Assembly (NCBI RefSeq): GCF_023913515.1
Contig: NZ_CP099391.1
Coordinates: forward strand, 1 to 64,000
DNA length: 64,000 nucleotides
From: Natronococcus sp. CG52
Lineage (GTDB): Archaea; Halobacteriota; Halobacteria; Halobacteriales; Natrialbaceae
Direction of reading: 5' to 3'
Under the pieces are notes generated by a model that had not been told where the DNA came from, ran no database searches, and worked only from the letters and a program-made list of their open reading frames with translations. The position numbers and the translations under genes are program-made. Each line of letters starts with the position of its first letter. Within the stretch, counting starts at the first letter, position 1. Positions 1-64,000 of this stretch are shown here, in pieces.

Positions 1-336
1 CGACTGTTCCGGCGGAGCGACTCCAGGGGCAGGGGTGCCGAACCGATGACGATCCACGTCGGCTCGAGTTCGAACGGGTTCTTCGTCGCCGACGACGGCG
101 ACGCGATTCCCGAATCGAAGCGCGAGGATCTCCACGAGACCGACGCCGAGGCACTGGATCGTCGCGGCGACGGCTTCGCGCTCGTCGGACGGATCGCCGA
201 AGCCCACGGCTGGTCGGTGTCGATCGGCGAGAGCGACGAGGGTGGGACTCGCGTCGACGTCACTGGGACGGCGGTCGACTGGAAGAACGCGTTCGACGGC
301 ACCTCGCTCAATTCGGAACTCGAACTCGAGCGGTGA
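1..336 (+). CDS. C-terminal part of a sensor histidine kinase (ATPase domain), cut by window edge
   Basis: The reading frame is open from base 1, so the ATG at 46 is probably internal. The peptide carries the end of a GHKL/HATPase fold: an 'FFVADDGDAIP' N-box-like stretch, then 'GDGFALVGRIAEAHGWSVSI', which matches the G2 box and following helix of haloarchaeal histidine kinases, and 'SDEGGTRVDVTG' near the end. The usual GxG of the ATP lid is less regular here (RRGDGFAL). Sensor, PAS and dimerisation parts lie outside the window, so the signal it responds to cannot be told. It runs in the direction opposite to the RfcS gene that follows. Confidence 0.75.
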   Translation, partial: RLFRRSDSRGRGAEPMTIHVGSSSNGFFVADDGDAIPESKREDLHETDAEALDRRGDGFALVGRIAEAHGWSVSIGESDEGGTRVDVTGTAVDWKNAFDGTSLNSELELER

Positions 337-366
337 TCGATAACCGCGGCCGGATCGCGGTCGCGG

Positions 367-1356
367 TTATTCGTCCTCGAGCGCCAGCGACGCCAGCATC
401 GCCTCGAGTTGCAGCCGTTCGTTCGCCCCCTCGGTGATCCGGTAGTCCACTTCGCCGAGGCGCTCGAGCAGCCGAACGGTGGCCTGTTCGGGGAGGTCGA
501 ACTGCCACGCCGAACGGTGAAGCTGGTCGATGACGTCGCCGCCGGCGAGGCCGCGGTCCATCAGGAGGTCCTCGAGCGCCGCTCGGGCGGCGGTGAAGTC
601 GCCGTCGATGGCGTGCTGAACCATCTCCTCGACCTCCTCGGGGCGGGCGGTGGCGGTGATCGCGAACACCGTCTCCTCGTCGACGGTCTCGCCCATCACG
701 GCCGCGGCCTGCAGGGCGTTGATCGCCTTTCGCATGTCGCCGTCGGCGGCGTAGACCAGCGCGTCGACCCCGTCGTCGGTGACCGCGATCCCTTCAGTTT
801 CGGCGATCTCGCGGACCTGCGCCTCGACGGCTTCCTCGGTGAGTTCGGTGAACCGAAAGACCGCACACCGCGACTGGATTGGGTCGATGATCTGACTCGA
901 GTAGTTGCACGAGAGGATGAAGCGCGTGTTGTTCGAGAACTGCTCCATCGTCCGACGCAGCGCGGACTGGGCGTCGCTCGTCAGCGCGTCGGCCTCGTCC
1001 AGGAAGATGATGCGGTGGTCGTAGCCGCCGAAGGACGAACGCGCGAAGTCCTTGATCCGGTCGCGGACGACGTCGATCCCGCGCTGATCGGAGGCGTTCA
1101 GCTCGAGGAAGTTCTCGCGCCAGTCGTCGTCGTAGATTTCGCGGGCTATAGCCTGTGATGCGGTCGTCTTCCCGGTTCCGGCTGGCCCCGCGAACATGAG
1201 GTGCGGGAGGTCCCCCTGCTCGACGTAGCGTCGCAGCCGCGGGACGATGTTCTCGTGGCCCTTGATCTCGTCAAGCCGCTCCGGGCGATACTTCTCGATC
1301 CAGACTTCGGTCTTGCCGGGAGTCGGCTCCGCCGCCTCGGCGTCGGCCTCGCTCAT
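367..1356 (-). CDS. rfcS: Replication factor C small subunit (clamp loader)
   Basis: This 329-residue AAA+ protein is the small subunit of the archaeal clamp loader that opens PCNA and places it on primed DNA. Walker A (GPAGTGKTT, about residues 57-65), Walker B (FLDEAD, about 118-123) and the SRC motif (162-164) are all present, and length matches the family. A C-terminal helical collar domain follows, with '[16 protein letters not shown]' as the sensor 2 region. The start at 1356 gives the expected acidic tail before the conserved 'WIEKYRP'. Haloarchaea often have several RfcS paralogues; which one this is cannot be decided here. The gene appears to be monocistronic. Confidence 0.96.
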
Positions 1357-1528
1357 ACCGGTCGCAAGGGGCGGCCGGCAGATAAATCGCCCGAAGGGCG
1401 TCCTCGAGACGGCCCACGGAACGGCTACCGATCCAGCCGCTCCGTCCGGAACCGGAAACGCGATCGAACTGTTCTAACTGGCGACGGGTGAGACACATGT
1501 TTTTCATCTCACACGATGTGCGGTGTGT

Positions 1529-2611
1529 ATGGGGTTTCGAACGGCCATCGGAGCGCGAGTCGCGATCGTCCTGCTCGTCGTCGTCCTTCTGGGGACGATG
1601 CCGGCGTCGGTCGCCGCCCAGTCGGACGAACGGGCCGGCGGGACGATCGTCGTCGAGGAGGGGGAGACGGTCGACGAGATCGAAGCCTTCGCGGGCACCG
1701 TGATCATCAGCGGTACCGTCACCAACGACGTCAGCGCGTTCGCGGGCAACGTCCACATCGACGGCGAGGTCGGCGGCGACGTCGAAGCCGTGTCCGGCAA
1801 CGTCGAGATCACCGGCACCGTCGACGGCGACGTCAGCGGCGCCGGCGGAAACTTCGCCGTCGCCGAGGGCGCGACGATCGGCGGCTCGCTCGAGGCCGGC
1901 GCCGGAGCGGTCGAGATCGACGGCACGATCGCAGGCGACGCGGCGGTCGGGGCGGAGACGATCCGGCTCGGCGAAAACGCGGCCATCGGCGGCGATCTCC
2001 GGTACAGCGGCACGCTCGAGGGCAACACCGACGCGGTCGCCGGCGAGATCACGGAGGACTCGCGGATCGGCATCGAGCCGACGCTCCAGCCGTTCGCCGG
2101 GTGGCTCTTCGCGGCCTACGCGTTCGTGCTGAACCTGTTGCTCGGTGCGATACTGCTCGGCTTGTTCCCCCGGTTCTCCGACGGCGTCGCCCGCCGCGTC
2201 GCGACCGATCCCGTCAGGAGCGGCCTCGCGGGGCTGGGCGTCCTCGTCGGCGTGCCGATCCTGCTGGTCGCCGTCGCGATAACGATCGTCGGGATCCCCG
2301 TCACCGTCGTCGGCGCGCTCCTGTTCGTACTCCTGGTCTGGATCGGCGTCGTCTACGGCCGGTTCGCCGTCGCCGCCTGGCTCCTCTCGTACGCCGACGT
2401 CGAGAACCGGTGGCTCGCGCTCGTCGTCGGCCTGCTCGGCGGCGCGGTGCTCGCACAGATTCCCTTCGTCGGCGGGTTGCTCAACTTCCTCATCCTCCTG
2501 CTCGGACTCGGTGCGCTGGCCCGGGGACTGTACGGCCATCGGCGGACGGCGAGGGCTCGAGAGCCCGAGCGACGGGATCGGATCGGTCCAGACGAGTCGG
2601 CGAGCGATTAA
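1529..2611 (+). CDS. Secreted bactofilin-like beta-helix protein with C-terminal membrane domain
   Basis: About 360 residues. The ATG at 1529 is preferred over GTG at 1523 because it directly begins a Sec-type signal peptide ending near 'ASVAAQ'. Residues roughly 35-165 are built of short repeated turns rich in 'G-x-V-x-G-D-V', the pattern of polymer-forming bactofilin beta-helices. The C-terminal half has about five hydrophobic segments, ending in a short basic and acidic tail. Such proteins are common in haloarchaea and are thought to form a surface or membrane-associated scaffold. The exact role is unknown; family assignment rests on the repeat pattern, not on motifs with catalytic meaning. 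Confidence 0.8.
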   Translation: MGFRTAIGARVAIVLLVVVLLGTMPASVAAQSDERAGGTIVVEEGETVDEIEAFAGTVIISGTVTNDVSAFAGNVHIDGEVGGDVEAVSGNVEITGTVDGDVSGAGGNFAVAEGATIGGSLEAGAGAVEIDGTIAGDAAVGAETIRLGENAAIGGDLRYSGTLEGNTDAVAGEITEDSRIGIEPTLQPFAGWLFAAYAFVLNLLLGAILLGLFPRFSDGVARRVATDPVRSGLAGLGVLVGVPILLVAVAITIVGIPVTVVGALLFVLLVWIGVVYGRFAVAAWLLSYADVENRWLALVVGLLGGAVLAQIPFVGGLLNFLILLLGLGALARGLYGHRRTARAREPERRDRIGPDESASD

Positions 2612-2724
2612 CGTCGACCGATCCCCTCTGCCAGCGCCCGTTACGCAGGCCCACGTGTGACTGCTGTGCGGCGAACCATCACCTCTCTCAGCCGAGCGAA
2701 CACCTCGCGGTGGCGTACGCTGGG

Positions 2725-2912
2725 CTATTGCGAGCGGAGCGAGGCGCGAGCACCGTGAGCGCCTCGGAAGGCGAGCGGTGACCACGGGGAACCGCGAGCG
2801 AACAGCGAGCGATAGGCCGACGCCGTGCGAGGGATGAGTGAGCGAACGGGGAGAAACAACCCGTCAGCGAACGAATCGGTTGGGGAGGACGTAGACATTC
2901 CTTGGTCCAGTA
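2725..2912 (-). repeat. Dispersed repeat family 1, copy A
   Basis: The reverse complement of this stretch aligns with 41100-41345. Shared blocks include 'ACGTCCTCCCC' followed by 'CCGATTCGTTCGCT', then 'CTCCCCGTTCGC', a shared 'TTCCC-GTGGTCACCG' block, and a CGCTATT-type block near the far end. The copies diverge by point changes and short indels, and copy B carries three hairpins that are weak or absent here. No transposase is present, so it is a non-coding dispersed element of unknown mechanism. Confidence 0.75.
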
Positions 2913-2980
2913 GGAGTATCAGCTGAAGGGTATCGTTATATCCAGGTGAGACAATGAGCAGCCGCAATGTATCGTACAAT

Positions 2981-2996
2981 TGTTATAATTTATAAG
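2981..2996 (+). promoter_or_regulatory. TATA-type promoter of the broken small gene at 3018
   Basis: The run TTATAATTTATAAG is centred about 28 nt before the ATG at 3018, the distance expected for a leaderless haloarchaeal transcript. Its base composition contrasts with the GC-rich surroundings. Confidence 0.55.
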
Positions 2997-3017
2997 CCAT
3001 GACAGCTATTTTCAGAT

Positions 3018-3214
3018 ATGAGTGATATTTTTCAATCTCCGTTTCGGAGAGCCATTCAGGACTGTTCCTTGGTTTAGGTCTGGGGTTTGTAATCGGGATC
3101 GGCGGGTTTGGGGAGTCTTGGCAGGAGGCGACTTTCTCCGCTATTGGGACTGGAATCGGTCTTGCATTCATTTTCTATGTTGTTTTCCCCCTAACTGTAC
3201 CCGCTGATGGGTGA
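3018..3214 (+). pseudogene. Small two-segment membrane protein gene broken by a frameshift
   Basis: From the ATG at 3018 the frame reads MSDIFQSPFRRAIQ and soon hits a stop. The next frame from about 3060 reads LFLGLGLGFVIGIGGFG, then 'GLAFIFYVVFPLTVPADG' and a stop at 3212-3214, that is two hydrophobic segments. Adding one G to the GG near 3059-3060 joins the halves into one protein of about 65 residues. A well-placed TATA box supports the start. No family is recognised. The break could be a real mutation or a base-calling error, as several neighbours show the same kind of defect. Confidence 0.6.
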
Positions 3215-3325
3215 TTCGGCAGGTGATGATACGTTCGCATCTCTACGTAACGGAACCGTGGTCGTACGATCTCGAACCCCTCGCCCAGTCGACGCGCTCA
3301 AGTCCACACTCGAGCAAGGACGACC

Positions 3326-3595
3326 ATGCACGTCACCGTCGACGTCAAGGGTGAGGGGAGCCACGAACTCGCGCTCGAGGACGTGGCGACCGACGCGCCG
3401 GAGCCGACCTACGCGGACCTGCTCCGCGAGGTCGACCTCAGCCCCCACGAGGTGAGCGTCCTGGTCGACGGACGGCCCGTCCCCGAGGATCAGCCGGTCG
3501 AGAGCGAGCGCGTGACGGTGTTGCGGCTGATCAAGGGCGGCTCCCTGAGTCCCGTCTGGACTCGAGTCGCGTCCCCCTCGCCGCGGTCGCCTTGA
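3326..3595 (+). CDS. samp2: SAMP2-like ubiquitin-fold small archaeal modifier with a tail after the di-glycine
   Basis: The first 70 or so residues match haloarchaeal small archaeal modifier protein 2, with 'LSPHEVSVLVDGRPVPEDQ' and the conserved end 'VLRLIKGG'. The family acts as a ubiquitin-like protein modifier and as a sulfur carrier in tRNA thiolation, after activation of the terminal glycine by an E1-like enzyme (UbaA). Here the frame does not stop after Gly-Gly but continues 17 residues (SLSPVWTRVASPSPRSP). Either a protease must trim it, or a nearby indel has destroyed the stop. It faces the molybdate-type regulator convergently, and the tails of the two genes overlap. Confidence 0.82.
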   Translation: MHVTVDVKGEGSHELALEDVATDAPEPTYADLLREVDLSPHEVSVLVDGRPVPEDQPVESERVTVLRLIKGGSLSPVWTRVASPSPRSP

Positions 3596-4242
3596 ACGAG
3601 GCGACGACCTCCCGGCCGGGTTCGAGCGCCAGTCGCTCGCGGCTCGAGCGCGTCACGAGCGCCTCGAGATCGACCCCTCTGCCAGCGAGAGCGTTACGCT
3701 GGCGATCTCCTCGCCCGCTTCGACGTTCGTTACCGTTCCGTCGAAGCGGTTTCGAGGCTCGTCCCGTCGGGTTCGGGCGTTTCGTCCGGGTCGGTCAGGA
3801 CGACCGCGTCCGAGCGAACGCCGATCTGGACCTCGCGCGCGGTCCGCGGCACTGCTACGACCGAACCGGCGGCCGTCTCGACGGTCGCGAGTTCGCCGGT
3901 TCGCTCGTCGACGGTTCCCGTGAACACCGACTCCGTCACCGTCGCCACGCCGTCGAGTTCGGTCTCGTAGCGGTCGAACCGTCGGCGTAGCTCGTGGGCG
4001 GTATCGGTTAGCCTGGTCCCGCCGCCGCCGCGGCCGCCGCGCTGACGTTCCGTAAGCTGGCCGACCTCCGCCTCGAGTTCGACGATCCGGTTCTGGAGCC
4101 GAGCGTAGGATCGTCCCAGTTCCTCGGCCGCCCCGTGCATCGATCCCTCTCGGTCGACGGCCGCGAGCATCTCGATGTCGCGGCGATCGATCGTGACGTC
4201 GCCGGCCGAGAGTTTCGTGCTGAAGTCCTTCTCGATGCCCAT
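3531..4242 (-). pseudogene. ModE-like regulator (HTH plus TOBE), two frameshifts
   Basis: The N-terminal part has a LysR/ModE-type winged helix ('DREGSMHGAAEELGRSYARLQNRI', quoted in part) and a first TOBE-like segment ('SVFTGTVDERTGELATVE'), the layout of molybdate- or tungstate-sensing repressors. The intact frame stops early at 3730. Restoring a C near 3755 gives 'NRFDGTVTNVEAGEEIASVT', and restoring a base in the C-run near 3674 gives 'VDLEALVTRSSRERLALEPG' and 'EVVASFKATAAR', a normal second TOBE domain, ending about 3531. It lies upstream of tupC with about 20 nt between and reads with the importer, so it probably regulated it. The two lesions mean it is inactive or mis-sequenced. Confidence 0.8.
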
Positions 4243-4264
4243 CGCTGTCTCCGTGCGGTCTTGC

Positions 4265-5032
4265 TCAATAGAGCAGTTCGCCGTCGATAAACTTCCGGGT
4301 GCGTTCGTCCCGCGGGTCGTCGAAGACCGTCGCCGTCTCGCCGACCTCGATGATGCCGTCGCCGAGCAGGACCGCGACCCGATCGGCGACGCGCTCGGCC
4401 TGGTTCATGTCGTGGGTCGCGACGACGACGCCGATGTCCCGGTCGCGCGCCTCGAGCACCGCGTCCTCGATGACGGCCGTGTTCCGCGGATCCAGGTCCG
4501 ACGTCGGCTCGTCGAGCAACAGGACGTCGGGATCGTACGCGAGCGCGCGGGCGAACGCGACGCGCTGAGCCTCGCCGCCCGAGAGCGACCCGGCGCTCTG
4601 CTCGGCGTCGTCGGCGAGGCCGACGATATCCAGCGCCTCGAGGGTGGTCCCCGCGCCGGGCGCGTCCCCGGTGAGGGACTCGAGCGTCCACTTCGCCCGC
4701 TCGAGCCAGGACCGACGGACGCGGATCCCGTACTCGACGTTCCGGCGGACGCTCGCGTCGAACAGGTTCGCCTCCTGGAACACCATTCCGATCCGTCGGC
4801 GACAGGCGAGGCGCCGCCGCTCCGAGGCGGCCCAGACGTCGGTACCGTCGTACTCGATCCGTCCGCGCTCCGGCCGCTCGAACAGCGCGAGCAGGCGCAA
4901 CAGGGTCGACTTACCGACCCCGGACGGACCGATTATCGCGACGACTTCTCCGGGCGATACCGACAGCGAGACGTTCTCGAAGACCGGGTCGCCGTCGTAG
5001 CCGTGGTGAACGTCGGCGACGTCGAGCGTCAC
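4265..5032 (-). CDS. tupC: Tungstate/molybdate ABC transporter ATPase
   Basis: 255 residues with a complete ABC ATPase motif set: Walker [11 protein letters not shown]-loop MVFQEANLF, signature [15 protein letters not shown], Walker [13 protein letters not shown] and switch histidine in VVATHDMNQ. It energises import by the permease TupB encoded just upstream on the same strand, whose stop codon overlaps this start by four bases. Together with TupA and the ModE-like regulator this forms an oxyanion uptake island. The Tup (tungstate) rather than phosphate assignment follows from TupB and TupA sequence character and is inference. Confidence 0.88.
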
Positions 5033-5745
5033 CGGTACCCCCCGGAGTCGCTCCCCAGCCGAACGACGATAGCGTTGACGAGCAGTACCAGGGCGACGAG
5101 CAGCGCCCCGAGGATCAGCGCGGTCTCGAACCGGCCCTGTCGCGCCTCGAGTTGAATCGCGGTCGTGAGCGTTCGGGTGTAGGATTCGCCGTCGGGTCCG
5201 GCGATGTTCCCGCCGACGATGAGGACGGAGCCGACCTCGCTGATCGCCCGGCCGAAGCCGGCGAGGACGGCCGTCGCGATGCCGTATCTCGCTTCCTTGA
5301 TCGTGACGAGGGCGACGTCGAACCGCGTTCCGCCGATCGCGAACGCCGCGTCGCGGACGCCCTGATCGACGCTCGAGACGGCCGCGAGACTGACGCCGGT
5401 GATGACCGGCGCGGCGAGGACGAACTGCGACACGATCATCGCCTCGCGGGTGAAGACGAGTTCGAACGACCCGAGCGGCCCCTGGTTCGAGACCGCAAAC
5501 AGAACGAGGAGGCCGACGACGACGCTCGGAAACCCCATCCCGGTGTTGATGAGCGACGCGAGTAGCCGCTTGCCCCGGAACTCCGCGAATCCGATCAGGA
5601 GCGCGACCGGGAGGCTACACAGCGTGCTCAGCGCGACCGCGATAAGACTCACGTACAGCGAGACGTAGACGATGCTCCGGATGTACGTCCACTCGAAGGG
5701 GAACTCGATCAACAGCGGCACCAGCGATCCGGTTCCAGGTATCAT
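5029..5745 (-). CDS. tupB: Tungstate ABC transporter permease
   Basis: 238 residues with about six membrane segments and the permease EAA-like loop '[20 protein letters not shown]', which docks on the ATPase. The stretch '[17 protein letters not shown]' followed by '[11 protein letters not shown]' is typical of TupB-type permeases. The frame is intact. It sits between tupA (12 nt upstream) and tupC (4-nt overlap), all on the minus strand. Confidence 0.88.
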
Positions 5746-5757
5746 CCCTATCGCGTG

Positions 5758-6693
5758 TCAGTCGTCGTCGGTCGCTCCCTCCCAGTCCTCCGGAACGTAC
5801 TGCTGGAAGTTCGGCTCTTCGGCCAGCGCCTCGGGGAAGAACAGCTTGTTCGCCGTCGACGGCGTACTCCTCGATGAGCCGCTGGCCCTCGGCGCTCGTG
5901 AGGTAACCGATGTACGCCATCGAGAGGTCATACTCGACGTTCTCGTGGACCGCGGGGTTAACCGCGGCGATTCCGTACGGATTCGCGAGCAGTTCCGGGC
6001 CGCCCTCGATCGGTCCCTCGACGAGAATCTCGAGGTCGATGTCCGACTGCATCGAGAGGTACGTTCCGCGGTCGGCGAGCGTGTAGCCGCCGCTCTGATC
6101 GGCTTGCGTGAGCACTTCCCCCATCCCCTGGCCGGCTTCCCGGTACCACTCGCCGAGATCGTCGTCGGTCGTTTCGGCCGCGTCCCAGATCGCGAGTTCC
6201 TTCGTGTGCGTCCCGGATTCGTCGCCGCGCGAGACGAACGTCGCTTCCGCCGCGGCGATCGCGTCGAACGCCTCGGTGGCGCTTTCCGTCCCGATCGCCG
6301 CCGGATCGTCCGACGGCCCGACGGTGACGAAGTCGTTGAACATGAGATCGCGACGGTTGACGCCGTACCCTCCCTGAGGAACTCGTCTTCGAGCGAGCGT
6401 GCGTGAACCAGGACCACGTCCGAGTCGCCGTTGCGGGCGGTTTCGAGCGCGGCACCCGTTCCCTGCGGGACCGTTTCGACGCTCACCCCGTACCGGTCCT
6501 CGAACGACGCGTTCACCTCGTCGAGCAGACCCGTGTCGTAGGTGCTCGTGGTCGTCGTGAGCGTGATGCTCTCGCCGTTGATCGCGGGTCCGTCGTCGTC
6601 TTCGCCGCCGTCATTCATGGCCGTACAGCCGGCGAGTCCGGCAGCGACACCGCTCCCGGCTAACGCGAGGAACTCGCGTCGTTGTATCGTCAT
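5758..6693 (-). pseudogene. tupA: Tungstate-binding lipoprotein, two compensating frameshifts
   Basis: The start at 6693 gives a twin-arginine and lipobox leader ([12 protein letters not shown]... LAGC), and the next part '[19 protein letters not shown]' is the hallmark of tungstate/molybdate binding proteins. After 'EDEFLREG' the frame fails unless one G is restored near 6370, giving '[18 protein letters not shown]'. The body then reads normally ([18 protein letters not shown]). Near 5845 one base must be removed to read 'VDGEQLFFPEAL' and finish at 5758 with '[12 protein letters not shown]'. The two changes cancel, so overall length (311 aa) is normal. If the indels are real, the importer has lost its binding protein although TupB and TupC are intact. 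Confidence 0.85.
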
Positions 6694-7020
6694 AGATACC
6701 ACGATCCACCGAACCGGCAAATAGTTTTGGGACGACGAGTAACCGAATGCAGTTTCGCCTCGAGCGTTCTCCGCATCCGTCGGTTCTCGAGCGGCGTTTC
6801 CAGAAGAGTTTCTACAGGCGATAACCGGATCACGTTACGGATCGGGAGAGACGATCCGGGATCCCTGCGGAGATCGGCGACGTCGCGGTACCGACCGTTC
6901 GCGCCCGGACGCGCTCGGTGCCGCCCGGTCCGCGAAGCCAAACATACGTAGCGATCCGCGTCTAACGTAGCGAGCGTCGGGAGCCTCGGTTCTCGACGCG
7001 CCGCGATCCGCACGATACGC
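6694..7020. other. Divergent promoter region between tupA and metF
   Basis: 327 bases without a gene. An AT-rich hexamer-like patch (ATAGTTTT, about 6721-6728) lies about 30 nt before the tupA start and may be its TATA box. No clear ModE palindrome was recognised. Confidence 0.4.
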
Positions 7021-7878
7021 ATGACACCAGACACGGAACCGGCGCCGGGAGTGCGCGCGTTGCTCGGCGAGCCCCGATTCGAACTGCTCCCCCTCGAGGG
7101 GTTCGAGGAGCAACTGCGACGGCTGCCCGACGGCGCGACGGTCGCGATCACCACGTCGCCGTCGCTGGGACTCGAGGCGACGATCGACCGCGCCGAGACC
7201 GCGGCCGCGCGCGGCTACGCGGTCGTTCCTCACGTCGCGGCCCGCTACGTCCGCGACGAGGCCCACCTCGAGGGGATCGCCGCTCGCCTCACCGACACCG
7301 GAGTTACCGATATTTTCGTGCCGGGCGGCGACCGCGACGAGCCGATCGGCGCGTTCGACTCGTCGCACGCGCTGCTCTCGGCGCTCGCGGACCTCGAGTA
7401 CGGGTTCGAGGAGGTGGGTATCACCGGCTATCCCGAGGGCCACCCCGTCATCGACGACGAGACCCTCGCCGACTCGCTGGCGCGAAAGGCGCCGTACGCG
7501 ACCTACGTCGTAACGCAGCTCTGTTACGACCACGAGACCGTCCTCGAGTGGATCGCCGACCTTCGAGCGCGCGGGATCGAGCTTCCCGTCGAGATCGGGA
7601 TTCCAGGCGTATTGGACTCGCGTCGCCTGCTGGACGTCTCCCGGCGAATCGGCGTCGGCGAGTCGATCAGCTTCCTCCGGAAAACCGAGGGGATCGTGGG
7701 GCTCCTCCGCCGCCTCGTCGGTGCGCGCGGAACCTACGCCCCCGACGAACTGATCGACGGCCTCGCGCCGGCCGCGACCGATCCCGCGTACGGCGTTCGC
7801 GGCGTCCACATCTACACGTTCAACCAGGTCGCAGCCCTCGAGTCGTGGCGACGCGACAGGCTAGCCCGAGACCGATGA
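7021..7878 (+). CDS. metF: Methylenetetrahydrofolate reductase family protein
   Basis: 285 residues with a TIM-barrel layout of the MTHFR family: 'VAITTSPSLGLEATIDRAE', 'PHVAARYV', 'IFVPGGDRDEPIG', 'VGITGYPEGHP', 'ATYVVTQLCYD', and 'GVHIYTFNQV' near the end. The enzyme reduces 5,10-methylene- to 5-methyl-tetrahydrofolate using flavin, supplying methyl groups for methionine. Haloarchaea have folate-based C1 metabolism, so the role is plausible. Halophilic MetF-like proteins have several paralogues, and a related reductase cannot be excluded. The gene is followed by an acetyltransferase gene about 30 nt downstream. Confidence 0.85.
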   Translation: MTPDTEPAPGVRALLGEPRFELLPLEGFEEQLRRLPDGATVAITTSPSLGLEATIDRAETAAARGYAVVPHVAARYVRDEAHLEGIAARLTDTGVTDIFVPGGDRDEPIGAFDSSHALLSALADLEYGFEEVGITGYPEGHPVIDDETLADSLARKAPYATYVVTQLCYDHETVLEWIADLRARGIELPVEIGIPGVLDSRRLLDVSRRIGVGESISFLRKTEGIVGLLRRLVGARGTYAPDELIDGLAPAATDPAYGVRGVHIYTFNQVAALESWRRDRLARDR

Positions 7879-7910
7879 GTTGTTTGCGCTCACCGCCCTC
7901 CGTTCGACCG

Positions 7911-8327
7911 ATGCACGTCCGGACGGCGACGCCCGACGACGCGCTCGAGGTCCGACGGATCCTCGACGGCGCGATGCTCGACCCCGGCGACGTCGAGACG
8001 CGGATCGGCGACGGCGACGTCTTCGTCGCCGGGGACCGCCGCGGCAGAAGCGGGGGTGCCGAGGGAACGGCGGAGCGGATTCTCGGCGCGCTCGTCCTCG
8101 AGCCCCGCGAGCGCGGCGCGCACGTCTCGGCGGTCGGCGTCCGGCGTCGCCACCGGGGGCGCGGTATCGGGCGAGCGCTGGTCGAACGCGCGCTCGAGCG
8201 AGAGCGGCGGCTCACGGCGCGGTTCGACGACGGCGTCCGCCCGTTCTACGAGACGCTCGGGTTCGCGATCGAACCGATCGACGACCGGCGACACCGCGGC
8301 GTCGCCGTGGCGAGCGAGGAGCCGTGA
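7911..8327 (+). CDS. GNAT family N-acetyltransferase
   Basis: 138 residues starting at the ATG that opens 'MHVRTATPDDALEVRRILDG', a standard GNAT beginning. The acetyl-CoA binding motif A reads VGVRRRHRGRGIGRALV, followed by 'FYETLGFAIEP' (motif B tyrosine region). It transfers an acetyl group from acetyl-CoA to an unknown substrate. Longer upstream readings in this frame overlap metF and are not genuine. It probably shares a transcript with metF. Confidence 0.82.
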   Translation: MHVRTATPDDALEVRRILDGAMLDPGDVETRIGDGDVFVAGDRRGRSGGAEGTAERILGALVLEPRERGAHVSAVGVRRRHRGRGIGRALVERALERERRLTARFDDGVRPFYETLGFAIEPIDDRRHRGVAVASEEP

Positions 8328-8385
8328 CGGAAGCCGTCGGTTGCCGGCGGAACTTTAACACCCAGCGCGTGGTACGAGCCTTCGC

Positions 8386-8748
8386 ATGGCGATACAACGG
8401 ATGCTCAGCGGAGACCCGTCGAAGAGTTCGAAGCTGTACCTCGCGATCGGTATTATCTCGCTCCTGAAGGCAATCGCGGTACGGAAGGACCGGGAACGGT
8501 TCCGGACGGAACTAATCGACGCCGGCCTCTTCATCGGCGTCGGCGTAGCGCTCCGGAAGTACAGTCAGCTCAAGGCGGAAAAACGGGAAGAGATCGAATC
8601 GCAGGTGCCGGACTGGCTGGCCAGCGCCGCGGAGTCCGAAGCGGCACGAGAGGGCGTTCGTACCCTCGCGAAGCGAAAGTTTGGTAGCCAATCCGAACCG
8701 GAACCGACGTTCCGCGGCCGCGCGAAGGACGCGATCTCGGGCCGATAG
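8386..8748 (+). CDS. Conserved haloarchaeal small membrane-associated protein of unknown function
   Basis: 120 residues. Two moderately hydrophobic stretches ('LYLAIGIISLLKAIAV' and 'LIDAGLFIGVGVALRKY') are followed by a basic and acidic helical tail. No catalytic motif is visible. Codon use and acidity match neighbours, so it is likely a real gene. A run of seven T follows about 23 nt after the stop. Confidence 0.65.
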   Translation: MAIQRMLSGDPSKSSKLYLAIGIISLLKAIAVRKDRERFRTELIDAGLFIGVGVALRKYSQLKAEKREEIESQVPDWLASAAESEAAREGVRTLAKRKFGSQSEPEPTFRGRAKDAISGR

Positions 8749-8771
8749 CTCATCCGCCGGCCCGCGAGCGA

Positions 8772-8778
8772 TTTTTTT
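8772..8778 (+). terminator. Oligo-T terminator after the 120-aa membrane protein gene
   Basis: Seven consecutive T lie about 23 nt after the stop codon in otherwise GC-rich DNA. Short oligo-T stretches terminate transcription in archaea without needing a hairpin. Confidence 0.5.
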
Positions 8779-8836
8779 ACGCCAGCCAGAATCGAGGAAG
8801 GACGCCGCCGCGCGACAAAAATAGGAGAGCGCCCCG

Positions 8837-9452
8837 TTACAACTCGAGGTCGCGGAGGTGGCGTAAGTCGAACGGCTCGATCTGGCCGGCAGCTCGCCCC
8901 CGGATACTCCTCGGTGTGGACGTTGACGTACGCCTCACCCGCCTCGATCTTCGCGACCAGTTGCTGGACGGTCTGGGACTCGGCCTCCGGAGCGCGTCCA
9001 GCCTGGATGACGTCGTCGGTGATCGTTCCCGCGTCCAGCAGGCCGGTGAACGTGCCCTCGACGAGTTCCTCGTCCTGCGTCTCGAAGTCGTGTAGCCAGA
9101 CCGCGATGGGTCCGAGGGGCTCGTCCTCGTGGATGTGCGCCATGAACGTATTCTCGATGTTCGCGAGCGTGAGCGCGAACGTCAGTTCGCCGTCGCGGTG
9201 CTGGAAGACGGCGAGCCCGCTCGCGTCCGTTTCGACGCCCTCCTGGGGCATCAGTCGCGCGACGTAGAGGCCCTGGACGTCGGCCTCGTCGGGGCGGTCA
9301 TCCGCGTTCTCGTTTTTCTTCTCGGCGTCATCGTGATCCGGTTTCTCGTCGTCGTGGTGATCGGCCGCGACGAGGCCGGAACCCGCGGTCGCGGCGGCTC
9401 CGACGCCGAGGAGTTTGAGCGCTGTTCGTCTAGTTGAATCGTGGTCAGTCAT
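8837..9452 (-). pseudogene. TAT-exported CHRD domain protein, frameshift near the C terminus
   Basis: The start at 9452 yields a twin-arginine signal (TRRTALKLLGVGAAATAGSG) and an acidic His/Asp linker. The CHRD fold follows ('DGELTFALTLANIENTFMAH', then 'VQQLVAKIEAGEAYVNVHTE'). The frame breaks after EYPG at the five-C run about 8897-8901 (G on the coding strand); deleting one base reads on as 'RAAGQIEPFDLRHLRDLEL' and stops at 8837. CHRD domains occur in extracellular proteins of unknown precise role, first described in chordin. The lesion removes only the last strand, so a shortened product might still fold if the change is real. Confidence 0.8.
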
Positions 9453-9583
9453 CGATCGACACCCGAAACGGGCATCGGACGATGCCACCATAGTTTTCGT
9501 TCACGTACAGTGAGCGAGCCGTCGTAAGGCCGCCGTACAGCCGCGTACGATCCACCTACAGCAGCCGCTTCGCATCGGCGGCG

Positions 9584-10928
9584 TCAGGGCGTGATCGGCT
9601 CGAGCGTCGCCGTGAAGTGTCGGATTTCCTTCATCTCCGGCTCGTCAACGATCTCGAGGCCGGAGACCTCCTCGCGGCGCTCGAGAACCCCGGCCGCGGT
9701 CTCGGCGACGTGTTCCAGGTGCTCCCGGTGGTACATTCGTCGCGGGACGGCGAGTCGGACGAGTTCCGGTCGATCCGTTCCCGGGAACGCGAAGCTTCCG
9801 AGTTCGACCCCGCGAACGCCGCCCTCGCGGTAGAGTTCACAGACCAGCACCTGTCCGGGGAACTCCTCGGCTTCGAGGTGCGAGAAGAGTGCGCCGGCGT
9901 CGAGGTAGACCGCGTGTCCGCCCGCGGGCGTGTACAGCGGGACGCCGACCGACTCGAGCATCGAGGCGAGTTCCTGGATCTGTTCGACGCGGTCGGCGAC
10001 GTAGGCCTCGTCGACCGCCTCGCGAAGACCGACTGCCATCGCCGCGACGTCCCGGCCGGCCATCCCGCCGTAGGTCGGAAAGCCCTCGTAGAGAATCGCT
10101 CGCTGCTTGCACTGCTCGTACAGCCGTTCGTCGTCGGTCGCGACGAAGCCGCCGGCGTTCGACAGGGCGTCCTTCTTGCCGCTCATCACGAGCGCGTCGG
10201 CGAGTGAAAGCTGTTCGCGGGCGACCTCGGCGACCGAGACGTCGGCGAACTCGGACTCCCGCTGGGTGACGAAGTAGGCGTTCTCGGCGAACCGGCAGGC
10301 ATCGATGACGAACGTCGCGCCGATCTGATCGGCGAAGTCCCGGACGCGGCGCGTGTTCTCGACGCTGACCGGCTGTCCCGCCGCGGAGTTGTTCGTGATC
10401 GTCTGAACGACGACCGGAACCCGCTCTGGACCGTACTCGTCGACGACCGCGCGGGCCCGCTCGAGCGAGAAGTTCCCCTTGAAATCACCCTCCACGTCCG
10501 GATCTGTGGCGTCGTCGACCGGACAGTCGACCGGCTCCGCCCCTGGTTGGCGATGTGAGCGCGCGTCGTGTCGAAGTGCGTGTTGTTGGGGACGATATCG
10601 CCCTCAGAGATCAGCGTCCCGTAGAGGACGTTCTCCGCGCCTCGCCCCTGATGGGCCGGCACCACGCGTTCGAACCCCATCACTTCCTCGACGGCGGACT
10701 CGAGTTCGTCGAAGCTCCGCGACCCCGCGTACGATTCGTCGCCACGGATCAGCGCCGCCCACTGTTCGTCGCTCATCGCGCCCGTCCCGCTGTCGGTGAG
10801 CAGATCGACGAACACGTCGTCCGAGGAGAGATTGAAGACGTTGTACCCTGCCGCTTCGAGGGCTCGCTCTCGCTGCGCTCGCGAGGAAGCCGGATCTGTT
10901 CGACCAGCTTCGACTTGTAACCGACCAT
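9584..10928 (-). pseudogene. tnaA: Tryptophanase, two frameshifts
   Basis: The protein would be about 448 residues, a normal length for tryptophanase (PLP enzyme that splits tryptophan to indole, pyruvate and ammonia). ATG at 10928 starts '[15 protein letters not shown]'. One missing base near 10887 is needed to continue as '[19 protein letters not shown]'. '[20 protein letters not shown]' and '[16 protein letters not shown]' are characteristic. A second missing G near 10542 breaks the frame after 'AHIANQ'. The C-terminal part holds the PLP lysine region '[17 protein letters not shown]'. As in other haloarchaea the gene is next to lysC near the origin. Both lesions sit in short C/G runs. Confidence 0.9.
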
Positions 10929-11175
10929 ACAACCGGTTCGCGCGCCATACAGTTCAATTCGAGTGAGAGGTCCTGGGCACGAACGTCACGACCCTCCCAT
11001 CGGCGAATCGATGTGGAACTCGCTGTCCGAATGCTGCCAGTAGTGAGCAAAACGTCACGCTACGGGTCAGCGATCGGCGTAAAAACCGCGCGGCATCCGC
11101 GGTATGTTCAGCGGGTGGTTCGTGTCCGTGCTCGAGACGGCGGTCCGGGATCGGACTACAGGCCGTCGCCTGCTA

Positions 11176-11322
11176 TCAGAGCAGGAACGACAGCACGGCG
11201 AGCACCAGGAACACCAGTACGAGCCACTTGGCGATGGTCATCGAGATTCCTGCGACGCCGGTCGCACCGACGGCGGCGGCGATCAGTGCGATGACGAAGA
11301 ACAGGATTGCGAGTTCTAACAT
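11176..11322 (-). CDS. DUF1328 family small membrane protein (48 aa)
   Basis: The reading frame from ATG 11322 gives [20 protein letters not shown], then '[18 protein letters not shown]', ending SFLL. Two membrane segments joined by a short glycine loop match the DUF1328/YtjA family closely (starting MLxxAIxFxVIALIA and the 'IAKWL' motif). Function is unknown; in bacteria the family is associated with stress-responsive envelope proteins. It lies alone between tnaA and lysC. Confidence 0.9.
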
Positions 11323-11515
11323 ACTTCGAGTTTCGGGCGGACGCTAAAAGTGCGTTGAGCCTGAATCTGCCATCTGTAACTTCTCAGGAAACGTAACGGT
11401 GAGTGAAAGCGCCGGTTTCGGTGCCCTCGGCGGCCTCAGTTCCGCGTTCTCGTCGTGAAAGCCACCGTCCCGCACGAGGAGGAGTAAAACGGCCGCGATC
11501 GGACGGTGGTCGAGC

Positions 11516-12694
11516 CTAGAACAGGTCCTGGGTCAACTCGAGCGTCCGCTCTCGATCCTCCCAGTTGACGAAGATGGCGACGCTCGTCGCGCTCGTGATG
11601 ATGTCGTGAACGTTGATACGCGCCTCGGAGAGCGGGTTGACGATGTCGCTGATGATGCCCGGCTGGTTGGGCAGTTCGCCCCCCGTGACCCGAACGACCG
11701 CCAGCGGCTCGTCGACGGTGACGCTCGAGAGTTCGTCGCGCGCGATGACCTCGCGGTGGAGGATGTTCTCGGCGCGTTCGGCCTCCTTCTCGTCGACGTA
11801 GAACGTGACGCTGTCGAGTCCGCTCGCGACGGCGTCGACGTTGATATCGCTCTCGCTGAGCGGTTTCGAGAGGTGGTTGAAGACGCCGGGCTGGTTACGG
11901 ATCGCGCGGCCTGCGACCGTCAGACAGGCCAGCGGCCGCTCGCGAAGGTCGACCAGGTTGTGAAACTCGCCCTCGATGCTCGTCCCGCCGGAGAGGAGGT
12001 CGCCGTGCTGGTAGTGGACGACGCGGACGTCGAGCTTTCCGCCCTTGTAGGAGAGCGCGGAGGGGGCGACGACCTCGGCACCGCGGAACGAGAGGTTCCG
12101 GAGTTCGTCGACGGAAATCTCGCCGACGTTTCGGGCACCCTCGACGACGTTGGGATCGCCCGTCATGACGCCCTCGACGTCGGTGACGATGACGACCTCG
12201 TCGGCGTCCATGTACTTGCCCATCATGACCGCCGTCGTGTCGCTGCCCCCACGACCGAGCGTCGTGATCGAGCCGTCCGGCCCCTCGGCGAGGAACCCGG
12301 TGATCACCGGCACCGTCTCGTCGAGATCCTCGGCAACCTCGAACGCGCGGTTCTGGGTCTCCTCGACGTCGACCTCGCCGTACTCGTCGGTGACGATGGG
12401 CCAGTTCTCGCTACCGGGCTCGAGGAAGGTCGCGTCGACGTCGCGGGCCGTCAGTGCGGCCTTGAGCATCCGAACTGAGGTTCGTTCCCCCATGCTGACG
12501 ATCTGGGCGCGGTCCGCCTCGTCGGTCTCGAAGGTGATCTCGTCGAGCAGGTCGTCGGTGGTCGACCCCATCGCACTCGCGACCACGGCGATCTCGTGAC
12601 CGTCCTCGACGGCGGCCGCGATCGAGTCCGCGGCCCGGTTGATCCGGTCGCCGCTGCCGAGACTCGTTCCGCCGAACTTCACTACGACGCGCAT
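11516..12694 (-). CDS. lysC: Aspartate kinase
   Basis: 392 residues. The N-terminal kinase domain has KFGGTSLGSG (residues 6-15), 'VVASAMGSTTDDLLD', 'MGERTSVRML', 'TTLGRGGSDTTAVMM' and 'IVTDVEGVMTGDP'. Two ACT domains follow ('NQPGVFNHLSKPLSESDINVD' in part, and 'NQPGIISDIVNPLSEARIN'), which bind amino acids for feedback control. It phosphorylates aspartate in the first step to lysine, threonine and methionine. The tnaA-lysC pair and its distance to dp1 and orc1 match the origin neighbourhood known from Haloferax volcanii. Confidence 0.97.
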   Translation of the reverse strand: MRVVVKFGGTSLGSGDRINRAADSIAAAVEDGHEIAVVASAMGSTTDDLLDEITFETDEADRAQIVSMGERTSVRMLKAALTARDVDATFLEPGSENWPIVTDEYGEVDVEETQNRAFEVAEDLDETVPVITGFLAEGPDGSITTLGRGGSDTTAVMMGKYMDADEVVIVTDVEGVMTGDPNVVEGARNVGEISVDELRNLSFRGAEVVAPSALSYKGGKLDVRVVHYQHGDLLSGGTSIEGEFHNLVDLRERPLACLTVAGRAIRNQPGVFNHLSKPLSESDINVDAVASGLDSVTFYVDEKEAERAENILHREVIARDELSSVTVDEPLAVVRVTGGELPNQPGIISDIVNPLSEARINVHDIITSATSVAIFVNWEDRERTLELTQDLF

Positions 12695-12998
12695 GCTACC
12701 ACCTCACCGAGAGGAAGCGCACTGGTGGATTGACTCATGGCAGGTGGTTGCAAGAGCGAGCAGATAACTGTGTCTCATCGTCCTCATTTTTACCCGAAGC
12801 CGGGTATACTGTCGGCTGGAAGTCAGTGTGGTTAATTCGCCGGACGACCGCGGCAAATCCCACAAACGGTTACAGTCGACAGTACGACGATCGCGTCGTC
12901 ACGCGACGACTCGCGAACGCCGACGGTCGTGATGGGACCCTCTTCTATCGTCGGATGCCGACTGGATTTATGTTCGTGCGCATCATTACCACATTCGA
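12695..12998. other. Divergent intergenic region upstream of lysC and the GNAT gene
   Basis: About 300 bases without a gene. Promoters for the two divergent genes should lie here. No operator or repeat is recognised. Confidence 0.4.
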
Positions 12999-13442
12999 AT
13001 GAACGTACGGGACGCACTCGAGGCCGACGCCGACGCGCTGGCGGCGATCGCCGACTCACCCACCGACGTGATGCGAAATCTGGTCCACGACCGAACGGTG
13101 CGTGTCGCGGAGGACGGAACCCACGATCCGAACGCGGACGTCTCGGAATCGCAGTACAGCGGCTCGGATCCCGAGGATCTGCTCGGATTCGTCAGTTTCG
13201 ACGCCCGCGAGGACACCGTTCACGTCACCCAACTCGACGGCACCCCCGAAGCGTGCAAACGGCTGCTCGCCGAACCGGTTCGGTTCGCCCGACGCGAGTC
13301 GATGGCCGTCGAGGTTCTGGTCGCGTCCGGCGCTAACCCGATCGAGGACGCCGCCGAGGAGTTGGGATTCGAGAAACGAGGACGGGGGCCGCAGTTCGAA
13401 GGCGCCTCGACGGTTCGGTTCCGGCTGGACCCCGCTAGCTGA
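12999..13442 (+). CDS. GNAT-like acetyltransferase family protein
   Basis: 147 residues opening 'MNVRDALEADADALAAIADS', a GNAT-type first helix, with 'LLGFVSFDAREDTVHVTQLD' in the core. A late segment 'AVEVLVASGANPIEDAAEEL' and 'GFEKRGRGPQFEG' resembles the C-terminal GNAT half, but the acetyl-CoA loop (Q/RxxGxG/A) is degenerate. Enzymatic activity is uncertain. Its 3' end overlaps that of dp1 by eight bases (convergent). A gene of this type is found at the same place in other haloarchaeal origin regions. Confidence 0.72.
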   Translation: MNVRDALEADADALAAIADSPTDVMRNLVHDRTVRVAEDGTHDPNADVSESQYSGSDPEDLLGFVSFDAREDTVHVTQLDGTPEACKRLLAEPVRFARRESMAVEVLVASGANPIEDAAEELGFEKRGRGPQFEGASTVRFRLDPAS

Positions 13443-15030
13443 ACTTCTGGACCGTGACGTCGAGCGTGTCGAGATCGACGATAGGCGCGTAGCCGGCGTC
13501 GGGATCGATGTTGACGCTCTTCTGGAAGTCCGTCTGGGCCTGCCAGCAGCCGGAGTTGATCGCGAGCACGTCGTGGTACTTGCCGAAACCGAGCTTGTGA
13601 ACGTGGCCCGTGTGGAAGATGTCCGGGACCTCCTCCATGATGAGGTAGTCCCGTTCTTCGGGGGCGAGTCGAGTGTGACCGCCGAACTGCGGCGCGACGT
13701 GACGTTTCTTCAGAAGCTGGTACATCGCCCTGTGGGGATCGTCGTAGCTCGCCTTCTCCTCCGGAAGTTCCGCGATCACCTCGTCGAGCGAGACGCCGTG
13801 GTACATCAGGACGGAGACGCCCTCGAGCGTCACCGTCGACGGGTTGCTCACGATCTGGGCGTCGTGCGCGGACATGATCCCCCGGAGCTCCTCGTCGAAT
13901 CCGGGCTGAGGTTCGGCGAGGCGGACCGCGTCGTGGTTCCCCGGAATCATGACGATCTCGATGTCGCCCGGAACCCGTTTGAGATGTTCGTTGAACAGTT
14001 CGTACTGCTCGTAGATGTCGACGACGTCGAGTTCCTCGTCCTGGTTCGGATAGATGCCGACGCCCTCGACCATGTCGCCCGCGATCAGCAGGTACTCGAC
14101 GTGCTGGGCCTGCTCCGTGTGGAGCCAGTCGGCAAAGCGGTTCCAGGCGTCGCCCATGAACTCCTGGCTGCCGACGTGGACGTCGCTGATGAGCGCCGCC
14201 TGCACGTGACGATCGGCGGTCGAGGGCTCGTGCGTCCGCGGAACGTCCGGGAAGTACATCGAGTCGACGAACGCGATCCCCGAGTCGTCGGCGAGCGTCC
14301 CCTCCATCGCCAGCACCTCGTCACGGAGCAGTTCGTCGACGAGGTCGACGTACTCCCGATCCTTCATCACCAGCCACGGGAAGGTTCCGGTGGCGTCCTC
14401 GAGTTCTATCAGCCAGTGACCGCTCGCCGTCGACCGGATGTCGTTGACCAGACCGACCATCGCGGCGTCGCTACCGCCGGGCATCGACTGGATGGCCGTC
14501 GCCGGCCGGTGGTTGACGCGGCCGCGAAGCTTCGACCCCAGTCGCTCGAGTCGGTCCCGGAAGACGGAGACGAAGTCGCCGTACTCTCCCGTCCCCGTAC
14601 TCTCGCCGGTCATGTCGCCGACGATCTCGAGCGAGCGTTCGTCGGGATCCGACGACCTGCCGGCGCCCTGAGACACCCCCTTCGTTTCAACTGGACTACC
14701 TCCTGCAGTGGGCTGAGTATTCGTCTGCGGAGCTCCAGTTGAAGCGGAGGAGTCGGTCGGCGAGGACGGGGCATCCGGTCCGGCGGTTCGGGCGTCGTCG
14801 GTGGCGTTCGATCCGCGATTCCGTCGGTCCGACCCGCTCAGTTCGTTCGGGACCGATTCGACGTGTTCGAGACGAACGACCAGCGCGTCCGACGGAAGCT
14901 CCTCGATGACGCGCTCGAGCACCGTTACCGGGTCGTCCGCGGACGCAATTCGGGTTACTGCCTCGCGTTCGGCGTTGTAGCCGCGGCTCGTGAGTTCGCT
15001 GACGATCCGGGCGGGCCCCTCGAGTGGCAC
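13435..15030 (-). CDS. polB: DNA polymerase D small subunit (DP1), Mre11-like exonuclease
   Basis: 531 residues from a GTG start at 15030, chosen because MPLEGPARIVSELTSRGYNA is the family's typical beginning; the much longer open frame upstream overlaps sec11 and is a shadow. An N-terminal helical region is followed by an unstructured Ser/Thr/Pro linker (about residues 75-150), an OB fold, and a metallophosphoesterase domain with ISDVHVGS, LLIAGDMVEG, MIPGNHD, MYHGVS and FHTGHVHK. It is the 3'-5' proofreading subunit of the replicative polymerase D. Two ORB-like boxes are written into the linker codons (14675-14698 and 14742-14760). Confidence 0.95.
   Translation of the reverse strand: MPLEGPARIVSELTSRGYNAEREAVTRIASADDPVTVLERVIEELPSDALVVRLEHVESVPNELSGSDRRNRGSNATDDARTAGPDAPSSPTDSSASTGAPQTNTQPTAGGSPVETKGVSQGAGRSSDPDERSLEIVGDMTGESTGTGEYGDFVSVFRDRLERLGSKLRGRVNHRPATAIQSMPGGSDAAMVGLVNDIRSTASGHWLIELEDATGTFPWLVMKDREYVDLVDELLRDEVLAMEGTLADDSGIAFVDSMYFPDVPRTHEPSTADRHVQAALISDVHVGSQEFMGDAWNRFADWLHTEQAQHVEYLLIAGDMVEGVGIYPNQDEELDVVDIYEQYELFNEHLKRVPGDIEIVMIPGNHDAVRLAEPQPGFDEELRGIMSAHDAQIVSNPSTVTLEGVSVLMYHGVSLDEVIAELPEEKASYDDPHRAMYQLLKKRHVAPQFGGHTRLAPEERDYLIMEEVPDIFHTGHVHKLGFGKYHDVLAINSGCWQAQTDFQKSVNIDPDAGYAPIVDLDTLDVTVQKFS
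14675..14698 (-). other. ORB-like Orc1 box inside dp1
   Basis: On the minus strand this reads TCCAGTTGAAACGAAGGGG then GTGTC, identical over 19 bases to the core of the right origin ORB at 19158-19176. In the protein it encodes the linker segment SPVETKGV. Confidence 0.75.
14742..14760 (+). other. Second, degenerate ORB-like box inside dp1
   Basis: Reads CTCCAGTTGAAGCGGAGGA on the plus strand, opposite to the box at 14675-14698 and about 45 bp away, so the two form a divergent inverted pair much like the origin pair but with a short spacer. It encodes the linker around SSASTGAP. Confidence 0.5.
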
Positions 15031-15126
15031 ACGCCTCGCATTCGCGACCGGGGGCAAAAGGATAGCGGATGCAGATCGGTACGGCGAACAGAACCTTGAT
15101 TGTCGGTCCCGGAATAAGACGGGACG

Positions 15127-16176
15127 ATGAGCGGTCCCGACCCCGGAGACGTCGACGACAGCAGCGATAACACCGGTGAGTCCAGCCGCCACGATCCGCA
15201 CGACGACCGATCGGACGGGACCGGCGATCCGGACCACGGTAGAGCGCCGCCTCCCGACCAGGACGAGATGACCGCCGGTGGGACTCGTCAGGGCGTCCCT
15301 GACGGCGCTCGAGACGGGAACGCGGCCGCACGCAACGGGCGCGCAGATAACGGCGACGGCGCCGGCGTCTCGATCGAGGACGACGGGGTCCTCCGCTGGT
15401 TCCTCAAGACGAACGACGACTCCGCCGTCCTGGTGCGCGACGTCCTGAGCAGCGTCGCCATCGTCGTGGTCATCGGACTCCTCCTCTTTGCGGTCAGTGG
15501 CATCTGGCCGCCGCTGGTCGCCGTCGAGAGCGGCAGTATGGAACCGAACATGGAGAAGGGTGATCTCATCTTCGTCGTCGCGGACGACCGCTTCGTCGGC
15601 GACGATCCCGCCGGCGAGACCGGCGTCGTCACCCTCGAGAGCGGCCAGGGGAACGGCCACGAGAAGTTCGGACAGCCGGGTGACGTCATCATCTTCGAGC
15701 CGAACGGCGACGAGTTCCGGACACCCGTGATACACCGCGCTCACTTCTGGGTCCAAGAGGATGAAAACTGGGTCGACACCAAGGCGAACGAGGAGTACGT
15801 CAACGGTGCGACCTGCGAACAGCTTCAGACCTGTCCCGCCAATCACGACGGCTTCGTCACGAAGGGTGACGCCAACAGCTACTACGACCAGTACCAGCAG
15901 GGCCCCGGCGCACAGACTGACGTCGTCCAGCCCGGGTGGGTCACCGGAAAGGCGACCTTCCGGATCCCGTGGCTCGGCTACGTCCGGCTGACGTTCGACT
16001 CGATCCTGGGTGAACTCGTCGCGCCTCAGCCGACGATCGAAACGGTCAGCAGTCCGCTCGAGAACGAGGCGGGACTGTCCGACGAAAGCGCCGTCGTCGG
16101 CGGAATCGGTGCGACGGGCGCCGCCGCAACCGGAACCGGCGTCGCGATGGCCGCCGGCCGTTTCCGCCGCGAGTAA
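15127..16176 (+). CDS. sec11: Signal peptidase I (Sec11-type)
   Basis: 349 residues. A long acidic, glycine- and asparagine-rich cytosolic head (about 1-95) precedes one membrane segment ('VAIVVVIGLLLFAVSGIWPP') and the catalytic box 'VESGSMEPNMEKGDLIFVV', where the serine of SGSMEP is the nucleophile. The second box 'PVIHRAHFW' carries the histidine that replaces lysine in archaeal and ER-type enzymes, and 'TKGDAN' is the aspartate box. A second C-terminal hydrophobic helix (GGIGATGAAATGTGVAMAAG) is likely. It cleaves signal peptides outside the membrane. The gene lies between dp1 and orc1 as in other haloarchaeal origin regions. Confidence 0.95.
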   Translation: MSGPDPGDVDDSSDNTGESSRHDPHDDRSDGTGDPDHGRAPPPDQDEMTAGGTRQGVPDGARDGNAAARNGRADNGDGAGVSIEDDGVLRWFLKTNDDSAVLVRDVLSSVAIVVVIGLLLFAVSGIWPPLVAVESGSMEPNMEKGDLIFVVADDRFVGDDPAGETGVVTLESGQGNGHEKFGQPGDVIIFEPNGDEFRTPVIHRAHFWVQEDENWVDTKANEEYVNGATCEQLQTCPANHDGFVTKGDANSYYDQYQQGPGAQTDVVQPGWVTGKATFRIPWLGYVRLTFDSILGELVAPQPTIETVSSPLENEAGLSDESAVVGGIGATGAAATGTGVAMAAGRFRRE

Positions 16177-16387
16177 TCCCGCCGCGCGTAACCCCGTCTG
16201 GCGTAACACGCCATCGATCCCCCGTCTCGCTCGGTTTTTCGGCCGTCCGTATCGATCGAACGCTCGCCCAGCCTCTCGTGTCGCTCGTGGTCTCGAGCAG
16301 AATGCTGGCGGTCTCGAGTCGCCGAAACGGTCGATCCGAACCGGTCTCGAGTCGAAATGAGGGGTTCCGGGACGCCGTTCCCGATCG

Positions 16388-18118
16388 TCAGTTCTCGAAG
16401 CGGGCCTGTACGAACGGCTGAACGTCGTCGATGTTGCTCAGGCGCGAGTCGCTCAGGAGGACGGCCTCGGTCTCGTCGATCGGAACCGAGAGACTGATCT
16501 CCTTCGTTCGGCCGTACCGTCCCTTCGAGACGACCACGGCGTTGACGATGCCGAGCATGTCGAGTTCGCTGATGAGGTCGGTGACGCGGCGCTGGGTCAG
16601 GACGTCGGCGTCGATCTCCTCGCAGAGGCGCTTGTAGATGTTGAACACCTCGCCGGTGTTGATGCTGTGAACGCCGTTTTTCTCGAGCAAGATGGTCGAG
16701 AAGAGGACGAGTTTGCTCTGAGTCGGGAGCGTGCGGACGACTTCGACGACGCGGTCGAGTTCGATCTTGTCCTGGGCCTGCCGGACGTGCTCCTCGACGA
16801 TCGTCTCGGCCTGAGATCGCTCCGCGAGTTCGCCCGCTGTCCGGAGGAGGTCGAGCGCCCGACGGGCGTCCCCGTGTTCCTGTGCAGCGAAGGCCGCACA
16901 CAGCGGGATCACGTCGCCCGAGAGCGCGTTCCCCTTGAACGCGACCTCCGATCGGTGCTGGAGGATATCTCGCAACTGGTTCGCGTCGTACGGCGGGAAG
17001 ACGATCTCCTCCTCGCCGAGACTCGACTTCACGCGCGGATCCAGAAAGTCGGTGAACTTGAGGTCGTTCGAGATGCCGATGATCGAGACTCGCGAGTTCT
17101 CGAGTTCGGAGTTCATCCGCGAGAGGTTGTAGAGCGTGTCGTCGCCGCTCTTCTCGACCAGTTTGTCGATCTCGTCGAGCATGATAACGACGACGCGCTC
17201 GTCGTAGTCGACGGCGTCGAAGAAGACGCTGTAGACCCGATCCGTCGGCCACCCCGTCATCGGGACCTCCTCGAAGGACTCCTTGTCCGCCTCGAGGGAA
17301 GCGATTCGATCCTCGACTTCGGCGACGGCGGTAAACGGCGTCGACTCGAGCGGATGCGTCGGCGATGGTTCGTCCTCGACTGAGTCGGATGTAGACCCCC
17401 CTGTTTCTAGTGGAGAATCACGGGACACAGCGTCGGTTTCGGTTGCAAACGAAACGCCACTGCCGTCCGTTTTTTCCTCGCCGGTGAGCGGGTCGCCTTC
17501 GGCGGATCGGCCCTGCTGGACGGCGGACTCGAACGGGTCGTCGCTCGTCCCGCCGTCGGTCGGTGATCCATCCTCGGATCGAGAGGGGGCCTCGTTCTCG
17601 TACTGTTCGACGGTCTCGAGGAGTTCCTCGAGGGAGGCGACCTTTTCGTCGATTCGCGCCTTGTTCTTCTCGATGAACTTGTTCGCGAGCTGTGCCAGGA
17701 CGCGATACTGGGTGTCGGTAACCTCGCAGTTGATGTACTCGACGTCACAGGGGACGCTGTACTTCTGGGAGGTGCTCTCGAGTTCCTTGCTGACGAACTT
17801 CGCACTCGCGGTCTTCCCCGTTCCCGTCTTGCCGTAAATCAGGATGTTCGACGGCGTCTCGCCGCGGAGTGCGGCGACGAGGATCGTCGCCATCTTGTTG
17901 ATCTGATCACTTCGATGCGGGAGCTCGTGTGGCGTATAGGAGGGTCTGAGAACCTCCTTGTTCTCGAAGATCGGCTCCCCGCTGAGCAGGTCGTCGAACA
18001 ATCCCTGATTCGGCTCGTCGTCGCCGATTGCCGTTTCCTCGAGCGGCGTCGAAAATCCGTGTGTTCCGTCGGGTTCGACCTCGTCCGCCCCTGGTATCTC
18101 CGAGTTGTCATCTGACAT
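16388..18118 (-). CDS. orc1: Origin recognition / replication initiator protein Orc1/Cdc6
   Basis: 576 residues from ATG 18118; the frame extends upstream but that part reads through the ORB-containing leader and is not conserved-looking. AAA+ motifs are Walker A GKTGTGKT (96-103) and Walker B VIMLDEID (311-318), with a C-terminal winged helix ('VHSINTGEVFNIYKRL', 'QRRVTDLISELDMLGIV'). A disordered acidic insert of roughly 110 residues (about 173-285) separates the Walker motifs and makes the protein longer than the ~410 aa of Sulfolobus homologues, as seen in other haloarchaeal Orc1. It binds ORBs in the adjacent origin and loads the MCM helicase. One ORB lies in its own leader, suggesting autoregulation. 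Confidence 0.97.
   Translation of the reverse strand: MSDDNSEIPGADEVEPDGTHGFSTPLEETAIGDDEPNQGLFDDLLSGEPIFENKEVLRPSYTPHELPHRSDQINKMATILVAALRGETPSNILIYGKTGTGKTASAKFVSKELESTSQKYSVPCDVEYINCEVTDTQYRVLAQLANKFIEKNKARIDEKVASLEELLETVEQYENEAPSRSEDGSPTDGGTSDDPFESAVQQGRSAEGDPLTGEEKTDGSGVSFATETDAVSRDSPLETGGSTSDSVEDEPSPTHPLESTPFTAVAEVEDRIASLEADKESFEEVPMTGWPTDRVYSVFFDAVDYDERVVVIMLDEIDKLVEKSGDDTLYNLSRMNSELENSRVSIIGISNDLKFTDFLDPRVKSSLGEEEIVFPPYDANQLRDILQHRSEVAFKGNALSGDVIPLCAAFAAQEHGDARRALDLLRTAGELAERSQAETIVEEHVRQAQDKIELDRVVEVVRTLPTQSKLVLFSTILLEKNGVHSINTGEVFNIYKRLCEEIDADVLTQRRVTDLISELDMLGIVNAVVVSKGRYGRTKEISLSVPIDETEAVLLSDSRLSNIDDVQPFVQARFEN
17394..17418 (-). other. ORB-like box inside the orc1 coding sequence
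   Basis: On the minus strand the core reads CTCCACTAGAAACAGGGGGG. It matches the ORB pattern (TCCA, GAAAC, G-run) with two mismatches in the centre and one base less before the G-run. It lies in codons for the disordered insert (SPLETGGS), where sequence is free to vary. Confidence 0.5.
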
Positions 18119-18131
18119 CAGTCGTTCGAGT

Positions 18132-18154
18132 ACCCCCTTGTTTCGTGTGGAACA
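18132..18154 (-). promoter_or_regulatory. ORB in the orc1 leader/promoter
   Basis: On the minus strand the box reads TTCCACACGAAACAAGGGGG. Its centre is about 25 nt upstream of the orc1 ATG, where a TATA box would sit for a leaderless transcript, so Orc1 bound here could block its own transcription. Confidence 0.7.
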
Positions 18155-18846
18155 CTGGTCCAGAAAGCAGGAATATCGGCGCCAGGATGGCCATTGAAGC
18201 CGATCCAGTATGACGGTTACCCGATCCGGATCCAGTTGATGCAAACGAAACAGAGGAAGACCGAGATATTAAATTCTTCCCTTTCACTCACGCACAGTGT
18301 AACGTGTTTTTCACGCGGGCGGGCACATCGGTTAGTAGTGGAGGCCGAGTACCCCCTCTACAGGAACTGGAACCGGCTATTGCGGCGATCAATCTATCTC
18401 CGAACGACTCGTGTTCGTTTCGCCCCGAAGCGTTTAGCCGACGTCGGATCGGTTCGGGTACCTCTCCTTCACGTCGAACGCGACGATCACCGCTGCACCG
18501 AGTCGAACGCTAACACATCGTACCGAACGCTGCGTCGATCAGCGCTCGAAAACTGACGGTGGCGGCTCCTCCGTTTGCTCGGTACTCGGTCACTCCGAGA
18601 GAGCGTCGAACCAGCCGGCCGTGAGTAGCGTGTTCCAAGGTCAAAAAGAGCGGAACGCCGGAAAAGGATGGAGCGAGCGCTGGAACGTACCGGGCAATTC
18701 GTGTGATAGCGAATCCTCACGTCGTGTGTCTCCGAAGGTGTCATCACAGATAGTGTAGTGGTCGATCGATAGGTGAGCGGGATTCTGCCGGAAGGAGAGG
18801 AAGATGACCACGGGGAGTGATAACGCTGGTCACGATGGACGGGGTA

Positions 18847-18876
18847 ACCCCCCACCCCTTCGTTTCAGGTGGAACC
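18847..18876 (-). other. Left origin recognition box with G-string
   Basis: On the minus strand: TTCCACCTGAAACGAAGGGG followed by TGGGGGG. The box points away from the AT-rich core. A second G-rich patch (GAAGGAGGGGGTGGG, 18881-18895, plus strand) follows immediately. Confidence 0.88.
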
Positions 18877-18899
18877 GTCCGAAGGAGGGGGTGGGAACG

Positions 18900-19045
18900 A
18901 GAGTTTTTGGGATGGAAGGTTTTATAATAGTAGGGCAGAAACAATATCCGCAGCACTAGCAAAAGAGCGCTGTTACTAGGAGAGGGCGTTTATATTACTA
19001 GTTACTACTAGAATTCTCTTTCTAACCCGCTCGAGTTACTAGTCC
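18900..19045. other. AT-rich putative DNA unwinding element with TTACTAG repeats
   Basis: The most AT-rich stretch of the origin, containing TTTTATAATAG, AACAATAT and TTTATATTACTAG. The heptamer TTACTAG occurs at 18973-18979, 18995-19001 and 19036-19042, with a variant TTACTACTAG at 19002-19011. It sits between the two inverted ORBs, where melting is expected. Confidence 0.75.
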
Positions 19046-19155
19046 CTTCGTTCTCCCCGAATTTCCGGTCGAGACGGCTCGAGCGCCCGTCTCGAGAGGA
19101 AACCAGGGTCTCTCTCGAACCGTTCTCCACCGATCCTCCCCCATACCATCGTCAC

Positions 19156-19187
19156 TCTCCAGTTGAAACGAAGGGGTGGGGGTGGGT
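19156..19187 (+). other. Right origin recognition box with G-string
   Basis: Reads CTCCAGTTGAAACGAAGGGG followed by TGGGGGTGGG on the plus strand. It faces away from the AT-rich core and mirrors the left box about 280 bp away. Confidence 0.9.
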
Positions 19188-19433
19188 CCGCCGGGATAAC
19201 ACCCATCGAAATAGCGATCGACCACTACCGATAACGTGAACTCGACACTCTTACTGTAGAACGGTACCATCCTACTATCGATTCATGTTACCGCCCCTCT
19301 TAGATGGTGACTGACTACATCTTTTCGCAGGTTACTGCAAATCGACGATTCGGCCGTCGCTCGCACGTATTCGATCAGTTCACCGCGGATACTGATAATT
19401 CAAATCCGTTGGATAGTAAACACGTCTGACGTA

Positions 19434-19488
19434 GGCTTAAGTGGGTTCAGTTTGTAGTACGCGCAGATGCACCCCGCGGTGCTGGAGG
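19434..19488 (+). promoter_or_regulatory. Promoter and ribosome binding site of oapABC
   Basis: A TATA-like GCTTAAG at 19434-19440 would place transcription start near 19465. GGAGG at 19484-19488 is 10 nt before the oapA ATG, so this operon probably uses a leader with a Shine-Dalgarno site, unlike many neighbours. Confidence 0.45.
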
Positions 19489-19498
19489 GCCCCAAAGG

Positions 19499-20137
19499 AT
19501 GGGATTGTTAACAGAACTCAAGGATAGTGTCTCCCGGGTTACGGATCGGTTGTTTACCGACGCGGAACCCAAACGAATCGGTATCTACGGACCGCCCAAC
19601 GCTGGAAAGACGACCCTCGCGAATCGGATCGCTCGTGACTGGACGGGCGACGCGATCGGTACGGAGAGTCACGTTCCACACGAAACACGCCGTGCACGCA
19701 GGAAAGAAGACGTCGAGATCGAGCGCAACGGCAAGTCGGTGTCGATCGATATCGTCGACACGCCCGGTGTAACGACGAAAGTCGACTACGAGGAGTTCAC
19801 CGACGAGATGGAAGAGGAGGACGCGATTCGTCGGTCTCGCGAGGCGACCGAGGGGGTCGCCGAGGCGATGCACTGGCTCCGCGAGGACGTCGACGGCGTC
19901 ATCTACGTACTGGACAGCGCAAAAGATCCGATCACGCAGGTCAACACGATGCTGATCGGCATCGTCGAGTCACGCGATCTACCGGTACTCATCTTCGCGA
20001 ACAAGATCGACCTCGACGAGTCGAGTGTCAAACGAATCGAGGACGCGTTCCCGCAGCACAAGACGGTGCCGCTGTCTGCAAAGGAGGGAGAAAACATGGA
20101 CGAGGTCTACGACAACATCGCAGAGTACTTCGGGTGA
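19499..20137 (+). CDS. oapA: Origin-associated Era-like GTPase OapA
   Basis: 212 residues. G1 is GPPNAGKTT (31-39), G3 is DTPG (87-90) and G4 is NKID in 'LPVLIFANKIDLDE', with G5-like 'PLSAKEGENMDEV'. The protein resembles small Era/Obg-type GTPases and is the first gene of the origin-associated operon conserved beside haloarchaeal oriC1. Its role in replication control is proposed from position; the biochemical target is not established. The stop overlaps the OapB start by four bases. Confidence 0.93.
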   Translation: MGLLTELKDSVSRVTDRLFTDAEPKRIGIYGPPNAGKTTLANRIARDWTGDAIGTESHVPHETRRARRKEDVEIERNGKSVSIDIVDTPGVTTKVDYEEFTDEMEEEDAIRRSREATEGVAEAMHWLREDVDGVIYVLDSAKDPITQVNTMLIGIVESRDLPVLIFANKIDLDESSVKRIEDAFPQHKTVPLSAKEGENMDEVYDNIAEYFG

Positions 20138-20544
20138 TTACGATGCCGAAAGCAACTAACGCAGACGACCTGGACGGCCCGGACGGTGTGCAAATCGACC
20201 TCATCAGCGGCGAGCGGATGGATCGGATGGCGACGACGGAAAAGATCCGGATGATCCTCGATGGGGTCCACGACGGAAATATCGTCATTCTCGAGGAGGG
20301 GCTGACCCCGGACGAGGAGAGCAAACTCATCGAGATGACGATGGCCGAGATCAGCCCCGACGGCTTCAACGGGATCGAGATCGAGACGTATCCGAAATCG
20401 GAGACGCGTGATTCGTCGCTGCTCGGCCGCATCATGGGGTCGAACGAGTCGACTGCGAAGCTGACGGTGATCGGGCCGGCGAACCAGATCGAAACGCTCC
20501 ACAAGGACGAAACGCTCATCAGCGCGCTGGTGTCCCGTAACTAA
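20134..20544 (+). CDS. oapB: OapB, DUF2073 family protein
   Basis: 136 residues, with 'GVQIDLISGERMDRMATTEK' near the start, 'VHDGNIVILEEGLTPDEESKL' in the middle and 'SNESTAKLTVIGPANQIETL' toward the end, matching DUF2073. The GTPase-DUF2073-zinc ribbon order is conserved across euryarchaea. Function is unknown. It overlaps oapA by four bases and oapC by one, so translation is likely coupled. Confidence 0.9.
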   Translation: MITMPKATNADDLDGPDGVQIDLISGERMDRMATTEKIRMILDGVHDGNIVILEEGLTPDEESKLIEMTMAEISPDGFNGIEIETYPKSETRDSSLLGRIMGSNESTAKLTVIGPANQIETLHKDETLISALVSRN

Positions 20545-21656
20545 TGCCACACCAATGCACGAACTGCGGCCGCACGTTCCCCGACGGCTCCAAGGAGATG
20601 CTCTCGGGCTGTCCCGACTGTGGCGGGAACAAGTTCCAGTTCGCGCCGAGTTCGGGCACGACGGCCGCTGGTACCGCTTCTGAACCGAATGCTGAAGCCG
20701 GTGGAGAACAAACGGGCGCGGCCGAGACGCCGTCCGGGGATGAGTCCGAACCGAACCCGGACGGCGTCGCGTCCCGCGCTGCGGAGACAGTTCGTGGATG
20801 GGTCTCTTCGGGGTCGAGCGGCGGGTCGACGGCAGACCCAAGGGTCTCTTCGGGGTCGAGCGGCGGGTCGACGGCAGACCCAACGACGACAGATCCGGCG
20901 GACACGACGACAGCGGACGCAGCGACGACGAACGCAACGGCGACAGAGACGACGGACGCCGAGTCACCGTCGACGACCCCCGAGAACGCCGAGCAGCGGC
21001 GTCCGTCGGAGCCGGCATCGTCCTCGAGCGAAACCCAGTCCGGGACGACGTCGGCTGCCGAGAGCGACGGGTTCTCCGAGTGGCCGGACTCGGCTCGCCG
21101 CCCGGAAGACCGGTCGTCCGGAACCGAGTCCGGAGACGATCGGTCCGTGACTACACAGTCGTCGACCGAGCAGACTACGGCTCCACGGTCTGTGACGAAC
21201 GATCAATCCGCTGGAGTAGCGAACGATCAGCCCGCTGGGATAACGGAGGTCGAGACGACCGTACATCCGGTCGAATCAGAGGACTCTGCACAGGCGAGCG
21301 CTCGTAGCGAAGTCGTTCCGGCGGACGATCTCCCGACGGACGCCGGACAGGACGGCGGCTCCGGAGTGGTCACCGATGTCGGCGGAAGCGCGGAAACCGG
21401 CGCAGGCAGCGAGGACGACCAGCCGCCGAACGACGGCCGGGTCGTTAGCGAGCCGTCAGGTGAACAGCCGTCGATCGAGGATCTCCGGGCGGAACTCAAC
21501 GAGCAGTTCGAGAGTATCAAGATCGTTCGTCCCGGACAGTACAAGCTCAACCTCATGGAGCTCTACAACCGCGACGAGTACATCATCTCTCTCCAGGAGG
21601 ACGGGCGGTACGTTATCGACGTCCCGGATTCGTGGCACGACGGCGCGGACGAGTAA
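20544..21656 (+). CDS. oapC: OapC, zinc-ribbon protein with long low-complexity linker
   Basis: 370 residues. An N-terminal zinc ribbon (CTNCGRTF ... CPDCGGNKF, Cys near 5, 8, 24, 27) is followed by about 240 residues of Ser/Thr/Glu/Asp-rich disordered sequence and a conserved C-terminal domain ('EDLRAELNEQFESIKIVRPG', 'YKLNLMELYNRDEYIISLQE'). The layout is the usual OapC one. The linker contains a perfect 42-bp tandem duplication (20800-20883) and a degenerate NDQxAG duplication near 21195-21240. Third gene of the oap operon. Confidence 0.92.
   Translation: MPHQCTNCGRTFPDGSKEMLSGCPDCGGNKFQFAPSSGTTAAGTASEPNAEAGGEQTGAAETPSGDESEPNPDGVASRAAETVRGWVSSGSSGGSTADPRVSSGSSGGSTADPTTTDPADTTTADAATTNATATETTDAESPSTTPENAEQRRPSEPASSSSETQSGTTSAAESDGFSEWPDSARRPEDRSSGTESGDDRSVTTQSSTEQTTAPRSVTNDQSAGVANDQPAGITEVETTVHPVESEDSAQASARSEVVPADDLPTDAGQDGGSGVVTDVGGSAETGAGSEDDQPPNDGRVVSEPSGEQPSIEDLRAELNEQFESIKIVRPGQYKLNLMELYNRDEYIISLQEDGRYVIDVPDSWHDGADE
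20800..20883 (+). repeat. Perfect 42-bp tandem duplication in oapC
   Basis: Two identical 42-bp units (20800-20841 and 20842-20883) each encode 14 residues of the type SSGSSGGSTADP. Perfect identity indicates a recent slippage or recombination event. The frame is kept. Confidence 0.93.
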
Positions 21657-22061
21657 CTTCGATCGCACCGATTTCGTTCGACCGATGGTGCCGACCCTCA
21701 TACCGCACCGCTCTCCCTTTAGAGCACTCCGATACGACCGTACTTATAGCACCAACTGAAACGATTTACACACCGATCGCACTGTCCGCGGTTCTCGCTT
21801 GCGTCGCTCGCTCCGAACCGCGCTCCTGTCGTGCGATCGGGTGTGCACTGATTTTCAGCGACTACTATCGTTTCCTTCCCGGCTCGAGCCCGGTTTCGAA
21901 AATCACCGCCGTGTGGCCTCGTTCCGGGGAAACGATGCCCTCGGGTCCAGTCCGGGAAGGACGATCCCCGGGAGACAGCGACGGCCCGTTAAAACGCCGA
22001 TCCGGGCGTGATTTCGGCCGAGACAGATGGATTTAAGCGACGCGACCGATAGCCTCAGCAT
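21657..22061. other. Intergenic region with a palindromic dispersed repeat
   Basis: About 400 bases after oapC hold no gene but contain copy A of repeat family 2 (separate entry). ATTTAAGCG at 22031-22039, about 27 nt before the start at 22062, is a good TATA candidate for the next operon. Confidence 0.5.
21746..21868. repeat. Dispersed palindromic repeat family 2, copy A
   Basis: The left arm (CACACCGATCGCAC) and right arm (GTGCGATCGGGTGTGCA) are inverted repeats with flanking imperfect arms AGCACCAACTGAAA and TTTTCAGCGACTACT. The centre contains a further GCGGTTCTCGC/ GCGCTCC-like palindrome. The same element occurs at 46822-46899. It has no coding capacity and looks MITE-like or RNA-structural. 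Confidence 0.75.
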
Positions 22062-22151
22062 ATGAGTACTGCAACCAAGGTCGTCCTCGCGACGGTCGCT
22101 GCATCGGCGCTGCTGTCGGCCCTGACAATCTTCCAGACAGTCTTCGTCTGA
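22062..22151 (+). CDS. 29-residue membrane microprotein
   Basis: ATG at 22062 starts MSTATKVVLATVAASALLSA, followed by LTIFQTVFV and a stop. It is one hydrophobic helix with a short positively charged front. The stop TGA shares a base with the ATG of the next gene (TGATG), which is typical of translationally coupled genes, and a TATA-like element lies at the right distance upstream. No family is recognised; a membrane anchor or regulator of the neighbour is possible. Confidence 0.6.
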   Translation: MSTATKVVLATVAASALLSALTIFQTVFV

Positions 22152-22933
22152 TGTTCGAGCTTCGAGAGCTCTCGAGCCCGGTCGAGGCGATCCGGGCGGA
22201 GCACGCGCCCGACGCCGTCGTCGTCGACTGCGAGCGGGACTTCGAGACGCTCCCGCCAGCCCAGGCCGAGGACGTGGGACTGTTCGTCGACGCGCTCGAG
22301 CCGACGAGCTACCCTACCGAGTGGCTCCCGACGGACGCGCCGAAACTGCTCGCTCGCTACGCGGGTTCCGATTTCACGATCGGAATGCCGGGCGACGGCA
22401 GCATCGCCTGGACGCGCCAGACCGAACCGCCGACGATCATCGTCAAACCCCGCGTGGGGGGATCGCCGGAGCCGTTCCTGAACTTTCTGCTCGCGGAAGC
22501 GCTCGTCGAGGTCGGACTCGACGTTCCAGAACACTTCATCGGTTTCTTCGAGGAGGAGTACCGCGCGCTCGATAGGGCGACGGCCCTCGACGCCGGCGGT
22601 ACCTATCAGGTCGCCGCCGCGCTCTACGACGGTTGGAAGGGACTTCACACGCGCGAGGTGTTTGCCGGATGGCGCACCGACCATCCCGAACTCGCCGACG
22701 CGTGGCAGGACGCCGGAACACGACTCGAGGACCGCGTCTCGGGGCTCCCGCGCGCCGTCGCCCGCGGCGAGACCGACTTCGCGGACGCGACGGAGCTAGC
22801 CTGTGCGGCGCTCAAGCACGCGATCGAACTCCCGGCGCCGTTCGCCGCCCTCGACACCGAGGCCTACCGGGAGCACGGCCCCGACTACGCGATCACGTGG
22901 GCCGAGAAGACGTTCGACGCGCTCGAGGAGTAG
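22151..22933 (+). CDS. Conserved haloarchaeal protein of unknown function (260 aa)
   Basis: Soluble acidic protein beginning 'MFELRELSSPVEAIRAEHAP'. It contains 'IAWTRQTEPPTIIVKPRVGG' and 'PEHFIGFFEEEYRALDRAT' but no motif that assigns an activity. Coupled by one base to the 29-residue membrane protein upstream. Codon use matches neighbours, and the sequence lacks low-complexity stretches, so it is a real gene of unknown role. Confidence 0.75.
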   Translation: MFELRELSSPVEAIRAEHAPDAVVVDCERDFETLPPAQAEDVGLFVDALEPTSYPTEWLPTDAPKLLARYAGSDFTIGMPGDGSIAWTRQTEPPTIIVKPRVGGSPEPFLNFLLAEALVEVGLDVPEHFIGFFEEEYRALDRATALDAGGTYQVAAALYDGWKGLHTREVFAGWRTDHPELADAWQDAGTRLEDRVSGLPRAVARGETDFADATELACAALKHAIELPAPFAALDTEAYREHGPDYAITWAEKTFDALEE

Positions 22934-22966
22934 CGAGCGTATTTTCGCGACGGAGACGGCGCCGAC

Positions 22967-23284
22967 TCAGTCGTCCTCGACGCGCTCGAGGACGATCCGC
23001 TCCTCGAACCTCCCGCGTTCAGCTCGCTTTTCGCGACGCGTGCGTTCGATGGATTCGCGGGATCGATTCTGCGCCTCGAGAATCGCGTCGACGACCTCCA
23101 GCACGTCGGCCAGTTCCTCGGGGTCTCTCGACTCCTCGAACTCCCTCGCCTCCTCGAGAAGCTTCGCCGCGAGTCTGTCGGCGTACTCCTCGTCGTCGGC
23201 GACGTGCGTTACCGGGCGCTCGTCCTGTTCTTCGATGATCTCGGGAATGCGATCGCGGACGAGTTTGTTGTACCCAGTGGGCAT
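22967..23284 (-). CDS. MazG-like nucleotide pyrophosphohydrolase
   Basis: 105 residues starting 'MPTGYNKLVRDRIPEIIEEQ', the signature of the small MazG/PRA-PH-like family. 'KLLEEAREFEES' and 'EELADVLEVVDAILEA' supply the E-x2-E and E-x2-D metal-binding pairs typical of all-alpha NTP pyrophosphatases. It likely hydrolyses non-canonical NTPs to NMP and pyrophosphate. Convergent with the preceding gene. Confidence 0.88.
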   Translation of the reverse strand: MPTGYNKLVRDRIPEIIEEQDERPVTHVADDEEYADRLAAKLLEEAREFEESRDPEELADVLEVVDAILEAQNRSRESIERTRREKRAERGRFEERIVLERVEDD

Positions 23285-23321
23285 GAGTGTGGTGAACGGT
23301 GAAATACCGCGGCTCGTGCGT

Positions 23322-23900
23322 TCAGAAGCTCGCGTCGACGCTGCCGTCCTCGTCGAGGTCGATGGTACCGTCGAACAGCGCGCGGAACTCGTCGACGAAC
23401 GCCTCGTCGTGTGGATCCTCCGAGAGGTGGAACAGTCCGACAGCGTCGTGTTCCTCGAGCAGCGAGAGGATCCGCTCGGCGGCGGAAAGGGCCTGTTCCT
23501 CGCCGGCGTAGTAGGCGAGTTCGGTGACCGAGTCGAAGCTGATCCGGAGTTTGCCGTCGTGATCGTCGAGGAAGCCGTCGATGTGGTCGACGATGCCGTC
23601 GACGTCGTCCGGTGCGGCGACGTAGTGAACGGCGTCGCTGGAGCGTCGCGAGTAGCCGCGTTCGATGCTCAGCGTGTCGAGAATCTCGGCGCGGTTCTCG
23701 TCGACGTCGTAGTACTCGAGTTTCTGTCTGACTTCGCGGGCGGTCGTCCGCGTGGAGACGACGAGAAAGTTGTCGGTGTCGGTCTTGAGGAAATCCGTGT
23801 CGATTCGGTCCGTCTCACCGGTGCTCGGGTGAAGCAAGAGAATCCCGGTCCCCCCTGGAACCGTCTCGGGCGTCCCGTCGATCGCCAGTTCGTACTCCAT
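23322..23900 (-). CDS. Degenerate RecA/KaiC-fold haloarchaeal protein
   Basis: 192 residues. 'PGGTGILLLHPSTGETDRI' sits where a P-loop would, but the lysine of GKT is lost. 'NFLVVSTRTTAREVRQKLEY', 'KLRISFDSVTELAYYAGEEQ' and 'HDAVGLFHLSEDPHDE' follow the strand-helix rhythm of KaiC/RadA-like ATPases. It probably does not hydrolyse ATP and may act as a signalling partner. The call rests on pattern reading only; a 3D model comparison would decide. It lies just upstream (same strand) of the MazG-like gene with about 40 nt between. Confidence 0.6.
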   Translation of the reverse strand: MEYELAIDGTPETVPGGTGILLLHPSTGETDRIDTDFLKTDTDNFLVVSTRTTAREVRQKLEYYDVDENRAEILDTLSIERGYSRRSSDAVHYVAAPDDVDGIVDHIDGFLDDHDGKLRISFDSVTELAYYAGEEQALSAAERILSLLEEHDAVGLFHLSEDPHDEAFVDEFRALFDGTIDLDEDGSVDASF

Positions 23901-23997
23901 ATTGCGTGATCAATTTCCGGAACGGACTTAATACTGCGGATGTGTCTCGCGGGGGCACGGGCGGTCGGTTCGTGCGATACAACCCGATTCCGGACCG

Positions 23998-25578
23998 TCA
24001 GACGTCCTCCTGGCGCAAAAGCACGAGCATCGACAGTCCGGAGATAACGACGAGGATGAGCGCGGGAAGCGCGGCGTACCGGTAGTGGGCGGTTCCGTGG
24101 GCGCTCCAGATGAGGGTCACGAGCGTTTCCATTCCGATCGGTTGCAGCATCAGCGTTGCCGGAAGTTCCTTCATCGTGGTCAGGAAGACGAGGACGCCCC
24201 CGGCGACGACCCCCGGCGCGATTAGCGGCAGCGTTACTCGGCGGAAGGTTTCCAGTCGACCGGCGTTCAGCGTTCGCGCCGCTTCGGGGAGTCGATCGTC
24301 GACCTGGAGTACGGACGTCCGCGTGCTCCCGACGGCTTGCGGGAGGAACCGAACGACGTACGCGAACACGAGAAGGACGACGCCCTCCCGATAGATGAAC
24401 GGAACGTAGTTCGCACCGAAAAAGACGAGCGCGAGACCGATGACGATTCCGGGGACTGCGAAACCGACGTACGTAACGCGTTCGAACAGTCGGGCGAGTA
24501 TCGATTCTGACTGCGACGACAGATAGCCGACGGGAATGGCAAACGTACAGGCGATGACCGCGGCGAGGCCGGCGAGATAGACCGAGTTGAGGGCGTACTC
24601 CCACTCGAACGCGTACGTCGAGGCTTCGGCGCCGATCCCTCGAACGATCCAGACGCCGAAGATCGCGATCGGCACCGCGAGCGTCAAGATACCGATCCCG
24701 GCGACGGTGCCCATCGCCGGCCACTTCCACCGGCCCAACCGAATTTGGGATCCACTCGGAGTTCCGCCGCTCGCATCCTCATCGCGTCCAACGTTCGCCT
24801 CGATCAGGAGGACGATGCCAGTTACCGCGAGCAACTGCAGCGACAACAGGGCCGCGTACTCCACGTTGAGCGCGCCGAACTCCCAGTAGATTGCACTCGT
24901 GAACACCTCGACGTGCATGAACGCCGGCGTTCCGAAGTCCGAAATCGCATAGAGCGCGGTCAGCAACGCGCCGGCGGCGATCGCCGGCCGAATCTGCGGG
25001 AAGGTCACGCGACGGAACGCTTCGAACCGGTCCGCATTCAGCGTCCGTGCGGCGTCGACGAGCGAGGCGTCCATCGACAGAAGCGCGGCGCGTGCGGTGA
25101 GAAAGACGTACGGATACGTATACAGGGTGATGACCAGGACGGCGCCCCAGAACCCGCGAACGTGGGGCATCGGAACACCGAGGAGCGAACTCACTTCTCC
25201 GTACGGACCGAACGCGGAGACGAACGCGAACGCGCCGATATAGCTCGGAATTACCAGCGGCAGCGCGGCGACGATGGTCCAGAACCGGCGAAATGGAAGA
25301 TTCGTTCGGGTCGTCAGAATCGCCAACGGGAGTCCGATGGCGACCGAGAGGACGGTCACCGAGACCATGAGCCCCAGACTGGTAAGGAGAATACCGGCGG
25401 TCCGGGCTGAAAATACCAACTCGCCCGCTCGAGTCGGATTCACCTGCAGTGCCCGCAGGACGATCCACAGTAACGGCGACGCGACGAGCAGCGCGATCAA
25501 CCCGCTAATAATCGTCAAACCGGGGTATGAGACTTTCTCGCCCGCGTTCGACAGTTTCTCGAATCGGTTCGATGCCAC
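23998..25578 (-). CDS. Iron(III) ABC transporter permease (fused two-domain)
   Basis: 526 residues with about 12 membrane segments in two homologous halves. Each half carries a permease docking loop ('DAARTLNADRFEAFRRVTFP' and 'EAARTLNAGRLETFRRVTLP'), the FbpB/ThiP-type arrangement. The binding-protein gene lies upstream on the same strand, and an iron-type operator precedes this gene. No ATPase gene is next to it, so the energising subunit must come from elsewhere or be shared. Confidence 0.9.
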   Translation of the reverse strand: MASNRFEKLSNAGEKVSYPGLTIISGLIALLVASPLLWIVLRALQVNPTRAGELVFSARTAGILLTSLGLMVSVTVLSVAIGLPLAILTTRTNLPFRRFWTIVAALPLVIPSYIGAFAFVSAFGPYGEVSSLLGVPMPHVRGFWGAVLVITLYTYPYVFLTARAALLSMDASLVDAARTLNADRFEAFRRVTFPQIRPAIAAGALLTALYAISDFGTPAFMHVEVFTSAIYWEFGALNVEYAALLSLQLLAVTGIVLLIEANVGRDEDASGGTPSGSQIRLGRWKWPAMGTVAGIGILTLAVPIAIFGVWIVRGIGAEASTYAFEWEYALNSVYLAGLAAVIACTFAIPVGYLSSQSESILARLFERVTYVGFAVPGIVIGLALVFFGANYVPFIYREGVVLLVFAYVVRFLPQAVGSTRTSVLQVDDRLPEAARTLNAGRLETFRRVTLPLIAPGVVAGGVLVFLTTMKELPATLMLQPIGMETLVTLIWSAHGTAHYRYAALPALILVVISGLSMLVLLRQEDV

Positions 25579-25614
25579 GATAGTAGTTCGACCGGTGTGT
25601 TTCGGCGGAACGGA

Positions 25615-25631
25615 TTTAGGGCTTCCTAAAA
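25615..25631. promoter_or_regulatory. DtxR-type iron operator upstream of the permease gene
   Basis: TTTAGGGCTTCCTAAAA is a 6-5-6 palindrome (TTTAGG / CCTAAA). It lies 37 nt upstream of the permease start, overlapping the expected promoter. Similar sites are known targets of haloarchaeal DtxR-family repressors (Idr1/Idr2, SirR). Confidence 0.75.
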
Positions 25632-25739
25632 TTACCGGTCAGCCGGATCGTTCGAGTCCCGGTCTGGACGGCGGCGATTCGCGCCGCTGAACGGAGTGCG
25701 GACCGCATCGGAGACGGAGAACCGGCGCGAGATGTCCGA

Positions 25740-26882
25740 TTAGACCGTCATTCCTTCTTCGCGGAGCAGGTCGATGGCGGGCTCGACGTCGCCGAGTTTG
25801 TTCAGGTCGAACTCGAGCGGATCGATCTCGTCGAGGGTCGGGAGTTCGCCGACGTACTCGACGCCGTCGACGACGGGATACTCTCCGTTGACGTCGACGA
25901 AGAAGTCCTGTCCCTGTTCGGCGATGATGTGGCGGGTAAACTCCGCCGCGAGGTTCGGCTTGTCCGCTCCCTCGAGAATGGCGACGCCGGAGACGTTGAA
26001 CAGGCAGCCGGGATCGTTACTGGTGAACGTCACGTCGAGGGGAGCGTCCGGATCGTCGTCGACGATGCGGCCGGCGTAGTACTGGTTGCCGAGCGCGATC
26101 TCCTGTTCGCCGCTCGCAACGGCCTCGGCCTGGTCCGAGCCGCTACTGTACAGCGTCGCGTTCTGATCCTCGACCATCGCGCGGACCCATTCGCGGGTCG
26201 CGTCTTCGCCCTCTTCCTCCATCATCGCGACGATGAACGAGTGGAAGGTCCCCGAATTCGGGCGCGTCGAGATAACGTCCCGGAATCGCTCGTCTTCGGC
26301 GTACGCGAAGATGTCGTCCGGAAGATCGTCGCCGTCGAAGTGGTCGGTGTTGTACTGCACGGCACGAACCCGGCCGGACGCACCGGTCCACTGTCCGTCC
26401 GAGTCTCGGTAGTTGTCGTCCACCGCGTCGATAACGTCTTCCGGCAGCTCGCGCGCGAGCCCTTCGTCCTTGAGTCGCGCGAGTTCGCCCGAGGATTGCG
26501 TGTAGAAGACGTCCGCCGGGCTGTTTTCGCCCTCCTCCAGGATACTCGCCAGCTGATCGCCCTCGTCGTCGTAGTCACGCTTGATCGTGAAATCGTCGTA
26601 CTCGTCCTCGAGTTTCTCGAACAGGGGATCGATCTGATCCTGGGTCCGAGCGGAGTAGATCGTCAGTTCGCCCTCGAGGTCGCCGAGGTCGTCCCAGGAA
26701 ACGGCGCTCGATTCCGCGGCCGCTTCCTGGGGCTCGTAACTATCGAACGGGTCCTCGTCTCCACCGCCGAGACCGTCGAGACAGCCGGCGACGGCGAGCG
26801 TGCCGACCGCAGCCGAACCCGCGCCGAGGAATCGCCGGCGGTTGATCGTCGTTCCCCGCCCGCTGAGATCGTGTCGTTGCAT
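25740..26882 (-). CDS. Iron(III) ABC transporter substrate-binding lipoprotein
   Basis: 380 residues with a TAT/lipoprotein leader (RRRFLGAGSAAVGTLAVAGC). The mature part starts with 'GELTIYSARTQDQIDPLFEK', as in FbpA/FutA iron-binding proteins, and contains 'DVFYTQSSGELARLKDEGLA', 'FTSNDPGCLFNVSGVAI' and 'EYPVVDGVEYVGELP'. It captures ferric iron outside the cell for the downstream permease. An iron operator lies seven bases before the ATG, covering the promoter. Confidence 0.9.
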   Translation of the reverse strand: MQRHDLSGRGTTINRRRFLGAGSAAVGTLAVAGCLDGLGGGDEDPFDSYEPQEAAAESSAVSWDDLGDLEGELTIYSARTQDQIDPLFEKLEDEYDDFTIKRDYDDEGDQLASILEEGENSPADVFYTQSSGELARLKDEGLARELPEDVIDAVDDNYRDSDGQWTGASGRVRAVQYNTDHFDGDDLPDDIFAYAEDERFRDVISTRPNSGTFHSFIVAMMEEEGEDATREWVRAMVEDQNATLYSSGSDQAEAVASGEQEIALGNQYYAGRIVDDDPDAPLDVTFTSNDPGCLFNVSGVAILEGADKPNLAAEFTRHIIAEQGQDFFVDVNGEYPVVDGVEYVGELPTLDEIDPLEFDLNKLGDVEPAIDLLREEGMTV

Positions 26883-26888
26883 ATATAG

Positions 26889-26905
26889 TTTAGGCCAGCC
26901 TAAAA
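26889..26905. promoter_or_regulatory. DtxR-type iron operator at the binding-protein promoter
   Basis: TTTAGGCCAGCCTAAAA, nearly perfect palindrome, ends 7 nt upstream of the ATG at 26882, at the place of the TATA box of a leaderless transcript. Binding would block transcription when iron is sufficient. Confidence 0.85.
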
Positions 26906-27029
26906 CACTAATACCTTCCGGTTACCCGCAGCAGAGCGGTCGAGAGGGTGAGACAGCGAACGCTGTCCGATCGCCGGCCGTCCGATGCCCACGGTTTTCG
27001 GCCGACCTAAACCTCTCCGGTCACACCTT

Positions 27030-27045
27030 TTTAGGCCAACCTAAA
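27030..27045. promoter_or_regulatory. Second DtxR-type iron operator in the same intergenic region
   Basis: TTTAGGCCAACCTAAA is a 6-4-6 palindrome. A weaker half site ending CCGACCTAAA lies at 26999-27011. The box is about 130 nt upstream of the methyltransferase start and 150 nt from the binding-protein start, so it may act with the first box or on the methyltransferase gene. Confidence 0.78.
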
Positions 27046-27177
27046 GAATCTGTCGGTCACTACTTCGAGCGGAGCCACCCGGCCGCGTGTACGCCTCCGA
27101 TGCGACGGAGCAGACCGCTCTCTACGGCCTGTGCTCGAGTCGAACTCGTTTTGATGCTCTGGGCTGATGAGTCTCGT

Positions 27178-27858
27178 ATGAGCGTTCGCGAGGAGTTCGA
27201 CGACTGGGCCACGAGCGGAAAGGACAGGGGGATGGAGGAGCGCCACTGGCACACCGCCAAGCACGCGCTCGCGCGGATGCCCGTCGAACCGGGCGATACC
27301 GTCCTCGATCTGGGCTGTGGCAGCGGCTACGCCGGTCGGGCGCTGCGAGACACCAAGGGTGCGGGCCGAGTCTACGGACTCGACGGCTCGCCGGAGATGG
27401 CCCACAACGCCGCGGGTTACACGGACGACGGCCAGGTCGGCTACGTCGTCGGCGACTTCGGTTCGCTCCCGTTCGCCGACGACTCGATCGATCACATCTG
27501 GTCCATGGAGGCGTTCTACTACGCCGCCGATCCCCACGAGACGCTCGAGGAGGTCGCCCGCGTGCTTCGTCCCGGCGGAACGTTCTACTGCGCGGTCAAC
27601 TACTACGAGGAAAACGTCCACTCCCGCGAGTGGCAGGAGTTCATCTCGATCGAGATGACCCGCTGGGACCGCGACCAGTACCGCGAGGCGTTCCGCGACG
27701 CGGGACTCCTCGTCGCCGAACAGGACAACGTTCCGGACCGCGAGATCACGATCCCCGGCGAGGCCGAGTTCCCGCTCGAGGACTGGGACACCCGCGAGGC
27801 GATGGTCGAGCGCTACCGCGAGTACGGCACCCTCCTGACGGTCGGCGTAGCCCCTTGA
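27178..27858 (+). CDS. SAM-dependent class I methyltransferase
   Basis: 226 residues from ATG 27178; longer readings upstream run through the iron operators. Motif I is VLDLGCGSGYAGRAL, motif II/III 'VYGLDGSPEMAHNA' and 'VVGDFGSLPFADDSID', then 'EEVARVLRPGGTFYCAVNYY'. It methylates an unknown small molecule; UbiE/small-molecule type is most likely. The iron box upstream raises the possibility of iron control. Confidence 0.85.
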   Translation: MSVREEFDDWATSGKDRGMEERHWHTAKHALARMPVEPGDTVLDLGCGSGYAGRALRDTKGAGRVYGLDGSPEMAHNAAGYTDDGQVGYVVGDFGSLPFADDSIDHIWSMEAFYYAADPHETLEEVARVLRPGGTFYCAVNYYEENVHSREWQEFISIEMTRWDRDQYREAFRDAGLLVAEQDNVPDREITIPGEAEFPLEDWDTREAMVERYREYGTLLTVGVAP

Positions 27859-27880
27859 TTTCGGGTCGAACGGCGCGGCG

Positions 27881-27904
27881 CACCCCTTGGTTTCCACTCG
27901 AACC
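27881..27904 (-). other. Isolated ORB-like box between methyltransferase and DUF1684 genes
   Basis: On the minus strand: TTCGAGTGGAAACCAAGGGG then TG. It matches the ORB pattern with two or three changes. A weaker copy (TTCGACCCGAAATCAAGGGG, minus strand) lies immediately left at 27850-27870, giving two direct boxes 31 bp apart. Confidence 0.45.
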
Positions 27905-28035
27905 GGGCTCGACGCTCCGCTCTATTCGGCTCACGTCAGTCGATTCACACCCTTCGTGCAGCTTCGAGCCGATACTGCTCACTCGGGCTCGCTCGAGTCG
28001 AAACGATCCCCCGTGTCTCACTCGCACTGACTGCG

Positions 28036-28617
28036 TCAGTTCGATTCGAACCCCTCGCCCGCCGGAATCGCGATCTCGAGCCAGTTCTCCTCGGGGGGCA
28101 GCGGACAGTCGAAGGTCTCACTGTAGGCGCAAAACGGCGTGTACGCGAGGTTGAAGTCGACGACGAGTTCGTCGCCGGTCTCGAGGTCCCGATCCGGCGC
28201 GAGTTCCATGTATCGCCCGCCCCGGTAGCTCTGCTGACCGGTCGTCTTGTCCCGGAACGGGATGAAGATCGGCTCCTCGTCGGGGCTCTCGAGTTGATAG
28301 CCGGCCAGTTCGAACGTCCCGTCCTCGAGGTCCTCGTCGTCGCGTTCGAGTTCGAACTCGAGCGTGACGGTCCGAAGATACCGCATCTCTCGATCCGCGG
28401 TCGTATCCATCAACACGACCTCCGGATCGTCGTGGACCGTAGCGGTCGCGGCGACGCGGTAGTCCGAGTCCGGGCTGAAGTACTCGAGCCCGTCGAAGCC
28501 GTCGCGATCCTCGGGCGGAATCGGCGACTGGGGATGCTCGGCGAAGAACTCGTCCTTCTCGGCGCGCTTTGACTCGAGTTCGTCGCGCCACTCGTCGACG
28601 TCGATAGAATCGCTCAT
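28036..28617 (-). CDS. DUF1684 family protein
   Basis: 193 residues starting MSDSIDVDEWRDELESKRAE. Core segments 'HPQSPIPPEDRDGFDGLEYF', 'FIPFRDKTTGQQSYRGGRYM', 'DLVVDFNLAYTPFCAYS'-like (ELVVDFNLAYTPFCAYSE) and 'CPLPPEENWLEIAIPAGE' are typical of DUF1684, a family of unknown function with a conserved 'NPxCAY' type motif. Promoter probably lies in the divergent region to the next gene. Confidence 0.88.
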   Translation of the reverse strand: MSDSIDVDEWRDELESKRAEKDEFFAEHPQSPIPPEDRDGFDGLEYFSPDSDYRVAATATVHDDPEVVLMDTTADREMRYLRTVTLEFELERDDEDLEDGTFELAGYQLESPDEEPIFIPFRDKTTGQQSYRGGRYMELAPDRDLETGDELVVDFNLAYTPFCAYSETFDCPLPPEENWLEIAIPAGEGFESN

Positions 28618-28752
28618 ACGGTCCGTTGGAGGAAGATTGGAAGGCGTTGCGTTTGCCGTCTTCTCGTCCCTCGCGACCGGGACGTCTGTCCCCAACGATC
28701 GTTACTAACTCGGGAAGAACGATTATTATACTGGCCGCCCGAGGGTCAGATC

Positions 28753-29379
28753 ATGTGGCCGTGGGAACACGCAATCGTGGGGTATCTCGCCTACTCGCTG
28801 TTCTGTCACACCTACTACCGGGACTCTCCCGGCGGCCTCGAGGCGTTCGCGGTCGTCTTCGCGTCGGTGCTTCCCGACCTGATCGACAAACCGTTGACGT
28901 GGGAGTACGAGATTTTCGAGGTCGGATACGCGCTCGGCCACTCGATCTTCTTCGCGATTCCGCTGTCGGTCGCCGTCGGTGCACTCGCCAGGTCCTACGA
29001 CCGACCCCGAACTGGCGTTGCGTTCGCCGTCGGCTACCTCCTGCACCTGCCCGCTGACATCGTCGACGGCTACGTCCGGAACGACCACCTCATCTTCTGG
29101 ATCGTCCTGTGGCCGGTCGAGAGGGGCGACGCTCACCTCCACGCCCACGAACACGGTCCCGGCTTCATCGACCAGTTCTTCGTGTTTTTCACGCATTACC
29201 GACACGAACTGTTCTCGAGCGATCCCTCGACGTACATCCTGCTCCAGTTCGCCATGGCCGCCTTCGCCGCGCTGATCTGGCTCTACGACGGCGCACCCGT
29301 CCTCCGCGAGTGTCTGCTCGGCGGAAAGCGACTCGTCGAAGCGACGATCGAACGAGCAACCGAGTCCCGGAACCGGTAA
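28753..29379 (+). CDS. YdjM-like membrane-bound metal-dependent hydrolase
   Basis: 208 residues with about four membrane segments. 'MWPWEHAIVGYLAYSLFCHT' with its early histidine, 'VFASVLPDLIDKPLTW', 'GHSIFFAIPLSVAV' and 'GYLLHLPADIVDG' provide the His/Asp pattern of the YdjM/DUF457 family. Substrate unknown. A TATA-like ATTATTATA lies at 28719-28727, about 30 nt upstream of the start. Confidence 0.75.
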   Translation: MWPWEHAIVGYLAYSLFCHTYYRDSPGGLEAFAVVFASVLPDLIDKPLTWEYEIFEVGYALGHSIFFAIPLSVAVGALARSYDRPRTGVAFAVGYLLHLPADIVDGYVRNDHLIFWIVLWPVERGDAHLHAHEHGPGFIDQFFVFFTHYRHELFSSDPSTYILLQFAMAAFAALIWLYDGAPVLRECLLGGKRLVEATIERATESRNR

Positions 29380-29485
29380 CCCGCTGCTGCTGTCGCCCGC
29401 CAGCGGGCGATTGCGCCAGCCGGTCCGCACGTTTATATTCGAAGCCGCCGCAATCGCAGTTCGTCAACGCTATGGACGACCGACG

Positions 29486-31873
29486 ATGAGTACGGCAAGA
29501 ATGACGGACTGGCGCTCGATCTTCGGCCACGAGCAACCCTACGACGAGCAGGTCGACGGTATCGAGACCGCAATCGAGACCGCTCGAGACGACGGCTACA
29601 CCGTCGTCGAGGGGGCCTGTGGCACCGGAAAGACGATGATTGCGCTCAGCGCGGGGATCGACCTCGTGCGCGATCCCGACACCGACTACGAGCGCGTGTT
29701 CGTGCTCACGAGCGTCAAGCAGCAACTGCGCCAGTTCGAGGCCGACCTCGAGACGATCAACGCGAACCTGCCCGACGACTGGAACCCGATCTCGGGACTG
29801 ACCCTCGTCGGCAAGGCCGACGTCTGCCCGTACAACCGGGAGGGAGCGGGCGGGATCGACGACGGCAACGTCTACGACCGCTGTGAGACGCTGCGGGACC
29901 GAACCCGCGACCTCACCGGTGAGGGCGGGGAGACGACGGCCGGCACGCTGACCGCGCGGGCGCGCCAGCAACAGACCGGACTCGCCGACAGCGGGACGGC
30001 CGGAACGACGGGCCGGTTCCTCGAGACCGCCGGGGAGACGGCCGCTTATCCGCCGGAAATGCCGACGTACGGCGACGGGGGAGCGGTCGGCGCCGAAACC
30101 GAGTACTGCCCGTTCTACGCGCAGTACCTCGAGGACCTGCCCGAAGAGGAGAGCGACGGAGACGCCTCGGAGGCCGTCCCGTTCGACTTTACGAGCGCCG
30201 GCCTACTCACTCCCGAGGATCTCGTCGCGCGATCCGTTCGACACGGCACCTGCCCCCACTCCGTGATGGGGGCGCTGCTCGGCCACGTCGAGGTCGTCCT
30301 GGGAAATTACTACCACGCGTTCGATCCGACGACGACGAACACCTTCACCGGCGCGCTGCTCGACGACTCGACGTTCGTCGTCTGCGACGAGGCCCACATG
30401 CTCGAGCCCCGGGTGCGGGACCTGGTCAGTGACGGCGTCGGCGACACGACCCTGCGCGACGCCGAAACCGAACTCTCGCGGGTCATCCAGCCGATCAGGT
30501 TCGAACGCGAGGGACGCCAGGCGGAGGGCGGATCGAAGACGGCCGACGCCGAACTCGTTCGCGGAGAACTGGCGGACAGCGACGTCTCGTTCGAGGAACT
30601 CGCACGCACGCTCGAGTTCGTTCGAGACCTTCGGCAGGAACTCGACCGCCGGGTCACCGCCCATCTCGACCGGACTCACCGGGGGTGGAAGTCGAACCTG
30701 ACCGAACTCGCGGACGACGAGATCCCGCTACGCGACCCGCAGGAACCCGCCGAGGACGAACTCTCCGAGTGGGCCGTCGACGCCGGCTACAGCGACGCCG
30801 TCTGGGTTCGCGCCGAGGCCGCCGGCGCCGTCGTCGAGCGCGTCCTGAACGAGGCCGAGGACGAGGAGCGCACCCGCGCCGCGCCAGCCGTCGGTCGCGT
30901 CCTCGGCGAGTGGTACCGCCGCGACCACACCGACTACTTCCGGGAGATCGAACTCGAGCGGACCTGGGACGACACCGAACCCGCCGACTCGTGGCGCCGG
31001 GCCTACACCGCCCGACTCGCCCTGCACAACTGCGTGCCGAGCGACGCCATCGGCGAGCGCCTCGGGAGCTTCGGCGGCGGGATCCTGATGAGTGCGACAC
31101 TCGAGCCCATGGATGCCTTCACCGAGGTGACGGGCCTCGACTACCTCGCTCGCGAGGAGGACCGCCCGGTCGTCGAACGGCGGTACGGACTGCACTTCCC
31201 GGAGACGAACCGCGAGAGCTTCGCGGTCGCCGCGCCCAAGTACACCTACGAGAACCGGGGGCGACCCGGAGAGACCAATCCGACCAGAACGCACTACGCC
31301 GACGCTATCGCGAAGGTCGCTCGTCTCCCCGGAAACGTCCTCGTCGGCATGCCGAGCTACGCGGAGGCCGAGTGGGCCGCGGGCGTCGTCGAGGAGCGGA
31401 TCGAGAAACCCGTCCTGCTCGACGCCGCGAGCGACGACGAGACCACCCAGTCGCTCAAAAGCGAGTTCTTCGCGGGCGACGGGAAGGTGCTCGTCACGAG
31501 CCTCCGGGGGACGCTCACCGAGGGCGTCGACTACAGCGGTGACCGGCTCTCGGCGGCCGTCGTCTGTGGCGTCCCGATCGTCAACACCTCGAGTCCCCGG
31601 ACGAAGGCCGTCCGCCGAGCCTACGACGACGCCTTCGAGGACGGGTTCACGTACGCGCTGACGATTCCCGCGGTGCGGAAGGCGCGCCAGGCGATCGGTC
31701 GCGTCATCCGCTCGCCAGAGGACGTCGGCGTTCGCGTGCTGTTGGACGAGCGCTACGCTCGCGATAGCTGGGATTCGGTTCGACCGTACCTGCCCGACGA
31801 CGACGAGTTCCAGCCCGTCAGTCCCGATATGCTCGAGCACGGCCTCGAGCGGTTCCGGTCACGGTTGTCGTAA
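29486..31873 (+). CDS. XPD/DinG-like superfamily 2 DNA helicase with Fe-S cluster
   Basis: 795 residues from ATG 29486. Walker A is EGACGTGKTM; four cysteines suited to a 4Fe-4S cluster occur between motifs Ia and II (VCPYN, DRCETL, EYCPFY, GTCPHS); motif II is VVCDEAHMLE. C-terminal helicase motifs include 'VTSLRGTLTEGVDYSGDRLS' and 'RKARQAIGRVIRSPEDVGVR'. A 5'-3' helicase role in nucleotide excision repair or R-loop/G4 processing is expected of the family. The 3' end overlaps that of the next, convergent gene by 15 nt. Confidence 0.92.
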   Translation: MSTARMTDWRSIFGHEQPYDEQVDGIETAIETARDDGYTVVEGACGTGKTMIALSAGIDLVRDPDTDYERVFVLTSVKQQLRQFEADLETINANLPDDWNPISGLTLVGKADVCPYNREGAGGIDDGNVYDRCETLRDRTRDLTGEGGETTAGTLTARARQQQTGLADSGTAGTTGRFLETAGETAAYPPEMPTYGDGGAVGAETEYCPFYAQYLEDLPEEESDGDASEAVPFDFTSAGLLTPEDLVARSVRHGTCPHSVMGALLGHVEVVLGNYYHAFDPTTTNTFTGALLDDSTFVVCDEAHMLEPRVRDLVSDGVGDTTLRDAETELSRVIQPIRFEREGRQAEGGSKTADAELVRGELADSDVSFEELARTLEFVRDLRQELDRRVTAHLDRTHRGWKSNLTELADDEIPLRDPQEPAEDELSEWAVDAGYSDAVWVRAEAAGAVVERVLNEAEDEERTRAAPAVGRVLGEWYRRDHTDYFREIELERTWDDTEPADSWRRAYTARLALHNCVPSDAIGERLGSFGGGILMSATLEPMDAFTEVTGLDYLAREEDRPVVERRYGLHFPETNRESFAVAAPKYTYENRGRPGETNPTRTHYADAIAKVARLPGNVLVGMPSYAEAEWAAGVVEERIEKPVLLDAASDDETTQSLKSEFFAGDGKVLVTSLRGTLTEGVDYSGDRLSAAVVCGVPIVNTSSPRTKAVRRAYDDAFEDGFTYALTIPAVRKARQAIGRVIRSPEDVGVRVLLDERYARDSWDSVRPYLPDDDEFQPVSPDMLEHGLERFRSRLS

Positions 31874-33037
31874 CGACGGCTGCTCTTCGATGGTGTCCAC
31901 CGCGCCGCCCTCGACCGCGCTGCTCCAGTTACCGAGCCACTCCTCGAGGCTGCCTCGCAGTCGATCGTATTCGATAGTCACGGACTCCGCGGGAATCTCG
32001 GCGCGCTCCTCGAACCCCTCGTCGAGATCGACGAACGCGTTGCTGACCGCGGGAATCTGGGCCCGTCGTTCGGCGAGTTCGACCTGCACCTCGCTCGAGA
32101 GGGCGAAGTTGAGGAAGTCGTAGGCGAGATCGATCTTCTCGGCCTGATCGAAGATGGCCACCCCGAGGGGTGTCTCGTACCCCTGTTCGTCCGGGAACGC
32201 GACCCGGTAGCGGTCCGGATCTCGATCCTCTCGATCGGCGATCACCGGATCGGTCGAGTAGGCGACTGACAGCGGTCGCTCCGCCGCCGCGTAGAGCTCG
32301 TCGGACGCCGCCCAGCCGTCGGTGATCCGGGCGCCGTTCTCTCGGAGTCCGCTCCAGTAGTCGAGGTAGCCGTCGGTTCCGAAGGCGTCGATCGTCCAGA
32401 GGAGAAACGCCAGCCCCGAGTCGGCGCGCTCGGGATGGGGAATCAGCAGCGTCTCCTCGTACTCGGGCTCGGTCAGGTCAGCGAGCGTTTCGGGGGCCTC
32501 GAGTTCGTCGTCATCCGCGTGGAGGAGACAGCTGTATCGCACCCCGGAGGGGAGAACGCGACCGTTCGGATCGCCGAACTCGAGATCATCGCGGATGCGG
32601 TCGGTCGCTGTGATCCGATCCTGGTTGAGTTGGCGGAAGAGTTCGCGCCCCTCGAGTTCGCGGTCGACCGCTGCGAGCGCGGCCGGAGTGAGCCCGAAGT
32701 AGACGTCCGCGTCGATTTCGGCCTCCTGGTGGACGCGCCGGACGTAGTGATCGAGGCCGGCTTCCGGGATCGTCCACTGGAGTTCCGCGTCGGGAAACTC
32801 CTCCTCGAAGAGTTCCCTGAGTCGCTCGTCGGCGGCTCGCTCGCCGCGGACCATCGACTCGGTTGTGGCGATCCGGAGCGTCCCGTCGAGGTCGGGCTCT
32901 TCGGGCTCGGGGTCGTCCCGGTCGTCGACGTCGGCCGGTTCCGCTTCCTCCTCGTCGTCCGCTTCGCGGGTGAAACAGCCGGCTAACCCGGCGAGCCCAC
33001 CGCCACCGACGGCCCGTACGACCGAACGCCGTTTCAT
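31859..33037 (-). CDS. Thiamine-type ABC transporter substrate-binding lipoprotein
   Basis: 392 residues with lipoprotein leader (RRSVVRAVGGGGLAGLAGC) and an acidic linker. The mature part starts 'GTLRIATTESMVRGERAADE' and contains 'DVYFGLTPAALAAVDRELEG', 'SVAYSTDPVIADRED' and 'DQAEKIDLAYDFLNFALSSE', most like thiamine/iron-type periplasmic binding proteins (TbpA/ThiB). No permease or ATPase is adjacent, and no TPP riboswitch was recognised upstream, so the ligand is inferred. Confidence 0.75.
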   Translation of the reverse strand: MKRRSVVRAVGGGGLAGLAGCFTREADDEEEAEPADVDDRDDPEPEEPDLDGTLRIATTESMVRGERAADERLRELFEEEFPDAELQWTIPEAGLDHYVRRVHQEAEIDADVYFGLTPAALAAVDRELEGRELFRQLNQDRITATDRIRDDLEFGDPNGRVLPSGVRYSCLLHADDDELEAPETLADLTEPEYEETLLIPHPERADSGLAFLLWTIDAFGTDGYLDYWSGLRENGARITDGWAASDELYAAAERPLSVAYSTDPVIADREDRDPDRYRVAFPDEQGYETPLGVAIFDQAEKIDLAYDFLNFALSSEVQVELAERRAQIPAVSNAFVDLDEGFEERAEIPAESVTIEYDRLRGSLEEWLGNWSSAVEGGAVDTIEEQPSLRQP

Positions 33038-33172
33038 AGCGGTAGTGATACGCCGTATCGCCTTAAGCGCCGGGATCACCCCGTATCGACCGACGTCCGT
33101 CTTCTCGCGGCGATTTCCCCGGCATCGGGTCCGGGACAGAAAGGTTTTATCCGACGGCTGAGACTCACCGGT

Positions 33173-34261
33173 GTGACAGCGAACGCGAACGGAGCGCGAC
33201 GACGCCGCCACGTGCTCGCTGGTGTGGTTGCTGCGCTCGGCGTCGTAACCGGGGCGATCCTGCTCGAGGTCCTCGGAACGATCCTCTTCGCGCTGACGGT
33301 CGCCTACGTTCTGCTTCCCGTACAGGGATGGCTGGTCAGGCGGGGGCTCTCCGAGTGGACGTCCGCCGTCGCCGCGACGCTACTCGGTTTCGTGGGCGCG
33401 GTCGCCGTCTTCTCGCCGATCGTCCTCACGCTGTACTTCCGAATCGACGAGGTGATCGCCCTCGTCGAGGACGTTCCGCCGGAGATGCCGGTCACGGTGC
33501 TCGACGTGACGTACACGATCGAGGCAGGGGAGGTCCAGACGCTCGCAGTGACCTTCCTGCGCGACCTCGCCGTCTCCCTCGCGTCGTCGCTTCCGGTGCT
33601 CGCGATCAAGTTCGCCCTCTTCGTCATCCTGCTGTTCGCGCTACTGTACAAGGGCGACGCGGCCGGACGAGCGGCGATCGCCCCCGTTCCACACGAGTTC
33701 CGCGACGTCGTCCACGCGCTCGCCACTCGAGCCCGGGAGACGCTGTACGCGATCTACGTGCTGCAACTCGCCACGTCTGTCGCCTCGCTGCTGATCGGCT
33801 ACCCGCTGTTCCGGCTGCTGGGTTACGAGATGGCCTTCACGCTCGCGCTCTTCGCCGCAATCTTGCAGTTCGTCCCGATCATCGGCCCGAGCCTGCTCGT
33901 CGCACCGATCGCGCTCTACCACGTCGCCGCGGGCGAACTGGCCGCAGCGGCGCTGGTCGGCGTCCTCGGAATCGGGCTGGTTGCCTGGTTTCCCGACATC
34001 GCCGTTCGACCGCGACTCGCCCGCCGCTCCGCCGGCTTGCCGGGCAGTCTCTACTTCGTCGGCTTCACAGGCGGCCTCTTTACGCTCGGCGCGATCGGAA
34101 TCGTCGTCGGCCCGCTGATCGTCGCGGTCTTCGTCGAGGCCGTCGACCTGCTCGCCGAGGAGGTCAACGGCGACACGACGCTCGAGGACTTCGCGAGGCC
34201 GGAGTCGGAGACGCCGGCCGAACCCGTCGAGGCGGAACCTGGCAACTCGTCCGACGACTGA
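33173..34261 (+). CDS. AI-2E family (PerM-like) transporter
   Basis: 362 residues starting at a GTG with a TATA-like TTTTAT about 27 nt upstream (33145-33150), so the transcript is probably leaderless. Eight or so membrane segments; 'FALTVAYVLLPVQGWLVRRG', 'FAAILQFVPIIGPSLLVAP' and 'GFTGGLFTLGAIGIVVGPLI' fit the AI-2E exporter/PerM family. Substrate in archaea is unknown; some family members are Na+/H+ antiporters in halophiles. Confidence 0.85.
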   Translation: MTANANGARRRRHVLAGVVAALGVVTGAILLEVLGTILFALTVAYVLLPVQGWLVRRGLSEWTSAVAATLLGFVGAVAVFSPIVLTLYFRIDEVIALVEDVPPEMPVTVLDVTYTIEAGEVQTLAVTFLRDLAVSLASSLPVLAIKFALFVILLFALLYKGDAAGRAAIAPVPHEFRDVVHALATRARETLYAIYVLQLATSVASLLIGYPLFRLLGYEMAFTLALFAAILQFVPIIGPSLLVAPIALYHVAAGELAAAALVGVLGIGLVAWFPDIAVRPRLARRSAGLPGSLYFVGFTGGLFTLGAIGIVVGPLIVAVFVEAVDLLAEEVNGDTTLEDFARPESETPAEPVEAEPGNSSDD

Positions 34262-34333
34262 CGCTCGAGTCCGCGTCTCGTCCCCAGCCCACTCAGCCGT
34301 CCAGCTTTTCTATCTGCCCGTCGTCGGTCACGT

Positions 34334-34957
34334 ATGGCCAGTGGCCGAACGATCATCAACGCGATCATCGGTGCCGTCGTCGGTATCGTCCTCTCGTTCG
34401 TCCCGTTCTCGACGATCATCGGCGGCGCCGTCGCAGGATTTCTCGAGGGTCCGGACGAGCGCGACGGGGCGCTCGTCGGCGCCCTCGCCGGCGCGGTCAC
34501 GTTCGTCCCGATCGCCGCCGTCGCACTCCTCGCGATCGGGGTCGTCGGCTTCGGGATGGGCGTCGCCGCCGCCCCGGCAGAGGGATTCGCGTTCGTCGTG
34601 CTCGTGATCCTCGCGCTCGTGCTGTTCGCGTTCCTCTACACCGTCGGACTGTCGCTGCTCGGCGGGTATCTCGGCGCCTACCTGGCGCGTGAGTATCCGG
34701 AACGGCACGCGAAGACGCGAGAGACGATCGGAATGAGCGGGCGCGAGTCGAGGCGGAAACGAACGCCGACGACCGACGACCGACCTCGATCGGAGACGCG
34801 AGAGCCGCGGGAGCCGTTCGAGACCGACCGCGACGATCCGGACCGCTCGAACGTATCGAACCGCGAGGACCGGCCGGAAGCCGCCGAAGGCGCCGAATCC
34901 GATCCCTCCGACCCGCTGCGATGGCACGAGGAACACGAGTCCGACCGGGACGAGTGA
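34334..34957 (+). CDS. DUF5518-type haloarchaeal membrane protein
   Basis: 207 residues. Four hydrophobic segments ('IINAIIGAVVGIVLSFVPFS', 'TIIGGAVAGFLEG', 'GALAGAVTFVPIAAVALLAI', 'LLGGYLGAYLAREY') match the glycine-zipper layout of DUF5518, followed by a 70-residue charged, disordered tail. Function unknown. Confidence 0.7.
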   Translation: MASGRTIINAIIGAVVGIVLSFVPFSTIIGGAVAGFLEGPDERDGALVGALAGAVTFVPIAAVALLAIGVVGFGMGVAAAPAEGFAFVVLVILALVLFAFLYTVGLSLLGGYLGAYLAREYPERHAKTRETIGMSGRESRRKRTPTTDDRPRSETREPREPFETDRDDPDRSNVSNREDRPEAAEGAESDPSDPLRWHEEHESDRDE

Positions 34958-34970
34958 CGCTCGCGACGAC

Positions 34971-36257
34971 TCACTCGTACCGGAGCGCGTCGATCGGATC
35001 CGTCCGCGCCGCCCGCCAGGCCGGGTACAGTCCCGAGAGGATCCCGACGAGGATCCCGACCGCGATCGCGAGGGCGACGTACTCGTAGGGGTAGACCAGC
35101 GGGAGATCGATGTACCACGCGCCCACGTAGCCCGCGACGAGACCGAGCGCCGTTCCCAGTACGGCGCCGATGACGCCCAGAATCACCGCCTCCGTGAGAA
35201 AGAGGCCGAGCACGTCCCGGTTCTGTGCGCCGACCGCTTTCATGATCCCGATCTCGCGGGTGCGCTCGGTGACGCTGACGAGCATGATGTTCGCGATGCC
35301 GATCGACCCGACCAGCAGGGAGATGGCGGCGATGCCGACGATGAAGTTCTGCAGGAGATCGAGAACGTCCTGCAGCTGCTGGAGCAGCTCCGTGCTCGTC
35401 CGGAACGTTATCTCGAGGTCGTTGCCGAGGAACTCGCTCGCGTCGGCTGCGTCGCTCTCGAGGTACGCGACGGCGCTCTCGCGGGCGGCGTCGATATCCG
35501 CCTCGCTGGCGGACTCCCCCTCGATGATGATGGCGATGAAGCGGGCGTCGCCGGTCTCCGCGGTTCCGTCGGCTTCGCCTCCTCCGGCGTCTCCCCCGAT
35601 CCCGGCCGCCCGCTCGACGTAGTAGGGATCGGTCGGGACGTAGATCCGCGGCGACGATTCGAACCCCTCGAACGGACTCAACCCCTCGCTGTTGTCGGTG
35701 ATTCCGACGACTTCGACCGTGATCCGCTCGCCGCCGATGACCGTGATCGCGAGTTCGTCGCCGACGGTGACGTTCTCCTCGAACTGCTCCGCGGCCGCGG
35801 GGTTGATCACCGCCTCGCGTTCGCCCGTCTCGAACTGTCTGCCGTCCGCGAGTCGCTCCTCGCGGATGTACGACGGCCCGGACGCGACCAGTCCGTCGCC
35901 CTGGGCGATCTGCTCGTCGCCGTTCGACACCGACTGGCTCTGGATCGGCGCGTAGCCGTAGGCCGCCTCCACGTCCTCGAGTTCCTCGACGCCCTCGAGG
36001 TCGTCCTGACTAAATACCGGTTGCGCGCCCGCCAGCGGTCCGCCCTCGGTATCGGGGTCGGCGGCCCAGCCGTAGACGTTGCGCTGGTCGTCGGGGCTGA
36101 TGTCACCGATGATCCCCGCCTGCAGGCTCGCGCCGAGCGTGACGAAAGCGATCACCGCCGCGATTCCGATGACGACTCCGAGCGTCGTCAGCGCCGAGCG
36201 AAGTTTGTGCCCGCGGATCGACCGCCAGGCCAAGCGAAGACTCGCACGCGGTCGCAT
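34971..36257 (-). CDS. MacB/FtsX-like ABC transporter permease
   Basis: 428 residues. One N-terminal membrane helix ('[20 protein letters not shown]'), a large extracellular domain of about 240 residues, and three C-terminal helices ('[20 protein letters not shown]', '[20 protein letters not shown]', '[20 protein letters not shown]'). '[20 protein letters not shown]' is the MacB_PCD/FtsX coupling loop. With the ATPase encoded upstream (sharing one base) it forms a mechanotransmission-type exporter or lipoprotein-release system; substrate unknown. Confidence 0.9.
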
Positions 36258-37027
36258 CAGCGGTTCGCCCCGTCGGTCGTTCCGGGACCGTCGCTCGCGC
36301 CGGTGTCGTCGTTCGTGCCGGTTCCCCCGTTCCCACCGCCGAGTTCTTCGACGCGGTCGATCGCTCCGTCGAGAAGGTGGACGATCCGTTCGGCGCGCTC
36401 GGCGACGTGGCGTTCGTGGGTGACGACGACCATCGTCGTGCCGGCGTCGTGGAACTCGCCGAAGAGGTCGAGCACCTCGGCTTCCGTCTCGGTGTCCAGA
36501 TTCCCCGAGGGCTCGTCGGCCAGCACGATCGACGGATCGTTCACCAGCGCCCGCGCGAGCGCGACTCGCTGGCGCTGGCCGCCGGAGAGTTCGTTCGGCC
36601 GGTGGTCCTCCCGGTCGGCGAGACCGACCCGCTCGAGCAGTGTTCGCGCTCGTTCGCGGCGGTCGTCCCGGTCGGCGCCCTGGAACAGCCGCGGCAGCGC
36701 GACGTTCTCGAGGGCGGTCAGCCGGGGCATGAGGTTGAACGTCTGGAAGACGAAGCCGACCTCCGTTCCCCGGAGGTTAGTCCGCTCGCGTCCGCTGAGG
36801 CTTCCGACGTTGCGATCGTCGATGAACACCTCTCCTTCGGAGGGCGTGTCCAGACAGCCGACGAGATTCATCAGCGTCGACTTTCCCGACCCGCTCGGCC
36901 CCATGATCGCCGTGTAGGAGCCGCGATCGATCTCGAGCGAGACGTCGTCGAGCGCGTGGACGGGTTCGCCGACGCGGTAGGTCTTGCGGACGTTCGAGAG
37001 CGAGACTGCCGTGTCGGTGGTCGCCAT
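36257..37027 (-). CDS. ABC transporter ATPase (MacB/LolD type)
   Basis: 256 residues: Walker [10 protein letters not shown], signature [15 protein letters not shown], Walker [13 protein letters not shown], switch histidine [10 protein letters not shown]. The insertion '[20 protein letters not shown]' is typical of the LolD/MacB group. A Gly/Asn/Thr-rich tail ends the protein. Its stop/start overlaps the permease gene. Confidence 0.92.
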
Positions 37028-37637
37028 AGGGTCCCGTCTACGGAATCAAGGAAAAAGATTCGTCACCGAAGGGGTGGTGAGCCGCGTCGCTCGAACTGTC
37101 CGTACGGATCGGTTCGGTAGTTGTTCGAACGTTGCGCGCGGAGCCACGCTCGCGTCCAAACCGCGGGACTCGAGGCAAAGAGGGGCGGCTGAGACCTCCG
37201 ATGGAAGATTGTGACGTCTGACGACCGTAACTCACCGTGTGGCCCCAGCCGTTTCGCACTCTCGCCGAGAACGACAAGTATCTTCCCTTCAACACATGTT
37301 ACGCGGTATGAAACAGGGATCTCGTCTCGACGGACTCGAGTTACGACCGCGCGATCGCGCAGCGCTGGCAGACGGCTTTCCGAACCGATATCGGAGCAAG
37401 CGTCTCACAGAGTGAAAGTATACGAATAGTACAAAACAGACGGCGTCGAACACCGAGATGGCCACAGGGGATGGCCAGCAGGGAATACAGCCAGCCACGC
37501 GCGTGGCGTTCGAACCATCATTTTTGTCGAAACCGTCGATACCGCTCGAGCGTCGAGTGAGCCGCTCGCCGACGCTGGTTCGCCGTCTCGTCGGAACGAC
37601 TGCAACGTTTTTGCCGCCGGGGTTCGCTTCAAGACGT
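37028..37637. other. 610-bp intergenic region, no recognised gene
   Basis: A possible 39-codon reading (37296-37415, plus) has no recognised family and is probably chance. No repeat, tRNA or operator is recognised. The right part should hold the rpiA promoter. Confidence 0.4.
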
Positions 37638-38345
37638 ATGAAGACCGACGGAGGAGCCGACGCGGCGAAGCGACGCGCGGGTGAACGCGCGGCCGAGGAA
37701 GTCGAGGACGGATTCGTGGTCGGACTCGGAACCGGCTCGACGACAGCCTACGCGATCGAAGCGATCGGGCGAGCCGTCGACGAGGGACTCGACGTGCGCG
37801 GTATCCCGACCTCCTTTCAGTCCCGTCGGCTGGCGCTCGAGGTCGGCATCCCGCTGACTTCTCTCGACGCCGTCGAGAACGTCGACCTCGCGATCGACGG
37901 CGCCGACCAGGTCGTCGACGACGCCGATGCGGCGGCGTTCGGCACCCTGATCAAGGGCGGGGGCGCGGCACACGCGCGCGAAAAGTTCGTCGACGCGGCG
38001 GCGGACCGGTTCGCCGTCGTCGCAGACCCGTCCAAACTGGCCACCCGACTCGAGCGTCCGGTTCCAGTCGAAGTCCTCCCCGACGCCCACACCGTCGTCG
38101 CCGACCGCGTCGGCGAACTCGGCGGCGAACCGACGCTGCGAAGCGCCGAAGGGAAGGACGGTCCCGTCGTCACCGACAACGGAAACCTGGTGCTCGACTG
38201 CGAGCTCGGCGCGATCGACGATCCCGAGGCGCTTTCGAACTGGCTCTCGAGCGTTCCCGGGGTCGTCGAGCACGGCATCTTCGTCGGACTCGCGGACGCG
38301 ACCTACGTCGGGACGGACGACGGGGTCGAAGAACGGCGGTACTGA
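37638..38345 (+). CDS. rpiA: Ribose-5-phosphate isomerase A
   Basis: 235 residues from ATG 37638. '[18 protein letters not shown]' is the substrate phosphate loop, '[13 protein letters not shown]' carries the catalytic aspartates, and '[20 protein letters not shown]' the active-site lysine and glutamate. '[11 protein letters not shown]' and '[14 protein letters not shown]' complete the family pattern. It interconverts ribose 5-phosphate and ribulose 5-phosphate for nucleotide synthesis. Confidence 0.96.
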
Positions 38346-38420
38346 GCGCGCCTGCGACACCGGAGCGCCGCGACACCCGCCACCCGATCACCGTCTTGGT
38401 CGAATCCCAACCCGTGCAGC

Positions 38421-38837
38421 TCAGTTCTGGTGGCGGTCGACGTCTCGCGTCGAGTCGTCGCCGAACACCGAGAGCGAAACGACGATCAGGTACAGCACGC
38501 CCAGGAGGCGGGCTGCGGGCTCGATCCACGGTTTCAACTCGAGATCGTCGACGTTCTCGTAGACCAGCCGCTGGCTCAGTTCGATGATCGGCTGCGGGAG
38601 GACCACCAGCATCACCCCGGCGAGTCCGAGAAGCGTGCTGACGATCGTCGATCCTGACTCCCGGCGAGCGAGCAGCCAGACGAACACGGCGCCCTCGAGT
38701 CGAGCGCCCTGAAGCGCCCAGGGGCGCAGTTTCGCTTCCGCAGGATTCTCGAGCCCGATCCGTTCGCACGCGTCGATAACCGGCTGTGGCATCGCGATCT
38801 CGAAGATGCCGAAGGCGATCAGTAGTTTGCGCAACAT
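38421..38837 (-). CDS. Small membrane protein made of two similar halves, function unknown
   Basis: 138 residues. 'MPQPVIDACERIGLENPAEA' then 'LRPWALQGARLEGAVFVWLL' (about 16-56) is echoed by 'LPQPIIELSQRLVYENVDDL' then 'LKPWIEPAARLLGVLYLIVV' (about 80-120), so the protein is an internal duplication of a motif PQPxI...EN...L+PW...AR..G followed by a membrane helix. No family is recognised. Codon use is normal for the region. Confidence 0.7.
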   Translation of the reverse strand: MLRKLLIAFGIFEIAMPQPVIDACERIGLENPAEAKLRPWALQGARLEGAVFVWLLARRESGSTIVSTLLGLAGVMLVVLPQPIIELSQRLVYENVDDLELKPWIEPAARLLGVLYLIVVSLSVFGDDSTRDVDRHQN

Positions 38838-39145
38838 ACCCGCTCCCGCTGTTCGTCGGGGATCGTCAAAAAATCGATCCCGGCGTTCGATCGGCGCGAT
38901 ATCGATCGATACGCCCCCGGACGTCGAGTACGTGGTCTTCGCCGAACGACAAAGACCTCTCGAGCAGCACCGCTAACGCGTCTATCACTCCGTTTTGGCC
39001 GCCGGAACTCGGTGTGAAGCAGTGTGACTCTCGGAACCACTGGCAGGAACTGCGTCTCGTCGACAATTTCGCATATCAATCCGTTATACCTTCAGCCAGC
39101 GCTATCCGGTCGTTGCGTCGATAAAAATTGTTTCGAGCGGACGCC
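38838..39145. other. Intergenic region, nothing recognised
   Basis: About 308 bases between two minus-strand genes. It must contain the promoter for the duplicated membrane protein. No repeat or RNA gene is seen. Confidence 0.35.
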
Positions 39146-39313
39146 TTACAGGTCGCGAGGCTGGACCGTCTTCCGGTCGTTGGCCTCGGCGCGTCGAGCG
39201 GCGTCCTCGAGGAGCTGGTCGACTTCCTCGTCGAGTGCGTCGTAAAAGTCCGAAGCGACGTTCTTGTCATCGAGCGCTTCCTTCACAGCGGCTTTGACGA
39301 TAAGGTCTGCCAT
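39146..39313 (-). CDS. DUF1931-type single histone-fold protein (55 aa)
   Basis: ATG at 39313 begins MADLIVKAAVKEALDDKNVA, followed by 'SDFYDALDEEVDQLLEDAAR' and 'RAEANDRKTVQPRDL'. The helix-loop-helix spacing and the ending 'A...NDRKTVQPRDL' match the histone-fold end R(K)TVxxxD. It is short for a histone (usually 66-70) and resembles haloarchaeal DUF1931 proteins. A TATA box (CTTATAATAGG on the minus strand, about 39335-39346) lies about 27 nt upstream, so the transcript is probably leaderless. Confidence 0.88.
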   Translation of the reverse strand: MADLIVKAAVKEALDDKNVASDFYDALDEEVDQLLEDAARRAEANDRKTVQPRDL

Positions 39314-39334
39314 ACGCTGTATCCGTTCCTGTTT

Positions 39335-39346
39335 CCCTATTATAAG
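39335..39346 (-). promoter_or_regulatory. TATA box of the histone-fold gene
   Basis: The minus-strand CTTATAATAGG is centred about 27 nt from the ATG at 39313, the expected distance for a leaderless archaeal promoter. Confidence 0.55.
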
Positions 39347-39577
39347 TGTTGTGGTTATTTCGCGGGATACCGGGGTTGCAGCGGTTAGTTCGCCTGTTTG
39401 GCCACCTCATTCCACCGGAAAATATATGTTTGATGAGTTCGGCGACCCGATTTCCCGGCGCTGGAACCGGAGGAACCGGCTCGCGCGCGGTCTGGGTCCG
39501 CTCGCGCGCGTTTCCGAAACCGATCCGACTCGACGGTCGGTCGACGGATTCGAGTGGATCCGTCACCGAGAGCAGGT

Positions 39578-40336
39578 ATGCGCGAACTCCTCGAGGCCGT
39601 CGCCGACGGCTCGCTCTCGCCGACCGAGGCGGAGGCCGAACTCAGAGGCTACGTGACCGGAGACGCGGGCCGGTTCGACGCGGCCCGACAGCAGCGTCGC
39701 GGAATTCCGGAGGGCATCTTCGCGGCGGGCAAATCCGCCGCCCAGGTCGTCGCCCTCGCCGAAACCGCACTCGAGACGACCGGCCGAGCGCTGATCACCC
39801 GGGCCGACGACGACCAGATCGAGACGCTCGAGTCGACCCTCCTCGAATCGTTTCCCGACGCCACGCTCGAGCGGTGGAGCTCGACCGTCCTCGTTCGCAC
39901 GGCCGGCCACGAACGACCGTCGCTCGAGGCGACGGTCGGTATCGTCACCGCGGGAACCGTCGACGGACCGGTCGCAGACGAGGCCGCAGCCGTCTGCCGG
40001 GACGCCGGAGCGGCAGTCGACCGCGTCGACGACGTCGGCGTCGCGGCGCTCGATCGCATGCTCGACCAGCTCGAGCGGCTTCGCGAGACGGACGTGTTGA
40101 TCGTCGCCGCCGGTCGCGAGGGAGCCCTGCCGACGGTCGTCGCCGGCCTCGTCGACACGCCGGTGATCGGCGTTCCGGTCTCGAGCGGCTACGGCCACGC
40201 CGGCGACGGCGAGGCGGCGCTTTCGGGGATGTTGCAGTCGTGTACGGTCCTGTCGGTCGTCAACGTCGACGCGGGATTCGTCGCGGGCGCACAGGCGACG
40301 CTGATCGCGCGGGCGCTCGACGACGCTCGAAACTGA
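39578..40336 (+). CDS. larB: Nickel-pincer cofactor biosynthesis protein LarB
   Basis: 252 residues from ATG 39578. After an N-terminal helical part ('ELLEAVADGSLSPTEAEAEL') the PurE-like domain has 'TVGIVTAGTVDGPVADEAA', 'VLIVAAGREGALPTVVAGLV' and 'VIGVPVSSGYGHAGDGEAAL', characteristic of LarB, which carboxylates nicotinic acid adenine dinucleotide in pincer cofactor synthesis. LarC and LarE are not in the window, so the pathway must be completed elsewhere. Confidence 0.93.
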   Translation: MRELLEAVADGSLSPTEAEAELRGYVTGDAGRFDAARQQRRGIPEGIFAAGKSAAQVVALAETALETTGRALITRADDDQIETLESTLLESFPDATLERWSSTVLVRTAGHERPSLEATVGIVTAGTVDGPVADEAAAVCRDAGAAVDRVDDVGVAALDRMLDQLERLRETDVLIVAAGREGALPTVVAGLVDTPVIGVPVSSGYGHAGDGEAALSGMLQSCTVLSVVNVDAGFVAGAQATLIARALDDARN

Positions 40337-40435
40337 CCCGATCGATACCAGTTTACTAAAAATATTCTTCCGCCGTTCGAAATCTAGACAGTGTATGGGA
40401 AAGGCTATTTATTCATACACCCGGTAGCTTTGGGT

Positions 40436-40452
40436 ACCGGCTGAAGCCGGTG
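40436..40452 (+). promoter_or_regulatory. Short perfect hairpin in the leader of the zinc-ribbon microprotein
   Basis: ACCGGCT-GA-AGCCGGT forms a perfect 7-bp stem ending seven bases before the ATG at 40459. It follows a TATA-like CTATTTATT (40403-40412). Such a hairpin could influence translation initiation. Confidence 0.4.
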
Positions 40453-40458
40453 TGACCA

Positions 40459-40608
40459 ATGCCCAAGTGTGACCACTGCGACGCGCACGTGTCCGAACGC
40501 TTCGCACGCGTTTTCGCCGACGAGTACGGCGAAATTCACGCCTGCGTGAGCTGTTCGGCGAACGCTGGGATCGCGGAAGCCGCGAAGGAGCGCGCTCGCG
40601 GCTCCTGA
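40459..40608 (+). CDS. Zinc-ribbon microprotein (49 aa, DUF7563-like)
   Basis: Reads [20 protein letters not shown], then '[20 protein letters not shown]' and ends RARGS. Two CxxC knuckles about 25 residues apart (CDHC, CVSC) make a treble-clef-like zinc site. Tiny haloarchaeal zinc-finger proteins of this form are widespread and some affect biofilm or stress. Exact role unknown. Confidence 0.8.
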
Positions 40609-40708
40609 CGTTCGAGCATCGCCACTGAACACGAACCCGGACCCCGACCCTAGCCACCGAACCCGCGGACGAGACGCTTTTTACGAGGCGGCGCCGTACT
40701 GTCGCTCG

Positions 40709-40963
40709 ATGGCCGACGCCGACCACGTCGTCTACGTTCTCGAGTGCGCCGACGGCTCCCTTTATACCGGATACACGACCGACCTCGAGCGACGCGTCGC
40801 CGAACACGACGCGGGGGACGGAGCGAAATATACCCGCGGTCGAACGCCGGTCGAACTCCGCTATCACGAGGGGTACGAGTCGAAGTCGGCCGCGATGTCT
40901 CGCGAGTACGAGATCAAGCAGCTAACGCGGGCGCAGAAGGAACGGCTGGTCGACCTCGAGTAA
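40709..40963 (+). CDS. GIY-YIG nuclease family protein (UPF0213 type)
   Basis: 84 residues: '[20 protein letters not shown]' contains the (G/V)VYV...YTG catalytic strands, '[20 protein letters not shown]' the arginine and histidine region, and '[14 protein letters not shown]' the usual C-terminal helix. Family members are single-domain endonucleases of the YhbQ group, probably in DNA repair. Confidence 0.93.
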
Positions 40964-41495
40964 GTGCCAGTGCCCGTCGGTTCGAGTTCGTTATTTGATG
41001 TTTCAGATGTACTCCGAGCCAGTCGATCCGTTGCGTAGCGGTGCGAACGTACCAGTGCTGTCTTTGCCGGAGTCGCTGAGAATTCGAGCGCCCTGCCCAA
41101 ACTGGCGACAGGGGATCGCCACGTCCTCCCCAGCCGATTCGTTCGCTCACGGGTCGTCCCTCCCCGTTCGCACGTTCATCCACCGTCAGAGCAAGCTCTG
41201 ACGAGCGGCTCAAAAACCAGAGATCACGGTTCCCTGTGGTCACCGTCTGCTCACGGGTGCTGCGCACCCGTTCGCGTGGTCCGAAGGACGCTTTGCGTCC
41301 TTCGCTATTCGCTTCCGAGGTGCTCGCAAGCTCGCACCCGATCGACAGCGCGCGCCACCGCGACGCGGATCGATCGGTTCGGGCGATACGTGGTTCGCTC
41401 GGACGCAATAGCCGGTCCGCGGTCGAGTAAAGGCGTGAATCGCTCGGAGTCAAGCCCCGAACTCTCCGATACCGCTTGGAAAAACGGCGTTCTGA
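40964..41495. other. Non-coding region dominated by dispersed repeat family 1
   Basis: 530 bases between convergent genes. No gene is supported; the open readings on both strands are translations of the repeat. See the repeat and finding entries for the hairpins. Confidence 0.6.
41100..41345 (+). repeat. Dispersed repeat family 1, copy B, with three perfect hairpins
   Basis: Aligns with the reverse complement of copy A near 2.8 kb (shared ACGTCCTCCCC, CCGATTCGTTCGCT and a TTCCC-GTGGTCACCG block). Copy B adds perfect inverted repeats at 41185-41202 (GTCAGAGC/GCTCTGAC, loop AA), 41253-41271 (ACGGGTGC/GCACCCGT) and 41282-41304 (CGAAGGACGC/GCGTCCTTCG, loop TTT). No transposase. Confidence 0.75.
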
Positions 41496-42089
41496 TTACT
41501 GCGATTCGTTCGTCGCCGTTCGCGGCGAACTCACGTCGGGTTCGATGAAGGCGTACTCGGTGAGCATCCGCCCGAGCTTTCTGGTTCGCTCCTCGAGTCG
41601 CTCGTCGACGAACGCGCGGCCGTCGATGGCGTCCGGATCGGCGTTGAACTCGCCGGACGCGCCGCGGATGCCGACCTGGTGGGGGAGCGTCCAGCCGTGA
41701 ACGCCGCGAACGGTGATCCGGAGGTGATCGAGCGTCGAACCGTAGCTGCCGCCGCCCGCGGTCGCGAGCAGGCCGACGGTGGTGTCCTCGTACTCGTCGA
41801 AGCCGCAGTAGTCGTGGAAGTTCTTCAGCGCGCCCGAATAGGAACCGTGGTAGACCGGCGTCCCGAGGGCGACGGCGTCGGCCTCGCGGACGAGTCGCGT
41901 CACCTCGTCGCCGTCGCCCTGCCCGTCGAGGTCGGGATCGTAGACCGGGAGGTCGTACTCCTGTAAGTCGAGCAGGGTCGTCTCGGCGCCGGCCTCGTCG
42001 GCGGCGTCGAGAACGTATCGCAGCGCCGTGCGAGTGTAACTCTCGTCGCGAAGGCTGCCGGAGACGGCGAGAACGGAGGGTGCGTTCAT
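41496..42089 (-). CDS. NADPH-dependent FMN reductase family protein
   Basis: 197 residues. 'VLAVSGSLRDESYTRTALRY' is the FMN phosphate loop, 'GTPVYHGSYSGALKNFHDYC' the second FMN-binding segment, and 'VGLLATAGGGSYGSTLDHLR' the third. The family reduces FMN, quinones or azo compounds with NAD(P)H. Physiological substrate unknown. Confidence 0.92.
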   Translation of the reverse strand: MNAPSVLAVSGSLRDESYTRTALRYVLDAADEAGAETTLLDLQEYDLPVYDPDLDGQGDGDEVTRLVREADAVALGTPVYHGSYSGALKNFHDYCGFDEYEDTTVGLLATAGGGSYGSTLDHLRITVRGVHGWTLPHQVGIRGASGEFNADPDAIDGRAFVDERLEERTRKLGRMLTEYAFIEPDVSSPRTATNESQ

Positions 42090-42218
42090 ACTGATAGTAT
42101 CGGACTGATCGCTAAAACAGCGTTGGCTTCAGATGCGGTCCGGCCACCTCGAGCGACTCCCGCTCGGCGCCGCGATTCCAGCGTCGCCTTTTTCGCACCG
42201 GACGATGAGGGGGCGAGT

Positions 42219-43613
42219 ATGGAGACGATCTCGTTCGGAACCGACGGATGGCGGGCGACGCTCGAGGAGTTCACGACGCCCCGAGTTCGGATGGTCGGCC
42301 AGGCGGTCGCGACCTACCTTCAGGACGAGGGTCGCGAGGGACCGGTTGCGATCGGCTACGACGCGCGCGAGACCTCCCGCGGCTTCGCGGAGGAGTTGAC
42401 GCGCGTGCTGTGTGCGAACGGCTTCGACGTGCTCCTGCCGGGCCGGGATCGTCCGACGCCGCTGTTCGCCCACGCGATCGTCGAACGCGACCTCGCAGGG
42501 GCGCTCGTCGTTACCGCCTCGCACAACCCTCCGGAGTACAACGGCGTGAAGTTCATCCCCGAGGACGGCGCGCCGGCCCTGCCCGAAGTAATGGACGCGA
42601 TCGGGGATCGCCTCGCCGAACCCGACCCGCTGCCGGCCGAGGAACACGGCACCGCCGAGGAGGTCGACTTCGTCGAGCCGCACGCCGACGCCGCGCTCGA
42701 ACTGGTCGAGGAGACGACCGGAAGCACCGATCTCGACGGGCTGACCGTCGCCTACGACGCGATGCACGGCAGCGGCCGGGGGACGACAGACGCGCTGCTC
42801 GAACGAGCAGGTGCCGACGTCGACCGTCTGCGCTGTGACCAGGATCCCGACTTCGGCGGCGGTGCGCCCGAACCCGCACCGAAGAATCTCGAGGAACTCG
42901 TCGAACGGGTCGCCGACGGAGAGGCTGACCTCGGCCTCGCCAACGACGGCGACGCCGATCGTATCGCCATCGTAACGCCCGAACGGGGCTACCTGGACGA
43001 GAACCTCTTCTTCGCCGCGCTGTACGACTACCTGCTCGAGAACGAGTCGGGACCCGCGATCCGGACGGTGTCGACGACGTTCCTGATCGACCGGGTCGCT
43101 GCGACCCACGACGAGGACGTCCACGAGGTGCCGGTGGGATTCAAGTGGGTCGCGAAAGCGATCGCCGACCACGACGCCCTGATCGGCGGCGAGGAGTCGG
43201 GCGGGTTCACGATCCGCGGGCACGTCCGCGAGAAGGACGGCGTCCTGCTGGCGCTGCTCGCGGCGGCGATGCACGCCGACGAGCCGATCGACGACCGCGT
43301 CGACCGACTGCTCTCCGAACACGGCACCGTCGTCCAGGACAAGATCAGCGTCGCCTGTCCCGACCACGAGAAGGTGCGGGTACTCGACGACCTCGAGGAC
43401 GAGATCCCCGACGACGTCGCCGGTACGCCGGTCGAGAACGTCAACACCGCGGACGGCTTCAAACTCCAGCTCGAGGACGGCTCGTGGCTGCTCGTTCGCC
43501 CCAGCGGTACCGAACCGAAGCTGCGGGTCTACGCCGAGGCGACCGACGAGGAGCGCGTCGCGGAACTGCTCGAGGCGGGTGAAGGACTGGTCGAGCCGCT
43601 CGTCGAAGCGTAA
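42219..43613 (+). CDS. Phosphoglucomutase/phosphomannomutase family protein
   Basis: 464 residues from ATG 42219. 'GTDGWRATLEEF' opens domain 1, 'VVTASHNPPEYNGVKF' holds the phosphoserine loop (TASHNP), 'LGLANDGDADRIAIVT' the metal-binding DGDADR, 'GGEESGGFTIRGHVREKDGV' the sugar-binding loop and 'LLVRPSGTEPKLRVYAEA' the phosphate site. Interconverts hexose 1- and 6-phosphates, feeding glycosylation or storage sugar pathways; glucose versus mannose versus glucosamine specificity cannot be read reliably. Confidence 0.94.
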   Translation: METISFGTDGWRATLEEFTTPRVRMVGQAVATYLQDEGREGPVAIGYDARETSRGFAEELTRVLCANGFDVLLPGRDRPTPLFAHAIVERDLAGALVVTASHNPPEYNGVKFIPEDGAPALPEVMDAIGDRLAEPDPLPAEEHGTAEEVDFVEPHADAALELVEETTGSTDLDGLTVAYDAMHGSGRGTTDALLERAGADVDRLRCDQDPDFGGGAPEPAPKNLEELVERVADGEADLGLANDGDADRIAIVTPERGYLDENLFFAALYDYLLENESGPAIRTVSTTFLIDRVAATHDEDVHEVPVGFKWVAKAIADHDALIGGEESGGFTIRGHVREKDGVLLALLAAAMHADEPIDDRVDRLLSEHGTVVQDKISVACPDHEKVRVLDDLEDEIPDDVAGTPVENVNTADGFKLQLEDGSWLLVRPSGTEPKLRVYAEATDEERVAELLEAGEGLVEPLVEA

Positions 43614-43701
43614 AAAACCGACACACGGCTAACCCGTCGCTCGAATTTGTGGTTGCGTACTCCGGGCTCACGTTTACCCGCTCACACACCGACGCCTGAT
43701 T

Positions 43702-44082
43702 ATGAGCAAACGAAACGAGGACGCGGCGTACACGGAGTTGACGCCGGACGCCTGGCATCAGGAGGAAGGAAACTACTCGATCGACTGTCCGGAGTGCGGC
43801 TCCAAAGCGACGCTGATGAACGTCGTCAAACACGGCCGTTGTAACGGCTACCTCAGTAAGCACGAAGCGGACACCGAACTCGACACGCAGCCGATGGACT
43901 GTACGGCCAAGCTCTGGTTCGAACTCGGCTACGTCTCCGATCCCGAAGAGGAGATGACCGACGACGCCGTCGGCGAGACGGAGTCCGAAGCTGAAGACGA
44001 CAGCGTCGAGAACGAAGACGGCGTCCCGGCCTCGGATCAGCCGCCAGGATCGGAGGGGACGGTCGACGAGGAGCAGACGTAG
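43702..44082 (+). CDS. Haloarchaeal zinc-binding protein of unknown function
   Basis: 126 residues. 'YSIDCPECGSKATLMNVVKH' then 'GRCNGYL' gives CxxC...C, and a later Cys (MDCTAKLWFELGY) may complete a metal site. The last 45 residues are acidic and disordered. No catalytic motif; a small DNA/RNA-binding or regulatory protein is possible. Confidence 0.68.
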   Translation: MSKRNEDAAYTELTPDAWHQEEGNYSIDCPECGSKATLMNVVKHGRCNGYLSKHEADTELDTQPMDCTAKLWFELGYVSDPEEEMTDDAVGETESEAEDDSVENEDGVPASDQPPGSEGTVDEEQT

Positions 44083-44105
44083 CGGCCGCTCTCGTACGCA
44101 TCTCG

Positions 44106-44615
44106 TCAGTCGATTCGCTTCGCGGGTATTCCTGCAACCGTCGTCCCGGGATCGACGTCGTCGGTGACGACCGATCCCGCACCGACGGCCGCATCTTCGC
44201 CGATCGTGATGTCGCCGAGCAGCGTCGCGTTCGCGCCGATCCGAACGCCGTCCTCGACCGTCGGATGACGCTTGACCGGTTCGTTCGTATCCCCGCCGAG
44301 GGTAACGCCGTGATACATGTGGACGTCGTCGCCGACCTCAGCCGTCTCGCCGATGACGACGCCCATCCCGTGGTCGATGGTAACGCGCTCTCCGACCGTC
44401 GCGGCGGGATGGATCTCGACGCCGGTCAGCAGGCGGACGAGGTAGGCGAATACGCGGGCGATGAGCTCGAACTCCCGGTTCCAGAGCCGGTGTGCGATTC
44501 GATGGCCCCAGATGGCGTGGACGCCCGGGTACGTCAGCCAGACGACGCGACACCCCGTCGCCGCGGGGTCGCGATCGCACATCGCCCGAACGTCTTCGCG
44601 AAATTTTCCGATCAT
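44106..44615 (-). CDS. cysE: Serine O-acetyltransferase
   Basis: 169 residues, start at ATG 44615. 'DPAATGCRVVWLTYPGVHAI' and 'GVEIHPAATVGERVTIDHGM' followed by 'GVVIGETAEVGDDVHMYHGV', 'TLGGD' and left-handed beta-helix hexapeptide repeats ('ANATLLGDITIGEDAAVGAG') define CysE. Acetylates serine with acetyl-CoA for cysteine synthesis. Confidence 0.95.
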   Translation of the reverse strand: MIGKFREDVRAMCDRDPAATGCRVVWLTYPGVHAIWGHRIAHRLWNREFELIARVFAYLVRLLTGVEIHPAATVGERVTIDHGMGVVIGETAEVGDDVHMYHGVTLGGDTNEPVKRHPTVEDGVRIGANATLLGDITIGEDAAVGAGSVVTDDVDPGTTVAGIPAKRID

Positions 44616-44868
44616 CGTCCCTCGAGGCGGTCGGCGAGTTCGACGTGGACTATCCTCGCGATCGATAGCGTTGATTCGGAGCGACGACAGCGGGCCACAG
44701 CGAGTGCCGAACGGTTGCCGTCGATACACGCGGTGTGGCCGGGAAGAGGCATTGCTGGCACTACTTCGAGCGACGGTCTAAAGTGGATCGCTTCGTCGTT
44801 TCGGTCGGAGCGGTGTGACACGAGCTGTCGGTAACACCGAACGGTCGCCTCCGGCGCGGGAGGCCGGG

Positions 44869-45537
44869 TTACTTGCCGCGCTCGAGGCGCGTCCCGATTC
44901 GCGTCGGCAGTCCGGCGGCGGCGACGGCGTCCGCGACCGCCTCGATATCGTACTCGACGCGGTGGGTTTCTACGGTCATCCCGTCGAGGTCGACGACTGC
45001 GTAGGCCGCCCGCGGATCGCCGTCACGGGGCTGGCCCACGCTGCCGGGGTTGACGACGATACCCTCCGCGTATCGCTCGGCGTGCTGGACGTGAGTGTGG
45101 CCCAGCACGAGCACGTCCTCGTCGTCGAGCAGGCGCGGCGAGAACATATCCGGATACGTGTACCGCGTGTACCGTTGCGGGTCGTCCGGGTGTCCGTGGA
45201 CGAGTTTTACCCGGCCGTCGCACTCGAGGCGTTCCTCGGGGAGGTCGGCGAGCCACGCGAGTTGCTCGTCCGACAGCTGCTCGATCGCGTGCTCGACGCC
45301 GGCCCGTGCCATGCTGTTGAACCGGAATGCTGTCCCGTCGGCGACCGCGGCGTCGTGATTACCGACGACGGTCGGGACCTCTCGTTCCTGGACCTCGTCG
45401 ACGCACTCCGCGGGCCAGGGGTTGTAACCGACGACGTCGCCCGCACAGTAGAGCCCGTCGACGGGCGGCATATCCTCGAGGACGGCCTCGAGGGCGACCC
45501 GGTTGCCGTGGATGTCGGAAATGAGCCCGACGTTCAT
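44869..45537 (-). CDS. YfcE/MJ0936-like metallophosphoesterase
   Basis: 222 residues. Motifs: 'ISDIHGNRVALEAVLEDMP' (DxH), 'GLYCAGDVVGYNPWP' (GD), 'VVGNHDAAV' (GNHD), 'KLVHGHPDD' (HGH) and 'LVLGHTHVQH' (GHTH). A two-metal phosphodiesterase of uncertain substrate. 'NPGSVGQPRDGDPRAAY' near the end is typical. Confidence 0.93.
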   Translation of the reverse strand: MNVGLISDIHGNRVALEAVLEDMPPVDGLYCAGDVVGYNPWPAECVDEVQEREVPTVVGNHDAAVADGTAFRFNSMARAGVEHAIEQLSDEQLAWLADLPEERLECDGRVKLVHGHPDDPQRYTRYTYPDMFSPRLLDDEDVLVLGHTHVQHAERYAEGIVVNPGSVGQPRDGDPRAAYAVVDLDGMTVETHRVEYDIEAVADAVAAAGLPTRIGTRLERGK

Positions 45538-45666
45538 GCTCGAAGCTAACAGGGGCCAGGTGTATGTAGGTTAGCCGAACTCGACGACCGATCACTGACG
45601 AGCCGGAGACGGGCCACCGATTTCCGCCATCCAATCGCTTTTGCAGCGGACCTCCGTCTGTGACGT

Positions 45667-46833
45667 ATGCCCACACCGACCGATCGAGTCCGCCGGGCCG
45701 AACGCTCGAGTATTCGCACTATGTTCGATCTCGCGGAACGGCACGACGGAGACCTCGTCCGACTCGAGGTCGGAGAGCCCGATTTCGATACGCCCGAACA
45801 CGTCGTCGACGCGGCCGCGCGCGCCGCTCGCGACGGGGAGACGCACTACACCTCGAACGCGGGGCTGCCGGCGTGTCGGCGCGCCATCAGCGACGCGCTG
45901 GCCGACGATTTCGACGTCAGACACGATCCGGACGAGATCGTCGTCACGGTCGGCGGGATGGAAGCGCTCCACCTCGCGGTCCTGGCGACGGTGTCCCCCG
46001 GTGAGGAACTCGTCGTCCCCGGACCGACGTGGCCGAACTACGAGACGCAGGCGTTTCTCGCGGACGGATCGTTCCGCGAGGTGCCGATGCCGGCCGAGAC
46101 GGGGTTCGACCTCGACGCCGACCGCGTCATCGATGCGATGGGCGACGACACCGCGGCGGTCGTGCTCACGACGCCGTCGAATCCGACCGGTCGCGTGTTC
46201 GAGCCGGCCGAGTGTCGCGCGGTCGTCGAGGCCGCCGCCGAGCACGATGCGTACGTGATCGCCGACGAGGTGTACCTCGGACTCACCTACGACGGTGCGC
46301 CGGAGGGGATCGCGGCGCGCACCGGCCACCCCGATCACGTGCTGACCGTCGGCTCCTGTTCGAAGGCGTACGCGATGACCGGCTGGCGACTGGGGTGGCT
46401 CGCGGGCGACGGTCACCTGATCGACGAGGTCGTCAAGGTCCACGAATCGACGACCGCCTGCGCCTCGAGCGTGGCCCAGCACGCCGCGATCGCCGCACTC
46501 ACGGGCCCACAGGAGCCGTTCGAGGAGATGTATCGGGCGTTTCGGGAGCGGCGTGACCTCGTCGTCGACCGCGTCGCGGACATCGAGGGCCTCTCCTGTC
46601 CTCGACCGGAGGGAGCGTTCTACGCATTTCTCGACCCGGGTCTCGAGGACGACAGTCTCTCGATCGCAAAGTACCTGCTCGAGGAGCACGGCGTCGTGCT
46701 CGCTCCGGGAGACGGCTTCGGCGACACCGCTCCGGGACGGCTGCGACTCTCGTTCGCGAACTCCACCGACCGCCTCCGCGAGGGGTTCGACCGACTCGAG
46801 GCCGGCTTGCGGGGGTACCGCAGTACCAACTAA
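45667..46833 (+). CDS. Class I/II pyridoxal-phosphate aminotransferase
   Basis: 388 residues. 'LVRLEVGEPDFDTPEHVVDA', 'TSNAGLPACRRAISDAL', 'VLTTPSNPTGRVFEPAE', 'VIADEVYLGLTYDG' and the PLP lysine in 'VGSCSKAYAMTGWRLGWLAG' are the AAT-I motifs. It transfers amino groups between an amino acid and 2-oxoglutarate. Substrate (aspartate, aromatic or alanine) cannot be fixed. A copy of repeat family 2 starts right at its 3' end. Confidence 0.94.
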   Translation: MPTPTDRVRRAERSSIRTMFDLAERHDGDLVRLEVGEPDFDTPEHVVDAAARAARDGETHYTSNAGLPACRRAISDALADDFDVRHDPDEIVVTVGGMEALHLAVLATVSPGEELVVPGPTWPNYETQAFLADGSFREVPMPAETGFDLDADRVIDAMGDDTAAVVLTTPSNPTGRVFEPAECRAVVEAAAEHDAYVIADEVYLGLTYDGAPEGIAARTGHPDHVLTVGSCSKAYAMTGWRLGWLAGDGHLIDEVVKVHESTTACASSVAQHAAIAALTGPQEPFEEMYRAFRERRDLVVDRVADIEGLSCPRPEGAFYAFLDPGLEDDSLSIAKYLLEEHGVVLAPGDGFGDTAPGRLRLSFANSTDRLREGFDRLEAGLRGYRSTN

Positions 46834-46899
46834 CGATTCACACACCGATCGCACGACGGCCGTGCCATCGGGCCTGCACTGACGTTCAGTGGCTCCTAT
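46822..46899. repeat. Dispersed palindromic repeat family 2, copy B
   Basis: Shares CACACCGATCGCAC on the left arm and imperfect CGTGCCATCGGGCCTGCACTG on the right (one change each from copy A at 21746-21868), with outer arms AGTACCAACTAACG and CGTTCAGTGGCTCCTAT. It overlaps the last codons of the aminotransferase gene and has a shorter central loop than copy A. Confidence 0.72.
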
Positions 46900-46923
46900 C
46901 GCCGCAGCCGTCGGGAGCGCTCG

Positions 46924-47652
46924 TTACTGCATCAGTTCGCCGCCGTTCACGTTCAGCGTCTCGCCCGTGACGAACGTCGCGTCGCGGAGATAGGCGACCG
47001 CGTCGGCGATATCCTCCGGTTGACCGTACCGGTCGACCGGGATCCGGGCCAGTTCCTCCCGCTTCTCCTCGGGCGTCCGGTCGGCGGTCATCTCCGTCTC
47101 GACGTGCCCCGGAGCGACCGCGTTCGCTCGGATGTCCGGCGAGAAATCCTGCGCGTGGCTCCGCGTGAGCGAGAGGAGCGCCCCCTTCGAGGAGGCGTAG
47201 TGACACTCGACCGCCGCGCCGGTGTGGGCGAGGATGGAGGAAACGTTCGTCACCGAGGGGTCGTCAGTCGACTCCCGAAGCTGTGGGAGCGCCGCCTTCG
47301 TGACGTTGAACGCGGAGTTGACGTTGACGTCCATGATCCGATCGAAGTCGGCCGGCTCGAGATTTTCCGTGTACACGTGCTGGTCGATCCCGGCGTTGTT
47401 GACGACGTGATCCAGCCCGCCGAACGCGTCGGCGGCGGCGTCGACCAGTCGAGCGGCGGCGTCGGCGTCCGAGACGTCCGCGCCGACGACGATCGCCTCC
47501 CGTCCCCGGTCGCGGATCTCGTCGGCGACTCGTCTCGCAGCGTCCTCGCCCGAGTGGTAGTTGACGGCGACGTCGTAGCCGTCGGCGGCGAACCGACGGG
47601 CGATCGCGCTGCCGATTCCTCTGGACGAACCGCTCACGAGTGCAGCTGGCAT
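46924..47652 (-). CDS. SDR family oxidoreductase (FabG-like)
   Basis: 242 residues. 'VSGSSRGIGSAIARRFAADG' is the TGxxxGxG-type dinucleotide loop, 'LDHVVNNAGIDQHVY' the NNAG motif, 'VTNVSSILAHTGA' plus 'CHYASSKGALLSLTRSHAQD' supply Ser-Tyr-Lys catalysis, and 'NAVAPGHVETEM' is typical of FabG/3-oxoacyl reductases. Reduces a carbonyl substrate with NAD(P)H. Downstream of purO, same strand, 54 nt apart. Confidence 0.93.
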   Translation of the reverse strand: MPAALVSGSSRGIGSAIARRFAADGYDVAVNYHSGEDAARRVADEIRDRGREAIVVGADVSDADAAARLVDAAADAFGGLDHVVNNAGIDQHVYTENLEPADFDRIMDVNVNSAFNVTKAALPQLRESTDDPSVTNVSSILAHTGAAVECHYASSKGALLSLTRSHAQDFSPDIRANAVAPGHVETEMTADRTPEEKREELARIPVDRYGQPEDIADAVAYLRDATFVTGETLNVNGGELMQ

Positions 47653-47706
47653 ATCGGTACGAGACGCGGGGAGCGGCTTTGTAGTTCCGGCCGCTCGCCT
47701 CGCCGT

Positions 47707-48297
47707 TCAGTCGCCGTTCTCGATCGCCGTCTCGAAGCCGCCGTCGGTTCGGGCGACGCCGGCCGCACAGACCGAATGCTCGAACTCGAGGTCGTAGACC
47801 TCGCTCGCGGCCGCGGCGGCGGTGCCGGCGTCGAGGTCGATCGACACCGGCGCGTCCTTCTCGTAGGTCGCGACCAGCGTCGGCTCGTCGACGGCCTCGA
47901 CGAGCAGGGCGTCCTTCCGCACCGTGCCGATCAGGGCTTCGCCGTCGCCCCCGATCGTCGCCGCGATGCGGGGCGTGTCGTAGTCGTCCTTCTCGTAGTC
48001 CAGCGCGAGCAGGCTCTCCGCGAGGGCGTCTCGAGCGGGGTAGCCCAGCTCGAGTTTCTCCGCGATCGGATCGACGTGCGAGCCGTTGCCGAAGGCGGCG
48101 GTCTCGCCCGTCGGCGTCTCGACGACGCGCAGGCAGTTGTAGGAGACGTACGGGTTGTCGGTCTCGGGAGCGTCCTCGGTGGGGCCGACGGTGAGCGCCT
48201 CGTCTCGAGCGGTGATCTCGCGGTTCGGGAACGATCTCGAGGAGACGCGGTAGGCGCCGACCTCGGGGCCAACGACGACGAATCGTCCGACGTACAT
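47707..48297 (-). CDS. purO: IMP cyclohydrolase (archaeal PurO)
   Basis: 196 residues starting [20 protein letters not shown], followed by 'RSFPNREI' and '[12 protein letters not shown]', hallmarks of archaeal PurO, which closes formyl-AICAR to IMP in the final step of purine synthesis. '[17 protein letters not shown]' and '[18 protein letters not shown]' also match. Length agrees with family. Confidence 0.94.
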
Positions 48298-48469
48298 ACC
48301 GGAGCGTGGGCGGGTCGCGGGAAAAGGGGTGTCGATTCGTCGCCACGCGCTCGCGCCCGTCGAGGTGGACGGGGCGCTCCCTCGTCGCGAAAAACGGAGA
48401 AACCGGAGTGGCGGGCGGTCGCGCGTCGCGACCGATGCGCCGATTACGGGCGCCGGAACGTCGTGCGGA

Positions 48470-50506
48470 TCACTCCCTGTTGCAGTCGCGTCGCCCCTTC
48501 GGCCCCGCCGGTTCGTAGACCCACAGGTTGTCGTTCGGGTAACTCCGGCGGAGCGGGGAGTTGTCCTCGCAGAGCAGGACGCGCCGGTCCGGTAGCACCA
48601 TCACGTTGTCGATGTTGATGATTGCGTCGTCGGCGACGCTGGCGGGGTCGGCGGCGTCGGCGCCGACGACGACCGGTTCGAGCCGGGAGACGTTGTAGTC
48701 CTCCTCGAGTTCGGCCCGGTAGACGACGCCGCCGTCGACGCGCTCCATCCGGAGGTCTCCCTCGTCGTCGGTCATCCCGTCGTTCAGCTCGGAGATGCCG
48801 ATGTACAGGTAGTCGCCGGGCCGGGCATCGTCGATCGTGTCTGTCCCCTCGGCCTTGCGGAACTCGATGGTCGCGCCGATCTCCTTGGCCGCCGCGCGGG
48901 TCTCCAGGAAGGGGACTCGGCGGAGCTCCTCGTCGACGCCGTCCGGACCGTGTCGTTCGTACTGGTCGGCCCACTCGACGATCTCCTCGTCGGTGACGTA
49001 GTCGCGGTTGCCGTCCTCGGCGACGGCGCGGTCGGCTTCCTCGAGCGCGGTCTCGAGGTCGTCCTCCCAGTCCGTTTCGGCGTGGGTTTCGAGGTAGTCG
49101 ACCTGCGTGACGTCGTCGTAGTCGGCGATCCAGGACTCGATCTCGGCGTTCGTCGCGGTCCCGAGTTCGAGCCACTCGACTCCGAGGTTGACCGCGGCGG
49201 GCGGGAGGCTCTTCGCGGCGCGCTTGTTGGTGACCTTGATCGCGTACAGCGTGCCTCGAACGTCCATCCGGTCGTCGTAGCTCGAGATCGGCTCCTCGGC
49301 GACGAACTTGTAGACGCCCTTGTTCGCCCCGTCGGAGGTGAGATACACCGTCCGCTCGTCGGGCATGACCTCGGGACACTCCCAGGCGGCCCGTCCCCAG
49401 TTGTAGTGTTTGACCGGCGTCGGCTCGTCGGCAGTCGGCTCGGTGATCTCGACGCAGTAGCCGGTCCGGTACGGGTTGGGGTAGCCGTCACCGAGCGGCT
49501 CGCGCGTGTTCTCGCCGTCCTCCTGGTCGACCGGGTCGGCGCCGAGGTGGTACGCCAGCATCTCCAGGCCGCTCAGCGCCCACGAGCCCTGGAGCGACCA
49601 GCTCTCCTCGCCGTACAGTTTGTCGACGGCGTCCTGGGCCTCGGACGGGTTCGGACGGTTGAAGAACGTGCGCGCACCCCGGAAGCCGACGCCGGATCCC
49701 GCCTCGAGAACGTCCGAGACAGTCGCCGGTCCGGAGACGCGCGTGTGGACGTAGTCCTCCTCGCCGGAGATCGGGTTCCCCCACGGCGCGAGGTCGCCGT
49801 AGCAGTTGATCCGGGTGCCGCCGATCGCGCGGAACGCCTCGGTGTTCTCGAGGTTCATCGCGTCGTCGAGGTCGGCCTCCCAGCCGTCCTCGTCGCGGTA
49901 GATCGGCGTCCGGACGATACTACCGGGGCTGGTCTCGACGTTCGTGAAGAGGTAGCCCTCGAGTCCCTCCTCGTCGGTCGGGACCAGGAAGTTCATGTCG
50001 GGGTTGCTGCCGAAGGCGCCGTACCGCGTGCCGGCGAACTCGGCGACCGGCGTCCCGTCCGGCGTCTCCGGGTGCCCCCACATCGAGGTCCCGTCCTCGA
50101 TCGGGTCGCCGTTCTGGACGAAGACCTCGAACTCGCCGCCGGCGACGCGAACCTTCTGCTGTTCCTCGTTGGTGCGTGGCGTCTCCAGTTCCTCGAACTC
50201 GTCGTTCCGGCCGTTGTACTCGAACTGGTGTCCGGACAGCCAGCCGACTCCCGCCGTTCCCCACGGTTCGGAGTTGTCGGTGCTGGGGTGCTGGAGGCTG
50301 AACAGCATCTCGCCGTTCTCAAACACGAACGGGCCGGTGACCTCGGCGCCGAGGGCCGTGTGCGCCAGTCGATCGATCTGACCCTTGACCATGGGTGCGC
50401 CACCCGTGAGCGAGTCTTCCTCCGCGCTCGCGACTCCGACAAAACCGGAACCGACCGCCGTGGCGACTGACGTCTCCATCAGCGTACGCCTGGTAAATTC
50501 TACCAT
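48470..50506 (-). CDS. PhoX-family extracellular protein (DUF839)
   Basis: 678 residues from ATG 50506 with a TAT-type leader ([20 protein letters not shown]). The mature part carries PhoX-type blade motifs ('[20 protein letters not shown]', '[20 protein letters not shown]', '[20 protein letters not shown]' and '[12 protein letters not shown]'). PhoX enzymes are Ca/Fe alkaline phosphatases of phosphate-starved cells; some members lack activity. The region upstream is AT-rich with a strong TATA-like block. Confidence 0.88.
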
Positions 50507-50722
50507 GCGAATAGAAAATCGCGAATCCTGCACATTAAATATTCTAATACTATTAATTAATATTTTATTTGATACTGTAATACTCCGGTCGGATCATTTC
50601 ACTATATAGCGGTATTCTCCGTCTTTTTCGGGAGAAATTCCGCTCCGAATACATGTCTATCGGCTAGAAACAACGCCGCGATACCGGTCTCGCCGGCGCC
50701 CGAGGAAACGATGGGAATTCGA
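50507..50722. promoter_or_regulatory. AT-rich upstream region of the PhoX-like gene
   Basis: The stretch 50540-50582 is the most AT-rich in the right half of the window (ATTAAATATTCTAATACTAT, then TAATTAATATTTTATTTG). Promoter elements for the PhoX-like gene lie here. No defined phosphate box consensus was recognised. Confidence 0.45.
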
Positions 50723-51142
50723 TCACTCGATGCCCTCTTCGCGGGCCGCCCGCCGAACCTCGTCGGCGCGGGTGCGGACCCAGGAAACGTACGTGTCGAT
50801 CTCCTCGTGAGTCGCGCCGAAAAACGAGGCGACCCAGTCCTTGGACGTCTCGGGTTGGGCGAGCATGTACGCGGCGATCACGTCCATCCCCGACTGGACG
50901 ATGGCCGGCGGGATCCCGATCTCGCCGGTCCCGTCCTCGCGAAACCCGTTCGTGTCGAAGTAGACGTCGGCGTAGAGCGTCGCCTTGTCGGCCGTCTCGA
51001 ACTCCAGGCCGGGATGTTTCGGCGCCTCGAACCGATACCGCGGCCCGTCGTCAGGTGATTCGACTTCGAGAATCCGGACGCCCTTGATATACTCCTCGTA
51101 TACCGTCTCCTCGTTCGTCGCCGATTCTACCGATCGAGACAT
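50723..51142 (-). CDS. Conserved haloarchaeal protein of unknown function (139 aa)
   Basis: Soluble acidic protein with 'EEYIKGVRILEVESPDDGPR', 'HPGLEFETADKATLYADVYF', 'GIPPAIVQSGMDVIAAYMLA' and 'SKDWVASFFGATHEEIDTYV'. The alternating pattern suggests one alpha/beta domain. No family recognised with confidence. Confidence 0.65.
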   Translation of the reverse strand: MSRSVESATNEETVYEEYIKGVRILEVESPDDGPRYRFEAPKHPGLEFETADKATLYADVYFDTNGFREDGTGEIGIPPAIVQSGMDVIAAYMLAQPETSKDWVASFFGATHEEIDTYVSWVRTRADEVRRAAREEGIE

Positions 51143-51448
51143 ACGTTACTTTCCGATGAATTAGTACTTAAATCCACGCAATAGGTGAACGGGAGGCTGT
51201 GGACGGTAATAGAGGCCGTTGCATCCGTCGGTATTCGGAATCCGTCGGGTTCTTCGCCTCGGATTCGATCGAGACCAGTCGACTGCTGCGTGGTCACCTT
51301 CTTGCGGTGTACATACTTCTTATACGGCGCTTCGCCGCCATACACCGCTCGTCCGCTATGCGGGTTGATATCGCACGGAACACGACCGATCCCCACGACG
51401 CTCGGAAAACGACAACGTTTAGTTGTGGACCACCTTTCGTCCACGTAG
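51143..51448. other. Upstream region of tRNA-Gln
   Basis: About 306 bases without a gene. A short hairpin GGCG-CTT-CGCC occurs near 51326-51336, and TTTAGTTG (51418-51425) about 25-30 nt before the tRNA is a plausible TATA-like promoter. Confidence 0.4.
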
Positions 51449-51521
51449 AGTCCCATGGGGTAGCGGCCAATCCTGAAGCCTTCTGGGGGCTTCGACCCAG
51501 GTTCGAATCCTGGTGGGACTA
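51449..51521 (+). tRNA. tRNA-Gln (CTG anticodon)
   Basis: 73 bases fold fully: acceptor AGTCCCA / TGGGACT with A73, D stem GGGT/ATCC, anticodon stem AAGCC/GGCTT with loop TTCTGGG (anticodon CTG at 51483-51485), T stem CCAGG/CCTGG with loop TTCGAAT. No intron and no encoded CCA. Reads CAG codons. Confidence 0.96.
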
Positions 51522-51566
51522 TTTCGTTATTTTCGACTCGAGTTATCTCCCAGCGCCGTCTCTCGG

Positions 51567-51590
51567 TTTCCAGTCGAAACGAAGGGGTAG
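51567..51590 (+). other. ORB-like box just downstream of tRNA-Gln
   Basis: Core TTTCCAGTCGAAACGAAGGG then GTAG. It differs from the origin core (TCCAGTTGAAACGAAGGGG) by one base and lies 46 bp after the tRNA, 32 kb from the origin. Confidence 0.6.
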
Positions 51591-51638
51591 CGAGACGACC
51601 TCGCGCGCCACCAGAAGTCATATCTCTCCCTCGTTGCT

Positions 51639-52325
51639 ATGTCGCGTATGGACCGACGGACGTTTCTCGCTGTCGGCGGAACGACGGCGCTCGCCGGGGT
51701 GGCTGGCTGTCTCGGAGACGACGGGGAGTACGAGACGGAATCCTACGAGGGAACCGAGGTTCCGCTCGCGCCGATCGACGACGTCATCGAGTGGTACGAA
51801 GCCGACGACATCCGCGTCGTCGACACGCGCGGGCGGGACCAGTACGAGGAAGTCCGGATCGCGGGAGCCGTCTTCTCGCCCGCGCCGGACGGTACCGACG
51901 ACGATCCGACCGTCGACTGGTCGGCCGACACGCGGATCGTCACCTACTGCGGCTGTCCTCACCACCTGTCGGTGATGCGCGGTGCGACGTTGATCGACGA
52001 GGGTTACGAGAACACCTTCGCCCTCGACGAGGGTCTCCAGGAGTGGTACGAACGCGAGTACCCGATGGAGGGATCCGGGATCCAAGTCGAACGCCAGTCC
52101 TACGAGATCCGCGGGATGAGCGATCCCGACCACGCAGGCGAGATGGTCACGCTAGCGCAGGTCAACGCCGACCGCACCGAAGCCGCGCCGATCGCCGACG
52201 ACGGCTCGTACGCGCTCACCCTCCACTACGCCGGCTCGACCGACTCCCGGTTTGAACTCGAGGCGCCGGATTACACGCACGAGGCGACGCTCGCGGAACT
52301 GACGAGCGACGTCGTCACGGCCTGA
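51639..52325 (+). CDS. Rhodanese-like domain lipoprotein
   Basis: 228 residues (or 225 from the ATG at 51648). The leader 'DRRTFLAVGGTTALAGVAGC' has twin arginines and a lipobox. The rhodanese domain has 'DIRVVDTRGRDQYEEVRIAG' and the active-site loop 'IVTYCGCPHHLSV' with the persulfide cysteine. A C-terminal domain of 80 residues is of unknown fold. Extracytoplasmic sulfur transfer or sensing is likely. Confidence 0.88.
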   Translation: MSRMDRRTFLAVGGTTALAGVAGCLGDDGEYETESYEGTEVPLAPIDDVIEWYEADDIRVVDTRGRDQYEEVRIAGAVFSPAPDGTDDDPTVDWSADTRIVTYCGCPHHLSVMRGATLIDEGYENTFALDEGLQEWYEREYPMEGSGIQVERQSYEIRGMSDPDHAGEMVTLAQVNADRTEAAPIADDGSYALTLHYAGSTDSRFELEAPDYTHEATLAELTSDVVTA

Positions 52326-52340
52326 CTGCTACGGCTCCGG

Positions 52341-53684
52341 TCAGTCATAGGCACCCGCCCGCTCGAGTTCGCCGCGCTTCCGGAGCACCGCCGGCGTCCG
52401 ACAGATCCCCGGCGCGCCGGTCACCTGCGGCACGGTGCAGTTGTTACAGCTCTCGCAGAGCGCGCGAACCCTTGCGTCCGGCCGCTCGTCTCCGCGGCCG
52501 GTCTCGAGCAACCGCGCCCCGAGTCGCGGCTCGGCGTAGAACGGCCGCGCCATGCCGACCGCGTCGCAAGCGGCGGACTCCGCCCCGCTCCCTAGGAGTC
52601 GATCCATCTCCTCGCGTTCGCGAATCCCGCCCTCGGCGAGGACGGGGACCGACACCCGCTCGCGAACGCGGCGACAGAACTCCTCGTTCCAGGCCGGCTC
52701 GAAGTCGTACTGCAGCGACTGGACGCGATTGGCCAGGGAAACGAGTCGCTTTCGCGTCGTCCCGCCGAAGGCCGCGTCGTACCCCTCCTGGAGGACCTCG
52801 TTCTCCCACGCCCGATCCGGGTACTCGCCGCGGGTGATACTCATGTCCCAGACCACCGACGTCTGAACGGGAACGACCGCGTCGTAGCCGATTCTTTCGA
52901 GCCGTCGGGCGATTTCGACGCCGTCGCCGAGCGACAGCTTTCGCCGGACGAGCGGCGCCGGCGGGGCGGGCGTCTCCGCGGGCACCTTCGTGATCACGGG
53001 GAGGCCGCCGGCCCGGTCGTGGATCTCGTCGTGAACGACCGCGAGAAAGCGGAGGCGCGCCTCGGGAGACCCCCCGAATTCGTCGTCGCGCCGGTTGTAG
53101 AACGGCGACAGGAACTGCTGAACGATTCCCATGTTCGCACCCGCGAGGTGGATGCCGTCGTATCCTGCTTCGGCGGCGTAACCCGCCGCGCGACCGAAGT
53201 CGGCCGCGAGTTCGTACACCTCCTCGGCCGTGAGGACGCGGGGGTCGTACGAGAGGAAGCCCGCTCGATCGAGCAACTGCAACTGCCAGGGCGGCTCCGA
53301 GACCGCGAGCTGCTCGAGTCCTGAATTCTCGCGTCGGTACTCGGCGTGCCAGGTCTCCATGCTCCGCAGCCCGCCGTGCTCGAGTTGCAGGAAGATCCGC
53401 CCGCCGTGGTCGTGGATCCGCCCGGTGAGTTCCGAGAGCCGCGAGACGAAGCCGGGGTCGTGGACGCGAGTCATCCCCGGCGCCGCACAACCGCCCTCGC
53501 CGCGGACGATGGTCGCACCCTGACAGACGAGACCGACGCCCGACGCGGCGGCCGGTTCGAGATCCTGGATCAGCGTCTCGACGGCGTCGGGCCCGTTGCC
53601 GGCGCACTCGAGCAGCGGCGCGCGGTAGAGCCGGTTCGGGATCTCGACGCCGCCGATCTCGAGCGGATCCTCCAGGGTAGCCAT
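52341..53684 (-). CDS. NADH:flavin oxidoreductase of the old yellow enzyme / 2,4-dienoyl-CoA reductase type
   Basis: 447 residues: TIM barrel with 'EIGGVEIPNRLYRAPLLECA', 'IFLQLEHGGLRSMETW', 'YDGIHLAGANMGIVQQFLSP' and 'VLAEGGIREREEMDRLLGSG'. The C-terminal 'CESCNNCTVPQVTGAPGICR' motif binds a 4Fe-4S cluster. Only the OYE half is present, without the C-terminal FAD/NAD domain of bacterial dienoyl-CoA reductase. Substrate unknown. It runs in the same direction as the alcohol dehydrogenase 57 nt upstream. Confidence 0.9.
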   Translation of the reverse strand: MATLEDPLEIGGVEIPNRLYRAPLLECAGNGPDAVETLIQDLEPAAASGVGLVCQGATIVRGEGGCAAPGMTRVHDPGFVSRLSELTGRIHDHGGRIFLQLEHGGLRSMETWHAEYRRENSGLEQLAVSEPPWQLQLLDRAGFLSYDPRVLTAEEVYELAADFGRAAGYAAEAGYDGIHLAGANMGIVQQFLSPFYNRRDDEFGGSPEARLRFLAVVHDEIHDRAGGLPVITKVPAETPAPPAPLVRRKLSLGDGVEIARRLERIGYDAVVPVQTSVVWDMSITRGEYPDRAWENEVLQEGYDAAFGGTTRKRLVSLANRVQSLQYDFEPAWNEEFCRRVRERVSVPVLAEGGIREREEMDRLLGSGAESAACDAVGMARPFYAEPRLGARLLETGRGDERPDARVRALCESCNNCTVPQVTGAPGICRTPAVLRKRGELERAGAYD

Positions 53685-53741
53685 GCGCGATAGGTTCGGG
53701 CGGCCGATACAAGAGCGTACGGCCGATCCTCGATTCCCGCC

Positions 53742-54785
53742 TCAGGGAGGTGTGATGACCGCTCTGCCCTCGATCTCGCGGTGCTCGAGTCGCTCGGCGA
53801 CCGTGTTGATATCGTCGAGGTCGTAGCGTTCGGTTCGTAACTCTACGTCGCCGCGGTCGACGAGCGCGACGAGTTCCTGTAACTCGGCGTACTTGCCGAC
53901 CAGCGTTCCTCTGAAGGCGAACTCTCCGTTGACCAGCGCCTGGGAGGGTTCGTGGACGTGGCCGCCGTAGCCGATCACGTGGTGGTCGCCACCCGCGGCA
54001 ACCATTTCGGGTGCAGTGCCGGTCGTCTCGTCTGCCCCCACGAAGTCGAGGACCTGCTGGGCGCCCTCGTCGTCGGTCAGATCCGTGACGGCGCTCGCGA
54101 GGTCCTCGTCGGCCGAGTTGATCGTGCGGCGGGCGCCGAGGTCCTCGGCCAACTCGAGAGCTTCGTCCTTGATGTCGGCGGCGACGATGTCGGCGGCGCT
54201 CATCGCGTCGAGACACTGCAGTCCGATGTGGCCGAGTCCGCCGACGCCGATGACGACGCAGGTGTCGCCGGGATTCAGCTCGCGGACGGCCTTTTTTGCG
54301 GCGTGGTAGGCCGTGATTCCAGCGTCGGCGTGAGGGGCGATCTCCGTCGGATCGGCTCCCTCGGGAAGCGGGATGACCGCACGCTCGTTGGTCTGGAGGT
54401 ACTCGGCGAAGCCGCCGTCGGTGGTGAGTCCGTTGAACGCGCTGTTCTCGCAGTACATGTCCTCGCCGAGCCGGCAGGGTCGGCAAGTGCCGCAGGTCTG
54501 GACGGGGTGGCAGATCACCGGGTCGCCCTCCTCGACCAGCGTCACTTCGTCGCCGGTCTCCGCGACGATGCCTGCGTTCTCGTGGCCCAGCGTCATCGGC
54601 AGGTCCTGTGGCGCGTACTCCTCCCACATTCCCTCGATGATGTGGTTGTCCGTCTGGCACCAGCCGGCGCCCTCGACTTCGACCAGGACCTGATCCGAGC
54701 GTTCGAGGTCCGGCCGATCGACGTCGTCGATCTCGAGGGCGTCGCTCATCTCGTCCGTATACTCGTGGAGGCGGGCTGCTTGCAT
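53742..54785 (-). CDS. Zinc-dependent NAD(P) alcohol dehydrogenase
   Basis: 347 residues of the MDR family. Catalytic zinc: 'GAGWCQTDNHIIEG' and 'LGHENAGIVAETGDEVTL'; structural zinc: 'CGTCRPCRLGEDMYC' with four cysteines; Rossmann loop GVGGLGHIG. The family oxidises secondary or primary alcohols. It faces the amidohydrolase/DUF59 pair divergently, as in bacterial propane and acetone/isopropanol gene groups. Confidence 0.93.
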   Translation of the reverse strand: MQAARLHEYTDEMSDALEIDDVDRPDLERSDQVLVEVEGAGWCQTDNHIIEGMWEEYAPQDLPMTLGHENAGIVAETGDEVTLVEEGDPVICHPVQTCGTCRPCRLGEDMYCENSAFNGLTTDGGFAEYLQTNERAVIPLPEGADPTEIAPHADAGITAYHAAKKAVRELNPGDTCVVIGVGGLGHIGLQCLDAMSAADIVAADIKDEALELAEDLGARRTINSADEDLASAVTDLTDDEGAQQVLDFVGADETTGTAPEMVAAGGDHHVIGYGGHVHEPSQALVNGEFAFRGTLVGKYAELQELVALVDRGDVELRTERYDLDDINTVAERLEHREIEGRAVITPP

Positions 54786-54970
54786 GGTAACACACCACAG
54801 TTCTCCGTACTCACAGAAAACATTCGCCCAAACTGCCGCCGGACGTAAAATTCAGCCTTCAGGGTAGGTGCTCCCTCCCTGAACGTGCGGAACCCAGACG
54901 TATTCGTTCGGGTAATTCTGCTTCCGCTTAAAAAGAAATAATGGCCATTGTTACCTATTCTCATAATGCG
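54786..54970. promoter_or_regulatory. Divergent promoter between alcohol dehydrogenase and amidohydrolase
   Basis: Plus-strand TATA-like CTTAAAAAGAAATA at 54927-54940 predicts a start near 54958 and favours ATG 54971 over ATG 54941 for the amidohydrolase. No clear operator palindrome. Confidence 0.45.
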
Positions 54971-56035
54971 ATGTACCAGCAAGACGACGAATCGGTCTTC
55001 GTCATCGACGCGCACGTCCACCTGTGGGACGCGACCGAGGAGAACATCAAACACGATGGAGGGGAAGAGTTCATCCAGTGTTTCTACGACTACCACACGA
55101 CGTTCACGCCGGAGGACCTCCAGTGGGGAATGGACGAGTACCGGAAGTACGGCACCGAGCGGATGGTCGAGGATCTGTTCGAGAACGCCGCCGCGGACAT
55201 GGCGATTTTCCAGCCCACGTACCTCACGGACTTCTACGAGGACGGGTTCAACACGACTCACCAGAACGCCGAACTCGCGACCGAGTATCCCGAGCGGTTC
55301 GTCCTCAACGGCTCGTTCGACCCCCGGGACGGCGAGGAAGGAATCGAGCACCTCGAGGAACTGCACGAGACGTACGACATCCAGGGTGTGAAACTCTACA
55401 CGGCCGAGTGGCGCGGCGAGTCGAAGGGGTGGCGCCTCGACGCCGAGGAGTCCTTCGAGTTCTTGGAGCGGTGCGAGGAGCTCGGCGTCGAGAACATCCA
55501 CGTCCACAAGGGGCCGACGATCCGGCCGCTGAACCGCGACGCCTTCGACGTGAAGGACGTCGACGACGCGGCCTCTTCGTTCTCCGGGCTCAACTTCATC
55601 GTCGAACACGTCGGGCTTCCCCGATTGGACGACTTCTGCTGGATCGCCGGCCAGGAGCCGAACGTTTACGGCGGGCTCGCGGTCGCCGCGCCGTTCGCCC
55701 AGAACCGGCCCGGCAAGTTCTCGGAGATCATGTCGGAACTGCTCTGGTGGCTCGGCGAGGACCGTCTACTGTTCGGCTCGGACTACGCGCTCTGGAATCC
55801 CGACTGGCTCGTCGAGGAAGTCGTGGAAGCGGAACTGACCCAGGAACACCGCGCGGAGTACGGCGTCGAGTGGGATCTCGAGACGAAGAAGAAGGTGATG
55901 GGGGAGAACGCGGCTAAGCTGTACGACATCGACATCGAGGAGAAGAAAGCTCAGTTCCGCGAGGACGAGATCAGCCGGGAGTTCGGCCTCGAGGATCACT
56001 ACGCGAGCGAGGAGCCCGCGGCTGCGGACGACTGA
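54971..56035 (+). CDS. Amidohydrolase-2 family metal hydrolase
   Basis: 354 residues from ATG 54971 (ATG 54941 adds ten residues). 'VFVIDAHVHLWDATEENIKH' has the HxH metal site, 'FIVEHVGLPRLDDFCWIAG' a second histidine, and 'RLLFGSDYALWNPDWLVEEV' the catalytic aspartate. ACMSD-like amidohydrolases act as decarboxylases or hydratases. In actinobacterial propane monooxygenase operons such a gene lies next to a DUF59 gene, as here (stop and start share a base). Confidence 0.9.
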   Translation: MYQQDDESVFVIDAHVHLWDATEENIKHDGGEEFIQCFYDYHTTFTPEDLQWGMDEYRKYGTERMVEDLFENAAADMAIFQPTYLTDFYEDGFNTTHQNAELATEYPERFVLNGSFDPRDGEEGIEHLEELHETYDIQGVKLYTAEWRGESKGWRLDAEESFEFLERCEELGVENIHVHKGPTIRPLNRDAFDVKDVDDAASSFSGLNFIVEHVGLPRLDDFCWIAGQEPNVYGGLAVAAPFAQNRPGKFSEIMSELLWWLGEDRLLFGSDYALWNPDWLVEEVVEAELTQEHRAEYGVEWDLETKKKVMGENAAKLYDIDIEEKKAQFREDEISREFGLEDHYASEEPAAADD

Positions 56036-56805
56036 TGACCGAACGCACTCCCGACGGCCCTTCCCGCGAGGCCGTCCGCGACCGCCTGGATCGCGTCACC
56101 GATCCGGAACTCGACCGCTCGATCGTCGAACTCGAGTACGTCGACGCGATCGAGATCGACGGCGGCCGCGTTACCGTTCACGTCACGCTGCCGACGGCGT
56201 GGTGTTCCCCGGCGTTCGCCTGGATGATGGCGGCCGACGCGCGCGAGGAGGTCGAGGGGCTCTCCGGCGTCGCCGAGGGACGCGTCTATCTCCGCGAGCA
56301 CATGCACGAAGTCGAGATCAACCGTGGGATGAACGCGGGGCTGCCCTTCGAGGACGCGTTTCCCGACGCCGACGACGCCGTCGACGCGGTGCGGGCGGAA
56401 CTCGACCGGAAGGCCAGAACCGCCCGTCAGTACGACGCCGTCGAGACTCTTCTCGAGGCGGGGCTCGATCCCGCGACGATCGTCTCGCTCCGTCCGCGAG
56501 ATCTCGAGCGCACCGACCGGGACGACCGCGCGACGATCTACCTCGCGGATCGAGCGGTCGCCGTCTCCGTCCCGGCGGAGCCGATCGACGACTACCTCGA
56601 GAAGGCCCGCGAAACGGGACTCGTCGAGACGTCGGCTGACCCGCTGTTCCTGACGCCCGAGGGCGAGCCGATCGACTCCTCGGAGTTCGAGCTGGTCCAC
56701 CGTCGGGGACGGCTGGCGAAGGTCAACATGTCGAGCCAGGGCGGCATCTGCGACGGGTTGCGGGAGTCGAGGGAGCGACGGCTCGGCGACGCGGCGTCCG
56801 GCTGA
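56035..56805 (+). CDS. DUF59 (MIP18-like) metal-sulfur cluster assembly protein
   Basis: 256 residues. The N-terminal DUF59 domain has 'VTDPELDRSIVELEYVDAIE' and the Cys-containing 'VTLPTAWCSPAFAWMMAADA'. A C-terminal extension of about 120 residues with 'HRRGRLAKVNMSSQGGICDG' has a further cysteine. Family members mature iron or iron-sulfur enzymes. Translation is coupled to the amidohydrolase. Confidence 0.87.
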   Translation: MTERTPDGPSREAVRDRLDRVTDPELDRSIVELEYVDAIEIDGGRVTVHVTLPTAWCSPAFAWMMAADAREEVEGLSGVAEGRVYLREHMHEVEINRGMNAGLPFEDAFPDADDAVDAVRAELDRKARTARQYDAVETLLEAGLDPATIVSLRPRDLERTDRDDRATIYLADRAVAVSVPAEPIDDYLEKARETGLVETSADPLFLTPEGEPIDSSEFELVHRRGRLAKVNMSSQGGICDGLRESRERRLGDAASG

Positions 56806-56806
56806 G

Positions 56807-57310
56807 TCACTTCTCGACCTCGAGCAACGCCACCCGTTCGCGGACGAGCGCTCCGAGCCCCGCGTCGGTCGCCTCGCGTTCGGCGTCGGTGATCTCGAAG
56901 AACGACTCGAGGGTCCCCTCGTCGGGCTCCTCGAGCGTCGGTTCCGCGCCGGCGAACGCCTCGAGGCCCCGAACGTCCTCGAGCGCCGTCGCCTCGTTAC
57001 CCTCGCTGCCGTCGACCAGCACCACCGCGCGGTTCTCGCCCTCGCCGACGCCCATCTCGAGCGCGCGGTCGATCTGCCGGCGGCCGGCGGCGTACAGCAG
57101 GATCTCGACGGCTCGATCGCGAGCGACGTTCTCGCCGCGGTCGATGGCCCGGTCGGCCAGGTCCGCGGCGCGCTCGAGGTGACGCCGGTCGGCGATATAG
57201 CGCGCGTCGAACGCCTGTATCGTCGTCTCGTGACGGTTACCGATCTCGCCAAGGTCGGCGACGAACGCGTCGAGGTCGTCGATCGAGAGCCGGCACTCGA
57301 GTAGCTCCAT
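56807..57310 (-). CDS. cgi121: KEOPS complex subunit Cgi121
   Basis: 167 residues. '[20 protein letters not shown]', 'QAFDARYIADRRHLERAADL' and 'VEILLYAAGRRQIDRALEMG' match Cgi121, which binds tRNA 3' ends in the KEOPS complex that makes t6A. It overlaps the Hel308 gene by one base and lies downstream of it, a pairing found in haloarchaea. Confidence 0.88.
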   Translation of the reverse strand: MELLECRLSIDDLDAFVADLGEIGNRHETTIQAFDARYIADRRHLERAADLADRAIDRGENVARDRAVEILLYAAGRRQIDRALEMGVGEGENRAVVLVDGSEGNEATALEDVRGLEAFAGAEPTLEEPDEGTLESFFEITDAEREATDAGLGALVRERVALLEVEK

Positions 57311-59658
57311 CAGAAGTCACCCAGGCTGGACTGGCTCTCGTCCTCGTCGGTCGCCGCCGTCGCGCCGTCGGTGGATCCGTCGCTCGAGCCCGTCGCCGTC
57401 GCGTCGGCCGCCGACTCGACCGCCTCGACGCCGTCCATCGACGGATCCTCCCGACCGACGTTCTCGAGGATGTTCTCGGCCGTCTTCTTCCCCTTGAGCG
57501 CGCCGAGTACGACGCCCTTGTCGGCGGATCTGAGATCGGCGGGCTCCTCGATGCCGACCTCGTACAGCTGTCGGGCGCGCTTGCGGCCCACGCCGCGGAC
57601 CGAGACGAGCTCGAGTAATTCCTCGCTCACGCCGTGCTCGACGCGGGCGCGGGCCTCGCGGACGGCGACGGCCCACTCGCTGTCGATCTCGGTCGCGAGC
57701 GACTCGGCCGCCCCCAGTAGCCACTCGGCGGTGTCGACCTTTCCGCGGAGGTCGCCCGGACCGATCTTGTAACGCTCCGTAATCGCCTCCTCGTCGTCTT
57801 CCTCGGCCCAGTCCTCGAGTAACTTGCCGGTCTTCAGCGCGGCGAGCCAGTCCTCGAACCGGTCCTCTTCGAACTCGCTGGGCGCGTCGCCGAGCAGTTC
57901 GGCCTCGCGTTCGTAGTAAAGTTCGCCGAATTTCTCGTCTTCGCCCGAACGGAGGTAGAGTTCGTACATGTCCGGCGTTCGAGAGACGAGCTGGTAGAGT
58001 CCGACCGCGGTCGGCCGCTCGTCGGCGTCCTCGAGCCCGTGGACGATCTCGGCGGCGCTCATCGGATCGAGGTAGAGCCGCGAGACGGTGTGACCGAGGC
58101 TGGTGGCCTCGAGTCGCTCCTCGCGGCCGCCGCTCGCGTCGTCGGCGAGGTCGGCGGCGGAGGTGAACGCGCCGGCGTCGTCGGTTCCGTCGTCGCGCTC
58201 TCGCACGATGAAGTCGTTGCGCTCGAGGTAGTCGAGCACGTCGTCCGTCACGGTCTCGAGTCGCCGGGCCTCGGTCGACTGACTCGCGTACAGCGTCGCC
58301 TCGAGGAATTCGAGCAGTCCCTCTCGCGTGCGGGCGAAGCCGGAGGCGATAGTGGCGAGCACGTGGGTCCGCAGGGCGGGTTCGGCGGCGAGTTTCGAGC
58401 GGACGGCCTCGGGGTCGGCCCAGACGTAGCGGTCGAACAGCTCCTGGCTCTCGTCGTGGCTCTTGGCGAGCAGGACCGCCTCGCCGTAGGGGTCGAGCCC
58501 CGGTCGGCCGGCACGGCCCATCATCTGGTGGACCTCGAGGACGTCGAGCGGCGCCATCCCGCCGGCACTCGGGTCGAACCGCCGCCAGTCGCGGACGATC
58601 ACGCGCCGGGCGGGGGTGTTCACTCCTGCGGCGAGCGTCGGCGTCGCCGAGATCACCTTCAGCAGGCGCTCGCGGAAGGCGTCCTCGACGATCGACCGCT
58701 GGGTGCTCGAGAGCCCCGCGTGGTGAAACGCAGATCCCCGTTCGACGCAGTCGGCGAGATCCCGGCTGGTCTCCGTGTCGCTGTCCTCGCGGATTTCCTC
58801 GGCTAGTTCGGACAGGTCGGCGCGCTCGCCGTCGGTCAGTTCGCGGCTCGTCACCTGGCCCAGCCTGCGAGCGGCGGCCTCGGCGTTCCGCCGGGAGTTG
58901 ACGAACACGAGCGACGAACCGCCCTCCCGGACGATGTCGCGGACGAGCGCGGCCTCCTGCTTCTCGCTTCCCTCGACTGGCACCTCGCGCGTCGAGCCGT
59001 CGTCGAAGTTCAGCGCGTTGCCGTAGTGGACGCCCATCCGGAGGTCGATCGGGCGCCAGTCCGTGTCGACGAGCGAGGCGTCGAGCCAGTCGGCAATCTC
59101 GTCGGCGTTGCCGACGGTCGCCGAGAGCGCCACGGTCTGGAGCTGGGGATTCAGCTTCCGGAGTTTGGCGAGGGTTACCTCGAGCGTCGGTCCGCGGTTC
59201 CGGTCGTCGATGAGGTGGACCTCGTCGCTGACGACGCAGGTGAGCTCGGAGAGCCAGTCGGCGCCGTTGCGGACGAGCGAGTCGACCTTCTCGCTGGTGG
59301 CGACGACGATGTCCGTCGTCGCGAGCCAGTCGCTCGTCGACTCGTAGTTGCCCGTCGTCACGCCGACGTCGACGCCGAACTCCTCGTAGGCCTCGAACTC
59401 GGCCTTCTTCTCGCTGGCGAGCGCCCGCAGCGGGACGATGTAGAGCGCCTTTCCGCCTCGTTCGATCGCCGACAGCATCGAGAGCGCGGCGATCATCGTC
59501 TTCCCGCTGGCGGTCGGAACGGCGGCGACGAGGTTCTCGCCCTCGGTCGCGCCGGCCTCGACGGCCTTCGCCTGGGGCGGGTAGAGCTCCTCGATCCCCT
59601 CGCTCCGGAAGTGCTCGAGCGCGCCGGGCGGGAGCCCCGATAGCTCCTCGATATTCAT
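57310..59658 (-). CDS. hel308: ATP-dependent helicase Hel308
   Basis: 782 residues: Q-motif YPPQAKAVE, Walker A '[20 protein letters not shown]', DEVH in '[17 protein letters not shown]', motif III SATVGN, '[20 protein letters not shown]', '[20 protein letters not shown]' as motif VI, a ratchet domain and helix-hairpin-helix end '[20 protein letters not shown]'. It unwinds stalled forks 3'-5'. Acidic tail ends [10 protein letters not shown]-like (SQSSLGDF), a probable PCNA-interacting PIP motif. Confidence 0.96.
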
Positions 59659-60025
59659 TACCCGCTGTTGGCGCGTGCCTCGGTTTAAACTGTCGTCTCC
59701 GTCGCTCCTCGTCGACTTCCCCTATCCCGCTCTTTCGCCCTCGTACGCTCCCCCGCCTACCCGACGTAACCGAGCGCCTGCAGTCGCTCCTCGACGGCGG
59801 ACCCGTCGGCTTCGTGCTCGAGAGCCGGCTCGTACGTCTCCCGATCCGTCGCGGACGTGGTCTCCCACGGAACCGTCCGAACCGCGGGGTGGAGACAGCC
59901 GACCGGGTGATCGTAGATCCCCCACTCGCCGACGTGACGGTCTATCGACTCGCGAGCTACTGGTTCGTGATCGCAGTCGGCGGCGCCGGGGCGCTCCGGG
60001 TGATCAAACGCGTCTGTCCGCCGTT
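59659..60025. other. Intergenic region with a sulfatase remnant
   Basis: Between Hel308 and the CNNM-like gene. The minus strand of 59757-59940 encodes the end of a sulfatase-type protein (separate entry); the rest is not recognised. Confidence 0.55.
59757..59940 (-). pseudogene. 3' remnant of a sulfatase/alkaline phosphatase-superfamily gene
   Basis: The minus strand reads HVGEWGIYDHPVGCLHPAVR, then 'TVPWETTSATDRETYEPALE' and ends 'VEERLQALGYVG'. 'GEWGIYDHP...HPAVRTVPW' and the closing 'RLQALGY' are what the last 60 residues of haloarchaeal sulfatases look like. No upstream body or start exists in frame. This is a decayed or truncated gene end. Confidence 0.7.
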
Positions 60026-61372
60026 TCACTCCTCCGAACTGACCTCGTCCGACTCCCGGAGGACGACGGTCGAAATCCGCATTCCCTCTACCTCCGTCAC
60101 CTCGAGGGTGTAGCCTCCGACCGTCACCCGATCGTCCGTCTCCGGCGGCCGTCCGAGCCGGTCGAGAACCAGGCCGCCGACCGTCTCGACGGCCTCGTGT
60201 TCGAACTTGGTCTCGAGCGCATCGTTGACCGACGAGAGCGTGACGCCGCCGTCGATGACGATACCGTCCTCGAGTTGGTCGCGGTCGATCGAGGGTTCTC
60301 GCGCGGGGACGTCGAACTCGTCGCGGATGTCGCCGACGACGACCTCGACGACGTCCTCGACGGCGACGATACCCTCGAAAACTCCCCACTCGTCGATCAC
60401 GGCCGCCATCTGGACCCGCTCGTCCTGTAGCTTCGAGAGGAGGTCGGCGACGGTCGTCGTTTCCGGGACCACCGGGAGATCGCGGGCGAGTTCGCCGGCG
60501 GTGACGGTCGCGGCGGTCTCGTCGTCGGGAAGCGTCTCGCCCGCCCGGATGACGTCCTTGGCGTCAACGAGACCGATCACCTCGTCGGGATCGTCGGGGT
60601 CCGTGACGGGGTAGCGGGTGTGTCCTTCCTCGACGATGACGCGTCGTAGCGCCGCCAGCGGAAGATCGGCGGGGACGCTTCGAACGTCGGGACGCGGGAC
60701 CATCACCTCGCTGGCCGTAACGTCGTCGAGTGTGAACACGCTCTCGACCATCCGAACCTCCTCGGCAGCGACGTTCCCCTCCTCGCCGGCCCTCGAGAGG
60801 GCCATCCGAAGTTCTTCTTCGGTGAGCGTCTCGTCCGTTTCGGAGGCCGGCGGAATCCCGAGCAGTCGGGTGAAGGCGTTCGCCGTCCCGTTGAACACGA
60901 TGATCCCGGGAACGAACAGGTAGTAGCAGAACTTCATCGGCGTGGAGACGAACAGCGCGATTCGCTCGGCCTGCGCGATGGCGATCGTCTTCGGCGCGAG
61001 TTCGCCGAACACCACGTGGAGGAACGTGATGGTGCTGAAGCCCACGGCGAACGCGACGAGGTGAACCAGTCCCTCGGGAAGGAACTGGCCGGCGACCGGT
61101 TCGATGAGCGCCGCAACCGCCGGTTCACCGATCCAGCCGAGGCCCAGCGAGGCGATGGTGATTCCCAGTTGGGTCACGGCGAGGTAGTCGTCCAGGTTGT
61201 CCATCGCCTCCTGAAGCGTCTCCGCGCCTCGCCGTCCCTCCGCGACGAGCGATTCGACGGCCGTCGCCCGCACGCGGACGTAGGCGAATTCGGCGGCGAC
61301 GAAGAAGCCGTTCAGCGCGACGAGCACCAGCGCAGCGGCGATTCGGGCCGTGGAAAAGACGAGATCTACCAT
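60026..61372 (-). CDS. CNNM/CorC-type membrane protein with CBS domains (hemolysin-like)
   Basis: 448 residues from ATG 61372. DUF21 membrane domain ('VLVALNGFFVAAEFAYVRVR', 'VTQLGITIASLGLGWIGEPA', 'VFGELAPKTIAIAQAERIAL'), two CBS domains ('VMVPRPDVRSVPADLPLAAL' and 'QMAAVIDEWGVFEGIVAVED'), and a C-terminal CorC domain ('DGGVTLSSVNDALETKF'). The family exports Mg2+/Co2+ or acts in ion homeostasis. Confidence 0.93.
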   Translation of the reverse strand: MVDLVFSTARIAAALVLVALNGFFVAAEFAYVRVRATAVESLVAEGRRGAETLQEAMDNLDDYLAVTQLGITIASLGLGWIGEPAVAALIEPVAGQFLPEGLVHLVAFAVGFSTITFLHVVFGELAPKTIAIAQAERIALFVSTPMKFCYYLFVPGIIVFNGTANAFTRLLGIPPASETDETLTEEELRMALSRAGEEGNVAAEEVRMVESVFTLDDVTASEVMVPRPDVRSVPADLPLAALRRVIVEEGHTRYPVTDPDDPDEVIGLVDAKDVIRAGETLPDDETAATVTAGELARDLPVVPETTTVADLLSKLQDERVQMAAVIDEWGVFEGIVAVEDVVEVVVGDIRDEFDVPAREPSIDRDQLEDGIVIDGGVTLSSVNDALETKFEHEAVETVGGLVLDRLGRPPETDDRVTVGGYTLEVTEVEGMRISTVVLRESDEVSSEE

Positions 61373-61575
61373 CGCCACTCCAGCGGCCGCGACTCGCTGC
61401 GTGCGGTTCGCGGTGACGGGTTCAAACGGCCGATCATGGGTACACAACCACCGGGCGGCATTAAACGATACTGGCAGCAACAGCCAGCGTGGCTCGAACG
61501 GGACGGGGCCGAAACCGGCGGCGCGTTCGAGACGTGACCGCTAACGATTTACGACGATCGATCCAACCCTCGCCC

Positions 61576-61821
61576 ATGAAGGTCGAATTCGACGAGGACA
61601 CCTGTATCGGGATGTACCAGTGCGTCGCCGAGTGGGACGCCTTCGAGGCAGACAAGTCGGCGGGAAAGGCGATCCTCGAGGGCAGCGAGGAGGCCGAGGA
61701 CGGTATCTTCGTCCGTGAGGTCCCCGAGGACGCTGAACTCGACGCCAAGTTCGCCGCCCGGACCTGCCCGGTCGACGCGATCACGATCTACGACGACGGC
61801 GGCGAACAGCTGATTCCCTGA
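61576..61821 (+). CDS. Monocluster ferredoxin
   Basis: 81 residues from ATG 61576. 'VEFDEDTCIGMYQCVAEWDA' and later 'ARTCPVDAITIYDD' give three cysteines with methionine at the usual second position (C-x2-M-x2-C), the pattern of [3Fe-4S] or labile [4Fe-4S] ferredoxins common in haloarchaea. It transfers electrons in cytoplasmic redox steps; partner unknown. Divergent from the CNNM-type gene. Confidence 0.9.
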   Translation: MKVEFDEDTCIGMYQCVAEWDAFEADKSAGKAILEGSEEAEDGIFVREVPEDAELDAKFAARTCPVDAITIYDDGGEQLIP

Positions 61822-61935
61822 TTCGCGGCCCCCGGCCGTTCGGCAGCTACGATATCCGCCCTCGCCGACGCGGTCGCCGCCGGAAATCAACTCGGTATCC
61901 GGCGGGCGCAAAAAAGCGGTCAACTCGCCGGTTGA

Positions 61936-62850
61936 TTACGCGATCTCGTCGTACTGCTCCGAGAGCTTCTCGGCGGCCTCGCCGAGCTGGTTGCGCTCGA
62001 ACTCGGTGAGATCCCACTCGACGATCTCCTCGACGCCGTTGGCGCCGAGCTTGACGGGAACGCCGAAGGCGGTGTCCTCGTGGCCGTACTCGCCCTCGAG
62101 CTTGACGCTCGCGGGGAGGACCTCGCCCGTGTCGCGGAGGATAGCCTCGACCATGTGGCCGACGCCGGTCGCCGGGCCCCACTCCGTGGCGCCCTTCTTC
62201 TCGATGACGTTCATCGCCGAGGTCTGGAGTTCCTCGAGCAGTTCGTCTTTCTCGTCGTCGGTGAACTCGAGGTCCTGACCGTTGACGCGGACCTTCGAGA
62301 AGGCCGGGACCTGCGCGTCGCCGTGCTCGCCGAGGATCGTCGCGTCGACGTTCTGGACGGGCGCGTCGAAGCGCCGGGAGATCACGTAGCGAAAGCGAGC
62401 GGAGTCGAGTCGGCCGCCGAAGCCGACTACCTTCTCGCGTGCGCGCTCGCCCGATTCGTAGAGGTGGCGGTTCAGCAGGTCGACCGGGTTCGAGGTCGTG
62501 ACGGTGATGAAGTCGTCGTTGTGCTCGGCGATCGAGGAGCCGATGTCCTCCATGATCGGCGCGTTGTCGCCCGCGAGATCGATCCGGGTCTGGCCGGGCT
62601 GGCGCGGGATACCGGCGGTGATGACGACGACGTCCGAGCCGGCGGTGTCCTCGTAGTCACCCTGCCGAATCGTGGTGTTCGAGTCGTAGGCTGCGCCGTG
62701 ATTGGCGTCGGCAGCCTGCCCGATCGTGTCGTCTTCCTTGTCCGGAATGTCGACGAAGACGAGTTCGTCTGCAACGTCCCGAAGTGCGATGTTGTAGCCT
62801 GCGGCGGCCCCGACCGTTCCGGCCGCGCCGACCACGCTAACTTTCGTCAT
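61936..62850 (-). CDS. mdh: Malate dehydrogenase (LDH-like)
   Basis: 304 residues. NAD loop '[20 protein letters not shown]', malate-determining arginine in '[13 protein letters not shown]', catalytic '[20 protein letters not shown]' histidine, '[13 protein letters not shown]' and '[19 protein letters not shown]'. Interconverts malate and oxaloacetate in the TCA cycle. The sequence is close to well-studied halophilic MDH. Confidence 0.97.
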
Positions 62851-63347
62851 ACCACGTAAACCTGGACCTGCCCTCGCGTTAAATCCGTCGGATTCCCCAC
62901 GATCGCTGGAGAATGACGATAGATGATACGTCGATCGTCGAACTTCTATCGCTCGCGAGCGGTCGCCGAACTCGGACGGCTCATTAGGCTCGTCAAATAA
63001 AGAAGTTGTAGTACTCTAACTCTAGCCGTACAGTACCCTCTATTCAACGGTGGGGTGCTAATTACGCACGGTGGAAACGCGTTGGCACGCGCATAAGCGC
63101 TGAGTGCCGGCGAAATTGGCCGACCAAAACTCTACCAGACTGGAGGAGTGTCGATCACTACCGTCAGAATTGCCTCGTTCGAGCCGATGACCGTCCGACA
63201 GTAACCATCAACGTGATAACTCCGTTATCGGACGAGACGAATCACTCCGTCACCAATAACGAGTCGGACTCGGAATGGAATTAGACTAGTCAAAATATAT
63301 CTTTTGGACCGTAAACTTTATTAGTTGGGGATGGGGACAAACAGCTG
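62851..63347. other. AT-rich intergenic region, no gene recognised
   Basis: 497 bases of lower GC than the rest of the window. No ORF, tRNA or known repeat is recognised. TTTATTA at 63317-63323 lies 28 nt before the ATG at 63348 and is a good TATA box for the metal-binding protein gene. Confidence 0.5.
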
Positions 63348-64000
63348 ATGAACGACGGCCCGAACCCTGGTGAATCGGAGCTGCATAGAATAACGCGTCG
63401 AACTGCCCTCGCCGGTGCTGGAGCTCTCGTTACCGGGCTAGCTGGATGTGCCGGCGACGCTTCGAACGAATCGACCGGGGAACGGAGCGTTGCCGTTGCG
63501 TCGTTCTTCACGTTCTACGATTTTGCGCGAAAAGTCGCTGACGGAACGCCCCTCTCGGTCGATAACCTCGTACCGACCGGCCTTCACGGGCACGGGTGGG
63601 AACCGGATCCGTCGATCACGCGAGATATCGTCGACGCGGATGCGTTTCTTCACGTCGGCGCCGATTTTCAACCGTGGGCCGATCGCGCTATTCGGACCGT
63701 CCAGGACGACGGTGCTGACACCCGCCTGATCAATGTTCGAGAGGGAATCGAGTTGATCGACCTCGCGGATACTCTCGAGGAGGAAGAACAGGTGGGCGAC
63801 GGAAAGGACCCTCACTTCTGGTTAGATCCCGGGCCAGCGAAACGCTCCGTCGACAACATCGCAAGCGGTCTCGCGGAAATCGCTCCCGACTACGAGAGCG
63901 AATTCGACGAAAACGCCGAGGACGTCAGGTCGAAACTCGACGAGATCGACGCCGAATGGGAAGCGATCTTCGACCGGGCGGAGCGTGACGTCGTTTTCCT
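63348..64000 (+). CDS. ZnuA-like zinc/manganese ABC transporter binding lipoprotein, partial
   Basis: From ATG 63348 the frame stays open to the window end. The leader 'RRTALAGAGALVTGLAGCAG' has twin arginines and a lipobox. 'SVAVASFFTFYDFARKVADG', the metal-binding 'NLVPTGLHGHGWEPDPSITR' and 'DPHFWLDPGPAKRSVDNIAS' are family hallmarks (metal histidines in GLHGHGWE and DPHFW). At least 217 residues are visible; the end and any permease/ATPase lie beyond the window. Confidence 0.9.
   Translation, partial: MNDGPNPGESELHRITRRTALAGAGALVTGLAGCAGDASNESTGERSVAVASFFTFYDFARKVADGTPLSVDNLVPTGLHGHGWEPDPSITRDIVDADAFLHVGADFQPWADRAIRTVQDDGADTRLINVREGIELIDLADTLEEEEQVGDGKDPHFWLDPGPAKRSVDNIASGLAEIAPDYESEFDENAEDVRSKLDEIDAEWEAIFDRAERDVVF

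Follow-up and report, generated by a model that had tools for sequence, protein, structure and literature searches.

The window analyzed here, a 64,000-nucleotide stretch of DNA from Natronococcus sp. CG52, contains a group of three genes, encoding a zinc alcohol dehydrogenase (ADH), an amidohydrolase-2 family protein (AMH), and a two-domain DUF59 protein. The grouping is real and conserved, and it is best described as an ADH/AMH/DUF59 module that is independent of diiron monooxygenases (SDIMOs), a variant of a known gene set that has a putative reaction. The original prediction had placed an old-yellow-enzyme (OYE) gene, a zinc ADH gene, an amidohydrolase-2 gene, and a DUF59 gene at positions 52341 to 56805, and the open reading frames and Pfam matches agree with it (Table 1). 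The proposed coupling of the last two genes is also borne out by a TGATG overlap, in which the last base of the AMH stop codon (56033 to 56035) is the first base of the DUF59 start codon. The ADH and OYE genes point away from the AMH-DUF59 pair, and the two sets, being divergent, are therefore not one operon. Aligned AMH orthologues mostly begin at the second ATG, at 54971, and translation probably starts there.

Table 1. Features of the ADH/AMH/DUF59 locus, numbered from the first nucleotide of the window
Feature	Positions	Strand	Length and annotation
OYE-family oxidoreductase	52341-53684	-	447 aa; Pfam Oxidored_FMN PF00724, 4.6e-38
Zn-dependent medium-chain ADH	53742-54785	-	347 aa; Pfam ADH_N/ADH_zinc_N
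Divergent intergenic region ADH/AMH	54786-54940		155 bp; promoters of ADH and AMH presumed from position
AMH, amidohydrolase-2 family	54941-56035	+	364 aa as called; Pfam Amidohydro_2 PF04909, 3.3e-45
Two-domain DUF59 protein	56035-56805	+	256 aa; Pfam FeS_assembly_P (DUF59) PF01883, 9.2e-17

The distribution of the genes was determined in a sample of 292 Halobacteria genomes. AMH orthologues (66 to 87% identity) were present in 87 of them, about 30%, and were set apart by a sharp gap from the other PF04909 proteins, which showed 32% identity or less. In a phylum-wide sample, the orthologues were confined to the order to which the window belongs. The long DUF59 protein was found in the identical set of 87 genomes (Fisher p about 1e-76, with kinship ignored), and its gene adjoined the AMH gene in 62 of the 62 haloarchaeal loci examined, such that the pairing is obligate. 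Every one of the 87 AMH genomes also carries an ADH orthologue; at 57 of the 62 loci, in several families, it is located within about 3 kb of AMH. The order and strand of the three genes varied between haloarchaeal groups. The shared set of genomes, the adjacency of DUF59, and the proximity of ADH together indicate that the grouping is not due to chance. The ADH was additionally found in 72 genomes without the pair, so its role is wider than the module. In the ADH tree, proteins from pair-bearing and pair-less genomes were intermixed. Relatives without AMH-DUF59 retain the flanking ADH and the synteny, which indicates that the two genes of the pair were gained or lost together, next to an ADH that is retained more widely.

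The OYE gene had been proposed to join this group, and that proposal did not hold up. Genes for OYE, a rhodanese, Cgi121, and Hel308 lie beside the module solely in the family of the window, as a syntenic block, and the OYE-ADH-Cgi121-Hel308 arrangement persists in relatives lacking AMH-DUF59 (L214, L216, and L219). On those grounds, OYE was rejected as a core member. The OYE protein itself carries a C-terminal cysteine cluster, CESCNNC...C, as in FadH-type Fe-S flavoenzymes, minus the FAD/NAD domains. At 12 loci (L039, L041, L044, L049, L050, L053, L054, L072, L073, L143, L145, and L147), a pyruvate dehydrogenase E1-alpha-like gene is near the module ADH, in several of them on the same strand and directly downstream. 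This gene was set aside as a module part and taken as within-family synteny; a functional link may remain.

The three kinds of gene had been noted as characteristic of actinobacterial monooxygenase operons, which is right, and they are found in proteobacterial operons too. Searches of annotated plasmids by tblastn yielded AMH orthologues with 48 to 59% identity from Caballeronia, Aminobacter, Paracoccus, Ponticoccus, Gemmobacter, Bradyrhizobium, and Rhodococcus, with the usual gene order being SDIMO alpha, reductase, beta, MmoB, AMH, DUF59, and GroEL. The ADH is 45 to 48% identical to the ADHs of bacterial SDIMO operons, and the bacterial and haloarchaeal DUF59 proteins align over their full lengths, C-terminal domain included. 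The similarity to the bacterial genes is thus established as orthology and is not merely at the family level. The window locus resembles the prmABCD and mimABCD operons of Rhodococcus, Gordonia, Mycolicibacterium, Caballeronia, Bradyrhizobium, and others in having an orthologous AMH, two-domain DUF59, and Zn-ADH, with the pair adjacent. It differs from them in lacking the monooxygenase subunits, a bacterial GroEL, and a sigma-54 regulator, and its ADH gene is divergent, whereas that of the operons is cotranscribed.

The locus has neither a monooxygenase nor a bacterial GroEL, as originally described, and the absence of the monooxygenase extends to the whole genome. A search for a PrmA/MimA-like diiron hydroxylase with PF02332 (diiron hydroxylase alpha/beta) gave no match anywhere in the genome of the window, and the positive controls W01 and G292 were matched. 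The same domain was absent from all 60 pair-bearing haloarchaeal genomes tested, that of the window included, again with positive controls matched. The Cpn60_TCP1 profile did not detect a chaperonin near the locus; it gave four strong matches in the genome, all away from the locus, and these are taken to be archaeal thermosomes. One of those four chaperonin genes has, as a divergently oriented neighbor, a further Amidohydro_2 gene that is unrelated to AMH (G000:C1:718912-719610 and 719969-721432). SDIMOs were found in three of the 292 haloarchaea, at L234 (G064), L235 (G217), and L236 (G095), and all three genomes lack AMH-DUF59. Judged by eye from the sequence, these SDIMOs are toluene-4-monooxygenase-like, with alpha, beta, MmoB-like, and Rieske ferredoxin-like genes. 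Their alpha subunit and that of the prm type share about 25% identity.

The bacterial set comprised 65 loci, 53 of them from a scan of genome contigs. AMH and DUF59 were adjacent in 64, the exception being a locus that stops at a contig edge. An SDIMO was present within 47 of the loci and lacking in 18. Nine of the latter were in genomes without PF02332, and for seven an SDIMO was located at another site in the genome or record; the other two were searched as plasmids only. The nine PF02332-free genomes include Alteribacillus, Paenibacillus validus, Streptosporangium subroseum, and Salinisphaera japonica, and several others of the nine are MAGs whose completeness is not known. Comparing neighborhoods of the pair upheld a link to hydroxylases in most bacterial loci and gave none in the haloarchaeal genomes tested. 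Co-inheritance of the pair in 87 of 292 haloarchaea, SDIMO-free in every one tested, establishes its independence from the SDIMO and argues that AMH and DUF59 are not primarily monooxygenase helpers. In a FastTree tree of 148 AMH orthologues, the haloarchaea grouped as a single clade with a support of 0.87. No SDIMO adjoined the pair in the deepest bacterial branches or in the Bacilli; in Thermomicrobium, one of the deep branches, an SDIMO is located elsewhere on the same replicon. This weakly rooted tree suggests a single entry into the haloarchaea and an SDIMO association that may be secondary.

The properties of the individual proteins were then considered. By fold and sequence, the ADH can be assigned to the Zn-MDR enzymes and appears secondary-ADH-like, scoring 329 bits against PDB entry 1h2b, an alcohol dehydrogenase, and about 200 bits against the Rhodococcus ruber secondary ADH. 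The N-terminal DUF59/MIP18 domain of the DUF59 protein has D23-P24-E25 and C57 in 31 of 31 members, and the AF2 model (pLDDT 93) gave Foldseek matches to DUF59 structures and CIAO2B. In its DPE motif, conserved cysteine, and predicted fold, the protein resembles SufT, PaaD, and CIAO2B; unlike them, it has an additional conserved C-terminal domain of about 130 amino acids, in which C239 and R246 are invariant and for which no Pfam match was obtained in the 31 members. Foldseek gave weak matches of this domain to Cre/XerA (E values of 0.01 to 0.2), and a tyrosine recombinase identity, without Pfam support in the 31 members, was rejected. The haloarchaeal PaaD family NF041868 scored 30.9 on the DUF59 protein versus a cutoff of 180.

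The AMH model is a TIM barrel (AF2, pLDDT 88). The nearest solved folds in Foldseek were an uncharacterized TIM barrel, gamma-resorcylate decarboxylase, LigW, the LigJ hydratase, and ACMSD, with the SfbO oxygenase further down the list, and searches of PDB sequences by phmmer and profile returned one spurious match and no usable relative. Across the 148 orthologues, H25, K151, H189, K190, H223, and D281 do not vary among the sequences covering them, and H27 is kept in 143 of 147, with alanine in the other 4. The HxH, H, H, D metal and catalytic set of PF04909 mononuclear metalloenzymes is complete in AMH (H25, H27, H189, H223, and D281), its strand positions having been assigned from AF2 secondary structure and not by superposition. 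We take this set to be the mononuclear metal site of PF04909 decarboxylases, hydratases, and hydrolases. AMH shares those residues and the TIM barrel (Foldseek E values of about 1e-7 to 1e-8) with the nonhydrolytic PF04909 enzymes gamma-resorcylate decarboxylase, LigW, ACMSD, and LigJ. It differs from them in being only 12 to 18% identical, in having an obligate DUF59 partner, and in its extra invariant or nearly invariant residues K190, R228, D231, C233, E239, and W285. Near the metal site, H187 is replaced by asparagine in 13 haloarchaeal orthologues and E222 by asparagine in 13, possibly marking a covarying subtype.

On the basis of these observations, we propose, with about an even chance of being correct, that AMH and DUF59 are a metal enzyme and its dedicated metallation partner, which with the ADH make up an SDIMO-independent module for small alcohols or hydroxycarbonyls. 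AMH would be a TIM-barrel enzyme with a mononuclear metal site, of the PF04909 decarboxylase, hydratase, or hydrolase kind, and the MIP18-type DUF59 protein would load or assemble it as an obligate partner. With the Zn-ADH, the pair would form a mobile, inducible module for a small alcohol, most likely of two to four carbons, and the carbonyl compound derived from it. Bacteria would usually have the module joined to an SDIMO, which supplies the alcohol or ketone, whereas haloarchaea, Bacilli, and some other groups would run it without one, on substrates from other sources. From the perfect co-inheritance, the overlapping frames, the SDIMO independence, and the complete metal site, we infer that AMH is the client of DUF59. 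A counterpoint is that the proteins served by relatives of DUF59 are usually of the Fe-S type, and AMH has no clear Fe-S motif.

Clues to the substrate come from expression, regulators, and neighboring genes. In Actinomycetospora on 2-HIBA, AMH makes up 3.2% and Adh1 6.1% of the proteome (PMC7176365). That abundance is consistent with AMH being an enzyme, but the GroEL-like MimG reaches the same level (PMC7176365). Regulators near the module are of catabolic types, namely, sigma-54 activators in bacteria and IclR in Thermomicrobium and some haloarchaea. The haloarchaeal glycolaldehyde reductase NF053832 is present in 43 genomes; in 9 of these its gene is no more than 2.1 kb from the module ADH, and in a tenth it is flanked by AMH and ADH, these 10 haloarchaeal genomes representing about three lineages. 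AMH is present in 23 of the 43 genomes with the reductase versus 64 of the 249 without it (Fisher p 5e-4, with kinship ignored). The reductase gene adjoins the module ADH or AMH-DUF59 at L237, L238, L057, L063, and L098; at L237 and L238 it is codirectional with ADH, and the pair is not alongside. The Halobacterium enzyme yields ethylene glycol, the onward fate of which is stated to be unclear (PMC9700705). In bacteria, a GldA-type gene is near the trio in Salinisphaera, and Paenibacillus validus has a row of genes for AMH, DUF59, DJ-1, a sugar-diacid regulator, GlcD, and a GlcF-like protein. Coming from few lineages, the C2 clues are leads and not proof.

A more specific route, from 2-propanol and acetone or via acetol and methylglyoxal, with the ketone reaching haloarchaea from outside, is doubtful. 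The likeness of the ADH to secondary ADHs is consistent with it, as are the induction of the Actinomycetospora Mim cluster on acetone as well as 2-HIBA (PMC7176365) and the DJ-1/PfpI or glyoxalase genes adjoining the pair in Bacilli and Rhizobium. However, with no SDIMO, there is no known acetone hydroxylation in these haloarchaea, and their neighboring genes indicate glycolaldehyde or ethylene glycol equally. The original prediction raised the idea that the module matures another iron enzyme, and we consider it unlikely that AMH-DUF59 is a diiron monooxygenase maturation factor with such a client in haloarchaea. The SDIMO linkage of most bacterial loci, the translational coupling, and the role of DUF59 proteins as iron or Fe-S maturation factors would fit such a function, but the 60 haloarchaeal and 9 bacterial pair-bearing genomes lack an SDIMO, the pair is missing from the three haloarchaea whose SDIMO is toluene-monooxygenase-like, and no candidate client, iron enzyme or other, recurs beside it. 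The perfect AMH/DUF59 co-inheritance and the retained catalytic residues of AMH, with its own metal site, likewise disfavor this function. We found no functional study of the AMH or DUF59 proteins of SDIMO operons, nor of MSMEG_1975/1976. Active MimABCD is reported to require coexpressed MimG (PMC7570240), and SmoABCD, from a different SDIMO group, is reported to be functional with aldDH, alcDH, and GroEL only (PMC11057499); the accessible portions of these two sources do not name AMH or DUF59 as required.

It is very improbable that AMH stands in for the SDIMO as a dinuclear oxygenase that itself activates O2 (an ARO, the class of AibH2, PtmU3, and SfbO). AMH and the AROs do share a Pfam family, superfamily, and fold, SfbO is among the structural matches, and AROs hydroxylate small aliphatic substrates (PMC7782822, PMC10811679). 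However, the dinuclear ligands of AibH2 are Asp25, His27, His211, Glu265, Asp337, and His340 (PMC7782822), and the corresponding D-x-H, H, E, D-x-x-H set is absent from the 148 AMH orthologues. In AMH, the D-x-H, the sixth-strand Glu, and the D-x-x-H are replaced by H25-x-H27, H223, and D281-Y-A-L, and a Rieske ferredoxin or reductase is not a recurrent neighbor. An ARO identity was rejected on this ligand set.

The proposal of a metal enzyme with its own metallation partner bears on both the bacterial operons and haloarchaeal metabolism. For the amidohydrolase and DUF59 genes of propane and acetone monooxygenase operons, the haloarchaeal loci provide SDIMO-free systems in which to learn their role. 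The occurrence of the trio as a stand-alone set suggests that it is an independent route for small alcohols and not simply an accessory, and the haloarchaeal alcohol or ketone pathway, not yet described, that was originally envisaged is plausible, with its reaction putative. The module is also a starting point for learning how small alcohols, or glycolaldehyde and ethylene glycol, might be processed in haloarchaea.
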